This document shows positions 1 through 64,000 of a stretch of DNA of 64,000 nt, in pieces (positions within the stretch are counted from its first letter, which is position 1; every line of letters begins with the position of its first letter). Origin of the DNA: Candidatus Roseilinea sp. (GTDB taxonomy: Bacteria > Chloroflexota > Anaerolineae > J036 > Brachytrichaceae); the NCBI GenBank assembly GCA_026003755.1, contig BPHV01000002.1, positions 372,001 through 436,000 on the forward strand, read 5' to 3'. A program made the position numbers and the translations under genes. A model generated the notes under the pieces. It ran no database searches, was not told where the DNA came from, and saw nothing but the letters and a program-made list of their open reading frames with translations.

Positions 1-693
1 ATCTTCCACCCGCTTCTTGATTGCGTCGGCGACGCGCTGGATGTGCGCGCGGTCGGTCGGGTTCGCGGCTACGCGCACGCGAATCTCGGTATAGGCGCGC
101 GGAAAGCCCAGCCACTCCAGCGTGTCCGGCGTGATGTAGGCGCTGCCGAAGTTGGCGAACGTCACCGGCGGCGCGTTCACATCAAACACCGTGCCGGCGA
201 TACGAATCTCGCGGGTCTTCCCATCGGGCAGCTCCACGGTCAGCGTATCGCCGATCTGCTTGTGGAACAACCGCAGCGCGCTGCGCTCCAGCAGCATCTC
301 GCGACGCGGCGGCGTGCGCGGGCCTTGCTCGTGCCGAAAGCGATCCAGCCGGATGTCGTCGAAGTCCCAGTGCGTGTACAGGATCAGGTTGCTGCGCGAC
401 TCGCCTAGCCGCACGCGCAAGACGTAAACCGCGCGCCCTTGCGCATCGGCCACCTCCGGCATGCGCGCAATGGAGCGCACGAATTGTTCATCCAGGCCCG
501 AGGCCGCGATGCTCATGCTGGCTTCGTTCGTGGCGGCGTACTGCGCCTGCAAGTCGCGGGCTAGGATCGTCCGCGCGCCGATAACTGCGCCGACCGCAAA
601 TACGCCAACGGCGATGGACAAGATGACGAGCAGCGTGCGCGTCTTATTCAGCCAAAGGTCGCGCATCACCTTGCGCCAGCGAGGGGCGAACAT
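1..693 (-). CDS. ABC transporter permease, FtsX/MacB type (partial, C-terminus cut off)
   Basis: The frame is open from an ATG at 693 to the window edge, giving 231 residues. The N-terminus (MFAPRWRKVMRDLWLNKTRT) is a short basic segment followed by one hydrophobic helix at about residues 20-42 (LLVILSIAVGVFAVGAVIG). A long extracytoplasmic region of the MacB periplasmic-core type follows. This is the usual order in FtsX-like permeases of LolCDE/MacB exporters, where the remaining three helices would lie beyond the window. Such proteins pair with an ATPase to move lipoproteins, lipids or peptides, or to transmit mechanical force. It is the last gene of a minus-strand run starting near 7330, but has its own candidate -10 box just before the ATG. 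The partner ATPase is not in the window. Confidence 0.8.
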   Translation of the reverse strand, partial: MFAPRWRKVMRDLWLNKTRTLLVILSIAVGVFAVGAVIGARTILARDLQAQYAATNEASMSIAASGLDEQFVRSIARMPEVADAQGRAVYVLRVRLGESRSNLILYTHWDFDDIRLDRFRHEQGPRTPPRREMLLERSALRLFHKQIGDTLTVELPDGKTREIRIAGTVFDVNAPPVTFANFGSAYITPDTLEWLGFPRAYTEIRVRVAANPTDRAHIQRVADAIKKRVED

Positions 694-701
694 CGGCGCG
701 G

Positions 702-707
702 ATTATC
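702..707 (-). promoter_or_regulatory. -10 box, leaderless type
   Basis: GATAAT on the minus strand ends 8 nt before the ATG at 693, so transcription would begin at or next to the start codon. No convincing -35 is seen. This is one of several such boxes in the window. Confidence 0.4.
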
Positions 708-782
708 CCAGCGTTGCTGAAAGATGGATGAGCGCTCGCCGGCCGCCCCCGTCGAGCATCGTTGCGGCGGCGCGCTGCGGCC

Positions 783-1601
783 TCACCCGAAGAGCGCGCG
801 CACCACAGCCAACGCCTCGGCTTCACTCGTCGAGGGGTAAAACTCCAGGCCGATCTTGCCGTCGAAGCCAAGCCGGCGCAGCTCGCGCGCGATGCTGGCG
901 AAGTTGATCTCGCCGGTGCCCGGCTCCTGACGCGTGGGCACATCACCAATGTGCACGCTGTCGTACAGCCCCCAGTAGTCACGCAGCCCCTGGATCAAGT
1001 TGCCGGCGCTGCGTTGCTGGTGGTAGCAATCGAACGCCAGGCGGAGTTGCGGATGGGCGATGCGCCGCACCACATCGGCGGCCAGCTCGTGCGTGCTCAC
1101 CGTAATGCCGCCGTGCAGGTGATACGTGTTCAGCGCCTCGAACCACACCACGATGGGGGTCTTCTCGACCAGTTCCATCACCCGCGCCGCGCCCTCCAGC
1201 AGGTTGGCGTATTTCTGCTGAGGGGTGTAGTCGCGCGCGGGCGGCTTCACCCTTCCCTGGATGTGCGGCAGCCGGGCGTCGGACGCCGGGTTGATCTGCT
1301 CGCTGAACATGAACAGGTGCTGCACGCCCCAGCGCTGTGCGCGCTCCAACGACTCGGCCCAGGCGTCCAGGCACAGCGGCAGGTCATGCGCATCGGTGAG
1401 CGAACCGCCGGCTTCGTCGAAAGTGGAGTTGATCACGCAGCCGTGCGCGCGACAGGCTGCGGCCAACTCATCCATCAGCGCGCCTTTGCTGCGCCAGGCC
1501 CACACGTCGAGGTGACGGATGCCCAGCGCGGCGAACCGCGCTGCGCGCTCGGGCAGCGGGGAGTCGAGGAACCAGAAGTCGGCGTAGCCGGTGTAGAGCA
1601 C
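783..1601 (-). CDS. Sugar phosphate isomerase/epimerase, hydroxypyruvate-isomerase-like TIM barrel
   Basis: A 272-residue AP-endonuclease-2/xylose-isomerase-like TIM barrel with a GTG start. Visible metal and catalytic positions are Glu in VVWFEALN, Asp/His in AFDCYHQQR, His in SVHIGDVPTRQEPGTGE and Glu in IGLEFYPS. The pairing of a YHQQR-like segment with the EPGTGEIN segment is typical of hydroxypyruvate isomerase (Hyi) and related carbohydrate isomerases, so the substrate is probably a small keto/aldo acid or a ketose. There is no signal peptide, so it is cytoplasmic. It lies 62 nt downstream of the GT-C gene on the same strand. The exact substrate cannot be read from sequence, because the family also includes inositol catabolism and tagatose epimerases. 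Confidence 0.8.
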   Translation of the reverse strand: MLYTGYADFWFLDSPLPERAARFAALGIRHLDVWAWRSKGALMDELAAACRAHGCVINSTFDEAGGSLTDAHDLPLCLDAWAESLERAQRWGVQHLFMFSEQINPASDARLPHIQGRVKPPARDYTPQQKYANLLEGAARVMELVEKTPIVVWFEALNTYHLHGGITVSTHELAADVVRRIAHPQLRLAFDCYHQQRSAGNLIQGLRDYWGLYDSVHIGDVPTRQEPGTGEINFASIARELRRLGFDGKIGLEFYPSTSEAEALAVVRALFG

Positions 1602-1663
1602 GGCGATGGGACGACAGCAAGTTTAGGGCGCGGCAAACAGAGGACAAACCCGCGCTTGATCTA

Positions 1664-4045
1664 TCACGAACAGCGTCTCAGCGCGATCTCTCCAATCCTC
1701 ACCCCGCCGTCCGGTGTGCGCGTCGGCGATTCATCCACCGGTAGGCGCGCGCCTGTGTGCGGGTCGTACAGGCCGACGACGACGGCATATGTGCCGGGCA
1801 CGATCTCGGCCGGGATGGTGATCGCGTGACCGTCGGGGATCACTTCGCCGGGCGACCAGACCGATGTCGGGTAGCTGCCGTTGCGCGGTTGGCCATCGTG
1901 CTGCGCGATGACGTCGCCGACGGCGTCACGCAGGTGGACGAAGGCGCTGTAGTCCGTCGTGAGCGCCTGGCCGCCGCGCCAGTAGATCGTGACGGTTGCC
2001 GTCGCGCCGATGCACCCTTCGATCGGTTGCCGGAGCAACTCGACGCCGAGGCCGCCACTCAGCGTCGCGACTTGCGCATGCCTGGCCGGCGCTTCGCCGA
2101 GCGGCACTTTGATCCGCCCGGCGATCACCTCGCGGTCGCCGTCCAGCCAGCGCACGCTGATGTCGTAGGCGCCCTTGCGCGCATCCGGGTAGGGCATGAT
2201 CGGGAAGTCGTACCAGGCTTCTTCGCCCGTCTGGAACAGGTCGGTGTGGATCACGCGCGAGCGCACCGGCAAGCCATCGCCGCGTTGCACTACGATGGGC
2301 TGCACGCGCAGCTCGCGGTCCCCCATCGGCTCGCCGGCCTTCAAGCGCACGCTCACGATGAGCGGCGTCGTCGTCACCACCTCGCGCGCGCTAACGGCGA
2401 TGCCGGTCACCTGCCAGCCCTGGCCGAGGTCATGCGCGCCCTCGGCGATCACGAGCGTCGGCGTGATCGGCGGCGTGACGCGCCGCCATACCGTCATCGG
2501 CGAGCCCCAGAAGCGCGCATCGCTAAACGTGGCCACCGGCGTGTAGATGGCGCGAAACCAGTCGTCTTCCTGTGGGTTGGCGTCGTAGAGCGAGTTGAAG
2601 TTCGTCAGCGCCAGGTAGTCGGGCTGGGTGCGAATCAGGCCGCCGACGAAATCGCCGCGCCGGATGGCGCTCGCTCGCGATGGCCGCGCCAATCCCAGGA
2701 AATCGTCGGCGCGCCGATCGGCGTAGTAGCTCATCACGCCCAACTCGGTCATGCCGATCGTCGCGCCGGGCGGTGTATTGCTGTTCAGCCAGCGCCCGAC
2801 GCGCTCGTAGATCGCCACCTTCGTCTCCGGCAATGCCTTAGAGACCACCTCGGCCGGAGCGGGTGGGGTCGCGCCCTGTAGCACGCGGATGATGTTCAGA
2901 TTGCCGATCAGCAGCGGGATGACGGCCAGCGTCGTCAACAGTTGCGCGGCGCGCTGCGGATGCGCTGTCGTCGTGGCTATCCCGTCCACCCCAACGGCGA
3001 TCAACCCGGCCAAGCCGGGGAGCATCGGCGCGTAGTACCACACGTAGGGGGCAACGCCCAGCGCGGTGTAACCCATGAAGTGCAGCGCCGCCCAGGCGAT
3101 CGGCATGATGAACGGCACGCGATGCAGCCAATGCCATCCCTGTTTGCGCGCCGACTCGACGCTCAGCCAGGCGGCGCGATAGGCCCCCAGGCCGGCGATG
3201 ATGGGGATGAAGATGAACAACGCCGACTGTTGGAGATACGCCTGGATCAGCAGCCGCGCGCCCTCGGGGAAGGTGGTGCCGGTGTAGAAGCCCGTCAGTC
3301 CCGACGACGCCTGAGCCGATTTCACCTGCAAGGTGGCGGGGATGGGTGAGCCGAACTGCGCGATCAGGAAGACGGCCAGCGGCGCATAGGCCAGCGCCGC
3401 AACGGCGAGTAACCTCACGGCCGGGCGGATGACCGCGAGCAGCGCGCGCCAGCCGCTCTCCCGGCGCGCGTCGAGGTCCAGCGCGAACAGCGCGCACAAG
3501 CCGACGACGAGCGCGCCGTCGCCGCGCAGCCCCATGCCGAGGCCGGCCAGTGCGCCCGCCGCCACCAGTTTGCGCGCATCCACGCACACGAACGCCCACA
3601 GGGCAGCCGCCATGAACAACGGCGTCTCGAATCCCACCGTTAGCCAGAGCAACGGTGAGATGAGGCACACCAGGCCGGCAATGAAGCCGAGGGCATCCTG
3701 GCCGCGTCGCCAGCCCATCGCGCACAGCGCACACGCTGCGGCGATCGATCCGCCGGTGCCAAATGCGTGGCTGATCGCCGGAATATCCAGTCCCAGCATC
3801 GCCGGCAAGGCCAACACCAACGCATAGAGCGGCGCGGTCGTGATGAGCGCGTTCTCGGTAGCGCCGGGATTGAACGTGAATCCCAGGCCGCGCGCCAGGT
3901 TGTCGGCGAAGCGGTAGGTAATGAACGGATCGTCGAAGCGGAGGCTGCGGGTGAACAGGCCCAGCACCAGCCCGACGACCATCAGCGTCAGCAGCGCCAG
4001 GGGGAGGTTGCGACTGCGCGGTTTGAGGGTCTTCGTCGCGGTCAC
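1664..4045 (-). CDS. GT-C family membrane glycosyltransferase with C-terminal beta-rich domain
   Basis: 793 residues, GTG start. The first ~390 residues hold about ten hydrophobic helices. The first extracytoplasmic loop carries the DD motif of polyprenyl-phosphate-dependent GT-C enzymes (RFDDPFITYRFADNLARGLG, near residue 36). This DDxFI..R.A.NL pattern resembles ArnT/AftB-type transferases that move sugars from a lipid carrier onto envelope acceptors. The C-terminal half (~400-793) is soluble and has two beta-rich segments; the last (DYSAFVHLRD, then WSPGEVIPDGH) resembles the C-terminal domain often attached to such proteins in Chloroflexota. The gene follows the SDR by 6 nt, so the two are probably co-transcribed and co-translated. 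Acceptor and donor are unknown. Confidence 0.75.
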   Translation of the reverse strand: MTATKTLKPRSRNLPLALLTLMVVGLVLGLFTRSLRFDDPFITYRFADNLARGLGFTFNPGATENALITTAPLYALVLALPAMLGLDIPAISHAFGTGGSIAAACALCAMGWRRGQDALGFIAGLVCLISPLLWLTVGFETPLFMAAALWAFVCVDARKLVAAGALAGLGMGLRGDGALVVGLCALFALDLDARRESGWRALLAVIRPAVRLLAVAALAYAPLAVFLIAQFGSPIPATLQVKSAQASSGLTGFYTGTTFPEGARLLIQAYLQQSALFIFIPIIAGLGAYRAAWLSVESARKQGWHWLHRVPFIMPIAWAALHFMGYTALGVAPYVWYYAPMLPGLAGLIAVGVDGIATTTAHPQRAAQLLTTLAVIPLLIGNLNIIRVLQGATPPAPAEVVSKALPETKVAIYERVGRWLNSNTPPGATIGMTELGVMSYYADRRADDFLGLARPSRASAIRRGDFVGGLIRTQPDYLALTNFNSLYDANPQEDDWFRAIYTPVATFSDARFWGSPMTVWRRVTPPITPTLVIAEGAHDLGQGWQVTGIAVSAREVVTTTPLIVSVRLKAGEPMGDRELRVQPIVVQRGDGLPVRSRVIHTDLFQTGEEAWYDFPIMPYPDARKGAYDISVRWLDGDREVIAGRIKVPLGEAPARHAQVATLSGGLGVELLRQPIEGCIGATATVTIYWRGGQALTTDYSAFVHLRDAVGDVIAQHDGQPRNGSYPTSVWSPGEVIPDGHAITIPAEIVPGTYAVVVGLYDPHTGARLPVDESPTRTPDGGVRIGEIALRRCS

Positions 4046-4051
4046 GGTGTT

Positions 4052-4849
4052 TCAAACCACGATCTCGCCGCCATCTACTTCGATGGACTGGCCGGTGACG
4101 TAGCTGGCGTCGCTCGAAGCGAGGAAGGCCACCACGCTGGCCACCTCGTCGGGCGTGCCCAGCCGGCCCATGGGGATTTGCTCGGCCTTGCGGGCGATGT
4201 GCGTGCCAATCGGCCAGCCTTCGTTGCGACAGATCTCGGCGTCCACCTTGCGCAGCATGTCGGTGAGGATGGAGCCGGGGCACACCGCGTTCACCGTCAC
4301 GCCGAACGGGGCCAGGTCCATCGCTGTTGCGCGGGTCAGGCCGATCACGGCGGCTTTGTTGCTGCAATAGGCGACGCTGTTCTTGAAGCCGGTGCGGCCG
4401 GCGATGCTGCTCATATTGATGATGCGGCCGTAGCGCTGCTGCTTCATCACCGGCGCGACGGCTTTCGTGCACACGAAGACGCCGGTGTAGTTCACCTCGA
4501 TCATCAGGTTCCATTCGTTCATGTCGAGTTGTTCGAGCGGCGTGCCGCGGTAAATGCCGGCGTTGTTCACCCAGACATCCACGCGGCCAAATGCGCGGCA
4601 GATATCGGACACCGCCTGCTGCATCGCGTCATGGTCGGCGACGTTGGCGCTGATCGACAGCGTCTCCACTCCATACGCATGCCCAAGCTGCGCCGCGAGT
4701 TGTTCGCACTTGTCACACTGCAGGTCAATAATCACCACCCGCGCGCCTTCGCAGGCGAAGCGTCGCGCGAACGCCTCGCCTAGCCCTTGCGCGCCGCCGG
4801 TGATCACCACGACTTGATCCTTGAATCGGGTCAGGGGCGTATGCATCAT
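4052..4849 (-). CDS. SDR family NAD(P)-dependent oxidoreductase
   Basis: 265 residues with all classical SDR landmarks: the cofactor-binding glycine motif GGAQGLGEAFA (about residue 18), NNAG (about 92), the active-site Ser in IINMSSIAG, the YxxxK pair in AYCSNKAAV, and a C-terminal YVTGQSIEVDGG segment typical of FabG-like members. It is probably a cytoplasmic oxidoreductase of a sugar, polyol or acyl intermediate. The start is the first of two adjacent ATGs. It sits between the FtsW fusion gene (60 nt upstream) and the glycosyltransferase (6 nt downstream) in an apparent minus-strand operon, which may point to envelope sugar metabolism. The substrate cannot be deduced. Confidence 0.85.
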   Translation of the reverse strand: MMHTPLTRFKDQVVVITGGAQGLGEAFARRFACEGARVVIIDLQCDKCEQLAAQLGHAYGVETLSISANVADHDAMQQAVSDICRAFGRVDVWVNNAGIYRGTPLEQLDMNEWNLMIEVNYTGVFVCTKAVAPVMKQQRYGRIINMSSIAGRTGFKNSVAYCSNKAAVIGLTRATAMDLAPFGVTVNAVCPGSILTDMLRKVDAEICRNEGWPIGTHIARKAEQIPMGRLGTPDEVASVVAFLASSDASYVTGQSIEVDGGEIVV

Positions 4850-4909
4850 GTTGAGATTCGATGTTCGGCGTCACGCGTCGGTCAACGCAGTATGCGGCGC
4901 GCCTATCGG

Positions 4910-7330
4910 CTACGCGCCTTCCAACGCGGCGATGGCTCGGATCAACGCTGGTTCATCGCGCGTGGGCGTTTCGATGGCCAGCACGAACACGAGACCGTCG
5001 GCGATGCGAGCGTGCCAACCGACGAACTGATTATCCGCGATTTGAGCAAAGCCGCGGAACGGGGGCAGCGCGCTGCGTCCGACCACCGCTGGGCCGGCTT
5101 GCGCTGCCGGTGCGCTTGAAAGCAGCGTCGGCGTCACTGGACGACCTGCGGCCCACTCGGCCAAGGTGGCGGCGACCCGCAGGGGGGTGACGCGCAGTTT
5201 TCCCTGGCCGATAGTTTCGCTGTAAGTCGCCGTCGTCGGCAGCGGTGTGGCTTCGTTCGGCAGCTCGAACGGCACAGGCCGGTGCAGGTTCAGCGGCGCA
5301 AGATGCGCCATGAAATCGTCCGGCTGATTGAGGACGGCGCGATCGGCCATTGGCGCGTGCGCTTCGACCAGCCAGCGCAGCAACAGGCCGGGCTGATATA
5401 AGCCCTGGGTAGCGCGGTTGACCAGCGGGGCGTCGGGGGCGGTGCGCAGGCGTTCCCAGTCTTGCTCCAACCGGTTCGGGTCGAACGTGGGCGCGCTGGC
5501 CAGCGCCAGCACTTCGCCGGTGCGCCAGTTCATCACCACGACCGCCCCGCGCGGGTTGGTCAGCGTTGGGGTGGCGCGCAGGGCAGCGACGGCGCGGCGC
5601 TGCCAGCTCGCGTCGAGCGTAGCAGTGATCGCGCCGCCGATGCGCGGGCGGTGCAGGAAGTCGTCCAGCCACGTCCGGCTGCCGCGCAGGGTGGCATCGG
5701 CGAACGCCTCCAGCCCGCCTGCGCCGTAGCGCTGGCTGTAGTAGCCGACGGCCGGCGCGGCTTCCGGCAGCGGATACCGTCGTTCGTATCGCGGCGGCGC
5801 CGATTGGCTGCCGCTGCGCGCGGCGCACGGGGCGAGCGGCTGCGGCGCGCCAACGCACGACGAATAGGCCAGCAGGACGCCATCGCGAGCGTAGATCGCG
5901 CCGCGAAAGGTCGCCAGCTCCGCCTCCAGCCGACGCGGGTTATCCGGACGGGCGACCAGCTCCGGCCCGCGCACGATGCTCCAGTAGCCTGTCCCCAGCG
6001 CCAACGCGACCAGCCAGGCCGCGCTGAGGCGCATCGCCCGACTGGCAGCCAGCCCTGTCCGTCGGGCCGGCGGGGCCACGGCGCGCGCAGCGCTCATCGG
6101 CCTGCCTTCGGCGGCATCTGCCGATAGGCGAATGAGCAGACCGAGCATGAAGTAGCTCACCACCAGCGATGTACCGCCGTAGCTGATGAACGGGAGCGTC
6201 ACGCCGGTGAGCGGCAACAGCCCGATGTTGCCGCCGACGATGATGGACACCTGCGTGGCCAGCGCCGCAGCGATGCCGCCGGCCAGCAGCGACCCGTAGC
6301 GATCGCCGGATCGCAGGCCGATGCGCCAGGCGCGCAGGACGAGCGCCGCGAAGCCGGCCAGCCCAGCCAGCGCGCCGGCCAGCCCTAGCTCTTCGCCGAT
6401 CATCACGAACGGGAAGTCGGTGTGAACGGCCGGCACATACCCCGGTCGGCCCTGATTGATGCCCTGGCCCAGCAAGCCGCCGCTGGCCAGGGCGATCAAC
6501 GACTGCACGATTTGAAACGCGCTGCCTTGCGGGTCGCCCCAGGGGTTCAACCAAATGCTCAGTCGCTGCGCCACGCGCGCGGAGAGGAAGTAGCCGGCGA
6601 TGGCCGTGAGGCCCAGCCCGATGGACAGCCCCAGCGGCAAGCGCGCGTCGCCCGTTGCCAGGTAGAGCATGAAGGCGAACGTGATCACCAGCAACGACGC
6701 CGCGCCGAGGTCTTGCTGGATGACGAGCATGGCCAGTGCGATCAGGCCCATCGTGATGGTCGGCGCTAGAGATTGGAGATTGGAGAAATCCCGATGCCTG
6801 CCACGCTCGGTAAAGTAAGCGGCCAGGAAGGCGATCATGAGTAGCCGCAGCAGCTCCGAGGGTTGCACAAAGAAGCTGCCGATGTTTAGCCAAAGGCGCG
6901 GGCCTGCGCCGGAGGGGTTCACACCAAAGGCCAGCGAGACGAGCAACAACGCCAGCGCTGCGATCAACCAAGTATATTTGAATCGGCGCAGCCAACGCAG
7001 GCGGTCGCGCCGGCTACAGACGGCAAGCATGGCTGCGAATGCGACGACCAGCGCCAGGGTTTGCCGCTGCAAAAAGTTGGGGGCAGTGCGCGCGATGGAC
7101 AGCAAACCAAGGCCGGTGAGCATCACGGCGACCGGCAGGATGACGCCATCGCGCGCCGGCGCAACGCGCGCCAGCCACCCATGCGCGACGATGGCAAGCG
7201 CGCTCAGCGCAGCCGGCGCCAGCAGCGGCAGCGGTTCGCTGCGTTGTAACGCCAGCGATGCTGCGCCCAGCCAAGCGGGGAGCAAGCCCAGGCTCAGCAG
7301 TGCAAACGGCGAAGTCACCGACCTGTACAC
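4910..7330 (-). CDS. FtsW/RodA/SpoVE polymerase fused to a degenerate penicillin-binding transpeptidase-like domain
   Basis: 806 residues, GTG start. Residues ~1-420 form a SEDS glycosyltransferase with ten or so helices and the family signature near its end (NIGLLPLTGVTLPFISYGGT). SEDS proteins polymerise peptidoglycan from lipid II. A single helix near residue 440 (SAAWLVALALGTGYWSIV) then leads to a ~330-residue extracytoplasmic domain that aligns with class B PBP transpeptidases (GAVVVMNWRTGEVLALASAP; NRATQGLY; IGQGKLRVTPLRVAATLAEW). The catalytic Ser-x-x-Lys after NRATQGLYQPG is replaced by Leu649-Leu-Leu-Arg652. No KTG triad is visible where GRSALPP stands, and the SxN motif is not found. 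The domain is therefore predicted to be catalytically dead, perhaps a built-in activator of the SEDS half. A heptad repeat (6768-6788) encodes part of an internal loop. Confidence 0.85.
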   Translation of the reverse strand: MYRSVTSPFALLSLGLLPAWLGAASLALQRSEPLPLLAPAALSALAIVAHGWLARVAPARDGVILPVAVMLTGLGLLSIARTAPNFLQRQTLALVVAFAAMLAVCSRRDRLRWLRRFKYTWLIAALALLLVSLAFGVNPSGAGPRLWLNIGSFFVQPSELLRLLMIAFLAAYFTERGRHRDFSNLQSLAPTITMGLIALAMLVIQQDLGAASLLVITFAFMLYLATGDARLPLGLSIGLGLTAIAGYFLSARVAQRLSIWLNPWGDPQGSAFQIVQSLIALASGGLLGQGINQGRPGYVPAVHTDFPFVMIGEELGLAGALAGLAGFAALVLRAWRIGLRSGDRYGSLLAGGIAAALATQVSIIVGGNIGLLPLTGVTLPFISYGGTSLVVSYFMLGLLIRLSADAAEGRPMSAARAVAPPARRTGLAASRAMRLSAAWLVALALGTGYWSIVRGPELVARPDNPRRLEAELATFRGAIYARDGVLLAYSSCVGAPQPLAPCAARSGSQSAPPRYERRYPLPEAAPAVGYYSQRYGAGGLEAFADATLRGSRTWLDDFLHRPRIGGAITATLDASWQRRAVAALRATPTLTNPRGAVVVMNWRTGEVLALASAPTFDPNRLEQDWERLRTAPDAPLVNRATQGLYQPGLLLRWLVEAHAPMADRAVLNQPDDFMAHLAPLNLHRPVPFELPNEATPLPTTATYSETIGQGKLRVTPLRVAATLAEWAAGRPVTPTLLSSAPAAQAGPAVVGRSALPPFRGFAQIADNQFVGWHARIADGLVFVLAIETPTRDEPALIRAIAALEGA
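6768..6788. repeat. Heptanucleotide tandem array (3 x 7) inside the FtsW/RodA gene
   Basis: On the plus strand the units are AGAGATT, GGAGATT and GGAGAAA. The array is 21 nt, so it keeps the reading frame and encodes part of DFSNLQSLA in a loop of the SEDS domain. It has the same 7-nt period as the arrays at 15601 and 54351. Confidence 0.6.
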
Positions 7331-7336
7331 GCGCGC

Positions 7337-7342
7337 ATTCTA
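7337..7342 (-). promoter_or_regulatory. -10 box, leaderless type, for the FtsW-PBP gene
   Basis: TAGAAT on the minus strand is followed by six bases (GCGCGC) and then the GTG at 7330. It supports this GTG as the start and suggests a leaderless transcript for the first gene of the minus-strand envelope operon. Confidence 0.5.
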
Positions 7343-7493
7343 TATTTGTCCTCACGCACGCAGCGCGTTGCTCTCGCAAGGCCGCGCGCCGTGTCATCAC
7401 CAAAGTCTCGACGATAACCCGACAGCCCAGAGCGCCGCTGAATCAGGGAGGCGTTGCGGCTCCGCCGGCCAGGGCGCAGCAATACCGGTTACA

Positions 7494-7511
7494 AATGCAT
7501 CCAGATGCATT
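7494..7511. promoter_or_regulatory. Inverted repeat upstream of the TRAP binding-protein promoter (operator candidate)
   Basis: AATGCAT-CCAG-ATGCATT is a perfect 7-bp inverted repeat with a 4-nt spacer, ending 4 nt before the -35 box of the takP-like gene. Its position and symmetry fit an operator for a dimeric regulator. No regulator gene is adjacent. Confidence 0.45.
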
Positions 7512-7515
7512 CAAC

Positions 7516-7545
7516 TTGACAAACTCCGCCGGCAAGTGCTAAAAC
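7516..7545 (+). promoter_or_regulatory. Promoter of the TRAP substrate-binding protein gene
   Basis: A perfect -35 TTGACA (7516-7521) and a -10 TAAAAC (7540-7545) are separated by 18 nt. A strong ribosome binding site (GGGAGGT, 7575-7581) precedes the ATG at 7591. Confidence 0.55.
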
Positions 7546-7590
7546 AGCCCCACAAGTTTAGTTTTTTGACTAAGGGAGGTAAAACAAGCT

Positions 7591-8688
7591 ATGAAACGTC
7601 GCGAATTCCTGTCTGTGGCTGCCAAAAGCGCCGCTATCGGCGCGACCTCGACCACCTTTGCCGTCCCAACCATCGTGCATGCTCAGACGCAAAGGATACG
7701 CTGGCAGATGGCCACCAGTTGGCCGGTGTCGCTCGACACCATCTACGGCGCAGCAGAATATTTTGCCGAGCGCGTCGCAGCCCTGACAGACGGGCGCTTT
7801 CAGATCACACCCAACCCGGCCGGCAAACTTTCGCGCGGCACCGACATCCTTGACGTGGTCTCGCAGGGCGCGGTGCCCATCGGGCACACGGCATCGTACT
7901 ACTATATCGGCAAGAGCCCGGTCACGGCGTTTAGCACTGCCCTGCCCTTCGGCATGACCTTACGGCAGCAGAACGCCTGGCTTTATGAAGGTGGGGGCCT
8001 CAAGCTGCTCCAGGAGATATATGCCAAGCGCTTCAACGTGATTCATTGGCCGGCCGGCAACACCGGCGCCCAGATGGGCGGTTGGTTCCGCAAGGAAGTG
8101 AAGACGGTCAAAGACCTGCAAGGGTTGAAGATGCGCATCCCCGGCCTGGGCGGCGAGGTGATGAAGCGGCTGGGGGTGACCGTGCAGACGTTGCCGGGCG
8201 GCGAGATCTTCCAAGCACTGCAGACCGGCACGGTGGACGCTGCGGAGTGGGTCGGCCCCTATGACGATGAAAAGCTTGGATTCTTCAAAGTCGCCAAATT
8301 CTATTACTACCCCGGCTGGTGGGAGCCGGCGCCGTCGCTGGAGATCGAGGTGAATCTCAATGAATGGAATAAGCTGCCCAAGGCCTATCAGGAAGCCATA
8401 AAGAGCGCCGCAGCCGAGGCCAATCAAAACATGGTCGCGCGCTACGATGCGCGTAACGCAGCCGCGCTGGCTAAGCTCACCGCTCAAGGGGTGCAGGTCA
8501 AACGGTTTAGCAACGAAATCCTGGCTGCGGCCCAGAAAGCAGCTTTGGGGCTGTACGAAGAGTATGCCAGCAAGGACGCTGATTTCAAGCGCGTTTATGA
8601 AAGCTGGAAGAAGTTCAAAGCCGAAACCGACAAGTGGTTTGGGCTGAACGAGTATGCCATCGAGGGCTTCCTCTTTGGCGCATCGTAA
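7591..8688 (+). CDS. TRAP transporter substrate-binding protein, DctP family (TakP-like)
   Basis: 365 residues. The N-terminus carries a twin-arginine signal ([12 protein letters not shown], then a hydrophobic stretch and VHAQ cleavage site), so the protein is exported folded by Tat. The mature part has the features of the TakP/lactate-binding branch of DctP proteins: TSWP near the start, [27 protein letters not shown], and [13 protein letters not shown]. Known members of this branch bind 2-oxo acids or lactate, often with a metal ion, so a small carboxylate ligand is likely. The gene faces the DctM/DctQ genes tail to tail rather than forming an operon with them. It has its own promoter and a candidate operator. 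Confidence 0.9.
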
Positions 8689-8707
8689 GCGCCACGTGTG
8701 TCTACAA

Positions 8708-8753
8708 GAAAACGCCGACGGGCAGGGGATGAATCCTGCTCGTCGGCGTTTTC
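8708..8753. terminator. Bidirectional hairpin terminator between the convergent TRAP genes
   Basis: A 19-bp stem with one G-U pair (left arm starting GAAAACGCCGACG, right arm ending CGTCGGCGTTTTC) closes an 8-nt loop. A-rich and T-rich ends allow termination in both directions, serving the binding-protein gene and dctM. Confidence 0.8.
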
Positions 8754-8763
8754 GGCCCTGCAT

Positions 8764-10146
8764 CTATCTGAACGATAATCGCACCAGCGCGTTGACCGTC
8801 TCCGGGAAGGCGATCACGATGGCCAGCACCACGAGTTGAATGATCATAAAGGGGATCGCGCTGCGGTGGATCTCGACGGTGCTCACCTCCTTCGGCGCCA
8901 CGCTCTGCATGTAGAACAGCGAAAAGCCGACCGGTGGCGAGATGAAGGCTGTTTGCAGGTTGATGGCGACTACAATGGCAAACCACACCATGGTGTAGCC
9001 CTCGTTGGAGAAGGCGCCTGTTGGATTAAACGCATCCAACACTCGCTCGGCTGCCGGCACCAGCAGCGGCATGGCGATGTAGGTGATCTCGGTGAACTCG
9101 AGGAAGATGCCCAGCAGGAAGATGGCGATGTTCGCAACGATGATAAACGTCCAGAACCCGCCCGGCAGGTTGGTCAACCATTCTTCGATCAACAGGTCGC
9201 TGCCCAGGGCGAACAGCACCTTGGTGAACAGGGTGGAGGCAAAGAGGATCATCAGGACCAGGCCGGTGGTTTTGGCAGTGGAGAGGGCGGCGTCGGTGAT
9301 GACCTTGCGACTCATCCGGCGATTGATCACGGCCAAGATGGAGGCGCCGATGGCGCCGAACGCCCCGGCCTCGCTGGGGGTGGCCAGGCCGGCAAAGATC
9401 GTGCCGAGCACCGCCAGGATAAGCACCACCGGCGGGATGAACGCGCGGAGCGTGCGCAAGAGCAAAGTACGGCTGCTGAGCGTGCGCGCCTCCGGTGGCA
9501 GGGCCGGCGCACTGCCTGGACGGGTGTAGGCGACCACCAGCGCGTAGATGGCGTAAGACGCAGCCAATAGCAGGCCGGGCACCAGCGCCCCGGCGAACAA
9601 ATCACCGATGGACAGCCCAAACTGGTCGCTGAGCAGCACCAGCACAATGCTGGGCGGAATCATCTGCGCCATAGTGCCGGAGGCGACAATCACGCCGGTG
9701 GCCAGCTCTTTGTTGTAGCCGTACTTCAGCATGGTGGGCAACGAGATCAGCCCCATGGCGATGATGGTGGCCGCCACGACGCCAGTGGTCGCCGCCAGCA
9801 ATGTCCCCACTACCACCACCGCCAGCGCAATGCCCCCCTTCAGCGGCCCCATCAACTGGCCGACCGTTTCGAGCAGCTCCTCCGCCAGCCCCGACTTTTC
9901 CAGGATGGCGCCCATGAAGATGAAGAAGGGGATCGCCAGCAGTGTGCTATCGCTCATGATGCCGAACCAGCTATTCGGCAGCGACAGCAGCAAATTGAAG
10001 TCGAACGCGCCCATCGCCAGGCCGATCAGCCCAAACACGATGGAGACGCCGGCAAAGGAGAAGGCCACCGGGTAGCCCGTCAGCAACAAGAAGAAGAAGC
10101 CGACGAACATCAGGATGCCAAGCCACTGTGGGTTGAATCCTTCCAT
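8764..10146 (-). CDS. dctM: TRAP transporter large permease, DctM family
   Basis: 460 residues with about twelve hydrophobic segments and the DctM/ion-transporter-superfamily pattern, including [19 protein letters not shown] and [14 protein letters not shown]. The last motif is typical of the large TRAP membrane subunit that carries the sodium-coupled transport path. The length matches the 12-helix subclass (usually ~425-460). The ATG has an AGGAG ribosome binding site and lies 19 nt downstream of the small-subunit gene, so the two form an operon. The matching periplasmic binding protein is very likely the product of 7591-8688. The fold and role are certain; the substrate is inferred from that binding protein. 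Confidence 0.92.
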
Positions 10147-10165
10147 CGGTCTTTCTCCTGCGCTA

Positions 10166-10813
10166 TCAGCGCGCCATAGCCTCGTGCTCCAGCTCTTCGC
10201 GCATCTCGCGCACCATTTCGTCGGCCATCATCTGGTCGGTTTCGGCCACCATCACCGCTTGATCGGCTTCATGGTAGCCGAGGAGGACGGCAACGTACTT
10301 AATCAGTTGCGAGATGGCCTGCACCAGCAGACCGAAGAAACCGACGATGATCAGCGACTTAAGCGGCGCGAGTGGCAAGCCACCGGCGTCGCTCGACACC
10401 TCCCAAGGCCCCCAGCTCCCGTCCGGCAGGCGCCCCCACGACGTCAGCACCGGGCCAATGCTCACATAGATCGCTAACAAGCAGAACGGGAGGAGGAAGA
10501 GCAAGGTGCCCAGGAAGTCCACGAGCGCGCGTTGGCGCGGCCCCCAGCGCGAGTAGAAGAAGTCCACGCGCACATTGACGTTGTGCTTGAGCAGGTAGGG
10601 AAAGCCGATCAGAAAGAGGAGCGAGAAGAGATACCATTGCAACTGGATCAACTCGTTGGAGATCAACGTGCGTTGCAGCGCTTGGCCGAGGTAGCGCAAA
10701 GCAGCGTTCAGAAAGCCAGCCAAGACGGCCAGAACAACGATGATGCTGATCAGCCCGCTCAGCCGATCGGTGATCGAGTCGATGAATGATGCGACACGCA
10801 GCAACGCCTTCAA
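10166..10813 (-). CDS. dctQ: TRAP transporter small permease, DctQ family
   Basis: 215 residues with four main hydrophobic segments, an early helix ([20 protein letters not shown]) and the conserved region [20 protein letters not shown] followed by [13 protein letters not shown], all typical of the small TRAP subunit. It is longer than the common ~160-180 because of an inserted hydrophilic loop (residues ~125-150) and a charged C-terminal tail ([13 protein letters not shown]). It starts with TTG, preceded by a GAGGAGG/AGGA region. It is transcribed just before dctM. Together with DctM it forms the membrane part of a sodium-dependent secondary importer. Confidence 0.88.
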
Positions 10814-10964
10814 CTTTCCTGCCCTCCTCTATTACCTGAACGTTTATTTCGACAGCAGCTCGCTCACTTTCAGCAGCGCAGCCTGCGATGCTTGCCAAGC
10901 GTATTGGCGCGCATCGTATCCATCGCAGCGAATTTGTCAATTCGGATGCGGCCGCGCAGGAGAC

Positions 10965-11621
10965 TCAAGGGGCATCTACGATGAAGATGTTTTGAGCGAT
11001 CCGGGTGCTGATGCAGCGAGGTTGGCCATCGGCAAGATACACGGTGAGCGAGTCGCCGTCCGGCCGGCTGCCGATGGTGATGACGGTCTGCGGCATAAGC
11101 CCCAGGTCGGCCACTTCGCGTAAGAGCGCGGGGTCTTCGTCGCGCACACGCTCAATCCGTACCCGGCTGCCCTCTGCGATGGTGTCCAGTGTGTCTCGCG
11201 AGCTGGTGGCGATTTCGCCGTCTTTGGTCGGGATGGGGTCGCCATGCGGATCCACGGTCGGGTGGCCGAGCAGAGTTGAGATGCGATCCTCGAACTCCTC
11301 ACTAATGGCATGTTCCAAGCGATCCGCTTCAGCGTGCACTTGGTCCCACGAATAGCCCATCGCTTCGGTCAGATACAGCTCGATCAGCCGATGGTGACGA
11401 ATCACCTCCAGCGCGATCTTCTCACCCGCAGGCGTCAGCGTGGCCCCCTGGTATGGCTCATAGAACACCAGCTTCAGCTCGGCCAGCTTCTTGAGCATAC
11501 CGGTGACGGAAGCAGCCGTCACGTTCAGCCGGGCCGCGAGCGCGTTCGTCGTGGCGCGCGCGTTCTCATAGCGCAGGCTATAAATCGCTTTCAGATAGTC
11601 TTGGGCGGATTCTGAGAGCAT
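10965..11621 (-). CDS. DtxR/MntR family metal-dependent transcriptional regulator
   Basis: 218 residues. An N-terminal winged helix (residues ~1-62, NALAARLNVTAASVTGMLKKL as recognition region) is followed by the dimerisation and metal-binding domain with EADRLEHAISEEFEDRI and HPTVDPHGDPIP, where His, Glu and Asp residues bind Mn2+ or Fe2+. The C-terminal ~75 residues form an SH3-like FeoA domain (GLMPQTVITIGSRPDGD). Such proteins repress metal-uptake genes when metal is abundant. No metal transporter is adjacent, so its targets are elsewhere. The gene is divergent from plsY. Mn versus Fe preference cannot be settled by eye. Confidence 0.88.
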   Translation of the reverse strand: MLSESAQDYLKAIYSLRYENARATTNALAARLNVTAASVTGMLKKLAELKLVFYEPYQGATLTPAGEKIALEVIRHHRLIELYLTEAMGYSWDQVHAEADRLEHAISEEFEDRISTLLGHPTVDPHGDPIPTKDGEIATSSRDTLDTIAEGSRVRIERVRDEDPALLREVADLGLMPQTVITIGSRPDGDSLTVYLADGQPRCISTRIAQNIFIVDAP

Positions 11622-11626
11622 CGCTT

Positions 11627-11632
11627 ATTCTA
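11627..11632 (-). promoter_or_regulatory. -10 box, leaderless type, for the DtxR-family gene
   Basis: TAGAAT on the minus strand ends 5 nt before the ATG at 11621. The spacing implies transcription starting at, or within a base or two of, the start codon. Confidence 0.4.
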
Positions 11633-11696
11633 TTCTGGCGTGCGCTAAACCGTATGGGCCGGCGCGTCGCATTGCGCGCATTGGTGTTACCATATC

Positions 11697-12374
11697 ATGG
11701 AATCAGGAGTGATGAGCGCATTCTGGATCAGCGCCGCATGCGGCTTAGCCGGCTACGTGATCGGCTCGATCCCGTTCGGCTGGATTATCGTCAAACTGGT
11801 CAAAGGCATAGACGTGCGCGAGTTCGGGAGCGGCCGCACCGGCGGCACGAATGTATTTCGCGCGGCAGGCCTCGTGCCGGGTTTAGTGACGGCCATCCTC
11901 GACGTGTTGAAGGGCGTGATCGCCGTGCTGATTGTGCGCCAGTTCGTCGTGGATACAGGGGGCTGGGCCGAGGCGCTGGCCGGCTTTGGCGTCGTGCTCG
12001 GTCACAACGCGTCGTGCTTCCTCAACTTTCGTGGCGGCGCAGGCGGCGCGACCGCCGTCGGCACCAGCATCGCGATCTGGCCGTGGGGCGGCGTGCCGGC
12101 ATTCGCCATCGGTTCGCTCATGCTGTTCGTCGGCGGCTATGCTTCGATCGCTTCAATGCTGGCCGGGTTGACCGTTGCCGTCGGGAACACCATCGGCGCG
12201 ATGCTGGGCGTCACGTACTGGTCCTATGCGGCCTACGGCTGGGGCGTGCTTGGGCTGATCCTGGTCGCCCTCCGCCCGAACATTGAACGCTTGCGCGCTG
12301 GCACCGAGAAGCGCGTGTCGTGGTTCAAGCGTCCTCAGCCGTCGCAGTCTGGTTCGCCCACAGCGCACCCATGA
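11697..12374 (+). CDS. plsY: Glycerol-3-phosphate acyltransferase PlsY
   Basis: 225 residues, multi-pass membrane enzyme. The three PlsY motifs are present: GYVIGSIPFGWI near the N-terminus, FGSGRTGGTNVFRAAG (about residue 43) and the GHN...F.GG region GHNASCFLNFRGGAGGATAVG. PlsY moves an acyl group from acyl-phosphate to glycerol-3-phosphate, the first step of phospholipid synthesis. The partner PlsX is not in the window. ATGs at 11697 and 11712 are both possible; the AGGAG at 11706 is too close to the second, so the first is kept. The stop overlaps the following start by 4 nt (ATGA), so the pseudouridine synthase is translationally coupled. Confidence 0.88.
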   Translation: MESGVMSAFWISAACGLAGYVIGSIPFGWIIVKLVKGIDVREFGSGRTGGTNVFRAAGLVPGLVTAILDVLKGVIAVLIVRQFVVDTGGWAEALAGFGVVLGHNASCFLNFRGGAGGATAVGTSIAIWPWGGVPAFAIGSLMLFVGGYASIASMLAGLTVAVGNTIGAMLGVTYWSYAAYGWGVLGLILVALRPNIERLRAGTEKRVSWFKRPQPSQSGSPTAHP

Positions 12375-13102
12375 GATCGCTTCGCCCTCACCGGATAGAG
12401 GTGCTATGCGCCGACGATCATCTGGTCGCCGTCAACAAACCCGCCGGCGTCACCACTGCGCACGATGCTGCACGCCCCGACGAGCCGGATTTGCGCACGC
12501 TGCTGGAGGCGCGGTTTGGCCGATTATGGCTGGTGCATCGCCTCGACCGCGACACCAGCGGCGTCATCATCTTTGCGCGAAACGAGCCAGCCCATCGCGC
12601 GCTCAGTGAGCAGTTCGAGGGGCGCGCGGTGACGAAGCTCTACCATGCGCTCCTCGTGGGCAATCCCACATGGACGGAACGCACCGCCGATGCACCGCTG
12701 CGCGTAGATGGGGACCGTCGCCACCGCACGGTCGTGGACATCGCGCACGGCAAGCCGTCGGTGACGCACTTTCGCGTATTGCAGCGCCTGAAGCGCTATG
12801 CGCTGGTCGAAGCAATGCCGGAGACCGGCCGCGCGCATCAGATTCGGGTGCACGCTGCGCTGCTCGGCCATCCGATCGCCGCGGACGACCTGTATGGCGA
12901 CGGTAAACCGGTCTTCCTATCGCAACTGAAGCCCAACTATCGCGCGAACAGCGCCGAGGAGATTCCCCTGATTGGGCGGACGGCTCTGCACGCGCGCCGG
13001 CTGAAGCTCACGCATCCGGTCACGGGCGAGGCGCTCGACTTGCTCGCGCCGTATGCTAAGGACTTCAACGCAGTAGTGAGGCAGTTGGCGAAGCTGGCGT
13101 AG
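12371..13102 (+). CDS. RluA family RNA pseudouridine synthase
   Basis: 243 residues. The catalytic motif HRLDRDTSGV (Asp of RLD is the nucleophile) lies near residue 57, after VAVNKPAGVTT, and the C-terminal half has ETGRAHQIRVHAALLGHPIAAD, all hallmarks of RluA/RsuA-type enzymes that isomerise specific uridines in rRNA or tRNA. There is no S4 domain at the N-terminus, so it resembles the short RluA/TruC-like forms rather than RluD. The start at 12371 is chosen because it overlaps the plsY stop as ATGA and begins directly before the conserved domain. The target uridine is unknown. Confidence 0.88.
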   Translation: MRSLRPHRIEVLCADDHLVAVNKPAGVTTAHDAARPDEPDLRTLLEARFGRLWLVHRLDRDTSGVIIFARNEPAHRALSEQFEGRAVTKLYHALLVGNPTWTERTADAPLRVDGDRRHRTVVDIAHGKPSVTHFRVLQRLKRYALVEAMPETGRAHQIRVHAALLGHPIAADDLYGDGKPVFLSQLKPNYRANSAEEIPLIGRTALHARRLKLTHPVTGEALDLLAPYAKDFNAVVRQLAKLA

Positions 13103-13159
13103 CGCGCTCCTCCTCACTTTGGCGGTCAAGTTGTAGCGCACACGCACGGCGCGCTGGTT

Positions 13160-13165
13160 TATAAT
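13160..13165 (+). promoter_or_regulatory. -10 box of tRNA-Val
   Basis: A perfect TATAAT lies 11 nt before the 5' end of the mature tRNA. No good -35 is present at the usual distance. Confidence 0.5.
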
Positions 13166-13176
13166 ATGCGTGCTAC

Positions 13177-13250
13177 GGGGGCGTAGCTCAGTTGGTTAGA
13201 GCGTTGCGTTGACATCGCAAAGGTCACAAGTTCGAGTCTTGTCGCTCCCA
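13177..13250 (+). tRNA. tRNA-Val (anticodon GAC)
   Basis: A full cloverleaf can be drawn: acceptor GGGGGCG with CGCTCCC (one G-U), D arm GCTC/GAGC, anticodon stem TTGCG/CGCAA with loop TTGACAT placing GAC at 34-36, and T arm ACAAG-TTCGAGT-CTTGT. The discriminator is A and CCA is not encoded. Confidence 0.95.
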
Positions 13251-13309
13251 TCTTAGCCAGCGCAATCCAGGCCCCGCGCGATGCGCTGGCCGCGCTCCTC
13301 CAGCAAACA

Positions 13310-14527
13310 TCAGCCGCGCACCAACACCTGCGTCGAACAGTGCGGTCCGCCGTATCCCCCCACCAGGGCGTCAAACGCAATGGCCTGCACATCTACGCCA
13401 GCCGCACGCAGCCGCTGCAAGAACGGCTCGCCGGCGCGCCTCGCACACATTAACCGCCTGGGGCCGACCAACAAACCGTTTGCGGCGAAGTCCAGTTGCT
13501 CGGCCTTGCTGAACGGGATGACGTGGATGCCCTTCTCTTGCAGATAGCGGGAGAACAGCATGGTGCGGGTGAGGACGTAGGTGTAGCGCTCCGGCGCACC
13601 CCGTGGAACATACACCTTGACCGCCGGCTCCTCATCGCCGCTGAGCCGCGACTCGACACAAAGCGCCAGGTCGCGGTCGAGCATGGCGAAGTACGTGTCG
13701 AGGTGCATCTCGTCCATGTCCATGCGCGGGTCTTCGATCACCGCCACCTCGACATAGCCGTAAACGCGATGCTCAAGGCACTGGCGCACGCCGTCCTCAT
13801 TGGTCAGCAACCCCTGACCTTGCAGCACGAAGTCGCCGCAAGGGATGAAGTCGCCGCCCTCTAGCGTGCCGGGGGGCTGGACGCGGTATCGCGGCGCGAT
13901 GCCGAGTGACTCGAGCACATGCGCGGCGATGTCGTTCTCCGGCGCGCGCTGCTTCAGCTTCAGGCGCGTGATCACCACGCCCTCGCGCGTGGTGATGAGC
14001 GGGTCGCGCGTGTAGTATGGGCTGGGCGGATCGAGTGTGAACTGCGCCTCGAAACGGGTCGTGGGGTCCAGGCCGGCGGCGCGGCGCGCGACGCGGATCG
14101 TCGGCCGGAGCAAGATCACATCCACCAGGCTGCCGGCGTCGAGCGCGGCCAGCGCGACGTCGAGCTGGCGCGCGGCCTCGTCGCGCTCGTCAGCGGTGAG
14201 CGCTGCGTCGTATTCGAACGTCACTGCCTCGCGCGCCCACTGCGTCAGCCGGCTGCGCGTCGCCCGCGCCAATGCCTCGCGGTAGTCAATCACGCGCACG
14301 CCGTGGTCTTCCAACGCGCGTCGGTAGGCGCGGTGTTCCTCGCGCCCCTGCGCCAGAGAGAACGGGAATAAAAAGTTGGCTGCGCCAGGCTGTAGGATCG
14401 CAAATAGTGTCTCAATGCCCGGCTCGCACATCAGCACGACCCGCGCCGGCAGCCACTCGGCGGGTTGTGCCGGAGTAAACGGCGAGCCATCGGACATCGA
14501 AGAGCGGTCGAGCGGCATCGGCGTCAT
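13310..14527 (-). CDS. Arginine deiminase/amidinotransferase superfamily enzyme
   Basis: About 405 residues from the ATG at 14527; ATGs at 14518 and 14497 are also possible and no ribosome binding site decides. The frame is open further upstream, but that extension lacks similarity to the family and runs toward the lexA control region. Guanidine-modifying-enzyme motifs appear in order: YYTRDPLI, EGGDFIPCGD (Glu/Asp), MHLDTYFAML (catalytic His) and the C-terminal GGPHCSTQ (nucleophile Cys). The order and the MHLDT motif are closest to arginine deiminase, while the GGPHCSTQ end resembles agmatine deiminases. The likely reaction is hydrolysis of a guanidino group to citrulline-type product plus ammonia. 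No carbamate kinase or ornithine carbamoyltransferase is nearby, so a full ADI pathway is not shown here. Confidence 0.75.
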   Translation of the reverse strand: MTPMPLDRSSMSDGSPFTPAQPAEWLPARVVLMCEPGIETLFAILQPGAANFLFPFSLAQGREEHRAYRRALEDHGVRVIDYREALARATRSRLTQWAREAVTFEYDAALTADERDEAARQLDVALAALDAGSLVDVILLRPTIRVARRAAGLDPTTRFEAQFTLDPPSPYYTRDPLITTREGVVITRLKLKQRAPENDIAAHVLESLGIAPRYRVQPPGTLEGGDFIPCGDFVLQGQGLLTNEDGVRQCLEHRVYGYVEVAVIEDPRMDMDEMHLDTYFAMLDRDLALCVESRLSGDEEPAVKVYVPRGAPERYTYVLTRTMLFSRYLQEKGIHVIPFSKAEQLDFAANGLLVGPRRLMCARRAGEPFLQRLRAAGVDVQAIAFDALVGGYGGPHCSTQVLVRG

Positions 14528-14721
14528 CGGTTTGCTATCGTAGAACAAGCCGTGGAATGACTGTCTGGCGCGAATGCATCTGAATTTTAAGGCTGCCGGT
14601 GAACCAGATGGCAGGGGGCAGCGCTCGCCCAGCGATGCTGAGATGCATGTGAATACCTGCGCCCGTGCGGCTATTCGGCCATGCCCCGTTCGCGTGTGGA
14701 TTGCCCCGCCCGCCGCCCACC

Positions 14722-14750
14722 TTGACATAGAACGCTTGTTCGCTTATCAT
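14722..14750 (+). promoter_or_regulatory. lexA promoter
   Basis: A consensus -35 TTGACA (14722-14727), 17-nt spacer and -10 TATCAT (14745-14750). One LexA box lies entirely in the spacer, so bound LexA would block RNA polymerase. Confidence 0.75.
14730..14741. promoter_or_regulatory. LexA box 1 (GAAC-N4-GTTC)
   Basis: GAACGCTTGTTC is a perfect match to the GAAC-N4-GTTC palindrome known from Gram-positive-type SOS operators. It sits between the -35 and -10 elements of lexA. Confidence 0.75.
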
Positions 14751-14762
14751 CCGCTGCGAATA

Positions 14763-14774
14763 GAACAAAAGTTC
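14763..14774. promoter_or_regulatory. LexA box 2 (GAAC-N4-GTTC)
   Basis: GAACAAAAGTTC is a second perfect palindrome, 33 bp (about three helical turns) downstream of box 1 and just past the -10. Two LexA dimers would bind the same DNA face. Confidence 0.75.
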
Positions 14775-14802
14775 GCGCGGCAGTTGCGAACGGGAGGAAA
14801 CA

Positions 14803-15459
14803 GTGTCTCACTCGGCGATCGAACATTTGACCGAGCCGCAACAGCGCATCCTATCTTTCATCAGCCGCTACATGGAAGAGCACGATGTGCCGCCCACCAT
14901 CCGTGAGATCCAAAAAGGCGCGGGCATCAGCTCCACCTCGATGGTGAGCTATCACTTAAAGGCGCTGGAGCGGGCGAATCTCCTCAACCGCTACGAGCGA
15001 CGTTCGCGCGGCGTGGTGTTGACCCAAGCGCATCGCATCAGCCCGCGCGACATCGTCTCCGTGCCGATTGTTGGGCGCATCGTCGCCAGCGAGCCATCGC
15101 CGACGCCCGATCCTGACGCCCTGGCCGACGTCGAGAACACCATTCAGATCGCCCGCAGCTTGGTAGGCAGCGCGGATGGCCTCTACGCGCTCGAAGTGCA
15201 GGGGGACTCCATGATTGACGCGCTGATCAACGACGGCGACATCGTCATTATGCGCCGCACCGATGAGATCAAGAACGGCGATCTGGTAGCGATCTACCTC
15301 ACCGACCGCAACGAATCCACGCTCAAACGCGTCTACCGCGAGAAGGACGGCAAACGCCTAAAGCTCAAGCCGGAGAACCCGACCATGAAGCCGTTCTACG
15401 TAGACGCGCACCACGCCATGATCCAGGGTAAAGTCATGTGCGTGATCCGCAAGACATGA
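14803..15459 (+). CDS. lexA: LexA repressor (SOS regulator, self-cleaving)
   Basis: 218 residues, GTG start with GGGAGGA ribosome binding site at 14792. The N-terminal winged helix (~1-70) contains IREIQKGAGISSTSMVSYHL. The S24 peptidase domain has the catalytic dyad Ser136 (VQGDSMIDALIN) and Lys175 (STLKRVY). The cleavage-site region VPIVGRIVASEP carries Ala95-Ser96 where LexA normally has Ala-Gly. LexA represses DNA-repair genes until RecA filaments trigger autocleavage. Two operators upstream show autoregulation. The divergent arginine-deiminase-like gene may share this control region, but its link to SOS is unproven. Confidence 0.93.
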   Translation: MSHSAIEHLTEPQQRILSFISRYMEEHDVPPTIREIQKGAGISSTSMVSYHLKALERANLLNRYERRSRGVVLTQAHRISPRDIVSVPIVGRIVASEPSPTPDPDALADVENTIQIARSLVGSADGLYALEVQGDSMIDALINDGDIVIMRRTDEIKNGDLVAIYLTDRNESTLKRVYREKDGKRLKLKPENPTMKPFYVDAHHAMIQGKVMCVIRKT

Positions 15460-15600
15460 TGGGACGGCGCGCCCCCTCAGCGCCTCGGTCTTGGTCATCG
15501 CTGTTGTTTCGCCTACGCAGGGTCGTGGCATCGGCGCAGGACGCGTGCGCAACCCCATCGGGCGGCCGACCTGGGCTTATGGGGCTTGGGTATAGCCCTG

Positions 15601-15628
15601 TATTCTCAATTCTCGATTCTCAATTTAC
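15601..15628. repeat. Heptanucleotide tandem array (4 x 7), intergenic
   Basis: Units TATTCTC, AATTCTC, GATTCTC and AATTTAC form four 7-nt periods upstream of the SDR gene. The last unit runs into TACACT (15626-15631), a possible -10 box 9 nt before the ATG at 15641. The rest of 15460-15600 holds nothing recognisable. Confidence 0.65.
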
Positions 15629-15640
15629 ACTTGCGCTGCT

Positions 15641-16423
15641 ATGAGCAGCATTTCACTCCAAGATCGCACCGTCTTCATCACCGGCGCGAGCAGCGGCATC
15701 GGCGAGGCATGCGCGCGCGCCTTCGCCGCGCAAGGCGCGAAGCTGGTGTTGTGCGCGCGGCGCTACGAACGTCTGCAAACGCTGGCCAAGTCGCTTCCCG
15801 TCCCGACGCATATCTTCAAGCTCGACGTGACCGACCGTTCAGCCGTCGAGGCCGCTGTGGCCGCGCTTCCCGATGGATTCCGTGAGGTGGATATCTTGAT
15901 CAATAACGCGGGTCTCAGCCGCGGCCTCAATAAGCTTCAGGAAGGGGCGATTGACGACTGGGAGGAGATGATCAACACCAACATCAAGGGCGTGCTCTAC
16001 GTCACGCGCGCCATTTTGCCGGGGATGATCGAGCGACAGCGTGGCCACATCATTAATCTGGGATCGGTAGCCGGCCATTACGCCTATCAGAACGGCGCCG
16101 TGTATTGCTTATCTAAGGCAGCGATCAAGTCGCTCACCGAGAGCCTGAAGCAGGACTTGCTGGGCACGCCCATCCGCGTTTCATCCGTGGACCCTGGCCT
16201 GGTGGAGACCGAGTTCAGCGTTGTGCGCTTCCACGGCGATGTGGAACGCGCCAAGAAGGTCTACGAGGGGGTGAAGCCGATGACGCCGGATGATGTCGCC
16301 GACGCGATCGTGTTCTGCGCCACGCGCCCGCCGCACGTCAACATCAACTTCATCGTGATGATGGCGGTTGGGCAGTCCACACCCACGACGGTCTATCGCC
16401 AACCGATCCCCGGCATCTCCTGA
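15641..16423 (+). CDS. SDR family oxidoreductase, YdfG-like
   Basis: 260 residues with the classical SDR plan: TGASSGIGEACA (NADP-binding, residue ~14), an Arg-rich segment CARRYERL that favours NADPH, NNAGLSRG, NLGSVAGHYAYQNGAVYCLSK (Ser...Tyr-x-x-x-Lys) and VDPGLVETEF. The last motif is typical of the YdfG branch, which reduces 3-hydroxy acids such as serine, allothreonine or malonic semialdehyde. It begins directly at a start codon with no ribosome binding site; a TACACT box 9 nt upstream would make the message nearly leaderless. It is followed by yggS. The substrate is inferred from family resemblance only. Confidence 0.85.
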   Translation: MSSISLQDRTVFITGASSGIGEACARAFAAQGAKLVLCARRYERLQTLAKSLPVPTHIFKLDVTDRSAVEAAVAALPDGFREVDILINNAGLSRGLNKLQEGAIDDWEEMINTNIKGVLYVTRAILPGMIERQRGHIINLGSVAGHYAYQNGAVYCLSKAAIKSLTESLKQDLLGTPIRVSSVDPGLVETEFSVVRFHGDVERAKKVYEGVKPMTPDDVADAIVFCATRPPHVNINFIVMMAVGQSTPTTVYRQPIPGIS

Positions 16424-16453
16424 CGCATGCCGTGATCACCGAGATTGAGGACC

Positions 16454-17197
16454 ATGGCTGACGTACAACGCGGGCTGGCGCAGGTGCGCGAGCGCATCGC
16501 CGAGGCTTGCTTGCGCGCTGGGCGGGCGCCGGATAGCGTTACGCTAGTTGCGGTGTCGAAGACCTTCCCTGCGGCAGCCATCGCCGAGGCCGCAGCCGCC
16601 GGCCAGCGCGACTTCGGCGAAAACCGCGTCGAGGAGGCGCTGCCCAAGATAGCGGCAGTCAAGGCGCAGTTGGCCGTCTGGGGCCTGGGCGCCGATGTGC
16701 GATGGCATTTGGTCGGCCATCTTCAATCGCGCAAGGCCCGCGATGCGGCGGGGTGCTTCCACCTGATTCACTCGGTGGACTCGCTCAAGCTCGCCGGCAA
16801 GCTGAACGCACGCTGTGCGGCGCAGGGCGTCGTCCAGCCGATCTTGCTGGAGTGCAACGTGAGCGGCGAAGACACAAAGAACGGCTTCCGGCTCCACGGA
16901 TGGGAGCGCGATCGGGCGCTCCTGGACGCATTCGCCGACCAGGTTGCCCAGATCGCCGGGCTGCCGAACCTGCGCGTATGCGGACTGATGACCATGGCGC
17001 CGATCGTCGAACAGCCTGACGAGGCGCGGCCGGTCTTCGCCAGCCTGCGCGCGCTGCGCGATGCCTTGGCGGAACGCATGTCCGCGCTGTCGCTCGATCA
17101 CCTCTCGATGGGGATGACCGACGACTTCGAAGCAGCCATTGCCGAGGGCGCAACGATGGTGCGCATCGGTCGGGCGATCTTTGGCGCGCGAGGATGA
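16454..17197 (+). CDS. YggS/PLPBP family pyridoxal-5'-phosphate homeostasis protein
   Basis: 247 residues from the ATG at 16454; a TTG nine bases earlier is an alternative. It has the type III PLP-barrel features of YggS/PROSC: VAVSKTFP (Lys that binds PLP), DFGENRVEEALPK, WHLVGHLQSRKA, LLECNVSGEDTKNGF, GLMTMAP, and the C-terminal LSMGMTDDFEAAIAEGATMVRIGRAIFG. Such proteins hold and deliver PLP and balance amino-acid and vitamin B6 pools; they have no proven catalytic activity. In many bacteria yggS lies beside proC, sepF or ylm genes. Here it instead overlaps the DUF4166 gene by 4 nt, indicating translational coupling. Confidence 0.92.
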   Translation: MADVQRGLAQVRERIAEACLRAGRAPDSVTLVAVSKTFPAAAIAEAAAAGQRDFGENRVEEALPKIAAVKAQLAVWGLGADVRWHLVGHLQSRKARDAAGCFHLIHSVDSLKLAGKLNARCAAQGVVQPILLECNVSGEDTKNGFRLHGWERDRALLDAFADQVAQIAGLPNLRVCGLMTMAPIVEQPDEARPVFASLRALRDALAERMSALSLDHLSMGMTDDFEAAIAEGATMVRIGRAIFGARG

Positions 17198-17796
17198 CGG
17201 TGACACAGCCCTCCCTCTTTCGACTGGCGCTCGGCGAAGCGTTTGACCGGCTGGCTCCGGCGCTGCAGCGCCACTATGATCTTGCTCCCGGTCAGCAAGC
17301 GGTCATTCAGGGGCCGATGCGCGCGTGGAATCGCTTCGCCTGGGCGCGCGCGTTGGCGCCGTTCATGCCCATTCCGGCCGACCAGGTGCCGGTCTACGTG
17401 CGCAACCGCGGCTTGGTGGATCGCGACGAAGTGTGCTACGAGTGGCATCGCGAATTCCGCTATCCGAGCGGCACCGTCGTCGGCTATACGCTCACCCGCC
17501 CCGCGCGCGATGGGCTGCCGGCGCGTGTGCTCGATACGTTCAATCAGCCGCCCAACATCGGGATTACGTTGGCTTTAGAGGTCAGCCGGGATGGGCGATC
17601 GCTGCGCCAAACGACCGTCGGCCCGCAGTTCGTGATCCGCAACGGGCGCTATGCGGCGCTGCCCGGCCTCTTTCACATCCGCAGCGTCGCCGTCGAACGC
17701 GCCGTTGACGAGCGCACTATCCACACCGAAGTTGTGGTCAGCCACCCGGTCTTCGGGCGCATGTTCGGCTACAGCGGCACATTGAGTGTCGAGTGA
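17194..17796 (+). CDS. DUF4166 domain protein, stand-alone
   Basis: 200 residues that look like a complete DUF4166 domain: LPALQRHY-type N-terminus (LAPALQRHYDL), a central EVCYEWHREFRYPSG segment and a C-terminal VFGRMFGYSGTLSVE. DUF4166 has no assigned function. It is often found as a C-terminal domain of saccharopine-dehydrogenase-like or NAD-binding proteins, whereas here it stands alone. There is no signal peptide or transmembrane segment, so it is probably cytoplasmic. It overlaps the yggS stop by 4 nt (ATGA), which argues for co-expression with that PLP-homeostasis protein. Confidence 0.7.
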   Translation: MTVTQPSLFRLALGEAFDRLAPALQRHYDLAPGQQAVIQGPMRAWNRFAWARALAPFMPIPADQVPVYVRNRGLVDRDEVCYEWHREFRYPSGTVVGYTLTRPARDGLPARVLDTFNQPPNIGITLALEVSRDGRSLRQTTVGPQFVIRNGRYAALPGLFHIRSVAVERAVDERTIHTEVVVSHPVFGRMFGYSGTLSVE

Positions 17797-17876
17797 GGGA
17801 AGTTCGCCGCTGCTGGACGAACGTGATAGGCGCCGCCCTGCCGGTGTTGGACGCAGGCAGAGCGTGTTCCCGCATT

Positions 17877-17896
17877 GGCCGGCTAGCCGGTCTTTT
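17877..17896 (+). terminator. Short hairpin plus T-run after the DUF4166 gene
   Basis: GGCCGG-CTAG-CCGGTC followed by TTTT. The stem is only 6 bp with one G-U pair. It overlaps the stop codon of convergent nagA. Confidence 0.4.
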
Positions 17897-19040
17897 CTGT
17901 GTATAGCCCGCCCACGATCGTCCTCACGACGCGCAGCTCGGCATCGAGGATGACGATGTCGGCATCGTAGCCCGGTGCAATGCGTCCCTTGCGATCGTCC
18001 AGGCCGACTGCGCGCGACGGCGACGCCGAACACATCCGCGATGCCTCAACCCACGAGCAGCCGGTCGCAGCGATGATATTGCGAAAGGCCGCATCCATCG
18101 TCAGCGTCGAGCCGGCCAGCGTACCGTCCTCCAGCCGTGCGATGCCGCCCTGCACGAGGACGCGCCGGGCGCCGAGGAAAAATGCGCCGTCGCTCAGGCC
18201 GGTCGCCTCCATGGCGTCGGTAACGACCACCAGCCGGTCGGCGCCCTTGCATTTGTAGAGCACGTTCATCGCTGCGGGGTGCACATGCACGTTGTCGCAG
18301 ATGAGTTGCGCGTATACGGCGTCGTTGGCCATGGCCGCCCCAACCGCCCCCGGCTCCCGGTGATGCAGGCCGCGCATGGCGTTGAAGGTGTGTGTGGCTT
18401 GATTCGCCCCTGCGGCGAACGCAGCCTGTGCCTGGGCGTATGTCGCGTCGGTGTGACCGATGGCGACCGCGACGCCAAAACGTCGTGCGTCCTCGATGAG
18501 ACGCATCGCCCCGTCCACTTCCGGCGCAACGGTGATCAACTTGACCACGCCGCGCTCGAACCAGGGGCAGTATTCGCGCGGATCTGCCGGACGCATGAAC
18601 TCGGTCGGTTGTGCGCCGCATTGCTTCGGGTTGATGAAGGGCCCCTCGACGTGTGCGCCGAGGATGCGCGCTGCGTCCGGCGCCGGCGGGCCAGTCATCG
18701 CTCGCCGCACGTTCTCAAGCGCAGCTTCGATCGCTTCGCGCGGGGCGGTCATGGTCGTCGGCAGGAAGCCGGTGACGCCATGAGCGGCAAAGAAGCGCGC
18801 CATGACCTGCAACGCTTCGGGGGTGGCGTCCATCGCGTCGGCGTCCATTGCGCCGTGTACGTGGATGTCAATGAAGCCCGGCAGCACGATGTGTGCGCGC
18901 GCGTCAATCACCGTCGCATCCGCCGGCGCATCCAGGTGCGCTGCGATGGCGCGAATTACGCCATCCTCAATCAGCACCCGCCGATCGTGCTCCATCCGGT
19001 CGTATAGCACCAACGCGCCACAGTCAATCACAGTGCGCAT
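17883..19040 (-). CDS. nagA: N-acetylglucosamine-6-phosphate deacetylase
   Basis: 385 residues, amidohydrolase fold. Seen are the metal-site motif GFIDIHVHGAMD near residue 55, HVEGPFINP with the key Glu, IGHTDATYAQ and THTFNAMRGLHHREPG (His residues), CDNVHVHP, and VVTDAMEATGLSDG with the catalytic Asp. These are diagnostic of NagA, which removes acetate from GlcNAc-6-phosphate to give glucosamine-6-phosphate for glycolysis or cell-wall recycling. No nagB or PTS gene is near. The ATG is preceded at 8 nt by a TATGAT box, so the message is probably leaderless. It is divergent from a small membrane-peptide gene. Confidence 0.93.
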   Translation of the reverse strand: MRTVIDCGALVLYDRMEHDRRVLIEDGVIRAIAAHLDAPADATVIDARAHIVLPGFIDIHVHGAMDADAMDATPEALQVMARFFAAHGVTGFLPTTMTAPREAIEAALENVRRAMTGPPAPDAARILGAHVEGPFINPKQCGAQPTEFMRPADPREYCPWFERGVVKLITVAPEVDGAMRLIEDARRFGVAVAIGHTDATYAQAQAAFAAGANQATHTFNAMRGLHHREPGAVGAAMANDAVYAQLICDNVHVHPAAMNVLYKCKGADRLVVVTDAMEATGLSDGAFFLGARRVLVQGGIARLEDGTLAGSTLTMDAAFRNIIAATGCSWVEASRMCSASPSRAVGLDDRKGRIAPGYDADIVILDAELRVVRTIVGGLYTEKTG

Positions 19041-19044
19041 CGGT

Positions 19045-19054
19045 TAGAATCATA
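19045..19054. promoter_or_regulatory. Overlapping divergent -10 boxes (nagA and small ORF)
   Basis: On the plus strand TAGAAT (19045-19050) ends 7 nt before the GTG at 19058. On the minus strand TATGAT (19054-19049) ends 8 nt before the nagA ATG at 19040. The two overlap by two bases, so polymerase could bind in only one direction at a time. Confidence 0.45.
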
Positions 19055-19057
19055 CGT

Positions 19058-19174
19058 GTGAGAAGGCAAGACCGCGAGCGCCATCGTCGGCTGATCTCCC
19101 TCCTCAGCCTGCTCATCGTTACCACTGTGATCATCAGCATGGTGGCATCGGTGGTGTTTGTCCCACCGCGCTGA
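19058..19174 (+). CDS. Small single-helix membrane protein (38 residues)
   Basis: GTG start, 38 residues. A basic head (MRRQDRERHRR) is followed by one hydrophobic helix of about 22 residues (LISLLSLLIVTTVIISMVAS) and a short tail ending VPPR. The positive-inside rule predicts a cytoplasmic N-terminus. There is no ribosome binding site, but a -10 box 7 nt upstream fits leaderless expression. It lies between nagA (divergent) and ridA (47 nt downstream). The function is unknown. It is supported only by its composition, its promoter and its position, so it could be non-coding. Confidence 0.4.
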   Translation: MRRQDRERHRRLISLLSLLIVTTVIISMVASVVFVPPR

Positions 19175-19194
19175 CCCTTTCTCCTCTCCCACGC

Positions 19195-19218
19195 TCTGAT
19201 TCTCTGACCTTCTGATCA
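19195..19218. repeat. Three TCTGA units at 8-nt spacing
   Basis: TCTGATTC, TCTGACCT and TCTGATCA follow each other directly upstream of ridA. It is short and degenerate, and may be part of its 5' untranslated region. Confidence 0.3.
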
Positions 19219-19221
19219 ACA

Positions 19222-19605
19222 ATGTCTAACCGAACCGTCATCCACACCGACGCTGCGCCCAAGGCCATCGGGCCGTACTCGCAAGCCATCGTCGCCGGCG
19301 GGCTCGTGTTCTGCTCCGGCCAGGTGCCCATTGATCCGGCCACCGGTGAACTGGTGCCGGGGGGCATCGAGGAGCAGACGCACCGTTCGCTGCGCAATCT
19401 GAAGGCCGTCCTGGAAGCGGCCGGCTCCGGTCTCGACCGCGTGCTAAAGACCACCGTCTTCCTGCAGAACATGGGCGACTTTGCCGCGATGAACGCCGTC
19501 TACGCCACCTATTTCCCGGACAATCCCCCTGCCCGCTCGACGGTTGAGGTCGCCCGGTTGCCGAGGAACGCGCTGGTGGAAATCGAGTGCATCGCGTTGG
19601 CGTGA
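19222..19605 (+). CDS. ridA: RidA family deaminase (YjgF/YER057c/UK114)
   Basis: 127 residues, the usual length. It has the family features APKAIGPYSQAIVAGG at the N-terminus, FCSGQVPIDPATGELV, VLKTTVFLQNMGDFAAMNAVY, and the C-terminal PPARSTVEVARLPRNALVEIECIA. The Arg in PARST that binds the carboxylate and the Glu near the C-terminus are present, which suggests an active enoyl/imine deaminase. RidA hydrolyses reactive 2-aminoacrylate formed by PLP enzymes, which fits with yggS and PLP-dependent genes nearby. A strong hairpin follows at 19621. Confidence 0.93.
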   Translation: MSNRTVIHTDAAPKAIGPYSQAIVAGGLVFCSGQVPIDPATGELVPGGIEEQTHRSLRNLKAVLEAAGSGLDRVLKTTVFLQNMGDFAAMNAVYATYFPDNPPARSTVEVARLPRNALVEIECIALA

Positions 19606-19620
19606 AGCGCAGCAGCAAGT

Positions 19621-19645
19621 GAAGGCGGGCCACAGGCCCGCCTTC
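19621..19645 (+). terminator. Hairpin terminator after ridA
   Basis: An 11-bp perfect stem (GAAGGCGGGCC / GGCCCGCCTTC) with a 3-nt loop 15 nt after the stop. The following T-run is weak. The 184 nt from here to the glnS stop hold no recognisable gene. Confidence 0.65.
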
Positions 19646-19829
19646 TTCGTATCGCGCTATTCGTCACATACCCGCGCCGAACATCGCGCTGCCGAATGTG
19701 GTGAGATTACTGCCGTCCCATGCAGCGCCGCAACGCCTCGGCGTGTTGGGCCTGCGCCGGCGTCGGCCAGCCGCTTCAAACGTCAGACTTTCATCGCTCG
19801 CCCGAGGGTCAACAATCAGAAGTGCGTCA

Positions 19830-21518
19830 TCACCCTTGCCCCGCCACCTTTGCCCAACTATCCTTCAAGCCGACCGCGCGATTGAAGACCGACCGCTCCG
19901 GCGTCGAGTCGGGGTCAACGACGAAGTAACCGAGCCGCTCGAATTGATAGTGCTTGCCGACGGGCGAGCCGGCCACGCTTGGTTCGGCGAAGCCCTGCAC
20001 GACTTCCAGCGACTTCGGATTGAGATAAGACAAGAAGCTTTCACCTTCTTCGGCGTTGATGTTATCGGGGTCTGGGCGAGTGAACAGATGGTCGTATAGC
20101 CGCGCTTCGATGGGCAGGGCGTGGGCCGCGCTCACCCAGTGGATGGTCGCCTTCACCTTGCGCCCGTCGGGGGCGTTGCCGCCGCGCGTCGCCGGGTCGT
20201 AGGTGCAGCGCAACTCCACCACGTTGCCGGCGGCGTCTTTCACGACGCCCTCGCACTTGATGAAGTAGCCGTAGCGCAGGCGCACCTCGCGGCCGGGCGC
20301 GAGCCGGTAGAACTTGGGCGGCGGGTTCTCCATGAAGTCATCTTGCTCGATGTAGAGCACACGACCGAAGGGCACGTGCCGCTCGCCGGCTGAAGGGTCC
20401 TCCGGATTATTGACGGCCGCCAGCATCTCGGTCTGCTCGGCGGGGTAGTTCTCGATCACCAGGCGCAGCGGGCGCAGCACGGCCATCACGCGGTGCGCGG
20501 TCTTGTTTAGCTCGTCGCGCAGGCTGTGCTCGAGCAAGGCAATGTCCACGAGGCTGTTGGCTTTGGCGACGCCGATGCGGGCGCAGAAGTCGCGGATGGC
20601 CGAAGGCGTGTAGCCGCGCCGGCGCAAGCCGCGCAACGTGGGCATGCGCGGGTCATCCCAGCCGCGCACGTAGCCCTCCTTCACCAACTGCAGCAGCTTG
20701 CGCTTGCTCAGCACGGTATAGCTCAGGTTCAGCCGGGCGAACTCGATCTGTCGCGGCGCGAAGATCTCCAGCTCGCGCAGGAACCAATCGTAGAGCGGGC
20801 GATGATCTTCGTACTCTAGCGAGCACAGCGAGTGGGTGATGCCTTCGATGCTGTCGCTTTGGCCGTGGGCGAAGTCGTACGTCGGATAGATGCACCACCG
20901 ATTCCCCGTGCGATAGTGGCGGGCATGGATGATGCGATACAGCACCGGGTCGCGCATGTTGAGGTTGCCGGAGGCCATGTCAATCTTGGCGCGCAGCGTG
21001 CGGCTGCCTTCGGGGAACTCGCCGGCGCGCATGCGGGCGAACAGGTCGAGGTTCTCTTCCACGCTCCGGTTGCGCCAGGGGCTTTCCCGGCCCGGCTGGG
21101 TCAGCGTGCCACGGTACTCACGAATCTCGTCCGGCGAAAGGTCGCAAACGTATGCCTTGCCCTTCTTGATCAGCTTAACGGCGTACTCGTACAGTTGCTC
21201 GAAGTAGTCGCTGGCGAAGCACAAGCGATCCCATTGGTAACCCAGCCAGCGCACATCCTCGATGATGGCATCCACATACTCCTGCTCTTCTTTGGTCGGA
21301 TTGGTGTCGTCGAAGCGCAGGTTGCACACGCCGCCGAATTCGCGAGCGATCTCGAAGTCCACGGCCATTGCCTTCGCATGGCCGATGTGCAGATAGCCGT
21401 TCGGCTCCGGCGGGAAGCGCGTGCGAACGTAGGTGAAGCGGCCGGCGGCCAGGTCTTCTCGAACGGCGGTGCGGATGAAATCGGACGTTGCTTTGGCAGT
21501 GATCGGCTCGACGCTCAT
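19830..21518 (-). CDS. glnS: Glutamine-tRNA ligase
   Basis: 562 residues. The class I HIGH motif ([14 protein letters not shown]) is near residue 41, followed by [13 protein letters not shown], and the KMSKS equivalent is [10 protein letters not shown]. The C-terminal anticodon-binding beta-barrels end with [10 protein letters not shown]. The DDTNP and WGDPRMPTL-type motif ([17 protein letters not shown]) separate it from glutamyl-tRNA ligases. It charges tRNA-Gln directly, and a tRNA-Gln gene lies at 54769 in this window. A TATACT box on the minus strand (21532-21537) lies 13 nt before the ATG, giving a very short leader. It is transcribed toward ridA and convergent with it. Confidence 0.95.
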
Positions 21519-21550
21519 GGTGCAAACAGGGAGTATAGCCCGACGCGCCT

Positions 21551-22792
21551 TTAACCATGGCGCGCATTCTCCCGCGCCTGCAGCTCGGCGCGCGCGATCT
21601 TGCCCGTGGGCGTCATGGGCATCTGGGCGATGATCTCCACCTCGCGCAGCGTGCTGCGCTCGCCGAGCAACGCGCTACAGTGCGCCAACAACGCATCGGT
21701 GGTCACGTTAGCGCCGGCGAAGCACTCGACAATCGCCTTGGGCACCTGGCCGGCCTGCGGATCGGGGCGACCGATGACGCAGGCATAGCGCACGGCCGGA
21801 TGACGCAGCAGCGCCTCCTCCAGCGGGCGGGGGAAGATCGCCTGACCGTTCATTACGATGCGCTCGCTCACGCGGCCCACGAGCGTCACATAGCCGTCGG
21901 CGTCCATCACGCCGACGTCGCCGGTATGTAGCCAGCCGTTGCGCAACGCCTCGGCGGTCTTCTCCGGCAGGTTGTGATAGCCCAGCATCACGCCCCCACG
22001 GATCAGCACTTCGCCCGGCTCGCCGCACGGCACAGGCGCGTCGTGCGCGTCGGCGATGCGCACTTCGCGATCGGGCAACTCGGGGCCGATCGCGCCGATA
22101 TGCGCGTCGTCCTCCAGGCGCGGGTAACCCATGGCGACGAATCCGCCCAGCTCCGACTGGCCATAGGCTTCGATCAGCGGCACGCCCAGCTCATCGCGAT
22201 AGGCGCGCTTCAGCGCCACCGGTGCCGATGCGCCGCCACACAGCACGAAGCGCAGCGTTTCCGGCTTCGATCCGCTGCGGCGGATGGCGTCCAGCAAGTC
22301 GCTGAGCAACAACGGATTGGCAGCCAGATAGGTGACGCGCCGCTCGGCGATCTCGCGCAGCACTTCCTCGGCTTGCCACTGCTTGCGCACGCCGACCTGG
22401 GCGCAGCGGTGCATCGCCGGCAACAGGTTCGCCACCAGGTGATACGAGCTGGCCAACGACGTCGGCCCCAGCGAGACATCGTGGCGCGAAAGTTGCAGGC
22501 GCTCGGCGATGCAGTGCGTGGCGCGCGCGGTGTAGCCATGGGCCAGCACAGCGCCCTTAGGCGTCCCCGACGAGCCGGAGGTGTAAGACAGGTGCGCCGC
22601 GTCCATCGAGGAGACGGCGACGGCCGGCGGCGGGTGTTGAGCGGCGAGCAGCGCGCCCCAGTCATGCGCGCCCTCGCGCGCGCCGTCGAAGCAGATGGCA
22701 TGTTCGATCTCGGGCGCCGCCGGCAGCGCGGCCATCACTTGCGCGTGCAGATCGCCGGTGTAGATCACCACGCGCGGCTCGGCGTCATTCAA
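21551..22792 (-). CDS. AMP-dependent acyl-CoA ligase, C-terminal fragment (frameshifted)
   Basis: 413 residues holding most of an ANL-superfamily ligase: the AMP-binding P-loop ([18 protein letters not shown]), the A5-type motif [30 protein letters not shown] and the C-terminal catalytic Lys region [14 protein letters not shown]. Read alone it begins at [13 protein letters not shown], in the middle of the normal N-domain. The missing 99 residues are encoded just upstream in another frame (22785-23084). One base removed from the T5 run, or from the CC before TGG, at about 22793-22800 would join the two. The intact enzyme would activate a fatty or other carboxylic acid as acyl-AMP and then acyl-CoA. 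Confidence 0.75.
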
Positions 22793-23084
22793 AAACCAGG
22801 CTTAGGTTCTTCACCTGGAGCACGCTGATATGCGCCGAAATCGCGCCCAACTTCCAGATGCCGAACATGGCCAGCACGTAGTCGAGGCCGTTGTGGGCGA
22901 TGATGGCGACGCGATCGCCCTTACGCACGCCTAAATCGGCCAGCCCGCCGGCGACGTGATCGCTCAAGCGCTCTCCTTCGGCATACGTGATGCTGCGCCG
23001 GCGATCGCTCCAATACACGAAAGTTTGGTCGGGGGTGCGCCACGCCGCGCGACGCAGGACATCGGGGAACGTCAGGTAGTCCAT
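22785..23084 (-). CDS. AMP-dependent acyl-CoA ligase, N-terminal fragment (frameshifted)
   Basis: 99 residues: the start of an ANL ligase with TFPDVLRRAAWRTPDQTFVY, ITYAEGERLSDHVAGGLADL, GDRVAIIAHNGLDYVLAMFG and GAISAHISVLQVKNLS, then a premature end (LVFE, stop). It overlaps the C-terminal fragment by 8 nt in a different frame. A TAGAAT box 6 nt before the ATG supports the start. Either a real one-base frameshift has inactivated the gene or the assembly has an indel in the T5 run. Confidence 0.7.
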   Translation of the reverse strand: MDYLTFPDVLRRAAWRTPDQTFVYWSDRRRSITYAEGERLSDHVAGGLADLGVRKGDRVAIIAHNGLDYVLAMFGIWKLGAISAHISVLQVKNLSLVFE

Positions 23085-23090
23085 GCCGAT

Positions 23091-23096
23091 ATTCTA
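23091..23096 (-). promoter_or_regulatory. -10 box, leaderless type, for the acyl-CoA ligase
   Basis: TAGAAT on the minus strand, 6 nt before the ATG at 23084. Confidence 0.45.
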
Positions 23097-23246
23097 GCCA
23101 CTGCGTTCGGCGCCGACAAAAGGCCCATCGCACACCTCCGCGGCGATCACGACATGTGGCCGCGCGCTACAGGGCCGCTTCCGGCACGCGCGTTTACAAT
23201 TCCACCGGTGAGAGCGCCAATCGAATCATCTTCTTGCATCAGGACC

Positions 23247-25727
23247 ATGAAACTGCTTGGTAAAGCGCTCGCAGCGCTGCTCGCCCTCGTCCTTATTGTG
23301 AGTGGGATTGGCGCTGCGGGCTTCCTCTACACAACTCGCCGACCCTTCCCGCAAACTTCCGGCAGCCTGCGCCTGCCCGGACTGACGAGCAACGTCGAGG
23401 TGATCCGCGACGCGTTCGGCGTGCCGCACATCTACGCCGATACGCCCGACGATCTCTTCCGCGCGCAAGGCTTCGTGCATGCGCAGGATCGCTTCTTTCA
23501 GATGGAGTTCTGGCGGCGCATCGGCCAGGGCCGTCTGGCCGAGCTGTTCGGCGCAGGCGCGCTGGAACAGGACAAATTCATCCGCGCGATCGGCTGGCAC
23601 CGCGTCGCCGAGGCAGAAGTGCAGATGCTCGAGCCAGAAGTGCTGCGCGTGCTCCAGAGTTACGCCGACGGCGTGAATGCTTACATCCTGCCCAACGCCG
23701 ATCGGCTTGGCGCCGAGTTCAGTGTGCTGGGCCTGATCGGCCGTCGCTGGTCGCCAGAGCCATGGACGCCGGTGAACACCGTCACTTGGGGGAAGGCCAT
23801 GAGCTACAACCTGGGCAGCAACATGGATCAGGAACTAGCGCGTCTGAGGCTGATCGAGCGCGGCGGCGAGGCCTTAGCCGAAGCGGTCATCCCGCCCTAC
23901 CCTGAGGATATGCCGGTGATCGTCCGATCTGCGCGCGGTGCGTCACAAGACGCGCCGCCGCCTTTCCCTGCCGCCGGCGCACACCCATCGAGCGCGGCCG
24001 ACGCGCTGTATCGCATCCACAAAGCGGTTCAGCGCGCCATCGGCCTAGCACACGACCCCGGCGTCGGCAGCAATAATTGGGTGGTGGCCGGCGCGCGCAC
24101 CACGACCGGCCGTCCGCTGCTGGCCAACGATCCGCACCTCGGCATCCAAATGCCTTCGATCTGGTACATCAACGGGCTGCACTGCCGCGTGGTGAACGAC
24201 GCCTGCCCGTATGACGTGGTCGGCGTCACCTTCCCTGGCGTGCCGGGGGTAGTGCTCGGCCACAACGCGCGTATCGCCTGGGGCGTCACCAACGCCGAGC
24301 CGGACACGCAAGACCTCTTCATCGAGCGCCCCAACCCCGACAACCCGGACGAGTTCGAGTTCCAGGGCAAGTTCGAGCCGGCGCGCATCCGCGAGGAGCG
24401 CATCTTCGTCGCCGGCCAAGCGGAGCCGGTTGTAATCCGGGTGCGCGAGACGCGCCATGGGCCGATCCTCAACGACGTGCTGGACGAACTCAAAGGGCGC
24501 GAGCCGCTGGCCCTGCAGTGGGCTGCCTTGAAGCCGGGGCAATTGTTCAAGGCCGTGTTGTTGATCAACCGCGCCCAGGACTGGGCGCAATTCCGCGAGG
24601 CGCTGCGCTACTGGGACACGCCGGCGCAGAACTTCGTTTATGCCGACGTGGACGGCAACATCGGCTACCAGTTGCCGGGCAACATCCCGATTCGCCGCAA
24701 CGGCGATGGCCGCGCGCCCGTCCCTGGCTGGACCGGCGAGCACGAATGGGTCGGCAGCATCCCCTTCGATGAACTCCCGTCGGTCTTCAACCCTGCGGAG
24801 GGCTACATCGTCACCGCGAATAATGCCATCGTGGATGCGCGTCACTCCCCCTACTTGATCGCCCGCGATTGGGATTACGGCTACCGTGCCAAGCGCATCG
24901 AGCAGATGATCCTGGCCAAGGACAAACTCAGCGTGGAAGACATGCGCGCCATGCACTTCGACGCCTATTCGCTATTCGCCGATGACGTGCTGGCGGCGCT
25001 CAAGGACATGACGCTCGCGCTTGACGCAGGGCCATCCGAAGCGCTATCTACGATGGTGCAATGGGATCGCGCGTGCAACGTCGAGTCCACCGGCTGCGCG
25101 GTCTTCGAGGTGTTCTGGCGTGAGCTGTCGCGCGCCGTATTCGCCGACGAAGTGGGTGAATCGCTTGCCGGTGATGTGCTCGCCGACGGCACGCACGCGC
25201 AGATCGCCCTGCGCAACGTCCTGGCCGATCCCGATGCAGCTTGGTGGGATGACGTGACCACGCCCGAACGCGAGACGCGCGAGCAAGTTGTGGCGCGCGC
25301 CCTGGCGCGCGCCGTTCGCGTTTTGGAAGCGCGGCTGGGGCGCGATCGCGCGCGCTGGCGTTGGGGGGATTTACACCGCGTCACGTTCGCTAATCAGACG
25401 CTGGGTCGGAGCGGCATTGCGCTCATCGAGGGCATCTTCAACCGTGGCCCGTTTGCCGCGCCGGGGAGCATGGGGTTGGTTAACGCCGTCAGCGGCGACC
25501 CCCAGCACTTCACCGTGCGCTCCGGGCCTTCTTGGCGGGCGATCTACGACGTGAGCGACTGGGATCGGTCGCTGGGGATTCACACTACCGGCCAGAGCGG
25601 CCATGCCTATCATCCCCATTACGACGACATGATCCCGCTATGGTTGAAGGGCGAGAATCTCCCGCTGCCCTGGTCGCGCCAGGTTGTGGAACGCAACGCG
25701 CGGGAGACGTTGACGTTGACGCCCTAA
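23247..25727 (+). CDS. Penicillin acylase family protein (Ntn hydrolase)
   Basis: 826 residues from the ATG at 23247, chosen because it begins a signal sequence/anchor (LLGKALAALLALVLIVSGIG) with AGGA just upstream. The alpha-chain region starts VEVIRDAFGVPHIYADT and DLFRAQGFVHAQDRFFQMEF. After a linker, the autocleavage site GVGSNNWVVAG places Ser275 as the new N-terminal nucleophile of the beta chain. The beta chain has LGIQMPSIWY and FPGVPGVVLGHN. The C-terminal part includes DPQHFTVRSGPSWRAIYDV and GQSGHAYHPHYDD, typical of the family. Such enzymes, exported and self-processed, cleave amide bonds of acyl-homoserine lactones, beta-lactams or other N-acyl compounds. The natural substrate is unknown. 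Confidence 0.9.
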   Translation: MKLLGKALAALLALVLIVSGIGAAGFLYTTRRPFPQTSGSLRLPGLTSNVEVIRDAFGVPHIYADTPDDLFRAQGFVHAQDRFFQMEFWRRIGQGRLAELFGAGALEQDKFIRAIGWHRVAEAEVQMLEPEVLRVLQSYADGVNAYILPNADRLGAEFSVLGLIGRRWSPEPWTPVNTVTWGKAMSYNLGSNMDQELARLRLIERGGEALAEAVIPPYPEDMPVIVRSARGASQDAPPPFPAAGAHPSSAADALYRIHKAVQRAIGLAHDPGVGSNNWVVAGARTTTGRPLLANDPHLGIQMPSIWYINGLHCRVVNDACPYDVVGVTFPGVPGVVLGHNARIAWGVTNAEPDTQDLFIERPNPDNPDEFEFQGKFEPARIREERIFVAGQAEPVVIRVRETRHGPILNDVLDELKGREPLALQWAALKPGQLFKAVLLINRAQDWAQFREALRYWDTPAQNFVYADVDGNIGYQLPGNIPIRRNGDGRAPVPGWTGEHEWVGSIPFDELPSVFNPAEGYIVTANNAIVDARHSPYLIARDWDYGYRAKRIEQMILAKDKLSVEDMRAMHFDAYSLFADDVLAALKDMTLALDAGPSEALSTMVQWDRACNVESTGCAVFEVFWRELSRAVFADEVGESLAGDVLADGTHAQIALRNVLADPDAAWWDDVTTPERETREQVVARALARAVRVLEARLGRDRARWRWGDLHRVTFANQTLGRSGIALIEGIFNRGPFAAPGSMGLVNAVSGDPQHFTVRSGPSWRAIYDVSDWDRSLGIHTTGQSGHAYHPHYDDMIPLWLKGENLPLPWSRQVVERNARETLTLTP

Positions 25728-25794
25728 ACGTCGGCCGGTCGCTGCGTTCGCTTACGCGGAGTTGGCCGCAGGTGTCAACGGGGCCGCCGAGCGG

Positions 25795-25800
25795 TATAAT
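25795..25800 (+). promoter_or_regulatory. -10 box of tRNA-Gly
   Basis: A perfect TATAAT ending 9 nt before the mature 5' end of the tRNA. Confidence 0.55.
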
Positions 25801-25809
25801 CTGCGCCGC

Positions 25810-25882
25810 GCGGGTATAGCTGAGTTGGCACAGCGTCTGCCTTCCAAGCAGAAGATCACGGGTTCGAGTCCCGTTGCCCGCT
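25810..25882 (+). tRNA. tRNA-Gly (anticodon TCC)
   Basis: Acceptor GCGGGTA pairs with TGCCCGC (one T-G). The anticodon stem TCTGC/GCAGA has loop CTTCCAA, giving anticodon TCC. The T arm is ACGGG-TTCGAGT-CCCGT. The discriminator is T and CCA is not encoded. Confidence 0.93.
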
Positions 25883-25901
25883 TGAGCCGCTGGTAGTTAA
25901 G

Positions 25902-25940
25902 CTCCCGCTGTTTGCAACAGGAACAGCGGGAGTTTATCTT
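25902..25940 (+). terminator. Intrinsic terminator after tRNA-Gly
   Basis: An 11-bp stem (CTCCCGCTGTT / AACAGCGGGAG) with a 9-nt loop, followed by TTTATCTT. Confidence 0.8.
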
Positions 25941-26065
25941 ATTCCTCCGCCTTTGGAGTAGCCAGCAGCAGGGGCAAGTGGTTTATTTCCAACTTTAACC
26001 CCAAGCGCTGCTCAACGCGGGCCGACCGCCTTCGGCGCAAGATGCAGGCGCGCGCGGCGTGAATT

Positions 26066-26093
26066 TTGTGGCTTGCGGGCGTGGGTGTATCAT
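26066..26093 (+). promoter_or_regulatory. Possible promoter of the SH3/TIM-barrel gene
   Basis: TTGTGG (26066-26071), 16-nt spacer, TATCAT (26088-26093), 46 nt before the ATG at 26140. The remaining ~150 nt back to the tRNA terminator hold nothing recognisable. Confidence 0.35.
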
Positions 26094-26139
26094 GCCGGCA
26101 GGCTGAAACGCAGGCCGTTAAACCCGGTGGGAGAGCACT

Positions 26140-27330
26140 ATGAAAGCGACTGTGACTGCCAGTCTACTGAACGTGCGCCTGAAGCCCAGCCTGGAAGGCA
26201 CGGTGATTGGGTTGCTGCCGCAGGGCGCCGTCGTTGACGTGCTATCGGTGAAGGATGGCTGGGCGGCTGTGCCGTTGCAGGTCAGCGGCGTAGACCTGCG
26301 CTTCGGCCCGAATCAGAGCGATCAGCCCGTCAGCGTCTTCGTGTCCACGACCTGGTTGGAGTTCGAGAGCGAACCGCTGCCCGAGCCTGACCCGCCGACG
26401 CATACGACGTTCAAGCTCGGCATCCATGCCATGACCAACAGCGAAGTGGCGTTCGAGGAGGCTCGCCGGGGCTGCAAGTTCTTTCTGTGCATGGACAACT
26501 TCGCCGGTGCCAGCCAGCTCAAGCGCGCTCATCCCGATGCCGTGGTCATGGTGCGTCGGTTCTTCGAGCATGGCGTGGTGCCCAGCGTCGAACAGATTAT
26601 CAACGGCCTAGGAGGCGCAACCGATAAGAATCTGATCTATATCGGCTTGAACGAGGCGGATCAGCTCGGCCAGGACGGCAACGACCTGCGCCGGCGTGCG
26701 CAGATTGACCTCGAAGTGGCGCGACGCATCAAGCAGGGCAGCGGCGCCACCTACGCCGCCGGCACGTTCTCGATGGGATGTCCCGATTTCACCAACCCGG
26801 AGACTTGCCAGATCATCCGCGAACTCTACGCCCCGGCCTACAACAACGGCTTGATTGCCTTCGACATGCATCTCTACTCGCCCCACCCGCAGCACATCAA
26901 TCAACCGGACGAGTGGAAATGGTTCGAGCGGCGCTGGGAATTCCTCTTCACCCGTTGCGGTTTCGATCCCACCGTGCGCGCCATTTACTGCTCCGAGTGC
27001 GGCCTCGACCAAAGCGGTGTGGGCGGCTTTAGGGCGCACGCCTATAGCCAGGAGAAGTTCCGCGACTGGTGCGACAAATACATCCGGCTACAAAGCGCGC
27101 CGCTGGTGGTGGACGGCAAGTCGTATCCGTCGCCGATCATCGGCGGCGCCATATTCCAAGCCAGCGACCACAATCGGTGGCAAGGTTACGAAATCAGCCC
27201 CTATCTGCCCACCCTGCGCCAGTTCTACGCCGGCCTGCCCGTGCGCGTTGCGCCGGAAGACCAGCCACCGGCTCGCGGGGCGCGGCGGCGTGCGCCGCGC
27301 ACGTCTGCGACACAACACCGAGCAGCGTGA
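26140..27330 (+). CDS. SH3-domain protein with a glycoside-hydrolase-like TIM barrel
   Basis: 396 residues. Residues ~1-75 are a bacterial SH3 domain (ASLLNVRLKPSLEGTVIGLL, then GWAAV). A Pro-rich linker (LPEPDPP) follows. The ~270-residue remainder looks like a TIM barrel of the clan GH-A type: IYIGLNEADQ matches the strand-4 end with an Asn-Glu acid/base pair, and AIYCSECGLDQ matches the strand-7 nucleophile Glu. There is no signal peptide or transmembrane helix, so it is either cytoplasmic or released by lysis, as in phage endolysins or tail-associated enzymes. The tail (RGARRRAPRT) is basic and low in complexity. No other phage gene is near. The enzymatic role is inferred only from the two Glu motifs. 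Confidence 0.55.
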   Translation: MKATVTASLLNVRLKPSLEGTVIGLLPQGAVVDVLSVKDGWAAVPLQVSGVDLRFGPNQSDQPVSVFVSTTWLEFESEPLPEPDPPTHTTFKLGIHAMTNSEVAFEEARRGCKFFLCMDNFAGASQLKRAHPDAVVMVRRFFEHGVVPSVEQIINGLGGATDKNLIYIGLNEADQLGQDGNDLRRRAQIDLEVARRIKQGSGATYAAGTFSMGCPDFTNPETCQIIRELYAPAYNNGLIAFDMHLYSPHPQHINQPDEWKWFERRWEFLFTRCGFDPTVRAIYCSECGLDQSGVGGFRAHAYSQEKFRDWCDKYIRLQSAPLVVDGKSYPSPIIGGAIFQASDHNRWQGYEISPYLPTLRQFYAGLPVRVAPEDQPPARGARRRAPRTSATQHRAA

Positions 27331-27342
27331 TACAGTGACGTC

Positions 27343-28443
27343 GTGGAGCCACACTGCTGCGAGGCCGACGTCATCGCCGGACTAGAGCCGTTCGTCGGCC
27401 AGGAGCTTGCAGCGCTCGGGGTGCGCCATGCGCATGTGGTGCAGCCGCGGGTGATCCGGTTCTCTGCGCGCGCCCTGCGCCCGTTGCTCGGCCTGCGCAT
27501 GGCGCTGTCGGTATACCTGCTGCGGCGCTACGCGGTACCGCGGCCCAAGGCGCTGCTGGGCGATCAACACCTGCGCGCCCTGTTTGCGCAGGTGGACGCC
27601 GCGCTCGGCCTGGCGCCACGCGGCGCATACCGCACCTTCATGCTCGGCGCAGCCGGCGCCGGCTCGACAGTGATGACCCGCCTGAAGTCGGCGATCGCAC
27701 AGCACACCGGCCTGCGCGAGGTGCACGAGGAAGGCGACCTGTTAATTCGCATCCGGCCCGGCCGCGGCCCCTCCCCTGACGCTCAAGGCGGCGAGGCACC
27801 CCAAGAGGCCACAGACAGCAGCCGATTGGCGTCCGGCTGGGACGTGCTTGTGCGCCTCTCGCCCAAGCCGCTGGCCACGCGCGCCTGGCGCGTCTGCAAC
27901 ATCCCCGGCTCGCTGCAAGCAACCGTTGCGCACGCGATGGCGTGGTTAACCCGGCCGACGCCGGACGACGTCTATCTCAACCTGGGATGCGGCTCGGGCA
28001 CATTGCTGATCGAGCGCGCGGCGGCCGGCCCGGCGCGTCGGCTGATCGGCTGCGATACCGACCCACACGCCCTGACTTGCGCGCAGGCAAACATCGCGGC
28101 CTACCAAGAGGGCGCGAGAGGCGAGCGCCCTCCGTTCGAATTGCGCGAATGGGATATGCGCTGCTTGCCTTTGCCGGACGCCAGTGTGGATGCAATCACC
28201 GCCGATCTTCCTTTCGGCCATCGCGTCGGATCGCACGATGACAACATGGCGCTCTACCCGGCGCTGCTGCGCGAGGCCGCGCGCGTGGCTAAACCAGGAG
28301 CGCGCAGCGTCTTCATCACGGCGGAGGTGCGCTTAATGGAAAGCGCGCTCGCGCAAACGCCATCGCCGTGGCTGCGCGATTTGACGTTCCGCGTAGACTT
28401 GGGTGGGCTGCGACCAGCCATCTTTGCGTTGAGGAGAGCATGA
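27343..28443 (+). CDS. THUMP-type RNA methyltransferase (Trm14/TrmN/RlmL-like)
   Basis: 366 residues, GTG start 12 nt after the previous gene. The N-terminal half has the FLD/THUMP-like pattern seen in RNA guanine-N2 methyltransferases (EADVIAGLEPFVGQEL at the start, then VRLSPKPLATRAWR and the NIPGSLQATVAHAM step). The C-terminal Rossmann domain has motif I NLGCGSGTLLIERA (about residue 208) and the catalytic motif IV in ADLPFGHRVGSHDDN. This DLPFG plus VG pattern is close to Trm14/Trm11-like enzymes that methylate tRNA. An insertion of about 25 residues (PSPDAQGGEAPQEATDSS) is low in complexity. The exact base is not known. Confidence 0.75.
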   Translation: MEPHCCEADVIAGLEPFVGQELAALGVRHAHVVQPRVIRFSARALRPLLGLRMALSVYLLRRYAVPRPKALLGDQHLRALFAQVDAALGLAPRGAYRTFMLGAAGAGSTVMTRLKSAIAQHTGLREVHEEGDLLIRIRPGRGPSPDAQGGEAPQEATDSSRLASGWDVLVRLSPKPLATRAWRVCNIPGSLQATVAHAMAWLTRPTPDDVYLNLGCGSGTLLIERAAAGPARRLIGCDTDPHALTCAQANIAAYQEGARGERPPFELREWDMRCLPLPDASVDAITADLPFGHRVGSHDDNMALYPALLREAARVAKPGARSVFITAEVRLMESALAQTPSPWLRDLTFRVDLGGLRPAIFALRRA

Positions 28444-28444
28444 C

Positions 28445-30082
28445 GTGAGATCCCGAGGACGAATCCGGATTGCTTTTGTGATCTGCACAACGGCGCTATG
28501 TGCCTGCGCGGCGCCGCCCGCCGTCCCAGTTGCGTCGCCGACGGCACCCGCGCCTGCAGCGACGCCCACACCGCAGGTGACCGACGCGCCGACCGCCACG
28601 CCCCGAGCGGCTCGGCCGACGCCCCCCCCCGATCGCCGGCCGGTGATTGCGTCGCCGGCTTGGTTTAACGACGCGACGCTGTATCAGGTCTTCGTGCGCA
28701 GCTTCTACGATGCCGATGGCGATGGCGTTGGCGATCTGCGGGGACTGCAGCAGAAGCTCGACTACATCCAGTCGCTGGGCGTCAACACGATCTGGGTGAA
28801 CCCGCACTATCCCTCACACACCTATCACGGCTACGACGTCACCGACTACAAGGCGGTCAACCCCCAGTTTGGCACGCTCGACGATTTCAAAGCGCTGGTC
28901 GGCGAGATCAAGCGACGCGGCATGCATCTGATCGTGGACTTCGTCGCTAACCACGCCTCGAAGGGTCATCCGTTCTTTCAGGATGCTTACGGCAACCCCC
29001 GATCGCCCTACACCCGATGGTTTCTGTTCAAGGACGCCAACAATCTCTCGTACGATTCGTTCTACGGCATTGCCGACTTGCCGGAGTGGAATCACAGCAA
29101 TCGCGAGGTGAACGCCTATCTGATCGGCGCAGCGGAGTTTTGGCTCGATTTGGGCGTGGACGGCCTGCGTGCCGATTATGCCCGCGGGGTCGAGCGCTGG
29201 TTCTGGGAAGATTTGCGCAAAGCGGTGAAGGCGAAACACCCGGACGCCGTATTGTTGGGCGAGGTGTGGGACGGCGAGCCGTCCACGTTGCAGCGCTACT
29301 TCGACGAAGGGTTCGACGCACTCTTCGACTTCCCGTGGTATCTGCGTTTGTCAGGCGGCGAGCATGCGGTGGGCAAAGGCGTGCTGAACGGCGCAGTAGA
29401 TCCGTTGCTGTTGCAGCCGGCCTATCGCGCGATGCTTCAACTGTATCCGCGCGGCGCACAGATCGTGCGCTTCGCCTCCAATCACGACACAAACCGCATT
29501 GCCTCATCCGTCCAGGGGGATCCGGCGCGTATGCGGCTGGCCGCGGCCGCCTCCATCCTCACACCGGGCATTCCGATCATCTACTACGGCGAGGAGATCG
29601 GCATGCGCGGCGTAAAAGGGCCGGGGCCGATCTACGACGAGTTTCGCCGCGAGCCGATGGACTGGTACGCCGGCGAGGCCGGCCCAGGCATGACCACCTG
29701 GTTCAGACCGGACAACCGCAACAACCGCCCCAACGACGGCGTCTCGGTCGAAGAGCAGGACGGCGATCCCGATTCGCTGCTGAACTATTACCGCGCCTTG
29801 ATCCGTCTGCGCAACGAACATGCGGCCTTGCGCGGCGCCAACTTCCGCATGATGGACGCTGTGCCCCATTGCCCCACCTGCATGGGCCTTTGGCGCTGGG
29901 CCGGCGACGAGGTGGTCGCGATGATTTTCAACTTCAGTGGACAGGCGCAAAGGGCTGTGCTCGATGCTGCGGCGTCGCCCGTGCCCATCGGCGCGCCGGA
30001 GCGGTTTCTGCTGGGTGAGCCGCAACCGCTGGATGCGCTGGAGCTTGAGTCGTGGGGCGCACTCGTGATAAGCTGGCAGTGA
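28445..30082 (+). CDS. GH13 alpha-amylase family hydrolase, lipoprotein
   Basis: 545 residues, GTG start one base after the previous stop. A signal peptide ends in LCAC, a possible lipobox, and is followed by a Thr/Pro/Ala-rich linker to residue ~70, so the enzyme is probably surface-anchored. The catalytic domain begins at FNDATLYQVFVRSFYDADGD. GH13 motifs are FVANHAS, DGLRADYAR (nucleophile Asp244), LLGEVWDG (acid/base Glu273) and ASNHDTNRIASS (Asp348). The C-terminal domain is a short beta sandwich. It most resembles alpha-glucosidases or neopullulanases acting on maltodextrins. A C9 run lies in the linker region (28622-28630). It forms a run with ManA 4 nt downstream. Confidence 0.9.
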   Translation: MRSRGRIRIAFVICTTALCACAAPPAVPVASPTAPAPAATPTPQVTDAPTATPRAARPTPPPDRRPVIASPAWFNDATLYQVFVRSFYDADGDGVGDLRGLQQKLDYIQSLGVNTIWVNPHYPSHTYHGYDVTDYKAVNPQFGTLDDFKALVGEIKRRGMHLIVDFVANHASKGHPFFQDAYGNPRSPYTRWFLFKDANNLSYDSFYGIADLPEWNHSNREVNAYLIGAAEFWLDLGVDGLRADYARGVERWFWEDLRKAVKAKHPDAVLLGEVWDGEPSTLQRYFDEGFDALFDFPWYLRLSGGEHAVGKGVLNGAVDPLLLQPAYRAMLQLYPRGAQIVRFASNHDTNRIASSVQGDPARMRLAAAASILTPGIPIIYYGEEIGMRGVKGPGPIYDEFRREPMDWYAGEAGPGMTTWFRPDNRNNRPNDGVSVEEQDGDPDSLLNYYRALIRLRNEHAALRGANFRMMDAVPHCPTCMGLWRWAGDEVVAMIFNFSGQAQRAVLDAAASPVPIGAPERFLLGEPQPLDALELESWGALVISWQ

Positions 30083-30086
30083 GGGC

Positions 30087-31031
30087 TTGGTCGAGCTGAT
30101 TCAACTCATCCCCGAATATCACCCGCGCATGTGGGGCGGCCGGCGACTGCAGCCCGACGCCGACCAACCCATCGGCGAGGCGTGGATCGTGCACGAGCAC
30201 AACCGGATCGCCGGTGGGCGTTACGCCGGGCGCACGTTAGCTGCGCTGACCGCCGAGCTGGGCGCCGCGCTGCTCGGCGAAGCCGTCGTCGCCCACACCG
30301 GCAAACGCTTTCCCCTGCTCATCAAGCTGCTCGATTGCCACGACTGGCTTTCGCTCCAAGTGCACCCCAACGATGCGCAGGCCATCGCACTGGAGGGGCC
30401 GGGGCACTTTGGCAAGACCGAGGCCTGGCACGTCTTGGAAGCCGACCCAAAGGCGCAGTTGATCGTCGGCGTGAAACCCGGGGTTAAGCCCGAGGCGCTC
30501 CAGCAAGCGATTCGCGACGGCCGCGTGCTCGAGTTGGCCCAGCGCTACGCTGCGCGCGCAGGCGACACCATCTTCATGCCTGCCGGCACATTGCACGCGT
30601 TAGGGCCGGGGCTGCTGATCTACGAAGTGCAGCAAGCGTCCGACATCACCTACCGCGTGTGGGACTGGAACCGGCCGGCCAGCGCCGGCCGCGCGTTGCA
30701 CATCGCGCAATCGTTGGCCGTGACCGATCCCAGCGCCACCGGCCAGGTGCGCCCTCTGCGACCGATGCTGGATACCGATGCGCAACAGCTCGTCGCATGC
30801 CCATACTTCACGCTCGACTTGCTCACGTCCAAGGTTGAGACGCTTGCGCTCGACACGCGAGGGCAGAGCTTCCATGTGCTCACGGTCATCGCGGGCCGCG
30901 TTGTCGTCGAAAGCGAGACGGGCGATATGACGCTCGACCGCTTCGAGAGTGTCATCGTGCCGGCAGCCCAGCGGCAATATCAGGTGCGTCCGCTCGCGCC
31001 GTCGCGCGTGTTGAAGGCCAGCGCGGAGTAG
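30087..31031 (+). CDS. manA: Mannose-6-phosphate isomerase, class I
   Basis: 314 residues, the short bacterial form. The TTG start is 4 nt after the previous stop, with GAGGG as ribosome binding site. The zinc-site motif is LQVHPNDAQA (Gln, His), the Glu ligand is in KTEAWHVLEAD, and the last His is in FMPAGTLHALGPGLLIYEVQQ. These are class I cupin phosphomannose isomerases, which interconvert mannose-6-phosphate and fructose-6-phosphate. Coupled with the secreted GH13 enzyme it suggests use of external sugars, though it could equally feed GDP-mannose synthesis for glycans. Confidence 0.92.
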   Translation: MVELIQLIPEYHPRMWGGRRLQPDADQPIGEAWIVHEHNRIAGGRYAGRTLAALTAELGAALLGEAVVAHTGKRFPLLIKLLDCHDWLSLQVHPNDAQAIALEGPGHFGKTEAWHVLEADPKAQLIVGVKPGVKPEALQQAIRDGRVLELAQRYAARAGDTIFMPAGTLHALGPGLLIYEVQQASDITYRVWDWNRPASAGRALHIAQSLAVTDPSATGQVRPLRPMLDTDAQQLVACPYFTLDLLTSKVETLALDTRGQSFHVLTVIAGRVVVESETGDMTLDRFESVIVPAAQRQYQVRPLAPSRVLKASAE

Positions 31032-31131
31032 GGCGCGGCTGCGTCAGGCGCGGCAACCCGGCCGTTAGCGCTGGTCGTACCCAACGGCGACCGGACCGCA
31101 ACGCGACGCGTTCTTAGATAAACCTGCAGGT

Positions 31132-31698
31132 TTACTCTTTGACCCGTTCGATGTACTCGCCGGTGCGCGTATCTATCTTGAGCGAGTCGCCCTCTTTGAC
31201 GAAGCTGGGCGCCTGAATTACAGCGCCGGTTTCCAGCGTGACGTTCTTCAGCACGTTCGTCGCTGTGTCGCCGCGCACCGCCACATCGGCCTGCACCACC
31301 TTTAAGGTGACGAAGGTGGGCAGCTCCACGCCGGCAATTTGCGAGCCATCGAGCACAAGCAAGCTTACCGTGTCGTTCTCGCGCATGAACTGCGCGGCAT
31401 CGCCCACCATGTCTTCATCCAGCGCGATCTGGTCGAAGGTCTCGGCATCCATGAAATGATACGTATTGCCGTCCTTGTAGAGGAACTGCGCCGGGCGCAT
31501 TTCCGATTGCACAACGTCAATCTCGCTGCCGGCGCGCACGCGGTCTTCGATGACCTTGCCGTTGTTGATATTCTTCAGCTTCATGCGCACCATGGCGCGC
31601 CAGTTGCCAGGCGCGATGTGTTGATACTCCAGGACGCGCCACACGTCGCCGTTGTAGCGGATGAGCATACCCCTGCGAAGGTCAGATGTCGTTGCCAT
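31132..31698 (-). CDS. efp: Elongation factor P
   Basis: 188 residues with the three OB-like domains of EF-P: the N-terminal KOW-like part ([23 protein letters not shown]), the middle [14 protein letters not shown]-type segment ([11 protein letters not shown]) and the C-terminal signature region [31 protein letters not shown] enters the ribosomal E site and helps proline-rich stretches to form peptide bonds. The loop tip that reaches the P-site tRNA is PGNWRA, so Asn32 stands where Lys or Arg is usually modified. It lies 79 nt downstream of the YbbR gene on the same strand. No EpmA or EarP homologue is in the window. Confidence 0.95.
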
Positions 31699-31777
31699 GA
31701 TTTACCTGCAAATTCACAGAATGATGCCGGGCGAGCAAAATGATGTCGTTGCGCGTGCGTGTCGGCACACGCGCGGA

Positions 31778-33151
31778 TTATTCTACATGGAACGAAGCCG
31801 ATAGCCCAGATCGCGCCCACCCCAACAAGGCCGATGGAGTCGCCGACGAGACTTGGTGGGTGCGGTTATTGCGGGATCGGTCGGTCAACTGTGAGGCGTA
31901 TGTTTGCGCAGTCGGGCCATCCGGCGGCCGAGCATCGCCGGTCGTGGCCTCGGTCACCTCGATCTGCACCGTGGTAGGGATCACGCTCTGCACAGCGACG
32001 CCCTCCGGCACAATGACTTTAGGCGTGAGTTGATGCACGCCGACGCCCAAGCCGGTGGCGTCTACCTCGACCCGCACCGAATCTTGGGTGAGTTTATTCA
32101 GCGTGGGTTGCGGCCCGGCCAATACGATGTCCACTGCCAGAGGCGACACTTTCACGCTCAGCGTTTCTGTGATGCCGATGACGATCGGCCGACGTGACAC
32201 GGTTAATGCGCCTTGCTGCGGCTCGATCCGCACTCGTACGAGCACGGTCATATTGTCGGCAATGGGCGAGACGTTCGGCGGCACGTTCAACCCGACGCGC
32301 TGCTCCACGTCCTGGGTCGCGCCGGCAACCGAGACCTCCAGCGTGTCAATGAAGCCGGGCAGTTGCTGGATGGCGTCGCGCGGCCCGAAAACGGTCACCA
32401 CCTGTGGCGAAGCCGAAATGCTGGTGATCGCATAGCCCTCCGCCGGTTGGCCGGTGGGCCGCACGCGCACGGCGAGATCCTTAAAGTTGCTGAGCTGTTC
32501 CATCGGCACACGGACGGCGGCGATGCTGGGGGTGATGCCGACGTTCGGCACAAGGTTGTTATCTTGGTCACGCGCGATCAGTTGGACGTTCTGCTGCACC
32601 GAGGCGCGCGCGCCCTCCACGTCGATCACGGCATCCACGCTGGCCACGCGCAAGACGAGTTGTTGCGCGCCGGTGACGATGGCCTGCGTCGGTTCGACGC
32701 TAGGCAACTGCGCCTGGTAACCAATCGCCGGTGTGCCCTTTACGACGACGCGGATGGGGACGCTGACCTCGGCGATCCGTTCGATGGTGACGCTGGCGGT
32801 GAGCGGTCGGTAGGACAACAACATCGCGGGAGCCGCCCTGATCGTCGGCTCGAGTTTGACGACATGTTGGCCTGCACCGAGCATCGAGAGATCCACCAGC
32901 ACTTGCACGCCGTTGGCGCCCAGCGCTTCGAACGTGCTTTGGGGCGCGCGTATGCGCGCCGTCACGGTCGCCGGCAGCGTGCTGGTGGAGACGATCTGAC
33001 CGGCCGCCGGTGGAGAGACAATGACCACCGGCGCGACGAGCGTGTTCTCCACAATCGGGTCTTGTTGTAAGGAACTTGCTCCCCACACGAACACGGCCAA
33101 CAACACCGCCAGGATCATCAGACTGACGTTGTTCGTCAACCAGCGCGCCAT
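31778..33151 (-). CDS. YbbR domain protein (CdaR-like)
   Basis: 457 residues from the ATG at 33151. Start choice: a -10 TATAAT lies 9 nt before it, and it begins a short basic head and one helix (NNVSLMILAVLLAVFVWGAS). The extracytoplasmic part contains repeated ~85-residue YbbR modules, each with a pattern such as VTARIRAPQSTFEAL, AIVTGAQQLVLRV, VTVFGPRDAIQQL and IVLAGPQPTLNKL. In Firmicutes the YbbR protein CdaR regulates the diadenylate cyclase CdaA. Here no cdaA or glmM is adjacent, so the usual partner must be elsewhere. The last ~50 residues are of odd composition and may not fold. Confidence 0.82.
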   Translation of the reverse strand: MARWLTNNVSLMILAVLLAVFVWGASSLQQDPIVENTLVAPVVIVSPPAAGQIVSTSTLPATVTARIRAPQSTFEALGANGVQVLVDLSMLGAGQHVVKLEPTIRAAPAMLLSYRPLTASVTIERIAEVSVPIRVVVKGTPAIGYQAQLPSVEPTQAIVTGAQQLVLRVASVDAVIDVEGARASVQQNVQLIARDQDNNLVPNVGITPSIAAVRVPMEQLSNFKDLAVRVRPTGQPAEGYAITSISASPQVVTVFGPRDAIQQLPGFIDTLEVSVAGATQDVEQRVGLNVPPNVSPIADNMTVLVRVRIEPQQGALTVSRRPIVIGITETLSVKVSPLAVDIVLAGPQPTLNKLTQDSVRVEVDATGLGVGVHQLTPKVIVPEGVAVQSVIPTTVQIEVTEATTGDARPPDGPTAQTYASQLTDRSRNNRTHQVSSATPSALLGWARSGLSASFHVE

Positions 33152-33160
33152 CGCAGAGGG

Positions 33161-33166
33161 ATTATA
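33161..33166 (-). promoter_or_regulatory. -10 box, leaderless type, for the YbbR gene
   Basis: TATAAT on the minus strand, 9 nt before the ATG at 33151. The 209-nt divergent gap to the aminotransferase also holds plus-strand AT-rich candidates (TAGAAT near 33290, TACATT near 33344), but none is convincing. Confidence 0.5.
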
Positions 33167-33360
33167 GGCAGGCCGGATGTGGCGAGCTGCCGTCCCGCCT
33201 GTGAGTGCCCGCCGGTTGTGATACGAACGCGCCGCTCCCCAACGCTCCCAAGCCACAGGCCACGCAAGGGAAATGCCGAAAGACGGATAGAATATCTGTT
33301 CTGGGGCGGCGATGCCTGATCGCTGCGAGATCCTTGAGCACGCATACATTTTCAAGCATC

Positions 33361-34674
33361 ATGGCAAAAGAAAACCTCTCCCCCGTCTGGGCGCGCGCCT
33401 TCGATATCCACATTGACCATGGCGAGGGCATCTATCTGTATGACAAGAGCGGCCGGCGCTATATGGACTTTACCTGCGGCATTGGCGTGACCAACACCGG
33501 CCATGCCCATCCGCGCATCGTGCGGGCGATCCAGGAACAGGCCGCCAAACTCCTCCATGGCCAAATCGGCATCGGCATCAGCGACACAGTGCTCGAGCTG
33601 ACCGACGAGCTGGCGAGCATCTGCCCGCCGCCGATAGATACCTTCTTCTTCAGCAATAGCGGCGCCGAGGCGGTTGAAGCCGCGGTCAAGTTGGCCAAAC
33701 AAGCCACCGGCCGCACGAACATCATCGTCTTCGAAGGTTCCTTTCATGGCCGCACGCACCTGACGATGGCCATGACGATGAGCAAGACCAGCTACCGACT
33801 CAAGTATCAGCCGCTGCCCGCCGGCGTCTTCGCTGCGCCCTACGCGCACTGCTATCACTGCCCGGTCGCGAAGCGCGCCATGAGCGCGGCGCAGCGCGCG
33901 ACCCTGAGCGCCGGCTGCCCAAACGACGGCGCATGTTGCGGCTACGCGCCCGATGCGGTGCGCTTCTTGCTGAAGACGCAAACCGCGCCGCAGGAAACCG
34001 CGGCCATTATCGTCGAGCCGGTCCTGGGCGAGGGCGGCTACGTGGTACCGCCGGCGTCGTTCTTGCGCGCGCTGCGGCAAATTTGCGATGAACACGGCAT
34101 CCTGCTCATCTTCGACGAGGTGCAGACCGGCTTCGGGCGCACCGGCAAGTTTTTCGCGCTGGAGCACTTCGGCGTGGTGCCCGATATCCTCGTCATGGCC
34201 AAGGGGCTGGCATCGGGCATGCCGTTGAGCTGCGTCGCGGCGCGCCGCGAGATCATGGCCCGATGGTCGCCTGGTTCGCACGGCGGCACCTACGGACCCA
34301 ACTTGATATCGGCTGCTGCCGCCCTCGAAACCATTCGCGTGATGAAGGCAGAGAAGCTGCCCGAGAACAGCCTGGCGCGCGGCGATCAGTTGATGCGCGG
34401 CCTGCGCACGCTGCAGAAAGATTTCTCGATCCTCGGCGATGTGCGCGGCCTGGGCTGCATGGTCGCCACCGAGTTCGTGGACGCCCGCACCGGCGAACCG
34501 GACAAGGCCATCGCGCAGCGGATCGTAAAGCATTGCGCCGATCACAACCTGCTGCTGTTGACGTGCGGCTCGTATGAAAACGTGATTCGCTGGATCCCGC
34601 CGCTGGTGGTAAACGAACAGCAAATCGAGGAGGCGTTGCAAATCTTTGCGGCCGCGCTCGACCAGGCCACATGA
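33361..34674 (+). CDS. Class III PLP-dependent aminotransferase (4-aminobutyrate-type)
   Basis: 437 residues from the ATG at 33361; the upstream open frame lacks similarity. Class III landmarks are FTCGIGVTNTGHAHPRI, FFSNSGAEAVEAAVKLA, VFEGSFHGRT, EPVLGEGGYVVPP, LLIFDEVQTGFGRTG and the PLP lysine in VMAKGLASGMPL. The sequence is closest in pattern to 4-aminobutyrate/omega-amino acid aminotransferases. A Cys-rich insert near residue 165 (HCYHCPVAKRAMS, then CPNDGACC) has four or five cysteines and could be a structural or metal-binding loop, as seen in some GabT-like enzymes. Substrate could be GABA, ornithine or another omega-amino acid. It precedes recN but is functionally unrelated. Confidence 0.88.
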   Translation: MAKENLSPVWARAFDIHIDHGEGIYLYDKSGRRYMDFTCGIGVTNTGHAHPRIVRAIQEQAAKLLHGQIGIGISDTVLELTDELASICPPPIDTFFFSNSGAEAVEAAVKLAKQATGRTNIIVFEGSFHGRTHLTMAMTMSKTSYRLKYQPLPAGVFAAPYAHCYHCPVAKRAMSAAQRATLSAGCPNDGACCGYAPDAVRFLLKTQTAPQETAAIIVEPVLGEGGYVVPPASFLRALRQICDEHGILLIFDEVQTGFGRTGKFFALEHFGVVPDILVMAKGLASGMPLSCVAARREIMARWSPGSHGGTYGPNLISAAAALETIRVMKAEKLPENSLARGDQLMRGLRTLQKDFSILGDVRGLGCMVATEFVDARTGEPDKAIAQRIVKHCADHNLLLLTCGSYENVIRWIPPLVVNEQQIEEALQIFAAALDQAT

Positions 34675-34733
34675 GAGGAGGCGCCGGGCTTCGAATCCCG
34701 GGAGGCGGTGCGGCTTTTACGGTTGATGGTCGG

Positions 34734-36434
34734 ATGCTGACGGAACTGCGCGTGCGCGATTTCGCGATCATCGAGTCGCTCGACATCGAGTTCGCGCCGG
34801 GGCTGAACGTGCTCACCGGCGAGACCGGCGCCGGCAAGTCCATCATCGTAGATTGCATCGCGCTGCTGTTGGGCGACCGCGCCGAGGCGAACATGGTGCG
34901 CGCCGGCGCGCCGGCGGCTTGGGTCGAGGGCGTCTTCTCGTGCGACGGCGCAGCGCGCGCGCAGGTAGAAGCGACGCTGGCCGAACACGGCATCGAATGC
35001 GACGAACCCGGCCAACTGACGCTGGCCCGCGAGGTGCGCGCCAACGGCCGATCGATCGCCCGGGTGAACGGACGGGCGGTGAGCCAACACACGCTGCGCG
35101 CGCTGGGCGAACTGCTGGTGGACGTGCACGGCCAAAGCGAGCACCTCTCGCTGCTGCGGGTGAAAGAACATGTGAACCTGCTCGACCGCTACGCCGGTTT
35201 GTGGGCGCTGCGCCAGCGCGTCGCGGCCAAAGTGGGCGAGTTGCGCGCCGTGCGCCGTCGGCTGGACGAGCTGCAACACGGCGAGCGCGAACGCGCCCGA
35301 CGCGTGGATATGCTCAAGTTCCAAATCGAAGAAATTCGCGCCGCCCGCCTTAAACCCGGTGAAGAAGCAGCGCTGCTGGAGGAGCACACCCGCTTAGCCA
35401 ACGCCGAAGCGCTGGCTGCCTATGCCGACGAAGCGCATGCGGCCCTCTATGAGTCCGCGCGTGGCGCGCCGGCCGCGCTCGACTTGATCGCCCAGGCCAT
35501 GCGCGCCATCGCCAACCTGACGCGCTTCGACAGCCGGTTCGAGGAATACCATCAATCGCTTGCCGAAGCAAACGCCATCATCGCCGAAGTCGCGCGCACG
35601 CTGCGCGACTATCGCGACGCGATCGAGTTCAACCCGCAGCGGCTGCAAAAGGTCGAAGACCGGCTCGAGCTGATCAAAAAGCTCAAGCGCAAATATGGCG
35701 AGACGGTCGAGGCGGTGATCGCCTTCGCCGAGCAAGCCGAAGCCGAACTGGACCAGATCGAGCACAGCGCAGCACACATTGAGGCCTTACAACAGCAAGC
35801 TCAACAACTGACGCGGGAAATCGCCGAGATCAGCAGCGAGCTCTCCGGCGCGCGACAAGAGGCGGCAACGCGCCTCGCCCAGGGCGTCGAGGCGGAGCTG
35901 CAAGACCTGCGCATGGGGAGCGCGCGTTTCGCTGTGCAGATCACGCCGCAGGAGCCGGACGCTACCGGCGCCGACCATGTCGAGTTCATGATTGCGCCGA
36001 ACGCAGGCGAAGGGTTGAAGCCGCTGGCGAAGATCGCCTCGGGGGGCGAAACGGCGCGCCTGATGTTGGCGCTGAAGGCGACTCTCTCGCTGGCCGACAA
36101 CACGCCGACGCTGATCTTCGACGAGATTGACCAGGGCATCGGCGGGCGCATCGGCACGGTCGTCGGACAAAAGCTGTGGCGACTGGCGCGCGCCCACCAG
36201 GTGATCTGCATCACCCACTTGCCCCAACTGGCCAGCTTCGGGGACGCCCACTTCAAAGTCGAGAAAATCCAGCGCCACGGGCGCACGATGACGGCGGTGC
36301 GCCCGCTCGATCGCAAAGCGCGCCTGGAGGAGCTGGCCCAGATGCTGGGCACGACCGGCAAAGCCGGTGCAGCCGGCGCCGCTCAATTGCTCGACGAGGC
36401 CGAGCATTGCAAAGCGACGGCCACAGCAGTGTGA
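34734..36434 (+). CDS. recN: DNA repair protein RecN
   Basis: 566 residues from the ATG at 34734, chosen because MLTELRVRDFAIIESLDIEF is the family N-terminus. The SMC-like ATPase has Walker A LTGETGAGKSIIVDCI, the RecN-specific VDVHGQSEHLSLL region, two central coiled coils (about residues 145-370), the signature IASGGETARLMLALK and Walker B LIFDEIDQGIGG. RecN gathers broken ends during double-strand break repair. No GAAC-N4-GTTC box is found directly before it, although recN is often in the SOS regulon. It ends 10 nt from the convergent homoserine dehydrogenase. Confidence 0.95.
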   Translation: MLTELRVRDFAIIESLDIEFAPGLNVLTGETGAGKSIIVDCIALLLGDRAEANMVRAGAPAAWVEGVFSCDGAARAQVEATLAEHGIECDEPGQLTLAREVRANGRSIARVNGRAVSQHTLRALGELLVDVHGQSEHLSLLRVKEHVNLLDRYAGLWALRQRVAAKVGELRAVRRRLDELQHGERERARRVDMLKFQIEEIRAARLKPGEEAALLEEHTRLANAEALAAYADEAHAALYESARGAPAALDLIAQAMRAIANLTRFDSRFEEYHQSLAEANAIIAEVARTLRDYRDAIEFNPQRLQKVEDRLELIKKLKRKYGETVEAVIAFAEQAEAELDQIEHSAAHIEALQQQAQQLTREIAEISSELSGARQEAATRLAQGVEAELQDLRMGSARFAVQITPQEPDATGADHVEFMIAPNAGEGLKPLAKIASGGETARLMLALKATLSLADNTPTLIFDEIDQGIGGRIGTVVGQKLWRLARAHQVICITHLPQLASFGDAHFKVEKIQRHGRTMTAVRPLDRKARLEELAQMLGTTGKAGAAGAAQLLDEAEHCKATATAV

Positions 36435-36444
36435 CGGTCACCCC

Positions 36445-37509
36445 TCAAGGGCGCATCGCGCGCGACAAACTCACCATGTCGCCCAGGACGCCGCTCGCCG
36501 TCACTTCCTGACCTGCGCCGCGACCGCTCACGGCCAGGGGATTGTCGCTGAAGTAGCGCGTGTGAAAGACGACGATGCTGTCGCTGCTGCGGATGCTGCC
36601 CAGCTTGCTCTCCGGCGCAGCGCCCACCAGCCCAACGCGCAGTTTGCCGTCGGCGATCTCAGCAGCATAGCGGAGCTTGCGGCCGCCGGCGGTCAGCTCG
36701 GCGGCGCGTCGCTTCATCGGCGCGTCGAGCGCATCGGCCTCGCGCAAGAATTCATCAACGCTCAAAGCATCCATCTCCGGCGGATACAGCGACTCGACGG
36801 CGACATCCTGCATTTCTAAGCGGTAGCCCAACATGCGAGCCAGGATGAGCGCCTTGCGCGCAGCATCCAGTCCGCCCAGATCTTGGCGCGGATCGGGTTC
36901 GGTGTAGCCCTTCGCCTTTGCGTCGCGCACGGCCTGACCGAACGGCACGCCGGCCTCCAATTGAGACGAAAGGAAGCCCAGCGTGCCGCTGAGTGCGCCT
37001 TCGATGCGCAGGATGTCGTCGCCGCTGTCGAGGAGCGTGTTCAGCGTGCTGATGACGGGCAATGCAGCGCCGCAGGTCGTCTCCCAACGTGCGCGCGCGT
37101 CGGCGATGGCATCCCACCAGCTCAAGTCGCCGGCCAGCGGGAGCTTATTCGCCAACACCACGCCCATGCCACACGCCTTCGCCTTCATCAGCCAGGGCAC
37201 GGTGGCGGCGGTCGCCGTCGTATCCACCACGATGGTATGCGCAGGGAGGGAGTCCGGGGGGGGCGGCGGCGCGTCGTCGGCGAGGCGCTCGCCGCGGCCT
37301 TTGCGTTCGAGCAGATCGTGGATCGCCGCATCGGACAAGCCGGATGGTGCCACGACGGACGAAGCGCTATCGGCGACGCCGACGATCACAAAGCGCAGCC
37401 GGTTGCGCTGCGCGTGGCGGGCGCGCGCGGCGAGGATTTGCCGAGCCAGCGCGCGCCCCACGCCGCCGAACCCCAGCAAGAACACGGGTTGAGCATACAG
37501 GTCACTCAT
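36445..37509 (-). CDS. hom: Homoserine dehydrogenase
   Basis: 354 residues from the ATG at 37509. The NAD-binding motif FLLGFGGVGRALARQI is at the N-terminus, followed by VVDTTATAATVPWLMKAKACG, VVLANKLPL, the GALSGTLGFLSSQLE substrate region, KGYTEPDPRQDLGGLDAARK (catalytic Lys/Asp region) and GRGAGQEVTASGVLGDM. It reduces aspartate semialdehyde to homoserine for threonine and methionine synthesis. There is no C-terminal ACT domain, so it is the short form. A poly-Pro stretch (APPPPPDS) encoded by a G8 run on the plus strand (37256-37263) marks a variable loop. A TATACT box lies 14 nt upstream. Confidence 0.88.
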   Translation of the reverse strand: MSDLYAQPVFLLGFGGVGRALARQILAARARHAQRNRLRFVIVGVADSASSVVAPSGLSDAAIHDLLERKGRGERLADDAPPPPPDSLPAHTIVVDTTATAATVPWLMKAKACGMGVVLANKLPLAGDLSWWDAIADARARWETTCGAALPVISTLNTLLDSGDDILRIEGALSGTLGFLSSQLEAGVPFGQAVRDAKAKGYTEPDPRQDLGGLDAARKALILARMLGYRLEMQDVAVESLYPPEMDALSVDEFLREADALDAPMKRRAAELTAGGRKLRYAAEIADGKLRVGLVGAAPESKLGSIRSSDSIVVFHTRYFSDNPLAVSGRGAGQEVTASGVLGDMVSLSRAMRP

Positions 37510-37523
37510 CGCACACCGGCGCG

Positions 37524-37531
37524 AGTATAAT
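37524..37531. promoter_or_regulatory. Overlapping divergent -10 boxes (homoserine dehydrogenase and RNase J)
   Basis: The sequence AGTATAAT reads TATAAT on the plus strand (37526-37531) and TATACT on the minus strand (37529-37524). The plus promoter would give RNase J a 5' leader of about 190 nt. That leader (37540-37731) has no gene that can be recognised. Confidence 0.4.
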
Positions 37532-37731
37532 AGGAGGGCAACGACACACAAAGAACGATGTCTGCCCCCAATCGTCACCACCACGCATGAGCGCCTGTTC
37601 GCATGGCGCGGTGATGCACCTGCAGCGATTTCCTCTTGTGCGAGCGCATCCCTCCTCGACGCCCATGAGGGCTGACAGCGCGTTGCAAGCGCACAGGTCA
37701 TGCGCGCCGCGTTCACCTTTGTCATCAAACC

Positions 37732-39381
37732 ATGTCAGCTAAACCTCTGAAGTGGATACCCATCGGCGGGCTCGGCGAAGTGGGTAAGAACATGATGATG
37801 TTCGAGTACGGCGAGGACATCCTGCTCATCGACGCCGGCATCATGTTCCCCGAGTCCGATATGCTCGGCGTAGACGCCGTGATTCCGGACTACGGTTTTC
37901 TAAAGGAGAAGCGCGGGCGAGTGCGCGCGCTCATCATCACACATGGTCACGAGGATCACACCGGCGCAATCACTCACGTCGTCCGCGACTTTCCCGGCGT
38001 GCCGATCTACACCATGCCGCTCACGCGCGGTCTGCTCGAAGTTAAGCTGAAGGATGCCAAATTGCTCAGCCAGACGAAGATTCACACCGTTGCCGCCGAT
38101 AGCGAAATTACCCTCGGGCCGTTCAAGGTGGAATTCTTCCGCATGTGTCATAGCATCCCCGATAACGTGGGAGTGGGCATCACCACGCCGGCGGGATTGG
38201 TGGTGCACAGCGGCGACTTCAAGTTCGACCATACGCCGGTGGACGGCAAGCCATCGAACTTCGCCAAACTGGCCGAGTTCGCCGGACGCAATGTGCTCGC
38301 GCTGTTTGCGGATAGCACCAACGCCGAGATTGCCGGCACCACGCCCAGCGAGCGCGCCATCGAGCCGACGTTCGAGCATATTTTCCGCGACGCGAAAGGC
38401 CGTGTCATTGTGGCCACCTTTGCCTCGCTGGTCTCGCGCGTGCAACAGGTGGTGAACGTGTGCGACATCTACGGTCGCAAGCTCGCCCTGGCCGGCGCCA
38501 GCATGATTGAGAACGTCAAAATGGCCCAGAAGATGGGCTATTTGGAGATCCCCGACGGCATGCTGATCCGGCTGGAGGAAGCCAACAAGATGAAGCCCGA
38601 CCAGGTCGCCATCATGGCCACCGGCACACAAGGCGAACCGGGCGCGGTGCTCGGTCGGATGGCGGCGGGCAAACATCCGGTCCTCAACGTCATGCCCGGC
38701 GATACGATCGTCATGTCGGCGCACCCCATCCCCGGCAATGAGGAATATATTCACCGCATCATCAACCGCTTGTTTCAAAAGGGCGCCGAGGTGCTCTACG
38801 ATCCGGTCGCCAAGGTGCACGTCTCCGGCCATGCCAGCCAGGAAGAGCAGAAGCTGTTGATGAGCTTGATCCGCCCCAAGTATTTCATCCCGATCCACGG
38901 CGAACTGCGCATGTTGAAGGCGCATGCGCGCCTGGCGCACGAGTTGGGCATCTCTCCCGATCGCACCTTCGTTGTCGAGAACGGCACGCCGATCGAGTTT
39001 AACAACGGCGAGGCGCGACAGTTGGATCGCATCCCAGGGGGCTATGTGTTCGTGGATGGCAGCGGCGTGGGCGACATCGGCAGAGCGGTCATTCGCGATC
39101 GGGAGGCGTTGGCGCGCGACGGCTTCGTCATCGTCGTGATTCGGCGCGACGCAGAAGGTCGGCTGGCCGAGAAGCCGGAGATCATCACCCGCGGCTTCAT
39201 CTACATGAAAGACTCCGCGCCGCTCTTGCAGAGCATGTCCCAGGCTGTGGCCGATGCGCTATGCGACATCACCGGCGCGACGAGCACCGGCGCGATCCGC
39301 GAACGGGCAATTGATGCGCTCAACCGGCTGATCTACAGCGAGACCAAGCGTCGGCCGATGATCGTCGCCATCGTCACTTGA
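37732..39381 (+). CDS. rnj: Ribonuclease J
   Basis: 549 residues. The metallo-beta-lactamase motif HGHEDHTGAI is at about residue 72, followed by the beta-CASP part: DSTNAEIAGTTPSE, IVATFASLVSRVQQV, ATGTQGEPGAVL, and VHVSGHASQEEQ. The C-terminal domain includes IPIHGELRMLKAHA and a final KRRPMIVAIVT. RNase J is a 5'-3' exonuclease and endonuclease that matures rRNA and degrades mRNA. Its stop overlaps the end of the convergent FHA gene by 8 nt. Its message appears to have a long leader, a feature compatible with autoregulation of RNA decay. Confidence 0.95.
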   Translation: MSAKPLKWIPIGGLGEVGKNMMMFEYGEDILLIDAGIMFPESDMLGVDAVIPDYGFLKEKRGRVRALIITHGHEDHTGAITHVVRDFPGVPIYTMPLTRGLLEVKLKDAKLLSQTKIHTVAADSEITLGPFKVEFFRMCHSIPDNVGVGITTPAGLVVHSGDFKFDHTPVDGKPSNFAKLAEFAGRNVLALFADSTNAEIAGTTPSERAIEPTFEHIFRDAKGRVIVATFASLVSRVQQVVNVCDIYGRKLALAGASMIENVKMAQKMGYLEIPDGMLIRLEEANKMKPDQVAIMATGTQGEPGAVLGRMAAGKHPVLNVMPGDTIVMSAHPIPGNEEYIHRIINRLFQKGAEVLYDPVAKVHVSGHASQEEQKLLMSLIRPKYFIPIHGELRMLKAHARLAHELGISPDRTFVVENGTPIEFNNGEARQLDRIPGGYVFVDGSGVGDIGRAVIRDREALARDGFVIVVIRRDAEGRLAEKPEIITRGFIYMKDSAPLLQSMSQAVADALCDITGATSTGAIRERAIDALNRLIYSETKRRPMIVAIVT

Positions 39382-40108
39382 ACGCCTCCTGTTCCGCGCC
39401 CCCTCCTTGCGGGAAGAGAACCACGCCGAGGCCGCTGCGGATGATCAGGTAACGCGGCCGGGCTGGGTCCGGCTCAATCTTTCGGCGCACGCGATAGATC
39501 AGCTCATGTAAGCTGTCTCGGTGGCGCCGGGCGCCCCACACGGCCTGAATCACCGCGTCGTAATCGCACACGTTGTTGGCGTGTTGCATGAGATATTTCA
39601 TCAAGCGGTACTCGGTGTGCGAGAGGAAGGCCGACAACCGCTTGCCGTCGCGCCACACCGTCGCGCTGGGACTGATCCACAAGCCGACTTGCACGGCGGG
39701 CGACTCGGCCGGTTGGGCTGACGGCGCAGTGCACAGCGCGACATCAGCCGCATCCTCCGCCGGCATAGTGTCGCCCAGATAGCAAAACACGACGTCGAAC
39801 GAATCGCCGATCCGGATATTGTCGCCGCTCGACAACTTGGCTCTTTCCTTGCGCAGCAACCGGCCGTTCACCATCGTGCCGTTACGGCTGTAATCCTCCA
39901 AGAACCACGCGCCATCCTCAAACACCAGGCGGGCATGTTCGCGCGAAGCGCGCAGGTCATCGGGGGGGAGCGGGATGTCATGTGGGCCAAGCACGCCACG
40001 ACCGATGCGCACGACAGGCGCGCGCAGGCCATAGCGTTCATGAGAGCGTCTGTTCGATCGCAGCAGCGCTACTTGCAGCGATGGGACCTGGCTTGACGAC
40101 ACGCTCAT
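39374..40108 (-). CDS. FHA domain-winged helix regulator
   Basis: 244 residues. Residues ~25-110 form an FHA domain with VRIGRGVLG, SREHARLVF, LEDYSRNGTMVNG and LSSGDNIRIGD, all the phosphothreonine-binding landmarks. The C-terminal ~95 residues are an OmpR/PhoB-type winged helix (LSHTEYRLMKYLMQHAN, VWGARRHRDSLHELIYRVRRKIE). There is no receiver domain, so instead of a response-regulator phosphoaspartate, a Ser/Thr-kinase signal may control DNA binding. No kinase is nearby. It is divergent from the deaminase-CYTH gene with 66 nt between the start codons. Confidence 0.85.
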   Translation of the reverse strand: MSVSSSQVPSLQVALLRSNRRSHERYGLRAPVVRIGRGVLGPHDIPLPPDDLRASREHARLVFEDGAWFLEDYSRNGTMVNGRLLRKERAKLSSGDNIRIGDSFDVVFCYLGDTMPAEDAADVALCTAPSAQPAESPAVQVGLWISPSATVWRDGKRLSAFLSHTEYRLMKYLMQHANNVCDYDAVIQAVWGARRHRDSLHELIYRVRRKIEPDPARPRYLIIRSGLGVVLFPQGGGAEQEAFK

Positions 40109-40118
40109 ACGCCCCTCA

Positions 40119-40124
40119 ATTCTA
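40119..40124 (-). promoter_or_regulatory. -10 box of the FHA regulator gene
   Basis: TAGAAT on the minus strand, 10 nt before the ATG at 40108. GAGGGG in the gap could also act as a ribosome binding site. Confidence 0.4.
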
Positions 40125-40162
40125 CGTGCTTTCTAAGTTTGTATGGGGCGTGCGGGCTGTGC

Positions 40163-40168
40163 TATAAC
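40163..40168 (+). promoter_or_regulatory. -10 box, leaderless type, of the deaminase-CYTH gene
   Basis: TATAAC ends 6 nt before the ATG at 40175. A TTGTAT (40139-40144) 18 nt upstream is a possible -35. It supports 40175 rather than an ATG at 40139 as the start. Confidence 0.45.
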
Positions 40169-40174
40169 GCCCTT

Positions 40175-42157
40175 ATGCAGCAAGCCGACATTTTGCTCAC
40201 CGGCGGCATCGTCATCACCATGGACGATGCCTTCCAGCAGTATCCGAACGGCGCTGTGGCCATTCGCGGCGATTCAATCGTCGCCGTCGGCGATGCCGAC
40301 CGAATCATGGCGACCTACACGGCAGGGGAGGTTATTGACTGTACAGGTTGCTGCATCATGCCCGGCCTGATCAATTGCCACACCCATACGCCGATGACGC
40401 TGCTGCGCGGCCTGGCCGACGACCTACGGCTGGACGTGTGGCTGTATGGCTACATGCTGCCCGTCGAGCGCAGGTTCGTCTCACCAGACTTTGTGGCGCT
40501 GGGCGCGCGTTTAGCGTGCGCCGAGATGATCCGCAGCGGGGTGACTTGCGTGAACGACATGTACTACTTCGAGGAGACCATCGCGCAGACCCTCGCCGAG
40601 GTTGGCCTGCGCGCGCTGTGTTCGCAGACTATCATGCAGTTCCCCACGCCGGATGCCTCCAGCGCCGACGAGAGCCTGGAGTCCACGGAGGCCTTCATCC
40701 GCAAGTGGAAGGGGCACCCGTTGATCACACCGGTGATCGCGCCACACGCGCCCTACACGTGCAGCGGCCCACTCATGCGCGCCTGCGCCGAGATCGCCAT
40801 CCAGCACGACGTGCCGTTGCACATCCACATTAGCGAGACCTTTCAAGAAGTGGAGGACAGCCGGCGCGAACACGGCATGCCGGTGGTGAATTGGGTCAAG
40901 AAGAACGGCGTGCTGGAGGCCAAGGTGATCGCCGCGCACTGCGTAGCGATAGACGCCGGGGAGATGCGCACGCTGCGCAACGCCGGCGCGACGGTGGCGC
41001 ACAACCCCTCCGCCAACCTCAAGCTGGCCAGCGGCATCGCCAACGTCACGCAGATGTTGAAGACCGGCCTCAACGTTGGCATCGGCACCGACGGCCCGGC
41101 CAGCAACAACGACCTCGATCACTTCGAGGAGATGCGGCTGGCCGCGCTGTTGGCCAAGGGCAGCACCCGCGATCCGGTCGCCGTGCCGGCGCGCACGGCC
41201 GTGCTGATGGCGACGCGCATGGGCGCGCACGCGCTGCACATCGGCCATGTCACCGGCTCGCTCGAAGCCGGCAAGCGCGCCGACGTGATCGTGCTCGAGC
41301 TGCGCAAGCTTCACAGCACGCCACAGTACTCCAGCATCGCCGCCGGCAGCGACGCCATCTACACGCAGATCGTGTACTCCAGCAAGGCCGGCGATGTGCG
41401 CGACGTGTTCGTGAACGGCAGGCCGCTCATGCGCGACCGCGTGTTGCTCACGCTGGACGAAGCGGCGATCGAAGCAGAGGCCAACCGGCTGGCGCAACAG
41501 ATCCACACCTTCCTCATCGCGCGCGAGGGCGACGTGTTGCGCAAGCTGGCAGCCATCGGCGGCGTGCAGCAAGAGGAGTCGTTCGAGGTGCAGGTCAAGG
41601 CACGCATCGGCGACCCACAACCGATCATCGAGATCATCAACAGCGGCGAGATCATCGTGGTGCGCCACGTGCACTACCGGCAATACGACACTTACTTCTT
41701 CTTCGAGGATGAGCCGTCGCGCCTGCGCTACCGCGAAGACGAGCGCGTGGACGAGCAGGGCAACGTGGTCGGCAGCCGCTATCGCCTGACGCTGGTGAGC
41801 GGCCAGAGTGAACGCGAATACCCACACTCCATCTTGCTCAGCCGGGTGCGCTTCATGTCGCCGGCCGACCGCAGCCTGCGCTTCTACCGCGAGTACTTCA
41901 AGCCCGCGCGCGAGGTGCAGGTCGAGAAAGATCGCCTGCGCTGGGAGGTGCTCTACGACGATGAGGAACTGTTCATCAACATCGACCGCATGGTGAATCC
42001 GGCGCACGACGGCTACTTTCTGGAGATCAAAAGCCGCACCTGGAGCAAGCGCGACGCCGAGCGCAAAGCTGCCGTGATCGGCAAGCTGCTGGCGCGCTTC
42101 GGCGTGAGCGACGACGCCGTGCTGCGGCAGGAGTATGTGCAGATCGCGCAGGGGTGA
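40175..42157 (+). CDS. MtaD-type amidohydrolase (S-adenosylhomocysteine/methylthioadenosine deaminase-like) fused to a CYTH domain
   Basis: 660 residues in one frame. Residues ~1-435 form an amidohydrolase of the MtaD/SsnA type with INCHTHTPMTLLRG, IHISETFQEVED, AAHCVAID, AHNPSANLKLASGI and IGTDGPASNNDLD (metal His/His/His/Asp and substrate Glu). These deaminate adenosine derivatives such as SAH and MTA. Residues ~468-660 look like a CYTH (triphosphate tunnel) domain: FEVQVKARI in place of ExExK, HYRQYDTYFFF, RLRYREDE, RYRLTLVSG and GYFLEIKSRTWSK near the end. CYTH enzymes hydrolyse triphosphates or cyclise ATP. The second Glu of ExExK is Gln. The fusion is not one I know as a described system. 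Confidence 0.75.
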   Translation: MQQADILLTGGIVITMDDAFQQYPNGAVAIRGDSIVAVGDADRIMATYTAGEVIDCTGCCIMPGLINCHTHTPMTLLRGLADDLRLDVWLYGYMLPVERRFVSPDFVALGARLACAEMIRSGVTCVNDMYYFEETIAQTLAEVGLRALCSQTIMQFPTPDASSADESLESTEAFIRKWKGHPLITPVIAPHAPYTCSGPLMRACAEIAIQHDVPLHIHISETFQEVEDSRREHGMPVVNWVKKNGVLEAKVIAAHCVAIDAGEMRTLRNAGATVAHNPSANLKLASGIANVTQMLKTGLNVGIGTDGPASNNDLDHFEEMRLAALLAKGSTRDPVAVPARTAVLMATRMGAHALHIGHVTGSLEAGKRADVIVLELRKLHSTPQYSSIAAGSDAIYTQIVYSSKAGDVRDVFVNGRPLMRDRVLLTLDEAAIEAEANRLAQQIHTFLIAREGDVLRKLAAIGGVQQEESFEVQVKARIGDPQPIIEIINSGEIIVVRHVHYRQYDTYFFFEDEPSRLRYREDERVDEQGNVVGSRYRLTLVSGQSEREYPHSILLSRVRFMSPADRSLRFYREYFKPAREVQVEKDRLRWEVLYDDEELFINIDRMVNPAHDGYFLEIKSRTWSKRDAERKAAVIGKLLARFGVSDDAVLRQEYVQIAQG

Positions 42158-42180
42158 GCGGGGAGCCGGTGCGCCGCCGG

Positions 42181-42672
42181 CTACAGCGCGAGCGCCATGC
42201 CGATCGTCCGATCGTCGTCGCCGGTCGGTGGGCGAAAGCGCTCAATCTCCCGGAAGCCCAGCGAGCGGTAGAGCGCCTGCGCCTCATGCATCGCTTCCAG
42301 CGTCTCCAAGCGAAGCATCGCATAGCCGGCCTGGCGCGCCGCTTCGATCAGCGCGACCACCAGCCCGCGCCCCACGCCCTGGCGGCGCGCTGTCGGCCGA
42401 ACGTAGAGCCGCTTGACCTCGCCGGTCAGCGCGTCCACCGGCTGCAGCGCGACCATGCCGGCGACCCGCGTCTCCGTCAGGCCGAGCAACAGCCGGCCGC
42501 GCGGCGGCGCATACGCTCCGGGGAGCTGCACCAGCTCCGCATCGAAGCTGTCGAATCAAGTACAGGCGCCGGTCGCGCCGGCCAGCGCGATCACCGCGTC
42601 ACGATATTCGCGCATCAACAGGCGCGCCTGGTCGAAGTGAACTTCGCTCCGGGCATGGATAATGCGTAACAT
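42181..42672 (-). pseudogene. GNAT family N-acetyltransferase interrupted by an in-frame TGA
   Basis: From ATG at 42672 the frame encodes MLRIIHARSEVHFDQARLLM and continues for 38 codons to a TGA (42558-42556). The same frame then goes on, FDSFDAELVQLPGAYAPPRG, to a normal GNAT core with RLYVRPTARRQGVGRGLV (acetyl-CoA-binding R/Q-x-x-G-x-G/A) and YRSLGFREIERF. With the stop ignored it is 163 codons, the usual GNAT length. The region after the stop lines up with a conserved FQxFxxEL-LPGxYAPP segment of a known GNAT group, so the gene was intact before a single-base nonsense change. A GTG at 42531 could still start the C-terminal 116 residues. The TGA could be an error, a true mutation or, less likely, recoded. 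Confidence 0.75.
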
Positions 42673-42702
42673 CACTCGAATGATAGTGTGGAGGAGATTC
42701 GC

Positions 42703-42987
42703 ATGGCAAAGCTAAATGACGCGCAGATTCAGGAGCGGCTGGCGCAAGCGGAAGGCTGGCGCTTGAACGAGGCCGGCGAGATCACCAAGACCTTTGTCTT
42801 CAGCGGCTTCCCTCAATCGCTCATGTTCGCCACGGCGGTCGGCGTGCTGGCCGAAGCGGCGCAGCACCACCCCGACATCACCATCCGGTGGAACAAGGTG
42901 ACGCTGGCGCTGACCACGCACGACGCCGGCGGCCTGACCGACAAGGACTTCGACCTCGCCCGGCAGATTGACGGGCTGCCGCATTGA
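42703..42987 (+). CDS. 4a-hydroxytetrahydrobiopterin dehydratase (pterin-4a-carbinolamine dehydratase)
   Basis: 94 residues from the ATG at 42703, preceded by GGAGGAG at 42690. The conserved motif EAAQHHPDITIRWNKVTLAL carries the two active-site His residues and the Pro-Asp, and THDAGGLTDKDFDLA follows. The enzyme dehydrates 4a-hydroxytetrahydropterin and recycles the cofactor of aromatic amino-acid hydroxylases, or takes part in molybdopterin/folate-type pterin metabolism. No phenylalanine hydroxylase is near. It is divergent from the broken GNAT gene, with a 30-nt gap. Confidence 0.92.
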   Translation: MAKLNDAQIQERLAQAEGWRLNEAGEITKTFVFSGFPQSLMFATAVGVLAEAAQHHPDITIRWNKVTLALTTHDAGGLTDKDFDLARQIDGLPH

Positions 42988-43092
42988 GCGCGCTGCCGTC
43001 GGGTAGGCGAAGGCGGCGCTTTCGCCTACCTGCTCACGCTACGGGTTCGCCTGCCCACACGCCCGCGGGGCGAACCCACCACCGTCGCACAG

Positions 43093-44523
43093 TTAATATG
43101 ACTTCCCGATCAGCGCGCGCTCGCGCACCTTCTTGCCGCTCACCACGCAGTTCCACTCGCCCTCCGGCTGGTCGAGCGGGAAGTTCAGGCTCTTGGCCGT
43201 CAGCTCCTCGCGGATGCGCTCGTCGTTCTTCGGGTTGTCTTCCAGCGGCGCGAGCGCCCAGCCGTCTTGTACGGCTTCCTTCACCTCGTCCCAGGTGAAG
43301 CACTCGCGGATGTTGCGGTTCTGGAACGCCTCGGCCTGCTGAAGCAGCGAGGCGTGGATCTCCGGCAGCAGGGCGCGAATACGCTCGGCCAGGCCGTCCT
43401 GCGGCACGAACGCCTTGCCGGCCTTGCCGGGCACATCGCGCCGGGCCAGCGCCACGCTGTGGTTCGCCACGTCCTTCGGGCCGATCTCCACGCGCACCGG
43501 CACGCCGCGCATCTCCCAGTCGTTGAACTTGAAGCCGGGCGTCTCGTCGCGGTCATCCAGCTTCACCCGCAGCCCGGCCGCCTTGAGCGACTTGGCGACC
43601 TGATCGGCAACCTGCATGACCTGCGACTTCTCATCGTCGTTCTTGAAGATCGGCACGATCACGGTCTGGATGGGCGCGATCTTGGGCGGCAGGCGCAGGC
43701 CCTGATCGTCGCCGTGCACCATGATCACCGCGCCGAGCAAGCGCCAGCTCAGGCCCCATGAGGTCGTCCAGCAATACTTCTCGGTGTTGTCGCGGTCGAG
43801 ATACTTGATCTCGAACGCTCGGGCGAAGTTTTGACCGAGGTCGTGGCTGGTGCAGCTTTGCAGCGAGCGCTTGTCGCCCATCATGCTCTCAACGGAGAAG
43901 GTGTTGACCGCGCCGGCGAAGCGCTCGTTGATGCTCTTGCGACCGCGGAAGCCGGGCAGCGCGCAGTCCTCGCGCATGTGGTCGTAATACACGTTGAGCA
44001 TGCGCAGCACTTCTTCCAGCGCCTCGTCGTGGGTGGCGTGCGCGGTGTGTCCTTCTTGCCAGTAGAACTCCATCGTGCGCAAGAAGGGCTTCGTGCGCTT
44101 CTCCCAGCGCACCACGCTGTTCCAGCAGTTGATCAGCACCGGCAGGTCGCGGTAGCTTTTGATCCACTGCGAATAGGAGTAGCCGATGATCGTCTCGCTA
44201 GTGGGCCGCACGACGAGCGGCTCCTCCAGCGCCTCGCCGCCGCCGTGGGTGACCACAGCCAGCTCTGGCGCAAACCCTTCGACGTGGTGCGCTTCCTTCT
44301 GCAGGAAGCTCATCGGGATGAACAGGGGGAAGGCAGCGTTGACGTGGCCGGTGTCTTTGAAGCGCTTGTCCAGATAGTCGCGCATGTGCTCGTAGATCGT
44401 CCAGCCGTAGGGCTTGACGACGATGCAGCCGCGCACCGGCGCGTAGTCGGCCAGATCCGCTTCGCGGATCACGTCGAGATACCACTCCGAAAAGTCCTGT
44501 GAGCGCGGGGTGATCTTTGCCAT
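43093..44523 (-). CDS. proS: Proline-tRNA ligase, archaeal/eukaryotic type
   Basis: 476 residues. It lacks the ~180-residue editing insertion of the E. coli type and has the short form (ProS type 3) features: SEWYLDVIREADLADYAPVRG at the N-terminus, class II motif 2 (FLRTMEFYWQEGHTAHATHDEA) and motif 3-type GDDQGLRLPPKIAP. The C-terminal anticodon-binding part includes GWALAPLEDN and ends with a terminal Tyr (IGKSY), as in known type 3 enzymes. It charges tRNA-Pro. The two overlapping possibilities upstream of the ATG at 44523 do not extend the family match. Confidence 0.95.
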   Translation of the reverse strand: MAKITPRSQDFSEWYLDVIREADLADYAPVRGCIVVKPYGWTIYEHMRDYLDKRFKDTGHVNAAFPLFIPMSFLQKEAHHVEGFAPELAVVTHGGGEALEEPLVVRPTSETIIGYSYSQWIKSYRDLPVLINCWNSVVRWEKRTKPFLRTMEFYWQEGHTAHATHDEALEEVLRMLNVYYDHMREDCALPGFRGRKSINERFAGAVNTFSVESMMGDKRSLQSCTSHDLGQNFARAFEIKYLDRDNTEKYCWTTSWGLSWRLLGAVIMVHGDDQGLRLPPKIAPIQTVIVPIFKNDDEKSQVMQVADQVAKSLKAAGLRVKLDDRDETPGFKFNDWEMRGVPVRVEIGPKDVANHSVALARRDVPGKAGKAFVPQDGLAERIRALLPEIHASLLQQAEAFQNRNIRECFTWDEVKEAVQDGWALAPLEDNPKNDERIREELTAKSLNFPLDQPEGEWNCVVSGKKVRERALIGKSY

Positions 44524-44763
44524 GATCGAGTTTGCGGGTGTGGAATGCCAATATCGAACCGTGTGAGCGCCCTGCCGAGGCGCGCAGTCGGCCAGGGCCG
44601 AGCCGTTGATCGGGCTCGAGGATCAGCCCGCTGACTTACCCAGCGGGCGAGGTAGGCAGCCGGCGAGATGCGCTGACCATGCGATACGACGATTATACAG
44701 ATGCTTAAAACGGGCGGGAGCATTGGAGGTGCATTTCAAAATGGGGGAACGTAGACTCAGCAC

Positions 44764-44962
44764 TGCTGCAGCTAAAGCTGCAGGCTACGCACAGCGAAGC
44801 CTGCTTCGCAGGCTCAAAATCAGTCCTGCAGGGACTTGGCACCGTGTAGCCCGCGACTTTAGTCGCCGAGCGGCTTCAGTCGCGCTGGGATAAATCCCAG
44901 CGCTGAGCATACGGGCACGCCGCGCATCCCGCCCCTTTCAGCCCCGGCGTTTACGCCGGGGC
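44764..44962. repeat. Cluster of six small palindromes (REP-like element)
   Basis: The 556-nt gap between proS and the ABC genes holds no protein gene but has six hairpins: 44766-44783 (CTGCAGC, loop TAAA), 44798-44814 (AGCCTGC, loop TTC), 44822-44836 (AGTCC, loop of 5), 44853-44866 (GCGACT, loop TT), 44882-44903 (GCGCTGGGAT, loop AA) and 44941-44962 (GCCCCGGCG, loop TTTA). All stems are perfect and the loops are A/T-rich. A 10-bp direct repeat (CTCCTATGCA, 44967 and 44977) lies next to it. This is like the dispersed palindromic elements linked to REP-associated transposases in other bacteria. 44524-44763 and 44987-45079 hold nothing further. Confidence 0.7.
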
Positions 44963-45079
44963 GGGTCTCCTATGCACTCCTATGCACGAATGCAGCCGAC
45001 GAACGGATGTGCCTCAGACGTGCAGTTCTAGGTAGGCAACGTGAGTTTCGCTCTGCTGCCGCAATGACCGGTTGACGGG

Positions 45080-45919
45080 CTAACGCGTCGTCGGGTCGAG
45101 TGCATCGCGCAGCCCGTCGCCGAGCAGGTTGAAGCCGAGCACAGCGAGGGCGATGGCCGCGCCGGCGAACACCGACGGCCACGGGTTGGTCTGGATGAAG
45201 CCGTAGGTCGAAGACAGGATGTTGCCCCATGATGGCGCCGGCGGCTGAATGCCGAGGCCCAGGTAGCTCAGCGCTGCTTCGATCAGAATAGCGGCAGCGA
45301 TGGTGAGTGACGTCTGCACAATCAGCGGTGCGGCGATGTTGGGCAGGATGTGCCGCCACATGATCGCGATCGGCGGCACACCCAAACTGCGCGCTGCCTC
45401 GACATACAACAACTCGCGCGTCGCCAGCGTCGAGCCGCGCGCCAGCCGGGCGAAGGTCGGCAGGTTGACGATGGCGATGGCCAAGATGACGTTGCTCAAC
45501 GCCGTGCCCATCACGGCCAGAATGGCAATCGCGAGCAGCACCGCCGGGAAGGCCAGCAGCACGTCCATTAGGCTCATCAAGAGCGTATCCGTCCAACCGC
45601 CGCGATAGCCGGCGATCAGGCCGATGATCACCCCGATGACCAGCGAGCCGGCGACGGATAGCACGCTCACCTGTAGCGATGGCATCGCGCCGTGCAAGAT
45701 GCGGCTGAGCACGTCGCGCCCGAAGTCGTCCGTGCCCAGCACGTGTTCGGCGCTGGGCGGCTTCAGCCGCAAGCTCATCTTCTGTGCCGTGGGGCTGTAG
45801 GGCGACAATATCGGGCCGAGCACTGCCGTTAACACGAACAACGTCACGAGCGCCGCACCGATGATGAACTGCGGACTGCGGATGGCGCGGTAGAGCGCGC
45901 GGCGGAGGGGCGAGTTCAT
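45080..45919 (-). CDS. Peptide ABC transporter permease, DppC/OppC family
   Basis: 279 residues with six hydrophobic segments. The N-terminal OppC region is PTAQKMSLRLKPPSAEHVLG followed by TDDFGRDVLSRILHGAMPSL, and the permease EAA loop is YVEAARSLGVPPIAIMWRHI. It ends FNLLGDGLRDALDPTTR, a C-terminus typical of DppC. It overlaps the stop of the DppB gene by 4 nt, so it is the last of the pair. It forms half of the membrane channel of a family 5 importer for dipeptides, oligopeptides or nickel. The ATPase genes are not in the window. Confidence 0.92.
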   Translation of the reverse strand: MNSPLRRALYRAIRSPQFIIGAALVTLFVLTAVLGPILSPYSPTAQKMSLRLKPPSAEHVLGTDDFGRDVLSRILHGAMPSLQVSVLSVAGSLVIGVIIGLIAGYRGGWTDTLLMSLMDVLLAFPAVLLAIAILAVMGTALSNVILAIAIVNLPTFARLARGSTLATRELLYVEAARSLGVPPIAIMWRHILPNIAAPLIVQTSLTIAAAILIEAALSYLGLGIQPPAPSWGNILSSTYGFIQTNPWPSVFAGAAIALAVLGFNLLGDGLRDALDPTTR

Positions 45920-46866
45920 CGAGCGGTCAGCCTGATCCGCGGGTCAATGACGCTGTACAACACGTCCACCAACAGGTTGATCAGAATGAAGATCACGGTG
46001 AACGCCAGCACGGTGCCCTGCACAACCGGATAGTCACGGGTGGAGATGCCATCGAAGACCAGCCGGCCCAGGCCGGGCAGGGCGAAGATCTGCTCGATGA
46101 TGACCGCTCCGCCCAACAATCGCCCGACCTGGATGCCGATAACGGTGATGACCGGGATGAGCGCGTTGCGCAGCGCGTGCTTCAGCACCGTCTTCGTCTG
46201 CGTCAATCCCTTGGCACGCGCGGTGCGGATGTAATCCTGCCCGAACACTTCCAGCAGCGACGAGCGCATGAAGCGCATGATCGTTGCGCCCAGCGGCAGC
46301 GCCAGGCCCAGCGCCGGCAAGAGCAGATGGCGTAAGTTGCCGGCAGCGTTCTCGTGCAGGGGTACGTAACCAATAGAAGGCAACAAGCGTAAGTGAAGCG
46401 AGAAGAGCAGCATGAGCAAAATCGCCAGCCAGAAGCCGGGCACGCTGATGCCCAGCAGCGAGATGACACCGACGACCGCGTCGGTGACTTTGCCGCGGTG
46501 GGTCGCTGCCAGGATAGCCGGCGGGATGCCCAGGATCAGGCCCAGCAGCAGCGACAAGGTCGTCAACTCGATCGTCACCGGCAGGCGCTGGAGGATGGAC
46601 TGGCCAACCGGCATACGCGTTCGGATAGATTGGCCCAGGTCGCCGCGCAGGACGTTGGTCAGCCACTCGACATATTGCACCGGCCAGGGGCGATCCAGCC
46701 CATACAGCCGTCGGATGCCTTCCACGTCGGCGCCGATGACGTCGGGGCCGAGCATGACCAAGATGGGATCGCCGGGGATCCAACGCACCAACCCAAACGT
46801 GAACAGGCTCACGCCGAACACGACGGGTATGGCGACGAGCAAGCGATGGACGATGTAGCGCGTCAC
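45916..46866 (-). CDS. Peptide ABC transporter permease, DppB/OppB family
   Basis: 316 residues, GTG start. It has the DppB opening (MTRYIVHRLLVAIPVVFGVS), RWIPGDPILVMLG, LGQSIRTRMPVGQSILQRLP and the EAA loop YIRTARAKGLTQTKTVLKHA. The end is NLLVDVLYSVIDPRIRL, as in the family. It follows the binding-protein gene on the same strand after an intercistronic hairpin. No ribosome binding site is seen; instead the message carries CACCUCC just before the start, which is unusual. It pairs with the DppC protein for import of peptides or similar solutes. Confidence 0.92.
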   Translation of the reverse strand: MTRYIVHRLLVAIPVVFGVSLFTFGLVRWIPGDPILVMLGPDVIGADVEGIRRLYGLDRPWPVQYVEWLTNVLRGDLGQSIRTRMPVGQSILQRLPVTIELTTLSLLLGLILGIPPAILAATHRGKVTDAVVGVISLLGISVPGFWLAILLMLLFSLHLRLLPSIGYVPLHENAAGNLRHLLLPALGLALPLGATIMRFMRSSLLEVFGQDYIRTARAKGLTQTKTVLKHALRNALIPVITVIGIQVGRLLGGAVIIEQIFALPGLGRLVFDGISTRDYPVVQGTVLAFTVIFILINLLVDVLYSVIDPRIRLTAR

Positions 46867-46877
46867 CGCGGAGGTGC

Positions 46878-46919
46878 ATGAAGCATCGGGAAGGAAAGTT
46901 TAGCTTCCCGATGCTTCAT
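46878..46919. promoter_or_regulatory. Intercistronic hairpin between the ABC binding-protein and permease genes
   Basis: A perfect 16-bp stem (ATGAAGCATCGGGAAG and its complement) with a 10-nt loop. In the direction of transcription (minus) it has no T-run after it, so it probably acts to stabilise the upstream message or cause partial termination, giving more binding protein than permease. Confidence 0.6.
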
Positions 46920-46932
46920 TTTTCTCGATGCG

Positions 46933-48549
46933 TCATTTGTCGAGCCAGACCTGGCGGAATGACACGTGCGAACCGTTCAGGTAGTGCACGTAGCCCTTCA
47001 CGTAGCTCTGCATCGCCTCATACTCGTTGGCGGCGTAGAGGAACACCATCGGTGAATCCTCGAGCAAGATGCGTTGCGCTTCGCGGTAGATCTCGGCGCG
47101 CTTGGCCTGATCGGTTTCCTGCGCGCCCTGAGCCACCAGCTCGTCGAACTTGGGGTTGCTGTAGCTCATGAAGTTGTTCTGGCGGCCGGTGACATAGGTG
47201 CCATCGAGCGGCGTATGCGGGTCGGCAAAGCCGCTGTAGCCGCTGACGACGGCCTCGAAATTCTTGCCCAGGTAATCCTTCAGGAAGACACTCCACTCCA
47301 GCGATTCGATTTCGAGATTGATGCCGATCTCCTTCAGTTGCTCCTGGACGGCGATGCCGGCGTTGCCTAGGAAGCTGTAGGTAGGCGTGTTCTTCAACTT
47401 AGCGGTGAAGCCATCGGGATAGCCGGCCTCGGCCAGCAACTGTTTCGCCTTTTCCAGATCGCGTTTGTAGACCGGCTCTTGCAATCCCGGCCAGAAGGAT
47501 GGCAGGAAGGGGCCGGCGTATAGCGGTGTGCCGGCGCCGTTCACAGCAGCCTGCAGCACGGCCTCGCGATCCACCGCCCAGGCGATAGCTTGGCGCACCT
47601 TCGGGTTATCGAACGGCTTCACCGTAGTGTTGAAAGCCAAGAAGCGCACGTTGTTGTTGCCCTCGCCGGTGATGACGATGTTGCCATCGCTGCGCAACAG
47701 CTCCAAGTCCTTCGGTGGGGCATACTCGATGAAGTCCACCGTGCCAGTGCGCACGGCGGTGCTGCGCGCGGTGTCGTCAGGGATCGGCTGGTAGATCACT
47801 TGGTCGAGCAAAGGCTGGCCGGGAATGAAATAGTCCGGGTTCTTCTCCAGCACCGTGCGCGTGTTCGGCACCCACTCTTTGAGCTTGAACGGGCCGGTGC
47901 CGTCGGCCACGTTGTCCAGCTTGCCACCGTTCGCCTCGACGAAGTCCTTATTGACTATGGCGATGGTGCGGTCGGCCAACACGGCCAGCAATGGTGCGAA
48001 GGGCTTCTCGGTCTTGATGATGACCGTGTAATCGTCCGGCGTCTCAATCGCGACGATGGGCGCCAGTTGCGAGCTGCGCGGCGATTTGACCTCCGGATCC
48101 TTGATCCGTTCGAGCGAGTATTTGACATCGGCCGAGGTCAGTGGCTTGCCGCTGTGGAACTTCACGCCTTTGCGCAGCTTAAACTCCCAGGTGGTGGGGT
48201 CAATGGCGCGGTAGCTCTCGGCCAGGTCACCCTCGATCTCCAGATTCGGTTTGAAGCGCAGTAGTGAGCTGTAGATGTTCTCCAAGATGCGATACGAGGC
48301 GGTAGCGTTAGTCAGGTGCGGATCGAAGCCAACAGCATCTTGGTTCGTGCCGACACGCAAAGTGCCGCCAGGCTTGGGCTGGCCAGGCGCAGGGGCAGTA
48401 GCTTCAGCCGGTTTGGCTTCCTCGGCAAACGGTTGCGCCGGAGACGGCGCTGCCTGGGGCGGCGCCGCACATGCGGCAAGCGCGAGCGCCAGCGCCAAGC
48501 CGAACGCTACCGTCAATCGAAGGGAAGTTGAACGCGACATTTGACTCAT
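46933..48549 (-). CDS. Peptide ABC transporter substrate-binding protein, family 5
   Basis: 538 residues. A lipoprotein signal ([14 protein letters not shown], lipobox LAAC) is followed by an Ala/Pro/Glu linker. The SBP family 5 signature is LRKGVKFHSGKPLTSADVKYSLERI. The ligand-binding fold continues to a C-terminal FMSYSNPKFDELVAQG and LEDSPMVFLYAANEY. The ATG at 48549 has a strong GAGGAGG ribosome binding site 8 nt upstream. It delivers peptides (or another compound) to the DppBC permease. With the M24 and M20 peptidase genes upstream, use of external peptides is a fair inference. Confidence 0.93.
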   Translation of the reverse strand: MSQMSRSTSLRLTVAFGLALALALAACAAPPQAAPSPAQPFAEEAKPAEATAPAPGQPKPGGTLRVGTNQDAVGFDPHLTNATASYRILENIYSSLLRFKPNLEIEGDLAESYRAIDPTTWEFKLRKGVKFHSGKPLTSADVKYSLERIKDPEVKSPRSSQLAPIVAIETPDDYTVIIKTEKPFAPLLAVLADRTIAIVNKDFVEANGGKLDNVADGTGPFKLKEWVPNTRTVLEKNPDYFIPGQPLLDQVIYQPIPDDTARSTAVRTGTVDFIEYAPPKDLELLRSDGNIVITGEGNNNVRFLAFNTTVKPFDNPKVRQAIAWAVDREAVLQAAVNGAGTPLYAGPFLPSFWPGLQEPVYKRDLEKAKQLLAEAGYPDGFTAKLKNTPTYSFLGNAGIAVQEQLKEIGINLEIESLEWSVFLKDYLGKNFEAVVSGYSGFADPHTPLDGTYVTGRQNNFMSYSNPKFDELVAQGAQETDQAKRAEIYREAQRILLEDSPMVFLYAANEYEAMQSYVKGYVHYLNGSHVSFRQVWLDK

Positions 48550-48723
48550 GGATTTTGCCTCCTCAGACTGTTTGCTTTTTCAGGATTGTCTGCGTGCTGC
48601 TTTGCTCAGGTCAGAGAGTCATCAGTGATCAGACGGCGCGCTTGTGATGCTTACTATTTTGTTGTATACCCAGCCCGTGTCAAATTGCGTGGCGTTGTAG
48701 AGCAGCAGGATGTATGGTGCAGA

Positions 48724-49917
48724 TCAGGCCGGGATGGTCAGGCTCGCCAGGTCACGGGGATAGTAGGTAATGACCTCATGACCGTCCTCGGTGATGACGA
48801 CGGTGTCGGAGTGGCGAAAGCCGCCGAGGTGCGCGGCGTATAGCCCCGGCTCCACGGTGAACACCATGCCCGGCTTGATTTCGGTGTCGTCGCCTATGTC
48901 CAGGAAGGGCGCCTCGTGGTAGCGCAGGCCGATGGCGTGGCCGGTGTGATGCTTCCAATATGGCATCAGATCATGCTGCTCGAAGTAGGCCCGCACGGCG
49001 CGATCCACGTCTGAACACCTGACGCCTGGCCGCAGCGACCGGATGGCCAGATCCTGGAGCGCCACCATGTGATCGAACAAGCGCTTCTGTTCGTCCGTCA
49101 AGCCACCGATCACCATCGTGCGCTCAAGTTCGCTGTTATAGCCCCACATCGGGGCACCGGCGCCGGTGACCAGCACGTCGCCCACTTGGAAGGTGATGTT
49201 GTTGGCCAGGGCATGGGGAATCGCGGCATTGCGGCCGATCTGTCCACGATAGCCGGCGGATGCGCCATCGCCATACATGCTGCGCGAGGCGTAGAGCGGG
49301 CCGAGCGTTTTCAACATAGCGAGCGTGGCTTCTTGGCTGGCGCGCAGGCTCACCTCGGTCTCGGTCACACCGGCGCGCGTGTAGCGTTGCAGCAGACGAT
49401 GTGCTAAGTTGCCCCACTTCGCGCTCTCCTTGATCAGCGCGATCTCGGCCGGGCTTTTGATCATCATCAGGTCCTCAATGAACGCCGTCACGCGCACGAC
49501 CTCTGCGCCGGTCGTCTCGCTCAGCGCCGGCCCGCGATAGCCGAAGATCCACGGATAGCCGTCGCTATCGGCGCCGATTCGCTGCGCGATGCCCATGTAG
49601 GCCAACAGTTTGGCCAAGGCATGCGCCGGATGCGGCGTGTAGGGATACTCGATGTAGTCCACCACGCGTTCGAGGCCGGTCTGGGCGCGCGCATGTTCCA
49701 GCTCCAGCCGCGGCACGAACATCGCCTGCTCTCCCTGCGCATTCATCACGAAGGCGATCGGCCGCTCGGTGGGGATGAACGCGAAGCCGGAGAAGTAATG
49801 CACATACGCGCTATCGAAGAGCACGACGCCGCTCAGCTTTTGCGACCGAATGTGCTCCAGCAGGCGCTCGGCGCGGCGGCGAAATTCGGCGCGGGTGATT
49901 TGGAGGGTGGTTTGCAT
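48724..49917 (-). CDS. M24 family (creatinase/aminopeptidase-P fold) peptidase-like protein
   Basis: 397 residues from the ATG at 49917 (GAGAGG upstream); a TTG six bases earlier is the alternative. The creatinase N-domain (~1-130) and pita-bread C-domain are complete. Metal ligands of the five-ligand set are only partly kept: the DxG-type segment reads LVTGAGAPMWGYNSELERT, with Thr for the first Asp and Glu for the second. GHAIGLRYHEAP (His) and VFTVEPGLY (Glu) are present. The last, normally RxED, is FRHSDTVVITEDG. This SELERT/RHSDT combination also occurs in other M24 members, as I recall, and may mark a branch that is not a standard dinuclear peptidase. Confidence 0.85.
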   Translation of the reverse strand: MQTTLQITRAEFRRRAERLLEHIRSQKLSGVVLFDSAYVHYFSGFAFIPTERPIAFVMNAQGEQAMFVPRLELEHARAQTGLERVVDYIEYPYTPHPAHALAKLLAYMGIAQRIGADSDGYPWIFGYRGPALSETTGAEVVRVTAFIEDLMMIKSPAEIALIKESAKWGNLAHRLLQRYTRAGVTETEVSLRASQEATLAMLKTLGPLYASRSMYGDGASAGYRGQIGRNAAIPHALANNITFQVGDVLVTGAGAPMWGYNSELERTMVIGGLTDEQKRLFDHMVALQDLAIRSLRPGVRCSDVDRAVRAYFEQHDLMPYWKHHTGHAIGLRYHEAPFLDIGDDTEIKPGMVFTVEPGLYAAHLGGFRHSDTVVITEDGHEVITYYPRDLASLTIPA

Positions 49918-49960
49918 GGTCAAGACCTCTCGAACAGGGATGTGCTCGATTCTATCTGGC

Positions 49961-49966
49961 TATACT
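49961..49966 (+). promoter_or_regulatory. -10 box, leaderless type, of the M20 gene
   Basis: TATACT ends 8 nt before the ATG at 49975. On the other strand TAGAAT (49954-49949) lies 31 nt before the M24 start, so both genes are served from a 57-nt gap. Confidence 0.45.
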
Positions 49967-49974
49967 TCAAGCGC

Positions 49975-51348
49975 ATGCCTAGCGCGCCGCCGCCCAATGG
50001 GCAATCCCTGACCGAGGATGTCGTGCGCTATCTGCGCGACTTGATCCGCCTGGACACCTCGAACCCGCCAGGCAACGAAATGCTCGCAGCGGAGTATCTC
50101 GCGCGCGTCCTGCGCGCGGCGGGCATCGAGCCCACCGTCATCGAGACCGCGCCGAAACGCGGCAACGTGATCGCGCGTCTGAAGGGCGACGGCAGCGCTG
50201 CGCCGCTGCTGCTCTATTCGCACACCGACGTGGTTCCGGTGGAGCGCGAACGCTGGACGATGGACCCCTTCGGCGGCGAGGTCAAGGACGGCTTTGTGTA
50301 TGGCCGCGGCGCGCTCGACATGAAAGGCATCACCGCCATGCAGTTAGCCGTGTTCCTCGCGGTCGCGCAGGCCAGGCGGCGGGGAGAGTTGGCCCTGCGC
50401 CGCGACTTAATTTTGGCGGCCACCGCCGACGAGGAGGCGGACACTAACCAGGGCATCGGCATCCTGGTCAAGCAGCACCCGGATTTGCTGCGGGCGGAGT
50501 ATGCGCTGAGCGAGTTCGGCGGATACAGCTTGCACATCGGCAATCGCTGCTTTTATCCCATTCAGACGGCGGAGAAGGGCAACGTGTGGATGCGCATGGT
50601 CGCGCGCGGCCGGCCCGGACACGCCAGCATCCCGCAGGCCGATAACGCCGTGGTGCATCTCTCCCGCGCCTTGGAAAGGCTGGCGCGTGTGCGGCTGCCG
50701 ACGCGCATCACCGCCACATCGCGCGCATTCATCGCCGGCCTGGCCGAAGGCATTGGCGGCGGGCCAGGCATCGCCCTGCGCGCCTGGCTGGATATGGAGG
50801 CACTGCGCGAGGTGCCGCTGCATCGCTTGGTGGGCGATCCCGGCCTGGCTGCCGAGCTCTACGCCATCACGCATGATACGGTCGTCCCCACCGGCCTGCG
50901 CGCCGGCTACAAAACCAACGTCGTGCCCTCATCCGCCGAAGCCACCTTGGACTGCCGCATCCTGCCCGGCTCCACGCCCGACGCGCTGATTGAGGCGCTG
51001 CGCCAGTCTCTGGGCAGCGACTTGCCGATTGAGTTTCGAGTGGACAGCAGCGGCGACGCCCTCGAGTTCCCATGCGACACACCGCTGTTCAAGCGGCTCG
51101 AGCGCGCGCTGAAGCGACACGACCCGCAGGGCATCCCGCTGCCCTACATGATGACCGGCGCGACCGACGCCAAGCACGTCGCCAAGCTCGGCACGATCTG
51201 CTACGGCTTCTCGCCGATGCAGTTCGCGCCGGGCGAGAGCTTCTTCGAGATGGTGCATGGCCACGATGAGCGCGTGGCGATCTCTGCGCTGGCCTGGGGC
51301 GTGCGTGTGCTCTACGAAGTGGTGCGCGATTTCTGCGCCACCGCGTAG
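49975..51348 (+). CDS. M20 family metallopeptidase (ArgE/DapE/ACY1 type)
   Basis: 457 residues from the ATG at 49975. Zinc motifs are LLYSHTDVVPV (His, Asp), YGRGALDMKG (bridging Asp), AATADEEADT (catalytic Glu-Glu) and a His in MVHGHDERV near the end. The dimerisation domain includes ARGRPGHASIPQADNAV. The extended form with ALEFPCDTPLF and MMTGATDAKH is typical of M20 dipeptidases and acylases of roughly this length. It probably cleaves dipeptides or N-acyl amino acids in the cytoplasm. It is divergent from the M24 gene and forms a peptide-use cluster with the ABC importer. Confidence 0.9.
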   Translation: MPSAPPPNGQSLTEDVVRYLRDLIRLDTSNPPGNEMLAAEYLARVLRAAGIEPTVIETAPKRGNVIARLKGDGSAAPLLLYSHTDVVPVERERWTMDPFGGEVKDGFVYGRGALDMKGITAMQLAVFLAVAQARRRGELALRRDLILAATADEEADTNQGIGILVKQHPDLLRAEYALSEFGGYSLHIGNRCFYPIQTAEKGNVWMRMVARGRPGHASIPQADNAVVHLSRALERLARVRLPTRITATSRAFIAGLAEGIGGGPGIALRAWLDMEALREVPLHRLVGDPGLAAELYAITHDTVVPTGLRAGYKTNVVPSSAEATLDCRILPGSTPDALIEALRQSLGSDLPIEFRVDSSGDALEFPCDTPLFKRLERALKRHDPQGIPLPYMMTGATDAKHVAKLGTICYGFSPMQFAPGESFFEMVHGHDERVAISALAWGVRVLYEVVRDFCATA

Positions 51349-51425
51349 CAACTTTTTGAAGGCTGCTACGCTGGACGACGCGCATGAGCGCCACGGTCAA
51401 CGGCCACAGGCGGCCGTTAGCCGGG

Positions 51426-52271
51426 CTACTCGAGCAAGGGCAACCCCAGCAGAAACGCCGGCCCGACCTGTTCGATCTTGCGCGCTGCTAGCACGGCGGC
51501 GTGCGAAGCAGCGGTCACGGGATCTTCGCCGCGCGCCAGGCCCGCGAGCGTCGCGCCGCAGAAGGTGTCGCCGGCGCCGGTCGGGTCGAGTTCGTCCGCC
51601 GGATCGGCGGGGAGCGGCGTGGCCTGGTCGCCGGCGATCACGATCGCGCCGCGCCGATCAAAGGTGATGAACAACAGGGCGCCCGCGCGGGTGCGCATGG
51701 AGACGCGGCCCGCGACCCGCAACGATCCCCACAAGCCAATCGCCTCGTTCTCGTTCATGAAGAACAGGTCGGCTTGCTCGAAGATGGCGCGCACAGTCGC
51801 CGGCTCGTTTTGCACGATGCGGTAATACGTGCCGGCGCTGATCCGCCGCGCGCCGCGCTCGCGACAGGCGTGTAGGAAGCCGAGCATCTTGTGCGCCGAG
51901 CTGAGCGCAGCGATGTGCACGAATGCGTAGCGTGAGAGGTCGTCGGGCAGGTGGCCGGTCGTCAGTTGCGACTCCGCGCCCCACGACGCATTGACCAGCG
52001 TCGCCCGGCCCTCGCCGTGATGCGCGATCTCCAGGTGCGGCAACGCGTCCGGCGGAACTTCAGGGCCGATCCAGTCCAGCCGCTTGGCAACCGGCGCCAA
52101 CACAGCAGGGAGCGGCGCGGGCCGAGGGCCGAGCAACGTGACGGGCGCGCCGGCGCACCGCGCCGCCAGCGCGGTATAAAGGCCGGCGCCGCCGATGGTG
52201 TGATAGGTGCGACCGCCGATGTGCAGCGTGTCCAACGAGACGCAGCCGACGACGAGGATGACATCGCTCAT
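51426..52271 (-). CDS. PfkB family carbohydrate kinase
   Basis: 281 residues. It has the ribokinase-type start (VILVVGCVSLDTLHIGG), a GGAGLYTALAA motif, an ENEA motif near the middle (FMNENEAIGL) and the second PfkB signature DPTGAGDTFCGATLAGLA with the catalytic Asp. The first glycine motif is somewhat altered compared with ribokinase. It phosphorylates a sugar, nucleoside or related alcohol with ATP. A TATAGT box on the minus strand lies 16 nt before the ATG. It is divergent from the 5-formyl-THF cyclo-ligase gene. The substrate is not clear. Confidence 0.88.
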   Translation of the reverse strand: MSDVILVVGCVSLDTLHIGGRTYHTIGGAGLYTALAARCAGAPVTLLGPRPAPLPAVLAPVAKRLDWIGPEVPPDALPHLEIAHHGEGRATLVNASWGAESQLTTGHLPDDLSRYAFVHIAALSSAHKMLGFLHACRERGARRISAGTYYRIVQNEPATVRAIFEQADLFFMNENEAIGLWGSLRVAGRVSMRTRAGALLFITFDRRGAIVIAGDQATPLPADPADELDPTGAGDTFCGATLAGLARGEDPVTAASHAAVLAARKIEQVGPAFLLGLPLLE

Positions 52272-52321
52272 GATTCAGGCTGCCGACTATACGCGACCGG
52301 CGGCGCGCCCGCTGACGATCC

Positions 52322-52966
52322 ATGCCGTCCAACTCAGGCTGTCACACCGTGCCCCAGTCGAAGGCTGACATCCGCCGACAGATCCGCGCGCTGCGCGACG
52401 CGGCGCCGGCCGATCTGCGCGCCGAATGGAGCGCGCGCATCTGTGCGAAGGCGATGGCATTGCCGGCGTACCAGTCCGCACGGACGATTCACATCTTCCT
52501 CTCGTTCCAAAGCGAAGTGGACACTCAGGCCATCATCGCGCATGCGCTGGCATGCGGCAAGCGAGTGGTCGCGCCGGTCTTCGTGAAGGGCAGCGACGAG
52601 ACGCCATGCGCGCAGATCACGTCGCTCGATCCGAGCACATTTGACTTCGACCGGTGGGGGCTGCGCACGCCGAAGGTGCTACAGCTTGTGCCGCCGGACG
52701 AAATAGACGTGGTGTTCGCGCCGGTGGTGGCGTTTGCCTGCCTCGCTCCCGGCTGTGGCCCTCTCCAGGAGACGCACCAGGCCGGCGTCGCGCGCATCGG
52801 CTACGGGATCGGCTTCTACGATCGCTTCCTAAAGCGCGTTCGAGCGGGCGCGCCCAAGATCGGCTTGGCGTTCGAGTTGCAACGGGTCGAGGCGATCCCC
52901 TTAGCACATTTCGACGTGCTGCTGGACGGCGTCATCACCGAGGCTTCGGAGTACCCGCCGGGCTAA
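52322..52966 (+). CDS. 5-formyltetrahydrofolate cyclo-ligase
   Basis: 214 residues. The N-terminal KADIRRQIRALRDAAPADLR and the ATP/Mg-binding end IGYGIGFYDRFLKRV are family hallmarks, as is GLAFELQRVEAIPLAHFDVLLDGVITE. The enzyme converts 5-formyl-THF to 5,10-methenyl-THF with ATP. A 15-residue insert in CLAPGCGPLQETHQAGVAR, where the family normally has AFD..G.RIGYG, is not usual. GTG codons at 52349 and nearby are possible later starts. Its last 4 nt overlap the end of the convergent amidohydrolase gene. Confidence 0.9.
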   Translation: MPSNSGCHTVPQSKADIRRQIRALRDAAPADLRAEWSARICAKAMALPAYQSARTIHIFLSFQSEVDTQAIIAHALACGKRVVAPVFVKGSDETPCAQITSLDPSTFDFDRWGLRTPKVLQLVPPDEIDVVFAPVVAFACLAPGCGPLQETHQAGVARIGYGIGFYDRFLKRVRAGAPKIGLAFELQRVEAIPLAHFDVLLDGVITEASEYPPG

Positions 52967-54510
52967 GATGATGGATCCTCGCCCTCCATCCGCTGCATCA
53001 CCTCGCGCCAGAACGCCCAGCAGTCATCCACGTCCTTTTGCGTTTTCGGATCGAGCGGCCGCCGGAAGGGCAGGGCTTCCACGCGCTCGAAGAACTCGGC
53101 GATCAGCGCGTCGGCGTCCAGCGTCAGCAGCTTGCGATCGCGCACCACGACTTCGCCGTTGACGATGACGTGCCGGACCGAGGCGCCGGTCTCGCAGTGC
53201 ACGAGCATGCCGTAGGCATCGTTCATCGGCGCAAGCGTCGCCGTGCGCGTGTCGAGTAACACGATATCGGCCAACTGCCCACGTTGCAGCCGGCCCAACT
53301 GACCGCCCAGCCGCATCGCCGCCGCTCCGCCCAGCGTCCCGGCCTCGAACGCCTCGCGCGCCGTAATCCACGTCTTGGGATCGTGATGCGTGAGATTGTG
53401 GATGAGCGCGGCCAGTTTGATTGCGTCGAACATGTTCTGGTTGTCACTGCTGCATGCGCCGTCCACGCCCAGCGCCACGGTGATGCCGCGATCGAGCATC
53501 GCGCGCATCGGCATCAGGCCGCTGCCCAGCTTGAGATTGGCTGCCGGATTGTGCACGGGAATCGCGCCTCGTTCGGCCAGGCGGTCCAGATCGTCCGCGC
53601 GGCGAATCCAAACGCTATGCGGCAGCGTCACTTCGGGAGAGAGCAAATCTTCATCGTACAACCAGTGAATCACAGTTTTGCCGTGCGCGCGCCGGATGCA
53701 GTAGTCTTGCACGCGTGTTTCAACGCAGTGCATGTGAACGCCGGCCCCGTGCTTGCGCGCCAGCTCCAGCGACCACTGCAAGCATTCGGTGGTCACCAGT
53801 TGGCCGGCGGCCGGCCCGAGGAAGGTTTGCAGCCGGCCGCCGTGCGAGCGATGCCAGTCGCGCATCCACGCGTCGAACAAAGCCAGGTAATCGCGAAGCA
53901 CGCCGCGACGATAGTCGTCACGGTCGGGCCGATAGCCGCCGTGGGACAGGCCATAGACGCTGCCGCGCAGGTCGTGCCCGAGCGCGTCGGCGGCGTCGAG
54001 CACGTAGTCGTGATCGTCGTACATCGGGGCCACGGTCGCTCGGATGCCGCTATCGCGGTAGGCCTCCATCGCGGCGTCCAGGTATTCACGCCGCCACGGG
54101 CCGCCGTGCCACAGGTGGTCGAGCAAGCCGGTCACGCCGCTGAGCAGCATCTCGATCGCGCTCATCGCCGCGCACAGGTAATGGTCGCGCGCGGTGTATT
54201 CGCCGCAGGTGCCGTAGAGCCAAACCAACCACGGCTCCAGCGGCATGCATTCCGTTGCGCCGCGCATGTAGTTCTCCGGCGAGTGGGTATGCGCGCTGAT
54301 CAAGCCGGGGATGGCGAGCAGGTGGCGACCGTTGATCACCTCCAGATTGCCGATTTGCGATTTGCGATTTGCGATGGATGCCAGATTGAGCTCCCGCGAC
54401 GGTGCAACTTCGGAGATGCGGCTGCTTTCGATGAGGATGGACTGGTCGCGCGCGGTGCTACGCGGCGCAGTCGGGTCGAGGACGTCCACGTGTTCGATCA
54501 GGATGGCCAT
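52963..54510 (-). CDS. Amidohydrolase of the SsnA/TrzN/cytosine-deaminase type
   Basis: 515 residues. The metal and substrate motifs are ISAHTHSPENYMRG, VHMHCVETRVQD, a changed fourth ligand TLPHSVWIRR (where AHCV is common), HNPAANLKLGSGLMPM and GVDGACSSDNQN. The substrate is probably an aminohydrolysed base or other cyclic compound, or possibly a guanidine derivative; it is a different branch from the deaminase at 40175. Within the first 60 residues ASIANRKSQIGN is encoded by a 39-bp block built on a heptad repeat and flanked by 8-bp direct repeats (54342-54388), so it looks inserted and in frame. It is tail to tail with the cyclo-ligase. Confidence 0.82.
   Translation of the reverse strand: MAILIEHVDVLDPTAPRSTARDQSILIESSRISEVAPSRELNLASIANRKSQIGNLEVINGRHLLAIPGLISAHTHSPENYMRGATECMPLEPWLVWLYGTCGEYTARDHYLCAAMSAIEMLLSGVTGLLDHLWHGGPWRREYLDAAMEAYRDSGIRATVAPMYDDHDYVLDAADALGHDLRGSVYGLSHGGYRPDRDDYRRGVLRDYLALFDAWMRDWHRSHGGRLQTFLGPAAGQLVTTECLQWSLELARKHGAGVHMHCVETRVQDYCIRRAHGKTVIHWLYDEDLLSPEVTLPHSVWIRRADDLDRLAERGAIPVHNPAANLKLGSGLMPMRAMLDRGITVALGVDGACSSDNQNMFDAIKLAALIHNLTHHDPKTWITAREAFEAGTLGGAAAMRLGGQLGRLQRGQLADIVLLDTRTATLAPMNDAYGMLVHCETGASVRHVIVNGEVVVRDRKLLTLDADALIAEFFERVEALPFRRPLDPKTQKDVDDCWAFWREVMQRMEGEDPSS
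54342..54388. repeat. In-gene heptad insertion with flanking direct repeats
   Basis: CGATTTG occurs three times in tandem (54351-54371) followed by CGATGGATG. The block is flanked by CCAGATTG at 54342-54349 and 54381-54388. From one repeat to the next is 39 bp (13 codons), so the reading frame is kept. It looks like a target-site-type or slippage duplication. Confidence 0.6.
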
Positions 54511-54749
54511 AGAGGCCGATGATACTGGTCGGCGGCCGGCGGATCACCGCGCGTCATGCCTCTGGACGCCGAATCGCGCGCACGCACAACGTGCGGCCTT
54601 CGCCGGTGCGGGAATTGCTCAAGCGCGCCGGCGGCCCCCCAGCTTCACCTCACGCCGGCGGCTTGCCCAACCCGAAGCACTGGCGCGGATCGCTGCAACC
54701 GAGGCCGTCCTGCGCAACCATGGCGCCTTCGCCCACCCGGCGTAAATGG
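54511..54749. other. Gap before tRNA-Gln, no recognised gene
   Basis: The ~240 nt between the amidohydrolase start and the tRNA promoter contain overlapping short open frames on both strands, with no family-like segment, ribosome binding site or clear repeat. Confidence 0.4.
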
Positions 54750-54755
54750 TAGAAT
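54750..54755 (+). promoter_or_regulatory. -10 box of tRNA-Gln
   Basis: TAGAAT, ending 13 nt before the mature tRNA, followed by GCGC as in several other -10 boxes of this window. Confidence 0.4.
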
Positions 54756-54768
54756 GCGCTTTGCGAAT

Positions 54769-54840
54769 TGGGGCGTCGCCAAGTGGTAAGGCAGCGGACT
54801 TTGGATCCGCCATTCGTTGGTTCGAATCCAGCCGCCCCAG
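54769..54840 (+). tRNA. tRNA-Gln (anticodon TTG)
   Basis: Acceptor TGGGGCG pairs with CGCCCCA. The anticodon stem GCGGA/TCCGC has loop CTTTGGA, giving TTG. The T arm is GTTGG-TTCGAAT-CCAGC. The discriminator is G and CCA is not encoded. The U1-A72 end is a known feature of tRNA-Gln and fits the glnS gene at 19830. Confidence 0.94.
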
Positions 54841-54843
54841 TAC

Positions 54844-54891
54844 AAATCGAGGATCAAAGGGGGACCGCGATGACCCTCGATTTACTTTTTT
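54844..54891. terminator. Terminator after tRNA-Gln, overlapping the end of lon
   Basis: A 13-bp stem with one mismatch (AAATCGAGGATCA / TGACCCTCGATTT), then ACTTTTTT. The T-run overlaps the last codons of lon, which is transcribed in the other direction. Confidence 0.8.
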
Positions 54892-57476
54892 GACCTCTTG
54901 GAGCGCGCCTTGCCGTTGCTCGGCGCGCGCCCGCGCTTCGCCGGCATCAGCGCTGCGGCCAAAGCCTGCTCCACCCGGTCCACCAAGACAAACTGCAACG
55001 CGTCGCGCACCTCCGGCGGCAAATCCTCTAGGTCCGGCTCGTTGCGCTTGGGCAGGATGATCGTCTTCAGCCCGGCGCGATGCGCGGCGAGCACCTTCTC
55101 TTTGATGCCGCCCACCGGCAGCACCGAGCCGCGCAGCGTGATCTCGCCCGTCATAGCCACGTCGTGGCGCACCTTGCGGCCGGTGAACAACGACGCCAAT
55201 GCTGTGGCGATGGTCACGCCCGCCGAGGGGCCGTCCTTCGGCTGCGCGCCGGCCGGCACGTGGATATGAATGTCGCTCTTGTCGAAGATTTTCGGGTCAA
55301 TCTTCAGATCGCCGGCGTGGCTGCGCACGTACGAGAGCGCCGCCTGGGCGCTCTCCTTCATCACATCGCCGAGCTGGCCGGTGAGTTGAAAGCCCTTCGA
55401 CCCGGGCATGCGCGTGGCCTCGATGAAGATGATCTCACCGCCCACCGGCGTCCAGCTCATGCCGGTAGCTACGCCGGGGATCTCGGTGCGTTCGGCGACC
55501 TCGTTGTAGAACTTGGCCTTGCCGCGCAGGTCAGGCAGGCTCTCGGGCGTGACGTGGAAGGGCAACGTCACCTTGCCCTCTTGCGCGCGCGCCACCAACT
55601 TGCGGCAAATGTTGCCGATCTCACGCTCCAGGTTGCGCACGCCGGCTTCGCGCGTGTATTCGCGCATCAGCTTCAGGATCGCTTCGTCGCTGAAGGTCAC
55701 CTCGCCGGGGCGCAGGCCGTTCTCCTTGAGTTGGCGCGGCACCAGATAGCCTTGGGCGATGTGCAGCTTCTCGCTCTCGGTGTAGCCGCTCAGTTGCAGG
55801 ATCTCCATGCGATCGCGCAACGGGCCGGGGATGGTCTCCAGCGTGTTCGCCGTGCAGATGAACATGGTCTGCGAAAGGTCGAACGGCACGTCCAGGTAGT
55901 GATCGCGGAACTCGCGGTTCTGCTCCGGGTCGAGCACCTCGAGCAGTGCGCTGGATGGATCGCCGCGAAAGTCGCTGCCCATCTTGTCCACCTCGTCGAG
56001 CATGAAGACGGGATTGCGACTCTCGGCCCGGCGGATGCTCTGGATGATCCGGCCCGGCATGCTGCCGATGTAGGTGCGGCGGAAGCCGCGAATCTCGGCC
56101 TCGTCGCGAATGCCGCCCACGCTCATGCGGATGAACTTGCGGCCCATTGCCCGCGCGATGCTGGCGCCCAGCGACGTCTTGCCCACGCCCGGCGGACCGA
56201 CGAAGCACAAGATGACGCCCTCGCGCTCGCGGCGGATCCAGTCGGCCTCGGGTTGCTGGTGGGCAGGCTGCGCCTCGTTTGTCGGCTGCTCATCCGCCTG
56301 CCATTGGGCACTCGCCGCTTGCAACTCCTGGCGGCGCTTGCGCACGGCCAGGAATTCCAGGATGCGCTCTTTGATGTCGTGTAGGCCGTAGTGGTCCTCG
56401 TCCAGCACTTGGCGCGCATGGGCGATGTCCAGGTTGTCCTGCGTGGTCTTCTGCCAGGGCAGCGACACCATCCAGTCCAGGTAGGTGCGAATGACGCTGT
56501 ATTCGGCAGACTGCGTCGGCATCTTCGACATACGGTCGAGTTCGCGCTCGGCTTCTTTGCGCGCTTCCTCGTTCATGCCGCTGGCGGCGATCTTTTCGCG
56601 GAAGGCGTTGATCTCGATCTGCTGCTCATCGGCCTCGCCCAGCTCGCGCTGGATGGCCTTGATCTGCTCGCGCAAGAAGTACTCGCGCTGCACCTTCTCC
56701 ATCTCGCTCTGCGCTTCGGTTTGGATCTTCTTGCCGAGCTGGAGCACCTCCAACTCCTTGTTCAGGAGCTGGAGCAAGAAGAGCATCTTATTGGGCAGGC
56801 CGTCCATCTCGAGCAGCCGCTGCGCATCGTCCAGGTCTATGCGCGTATACGTCGCGACGGCATAGGTGAGCTGGCGCGGGTCCTCGATGCTCTGGATCAT
56901 CTGCGCTAATTCGTCGGGCATGTCCGGGCGCAATTCGGCCATCTTGTTGAAGCCCTCGCTGATGTTGCGCCGCAGCGCCTCGATCTCGAGCGAGTTCTCC
57001 CACGTCTCCGGCAGCGGCTCGACCTTGGCGACGATGTAGGGGTCTTCGCTGACGATCTCGACGATGCGGAAGCGCTCCGCGCCCTGCACAATCATGTTGA
57101 CCACGCCGTCCGGCGCCTTGAAGTGACGCGCGATCGTGGCGATCGTGCCGACGGTAAAGATGTCCTCCGGCCCCGGCTCGTCTTTCTCCGGGTGCTTGCT
57201 GGCCACCAGCCCAATCGGCATTTTGCGCAGGGTCACATCGTCAATCAGGCGAATCGAACGTGGCTGCGACACGCGCAGCGGCAATGCCGACAGCGGATAG
57301 ACCAGCACGCCGCGCAGCGGTAGGATGGGCAGCACCCCCAGCGACTCCGACCGGCCTGTGTCGGATTGCTGTTCCTGCGCCGGCGCATCGGTCGGCTCGT
57401 TTCCGCCGGCCATCTCTTCCAGCAGCGGGTCCAACAAGAGTCGATCCAATGGGTTCCTTTGCATGCTTCCGCGCAT
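54882..57476 (-). CDS. lon: ATP-dependent Lon protease
   Basis: 864 residues, the LonA plan. The N-terminal substrate-binding domain begins at [19 protein letters not shown] and runs to a coiled coil around residues 230-310 ([20 protein letters not shown]). The AAA+ part has Walker [21 protein letters not shown] and Walker [13 protein letters not shown]. The protease domain has the catalytic Ser in [17 protein letters not shown] and Lys in [14 protein letters not shown]. An extra Gln/Glu/Pro-rich insertion of ~30 residues ([19 protein letters not shown]) lies just before Walker A. The C-terminal tail is Lys/Arg-rich ([10 protein letters not shown]). Lon degrades damaged and regulatory proteins. 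Confidence 0.96.
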
Positions 57477-57513
57477 AGGTTAACACACTTGCCACGCAAA
57501 CGTTGGTCGGGCG

Positions 57514-58329
57514 TTAGAGGGCAAGCGAACGCGCCTGCACACGGCAGCCGATGAGCGCCGCTGCAGCCTGAGCGAATTGAGCCGCCGATCCGGTCGTCCA
57601 GAACTCGTGCGCGGGCATCGCGCCGCCGGCAGATTCGGCAAGCGCCCGCCACACGTGCTGCGCGCGCCGGGCGACGGCCGGAGCCGGGTCAAAGACTGTC
57701 ACAGCGTGCGCGCCCGGATGCGCTGACTGCCACGCGCTGATCGCCTGCTCGATCCACGGCCGGAGAAAGGGGAAGTGTGTGCATCCAAGCACGAGCGCGT
57801 CGGCGTTCTGCATCAGCAGGGGGGTGACGCAGTCGCCGACCAGACGATTGAGGGCATCCTCTGCGGCTGCGGAGACCGACAGCCGTTCTACGGCTTCCAC
57901 CCAACCCGGACAAGGCTGTGCGATCACGCGCAGGGCGCGCCCCCAGCGCGAAACCAGGCTGGCGTAGCGCGCGCTCCGCAGCGTGGTCGGCGTCGCCAAC
58001 ACGCCGACCACGCCCGTTCGCGTGTGCAGCGCCGCCGGCTTGATGGCCGGCTCCATGCCGACGAACGGCGTCGCCGGGAAGGCGGCGCGCAACGCCTCGA
58101 GCGCCGCAGCCGATGCGGTGTTGCACGCGATGACGACGACGCGGCAGCCGCGCGCGATCAACCAACCGGCGGCGCGCAGCGTGAGCGCACGCACCTCGTC
58201 GAGCGACCGCTCGCCATACGGGACGTGCGCTTGATCGGCGAGATAGGTCAGCGAGGCGTCGGGGATGAGTCGGACGATTTCGCGCCATACCGACAGTCCA
58301 CCGACGCCGGAATCGAAGACGCCAATCAA
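57514..58329 (-). CDS. murI: Glutamate racemase
   Basis: 271 residues. The start is IGVFDSGVGGLSVWREI, the first catalytic cysteine is in VIACNTASAAALE and the second in LVLGCTHFPFLRP, and HVPYGERS follows the first strand. The enzyme makes D-glutamate for peptidoglycan. It lies 37 nt upstream of lon on the same strand. Its C-terminus is slightly shorter than usual and rich in Ala. The 127 nt between this and the cyclophilin gene contain no gene. Confidence 0.94.
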   Translation of the reverse strand: MIGVFDSGVGGLSVWREIVRLIPDASLTYLADQAHVPYGERSLDEVRALTLRAAGWLIARGCRVVVIACNTASAAALEALRAAFPATPFVGMEPAIKPAALHTRTGVVGVLATPTTLRSARYASLVSRWGRALRVIAQPCPGWVEAVERLSVSAAAEDALNRLVGDCVTPLLMQNADALVLGCTHFPFLRPWIEQAISAWQSAHPGAHAVTVFDPAPAVARRAQHVWRALAESAGGAMPAHEFWTTGSAAQFAQAAAALIGCRVQARSLAL

Positions 58330-58456
58330 GGGAAAGGCCTGCCCAATGCCGGTCGCGTCACAAGCGCCGCGGCGTCGCCACCCGCTTCGACGCGGTCGGC
58401 GCTCCGGACACCCCGGGCACCACCGCCGCTCTTGACACCGCCGACACCCCCCAACG

Positions 58457-58966
58457 CTACTCCTCGATGATCTCCACGCGGATCAGGGCCTCGCCGGGCT
58501 GGCGGGCGCGGCCCGGGTCGCGTTCGGGGATGGCATTCACTACGTCCATGCCTTCGATCACCCTGCCGAAGACGGCGTGTTTGCCATCCAGCCACGGTGT
58601 GGCGACGTGGGTGATGAAGAACTGCGAGCCGTTGGTATTTGGGCCGGCGTTGGCCATGGACAAAACGCCCGGCCCGTCATGTCTGAGTGCGGGATGGAAC
58701 TCGTCCTCGAACCGATAGCCGGGGCCGCCGCGGCCGGTGCCGGTCGGATCGCCACCCTGGATCATGAAATCCTTGATCACGCGATGGAAGGTGGTGCCGT
58801 CGTAGTAGCCCTCGCGCGCCAGGAAGACGAAGTTGTTGACCGTGCGGGGAACTTTGTCGGCGAACAGCTCGATCACGATGTCGCCCTTGCCGGTCTTGAG
58901 CCGCGCCTTGTACTTCTTCGCCGGGTCAATGACCAGGGGCGGCGGGGATTTGTATTGCTTTGCCAT
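58457..58966 (-). CDS. Cyclophilin-type peptidyl-prolyl isomerase
   Basis: 169 residues from the ATG at 58966; an ATG nine bases earlier is an alternative. The cyclophilin core is present: [68 protein letters not shown], and [19 protein letters not shown]. It keeps the catalytic Arg in FHR and the Phe-rich FFIT pocket. There is no signal peptide, so it is cytoplasmic. It helps protein folding by cis-trans isomerisation of prolyl bonds. Upstream is the divergent ABC transporter operon. Confidence 0.94.
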
Positions 58967-59072
58967 AGCGCGCATTCTCTCACGTTGCAGCGTTAAGGCT
59001 TTCTTCACACAAACCCATTCGTCCCTTAAAGGATTTCGGCTGCAATAGGCCTGTGACCAACCGGAGGACCTC

Positions 59073-60254
59073 ATGAGAAAGATCAAGGGATTCATGCTGA
59101 CTACGACGATTGCGCTCGCGCTGGCAGCTTGCGCTACTACGCCGCAGGCGGGGATGGCGCCTGAGGCTGTGCAGCAGGCAAAGGAAGGGGCTGCCGCTGC
59201 AACGGCAATGCCCCAAGCGCAGGAAGCGACGAACATGGCCGCGTTGATCGCAGCGGCGCAGGCCGAGGGCGAACTGAACGTCATCGCCCTCCCGCACGAC
59301 TGGTGCAACTACGGCGAGATGATCGAAACCTTCAAGCGGAAGTATGGTTTGAAGGTCAACGAGATCACGCCCGACGCCGGCTCCGCCGAGGAGTTGGAAG
59401 CCGTGAAGGCCAACAAGGACAACAAAGGCCCACAAGCGCCCGACGTGCTCGACATCGGCCCGGCCTTCGCCGTCCAAGCGGTCCAAGAAGACCTCGTTGC
59501 GCCTTACAAGGTCTCGACTTGGGACAGCATCCCAGACAATCTGAAGCATCCTGACGGCCTGTGGACGGGCAACTACTACGGCGTGATGGCGATGCAGGTG
59601 AACGTGGACGCTGTGCCGGCCGTGCCGCAGGACTTCGCCGATCTGCTCAAGCCGGAATACAAAGGCATGGTCTCGATCAACGACCCGCGCATCGGCAACT
59701 CGCAGGCCCAGGCGGTGTTCAACGCCGCATTGGCCATGGGCGGCTCACCTGACGACTCGTCGAAAGGCCTGGAGTTCTTCGCGCAGCTCAACGCCATCGG
59801 CAACTTCCTGCCGTCGTGGAACCAGCAGACCTTCGGCCGCGGCGAGACGCCGATCGTCTTCGACTGGGACTACAACGCGCTGGCCCAGCGCGACGCCAAC
59901 AAGGACAGCATCAAGATTGAGGTGGTCATCCCTAAGTCGGCTCAATTGGCCGGCCACTATGCCACCGCCATCAGCAAGTATGCGCCGCATCCTAACGCTG
60001 CCAAGCTGTGGATGGAGCACGTCTTCTCCGATGAAGGCTCGCTGATCTGGATCAAGGGCTATTGCCATCCGACGCGCTACAACGACCTGGTGGCGCGCAA
60101 GGTGATCCCCGCAGACCTGGCGGCCAAGCTGCCTTCGGACGAACTGTATGCGAAAGCCACCTTCCCCACGCTGGAGCAGTTGAACAAGCACAAGCAATTG
60201 CTGGCCGAAAACTGGGACAAGGTGACCAAGATCGAGTTCCGCAAGCTCCAGTGA
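59073..60254 (+). CDS. ABC transporter substrate-binding protein, PotD/Fbp type
   Basis: 393 residues. The lipoprotein signal ([16 protein letters not shown], lipobox LAAC) is followed by an Ala/Gln-rich linker to residue ~50. Then the extracellular binding domain of solute-binding family 1 begins ([20 protein letters not shown]), with [29 protein letters not shown] and [13 protein letters not shown]. The fold and VIPKSAQL-type segment match binding proteins for polyamines, iron(III), phosphonates or similar small ions. GGAGG lies just before the ATG. It is the first gene of an operon with two permeases, a zinc-ribbon protein and an ATPase. The ligand is unknown. Confidence 0.9.
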
Positions 60255-60279
60255 GCTGCCGACGGCCGTAGAATCGTCG

Positions 60280-60314
60280 CAGAAACCAGGTTTCCTAGAG
60301 AGACCTGGTTTCTG
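60280..60314. promoter_or_regulatory. Intercistronic hairpin between binding-protein and permease genes
   Basis: A 12-bp perfect stem (CAGAAACCAGGT / ACCTGGTTTCTG), extendable by three more pairs, with a loop of about 5 nt after extension. It resembles the hairpin at 46878 in the same place of another ABC operon. There is no T-run after it. Confidence 0.6.
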
Positions 60315-60333
60315 TGTGATTCTGCCTTGCGCG

Positions 60334-61221
60334 ATGGATGCCACGATTGCCGCTCCCAGAACCAAGCCGGCCGGCCCGCCGGTGTCGTGGGCCTGGCTGG
60401 GGACGCTGCCGTTCTTTCTGTTCGTCTTCGCCTTCCTGCTTTTGCCGTCGCTGACCATCATGGCCGGCGCATTTCGCAACCCGAGTGGCAACTTCACGCT
60501 CGATAACATCGCCGGGCTCCTCCAGCCGCTCATCCTGGAGTCGTACCGCACCAGCATCGAGTTGAGCGTCGTCACGGCGGTGGTCGGCGCAAGCCTCGGC
60601 GCGTTGCTGGCCTACGCGGTTACCTGGGGCGGCCTCTCAGGCCGCATTCGTTCGGGCGTCATCACTTTCAGCAGCGTGGCGGCGAACTTCGGCGGTATCC
60701 CGCTGGCGTTTGCCTTCATTACTTTGCTCGGTCGCACCGGCGCGCTGCCGGTCTTCCTCCGCAATGTCTTCGGCATTGACCTATATGCTGCCGGCTTCAG
60801 CATCTACACCGTGCAGGGCTTGATCCTGGCTTATTTGTACTTTCAATTCCCGCTGATGCTGCTCATCATGGTGCCGGCATTCGACGGGCTGAAACGTGAG
60901 TGGCTCGAGGCCGCTACGAACCTGGGCGGCACGCCGTTCGACTTCTGGCGCTATGTTGGCCTTCCGATTTTGTTGCCGTCGTTCCTGGGTGCGACGGTGT
61001 TGTTGTTCGGCAACGCCTTCGGCGCCTATGCCACCGCCGAAGCGCTCACCGGCAGCAAGGTGGACGTGGTGACCCGCGTGATCAGCCGACAAATTCGCGG
61101 CGATGTGCTCTACAACCCCGGCTTAAGCTATGCGCTGGCCTTCGGCATGGTCGTGATCCTGGCGATATCCATCGCGTTGTATGTTGGGTTGCAGCGCGTC
61201 ACAGCGCGCTGGTTGCGTTAA
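60334..61221 (+). CDS. ABC transporter permease (PotB/PhnU-like)
   Basis: 295 residues from the ATG at 60334; a GTG at 60316 is possible. It has six main helices, the first after a Pro-rich head (AAPRTKPAGPPVSW). The EAA loop with the conserved Gly is EWLEAATNLGGTPFDFWRYV. The helix-loop IYTVQGLILAYLYFQFPLML is typical of the CysTW/PotB class. It pairs with the 61472 permease to form the channel. No ribosome binding site is visible, and the hairpin just upstream may affect expression relative to the binding protein. Confidence 0.9.
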   Translation: MDATIAAPRTKPAGPPVSWAWLGTLPFFLFVFAFLLLPSLTIMAGAFRNPSGNFTLDNIAGLLQPLILESYRTSIELSVVTAVVGASLGALLAYAVTWGGLSGRIRSGVITFSSVAANFGGIPLAFAFITLLGRTGALPVFLRNVFGIDLYAAGFSIYTVQGLILAYLYFQFPLMLLIMVPAFDGLKREWLEAATNLGGTPFDFWRYVGLPILLPSFLGATVLLFGNAFGAYATAEALTGSKVDVVTRVISRQIRGDVLYNPGLSYALAFGMVVILAISIALYVGLQRVTARWLR

Positions 61222-61238
61222 CACCGGAGGAGCGGGAG

Positions 61239-61475
61239 ATGAAGCCCACCGGCATTTGCCCGAAGTGCGGCAGCGACATCGCTGCGCGCGCGCCCGGACA
61301 GCAAGACGAGACTTCCATCCTCGTGGATTGGGGCGGCGATCTCACCGGCGCGCCGGTTGCGCGCTGCTGCGCCTGCGGCTACGTCGAGAGCTATGTGGAG
61401 TCGCCTGAGGATTTGGAGCGCATCCGGCGCAAGTACAAGCTCTACACGCCGGAGCGCGAGGCAGAGACCCCATGA
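61239..61475 (+). CDS. Small zinc-ribbon-like protein inside the ABC operon
   Basis: 78 residues, ATG with GGGAG/CGGAGGAG just before it. It has two Cys pairs, ICPKCGSDI and RCCACGYVE, separated by about 32 residues, which is the spacing of a zinc ribbon. A charged C-terminal helix follows (SPEDLERIRRKYKLYTPERE). There is no transmembrane segment. Its stop overlaps the next permease start by 4 nt (ATGA), and the previous permease is only 17 nt away, so it is co-translated with the transporter. It is not a known subunit of PotABCD-type importers, so a regulatory or assembly role is inference. Confidence 0.7.
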   Translation: MKPTGICPKCGSDIAARAPGQQDETSILVDWGGDLTGAPVARCCACGYVESYVESPEDLERIRRKYKLYTPEREAETP

Positions 61476-62344
61476 CCGGCAACCGTTCCCTCGCTGCGCG
61501 CCTCTTCGCTTGGACCATCTTCATCATCTGCGCGGCATATCTGATCGTGCCGCTGGCGACGCAGTTCGACTATTCGCTGCGCGCCCGGCGCGGCGAGATC
61601 GGCTTCACGGCCTACACCAACGTGCTCTCCATCCCAGAGCCCGATAAGGTGCTCCAAGTGCAAACGTCGCCGCTCAAGATCACCCTCAACCTGCCGCGCT
61701 TCTACTCCTCGCTGCTTTTCTCCTCTCTGATGGCCGTGCTGACCATCATCGTGAGCACGGCCATCGTCGTGCCCACCGCCTATTGGGTGCACCTGCGCGT
61801 GCCGAGGCTGAAGCCGGTGATGGAGTTCTTCACCGTGCTCCCGTTCGCCATCCCCGGCATCGTGCTCACCTTCGGCCTGCTGCGCACGTATAGCGGCCCG
61901 CCCTTCTCGCTGACGAACACCGAACTGGGCACGGTCGCCTTGCTGGTCGGTGGCTACACCATCGCCGTCTTGCCTTACACGTATCGCTCGGTGGACGTCG
62001 GCCTGAGGGCGATTGACATTCGCACGCTCACCGAGGCGGCGCGCAGCCTGGGCGCCGGCTGGCCGGCGATCATCCTGCAGGTGATCCTGCCCAATCTGCG
62101 CGTGGCCGTGCTCAGCGCGGCGCTGCTCACCTTCGCCATCGCCATCGGCGAATACACGCTGGCCAACTTCCTGTTCCCCGACGAACGCGCGTTCGGCTCG
62201 TACATGGCGTCGGTCGGCAACAACAAAATCTTCGAGCCGGCCGCGCTGACCATCATCAGCTTCGTGCTCGTATGGCTCCTGGTGCTGCTCATCCAGCGCG
62301 TGGGCCGCGGCACCGGCCAAACGCAGATGACCGGGATGAGGTAA
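61472..62344 (+). CDS. ABC transporter permease (PotC/PhnV-like)
   Basis: 290 residues. A first helix follows MTGNRSLAARLFAWTI, and the EAA loop is RTLTEAARSLGAGWPAIILQ. It has six helices in all, with VMEFFTVLPFAIPGIVLTF typical of the second permease of PotBC-type systems. It overlaps the zinc-ribbon gene by 4 nt. An extended extracytoplasmic loop (residues 30-70, RRGEIGFTAYTNVLSIPEPD) precedes the core. It works with the 60334 permease and the ATPase as a binding-protein-dependent importer. Confidence 0.9.
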   Translation: MTGNRSLAARLFAWTIFIICAAYLIVPLATQFDYSLRARRGEIGFTAYTNVLSIPEPDKVLQVQTSPLKITLNLPRFYSSLLFSSLMAVLTIIVSTAIVVPTAYWVHLRVPRLKPVMEFFTVLPFAIPGIVLTFGLLRTYSGPPFSLTNTELGTVALLVGGYTIAVLPYTYRSVDVGLRAIDIRTLTEAARSLGAGWPAIILQVILPNLRVAVLSAALLTFAIAIGEYTLANFLFPDERAFGSYMASVGNNKIFEPAALTIISFVLVWLLVLLIQRVGRGTGQTQMTGMR

Positions 62345-62365
62345 AACTATCATGGGTGGCACGTC

Positions 62366-63418
62366 ATGGCCTATCTCGAGTTGATCCATCTGCGCAAGGT
62401 GTTCGGCACGACGGTCGCCGTCGAGTCGTTCGACCTGGATGTGGCCCAGGGCGAGTTCGTCTCGTTCCTCGGACCCAGCGGCTGCGGCAAGACCACCACG
62501 CTGCGCATGATCGCCGGCTTCGAGCAGCCGACCGAGGGGCGGATTCGCATTGACGGCGAGGATGTGACCAACACGCCGCCCAACAAGCGCCGGCTGGGCA
62601 TGGTCTTCCAGTCCTACGCGCTCTTCCCCAACATGACCGTGGCCGACAACATCGCCTTTGGCCTGCGCATGGCGAAGGCGCCGGCGCACTTGATCCGTCA
62701 GCGCGTGGAAGAGATGCTCGCGTTGATCCAGATGCAGGGCTACGGCAAGCGCTACAGCCATCAGCTCTCCGGCGGCCAGCAGCAACGCGTGGCACTGGCC
62801 CGCGCGCTGGCCATCCAGCCGCGCGTGCTGCTGCTGGACGAGCCGCTCTCCGCGCTCGACGCCAAGATCCGCGACGAGCTGCGCAGCGAAATCCGGCGCA
62901 TTCAGCGGGCGCTCCACATCACCACCATCTACGTCACACACGACCAGGAGGAGGCGCTGGCGCTCTCCGACCGGATCGTGGTGATGAACAGCGGGCGGAT
63001 CGAGCAAGTCGGCACGCCGTTCGAGATCTACAACCGGCCCCAGACCGAGTTCGTCGCCCGCTTCGTGGGCACGCTCAGCACGCTGCGCGGCGTGGCCGGC
63101 GCCGACGGCTGCGTGATGGTCGGCGGCCAGCCGGTGCGGCTAATGCAGCCGCTGGGCGATAAGCGCCCCGGCGATGCCGTGACGATTGCCCTGCGTCCGG
63201 AGACGATCATGCTGAACGACGACAGGCCCGGCCACAATCGGGTGACGGCCAAGGTGGAAGGCGTCACCTTCCTCGGCTCGATCGTGCGCGTGCAGTTGAG
63301 CGTCAACGGCTCGGCATTCGTCGCCGACGCGCTGAACAACCCCAACTTCACGCCGCCGAGCGTCGGCCAGAGCGTGACGATCGGCTTCGCGCCGGAGGCT
63401 GCGCGCGTCGTCGAGTAG
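62366..63418 (+). CDS. ABC transporter ATP-binding protein (PotA/FbpC-like)
   Basis: 350 residues. It has Walker A LGPSGCGKTTTLRMIAG, Q-loop MVFQSYALFPN, signature LSGGQQQRVALARALA, Walker B VLLLDEPLSALDAK and the switch His in IYVTHDQEEAL. A C-terminal TOBE-type domain (~240-350; TIALRPETIML and AKVEGVTFLGSIVRVQL) is typical of polyamine, iron and sugar importers. It lies 21 nt after the second permease and closes the operon. It energises transport of the unknown ligand. Confidence 0.93.
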   Translation: MAYLELIHLRKVFGTTVAVESFDLDVAQGEFVSFLGPSGCGKTTTLRMIAGFEQPTEGRIRIDGEDVTNTPPNKRRLGMVFQSYALFPNMTVADNIAFGLRMAKAPAHLIRQRVEEMLALIQMQGYGKRYSHQLSGGQQQRVALARALAIQPRVLLLDEPLSALDAKIRDELRSEIRRIQRALHITTIYVTHDQEEALALSDRIVVMNSGRIEQVGTPFEIYNRPQTEFVARFVGTLSTLRGVAGADGCVMVGGQPVRLMQPLGDKRPGDAVTIALRPETIMLNDDRPGHNRVTAKVEGVTFLGSIVRVQLSVNGSAFVADALNNPNFTPPSVGQSVTIGFAPEAARVVE

Positions 63419-63452
63419 CGCAACGGTAAACGCCTCGGGCTGCGAACCTGGG

Positions 63453-64000
63453 CTACAAAGCCGCCAGCGCCGCGTTCACATCCTCGAACAGCCGGTCGCA
63501 TACTTCGGCCAACGCTGCGCGTTTGGCGGGGTCGCGCGCCACGCCGAAGCCGGCAACCCGGAGGTGAATGCCGGCCTCTCGCAAGGCAACCGCCGCCTGA
63601 CGGACGGCGCGCACCCCGCCGGCGTTATCCTCAAAGACGATCACTTGCCGACGGGCGAGCGGCTCGACGCCGCCCCGCTCTCCTTGTGCGACGAACGCAT
63701 AAGCCGCCAAGGCAGCTTCCCGCAGCGGGCAGCCGATCGCTGCCAGCATAGCCGCGATGGGCTGGACGAGCGCCGGCTTGGCGTAATCCCAGATTGAGCC
63801 ACCTTTCACGTCGGCCAGCCACTGCATCGGCCCCAGACCCACGAGCGGCAGCTCGGCCAGGTCTAACTGGGCCAATGCAATCTCGCCTTCCGGCGTTTGG
63901 TAGAGGCCAGGGCGGCTGCCGTCGGGGGGAAGCGTGGGGCGCGCTGTGTAGGCGCTGGCCGGATGCGCGCGGATGATCTGTCGGCTGCGCGCGTGAGGGA
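63453..64000 (-). CDS. Unrecognised protein, partial (N-terminus beyond the window)
   Basis: The frame is open from the stop at 63453 to the window edge, at least 182 residues; internal TTG and ATG codons (63875, 63825) are not needed as starts. The last ~75 residues, including QVIVFEDNAGGVRAVRQAAVALREAG, resemble the phosphatase-type HAD pattern (FEDxxxGxxAxxxA), and DPAKRAALAEVCDRLFEDVN follows, ending AALAAL. Upstream there is RPGLYQTPEGEIALAQLDLA and GSIWDYAKPALVQPIAAML. There is no firm family match. It is convergent with the ABC ATPase gene. Confidence 0.55.
   Translation of the reverse strand, partial: PHARSRQIIRAHPASAYTARPTLPPDGSRPGLYQTPEGEIALAQLDLAELPLVGLGPMQWLADVKGGSIWDYAKPALVQPIAAMLAAIGCPLREAALAAYAFVAQGERGGVEPLARRQVIVFEDNAGGVRAVRQAAVALREAGIHLRVAGFGVARDPAKRAALAEVCDRLFEDVNAALAAL

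Follow-up and report, generated by a model that had tools for sequence, protein, structure and literature searches.

A natural fusion of a SEDS polymerase to a class B penicillin-binding protein that has lost its transpeptidase motifs in the Chloroflexota

In the window (the whole 64,000-nucleotide stretch of DNA analysed here), the open reading frame at positions 4910..7330 on the minus strand, which starts with GTG, encodes an 806-aa protein in which a SEDS polymerase is fused to a pseudo-class B penicillin-binding protein (PBP), as judged from the reading frame, Pfam and NCBIfam matches, and homologues. The host belongs to the phylum Chloroflexota (NCBI lineage), and the nearest named relative is Candidatus Roseilinea (90% identity). 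Sequence comparison suggests that the fusion is a third SEDS–class B PBP pair, whose PbpA-type partner probably lost its active site in an Anaerolineae ancestor and was kept as a pseudoenzyme that activates or scaffolds the SEDS polymerase.

The N-terminal half contains a SEDS (FtsW/RodA) domain (residues ~10–405, 6116..7303), which also matched FtsW and RodA entries of the PDB by sequence and by fold. The Pfam profile FTSW_RODA_SPOVE (PF01098) aligned to residues 84–405 (E-value 3e-75, 253.8 bits, cut-off 26.4) over profile positions 35–353 of 356. The SEDS catalytic Asp of the fourth extracellular loop is present as D305 within an HTDF motif (6416..6418), and all 153 aligned SEDS sequences have Asp at the corresponding position. 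On the basis of the motif, we take D305 to be equivalent to D262 of E. coli RodA and D297 of E. coli FtsW. These are the catalytic Asp residues of RodA (PMC10449877) and FtsW (PMC8765783), respectively. The protein scored below both NCBIfam equivalog cut-offs (ftsW, 257.7 versus 337.5 bits; rodA, 224.5 versus 336.7 bits), indicating that it is a SEDS protein, yet neither FtsW nor RodA proper.

A poorly conserved linker (residues 406–432, 6035..6115) joins the SEDS domain to a TM helix and a pedestal of the PbpA dimerisation type (residues 433–590, 5561..6034), in which PBP_dimer_2 (PF21922) matched residues 504–552 above its cut-off. The remainder (residues 591–806, 4913..5560) is a shrunken transpeptidase-like domain; the Transpeptidase profile (PF00905) matched residues 595–648 above its cut-off, the best stretch being profile positions 1–43 of 299. 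When ten members of the fusion's family were aligned, profile against profile, with 19 active relatives, the match had a probability of 100, an E-value of 5e-61 and 37% identity. Together with the PF21922 match and the PF00905 fragment, this confirms the first-pass annotation's view that the C-terminal half is related to class B PBPs, and extends the homology to TM helix, pedestal and transpeptidase fold of the PbpA type. AlphaFold models were built with 10 homologues and reached a pLDDT of 65 at full length (~40 in the pedestal) and of 55 for the C-terminal half, and because the models are weak no SEDS–pedestal interface was read from them. The best fold match of the low-confidence C-terminal model was M. 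tuberculosis PbpA (3lo7, E-value 8e-8).

None of the three class B PBP motifs, SxxK, SxN and KTG, is present in the fusion. The SxxK position is occupied by LLLR (residues 649–652, 5375..5386), preceded by YQPG; MAFFT, a motif scan and the profile–profile alignment agreed on this substitution, the last placing YQPG-LLLR on YTPG-STFK of the active relatives. About 51 residues including the SxN motif are gone at 5341..5342, as seen from a gap in the profile alignment and at the SxN columns of the MAFFT alignment. The KTG position holds FRG (residues 758–760, 5051..5059; MAFFT), which lies within a predicted strand (residues 758–765). A scan of all 806 residues for SxxK found none, nor was there a KTG-like site after residue 603 or an SxN-like site after residue 490, and the entire protein has only two lysines, K118 and K711. 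It had been proposed from the sequence that a SEDS polymerase is fused here to a dead transpeptidase, with LLLR in place of the Ser-x-x-Lys and no SxN or KTG left; the Pfam domains, D305 and the lost motifs bear this out in each respect. We rejected the idea that a better alignment might recover an intact SxxK or KTG, as neither MAFFT nor the profile–profile alignment gave one, and near homologues keeping both motifs were looked for and not found. Annotation pipelines would label such genes penicillin-binding transpeptidases, a label to be read with caution.

The comparison with homologues that the first-pass annotation had called for showed the motif loss in all homologues of the same family and in nearly all of those from Anaerolineae. 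Genomes sampled within the class and phylum yielded 130 SEDS partners with readable motifs; since the sampling was biased towards the best matches to the fusion, the counts do not represent phylum-wide frequencies. In this sample, 98 partners were dead and 32 intact. All but one of the dead partners (97/98) came from Anaerolineae, and 21 of the 22 partners from other Chloroflexota classes were intact. In the dead partners the Ser column holds A, T, D, S, G and others (11 retain Ser at the first SxxK position without the Lys), the SxxK Lys column holds Q, E, R and others but never K, the SxN Asn is in most cases replaced by Pro or deleted, and the KTG Lys is mostly H, F or W. The SxN segment is deleted in the fusion's family and in 45 of the 98. 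Full-length dead partners (e.g. L035, L122 and L123) have gained [AG]CPxPF at the SxN site and frequently carry His at the KTG Lys. One partner, L103 (G006), has a low-complexity EELEELGAVGELEEIGELREL in place of the S motif-to-SxN segment and an intact KTG, and its sister L098 has all motifs intact; L103 was not counted, because it probably reflects an internal deletion or a misassembly. Two loci outside Anaerolineae are also fused: L062 (G307) is dead and bears the same GCP signature, and L074 (G422) has fully intact motifs. They represent an independent fusion and, possibly, a transfer or a second loss.

We next consider the history of the loss on a SEDS-only tree, which omits the columns of the trait itself. 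Two dead/intact changes were needed on this tree, so that the loss looks essentially like one ancient event, and eight fused/split changes were needed; the trees were quick ones, and a single origin is for this reason only likely. A branch with weak support (75.7) had 96 dead rows on one side. L062 was placed apart from the other dead rows, which may reflect independent loss, transfer or misplacement, and a topology holding all 97 dead rows together, L062 included, was not rejected (p-AU 0.30). Within a 106-row subclade (SH-aLRT 98, faster model), every row with a readable partner was dead. Fusions of SEDS and partner arose repeatedly, and the motif loss appears to predate most of them. The phenomenon is therefore older and wider than the first-pass annotation supposed, as unfused partners are also dead. 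Many loci, whether their pair is intact, dead and split or dead and fused, have a conserved MTAP gene upstream of it, which supports the orthology of active and dead pairs. Downstream of the fusion, a minus-strand run conserved in the genus (783-4849) comprises genes for an SDR, for a large membrane protein of 793 aa that on visual inspection resembles glycosyltransferase 39, and for a sugar-isomerase-like product.

Selection on the dead domain within the genus is mostly purifying. We calculated dN/dS (NG86) for four regions of the fusion in five pairs within the genus. Values for the dead domain were 0.21–0.28 in four of the pairs; the closest pair gave 0.475, on a small number of counted changes. 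The SEDS region gave 0.14–0.25, and the linker, at 0.28–0.87, exceeded the other three regions in every pair. In the phylum sample, mean conservation in active versus dead partners was 2.49 versus 2.33 bits for the pedestal, 3.46 versus 2.17 bits for the S motif and 3.68 versus 1.62 bits for KTG, and the interval between the S motif and KTG gave 2.50 versus 1.68 bits. The TM helix and pedestal form the part of class B PBPs that contacts SEDS proteins. These values indicate that the SEDS-contacting part has been held, whereas the catalytic site has not.

The genome of the fusion (G000) contains three SEDS genes. A RodA gene lies near that of a PBP2-like protein and an FtsW gene near that of an FtsI-like protein, both PBPs having SxxK and KTG; a MecA-like class B PBP, the third active-looking one, and class A PBPs are also encoded. 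Transpeptidase-domain matches numbered 4–10 per genome in all 22 sampled genomes. The N-terminal half of one class A PBP (L005, G000 contig C3, ~318.5-322 kb) looks frame-shifted, either biologically or through an assembly slip.

Activation and crosslinking have been separated in published work. For E. coli RodA, the TM helix of PBP2 is sufficient for stimulation (PMC10449877). RodA is activated through the pedestal, and a RodA–PBP2 fusion made by engineering is functional (PMC6207328). PBP2B and PBP1 continue to support division when their catalytic activity is abolished (PMC8078798), and SpoVD-S311A partly supports asymmetric division when SpoVE is present (PMC12713402). On the strength of this separation, we take the C-terminal half to be a putative constitutive activator or scaffold. 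The transpeptidase site would have been lost in the ancestor of a large Anaerolineae clade, with the partner retained as a pseudoenzyme; in the fusion's family, the partner would then have been joined to the polymerase and the dead domain would have shrunk. The TM helix and pedestal may bind to the SEDS half, keeping it in the polymerising state. The fusion itself would carry out no crosslinking, a task that for its glycan strands would fall to PBP2, FtsI, the MecA-like PBP or class A PBPs. Its polymerase activity should accordingly escape beta-lactams that bind its own partner. The first-pass annotation had suggested a pure activator, with crosslinking left to another protein. The conserved TM helix and pedestal, the relaxed catalytic motifs and the purifying selection on the dead domain all fit this reading, as do the universal SEDS Asp and the other active-looking transpeptidases in the genome; activation itself we infer.

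Other explanations have to be weighed against activation. The dead domain might mainly be a scaffold or sensor, attaching to nascent strands or bringing in an active PBP through its PbpA-type dimerisation domain so that crosslinking occurs in trans, rather than an activator of the SEDS protein. Since a TM helix alone suffices for E. coli RodA (PMC10449877), activation leaves the retained ~216-residue transpeptidase-like core unexplained and leaves room for such a role, and the [AG]CPxPF signature and frequent His of full-length dead partners suggest a surface that was kept and changed; however, the segment bearing this signature is deleted in the fusion's family and in 45 of the 98 dead partners, and we consider a mainly scaffolding or sensing role unlikely. 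In full-length dead partners the motif positions hold a conserved Cys and often a His, which could also be read as an active site rebuilt with other residues and endowed with a new catalytic activity. However, none of the Ser, Cys, His or Lys residues beyond position 590 is shared by all members of the fusion's family, which has lost the SxN segment, and the motif positions vary freely, which makes this reading extremely improbable.

The stepwise shrinkage from full-length to shortened dead domains, together with the reduced conservation of the core, would be expected of a decaying relic heading for loss. That reading is very improbable, given that the loss is apparently ancient while the domain is still kept in 97 sampled Anaerolineae loci, that dN/dS is 0.21–0.28 in four of five pairs and that the pedestal has lost hardly any conservation relative to active partners. 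A sequencing or assembly error, which may account for the low-complexity replacement in L103, has a negligible probability for the fusion and was rejected: the identical motif-less state recurs in many assemblies made independently within the genus and family, which excludes chance as well as a local sequencing error, and the frame is open and constrained at the codon level.

The likely reading is a pseudoenzyme partner that activates or scaffolds its polymerase. Because the partner has long been dead and is still preserved by selection, its role may lie only in switching on or scaffolding the polymerase; the further proposal, that across a whole bacterial lineage a non-catalytic class B PBP has come to serve solely to switch on its SEDS polymerase, seems to us about evenly poised. 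If so, glycan polymerisation would be uncoupled both from crosslinking by the partner and from beta-lactam inhibition of that partner. A search of openly available literature, with few subscription papers or preprints among it, brought up no account of a SEDS-partner PBP that is dead in nature, and within the literature found, activation and transpeptidation have been separated by laboratory mutants only. The natural dead clade reveals which parts the non-catalytic role needs, as TM helix and pedestal are kept while catalytic motifs drift, and the fusion, a synthase in one chain and possibly a minimal one, lends itself to structural and biochemical studies.

Among known systems, the fusion resembles the actinobacterial RodA–PbpA pair and M. 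tuberculosis PbpA (PDB 3lo7, 3un7) in its PbpA-type pedestal (PF21922) and, as far as the predicted model goes, in the top fold match of its C-terminal half; in the active Chloroflexota relatives, SEDS and PBP genes are adjacent, as in the actinobacterial pair. Unlike PbpA, which keeps SxxK, SxN and KTG, the fusion has lost all three motifs and combines SEDS and PBP in one chain. With RodA–PBP2 of E. coli and T. thermophilus and with FtsW–FtsI, it shares a SEDS protein with a class B PBP partner, a retained catalytic Asp and, by analogy, a proposed activation through TM helix and pedestal, whereas those pairs are separate proteins with an active transpeptidase. A partner without transpeptidase activity is also found in the B. 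subtilis PBP2B, S. aureus PBP1 and C. difficile SpoVD-S311A mutants, which support division, and SEDS and PBP share one chain in the functional engineered RodA–PBP2 fusions. By contrast with these laboratory point mutants and linker fusions, the Chloroflexota case arose in nature, is apparently ancient and has been retained in many families.
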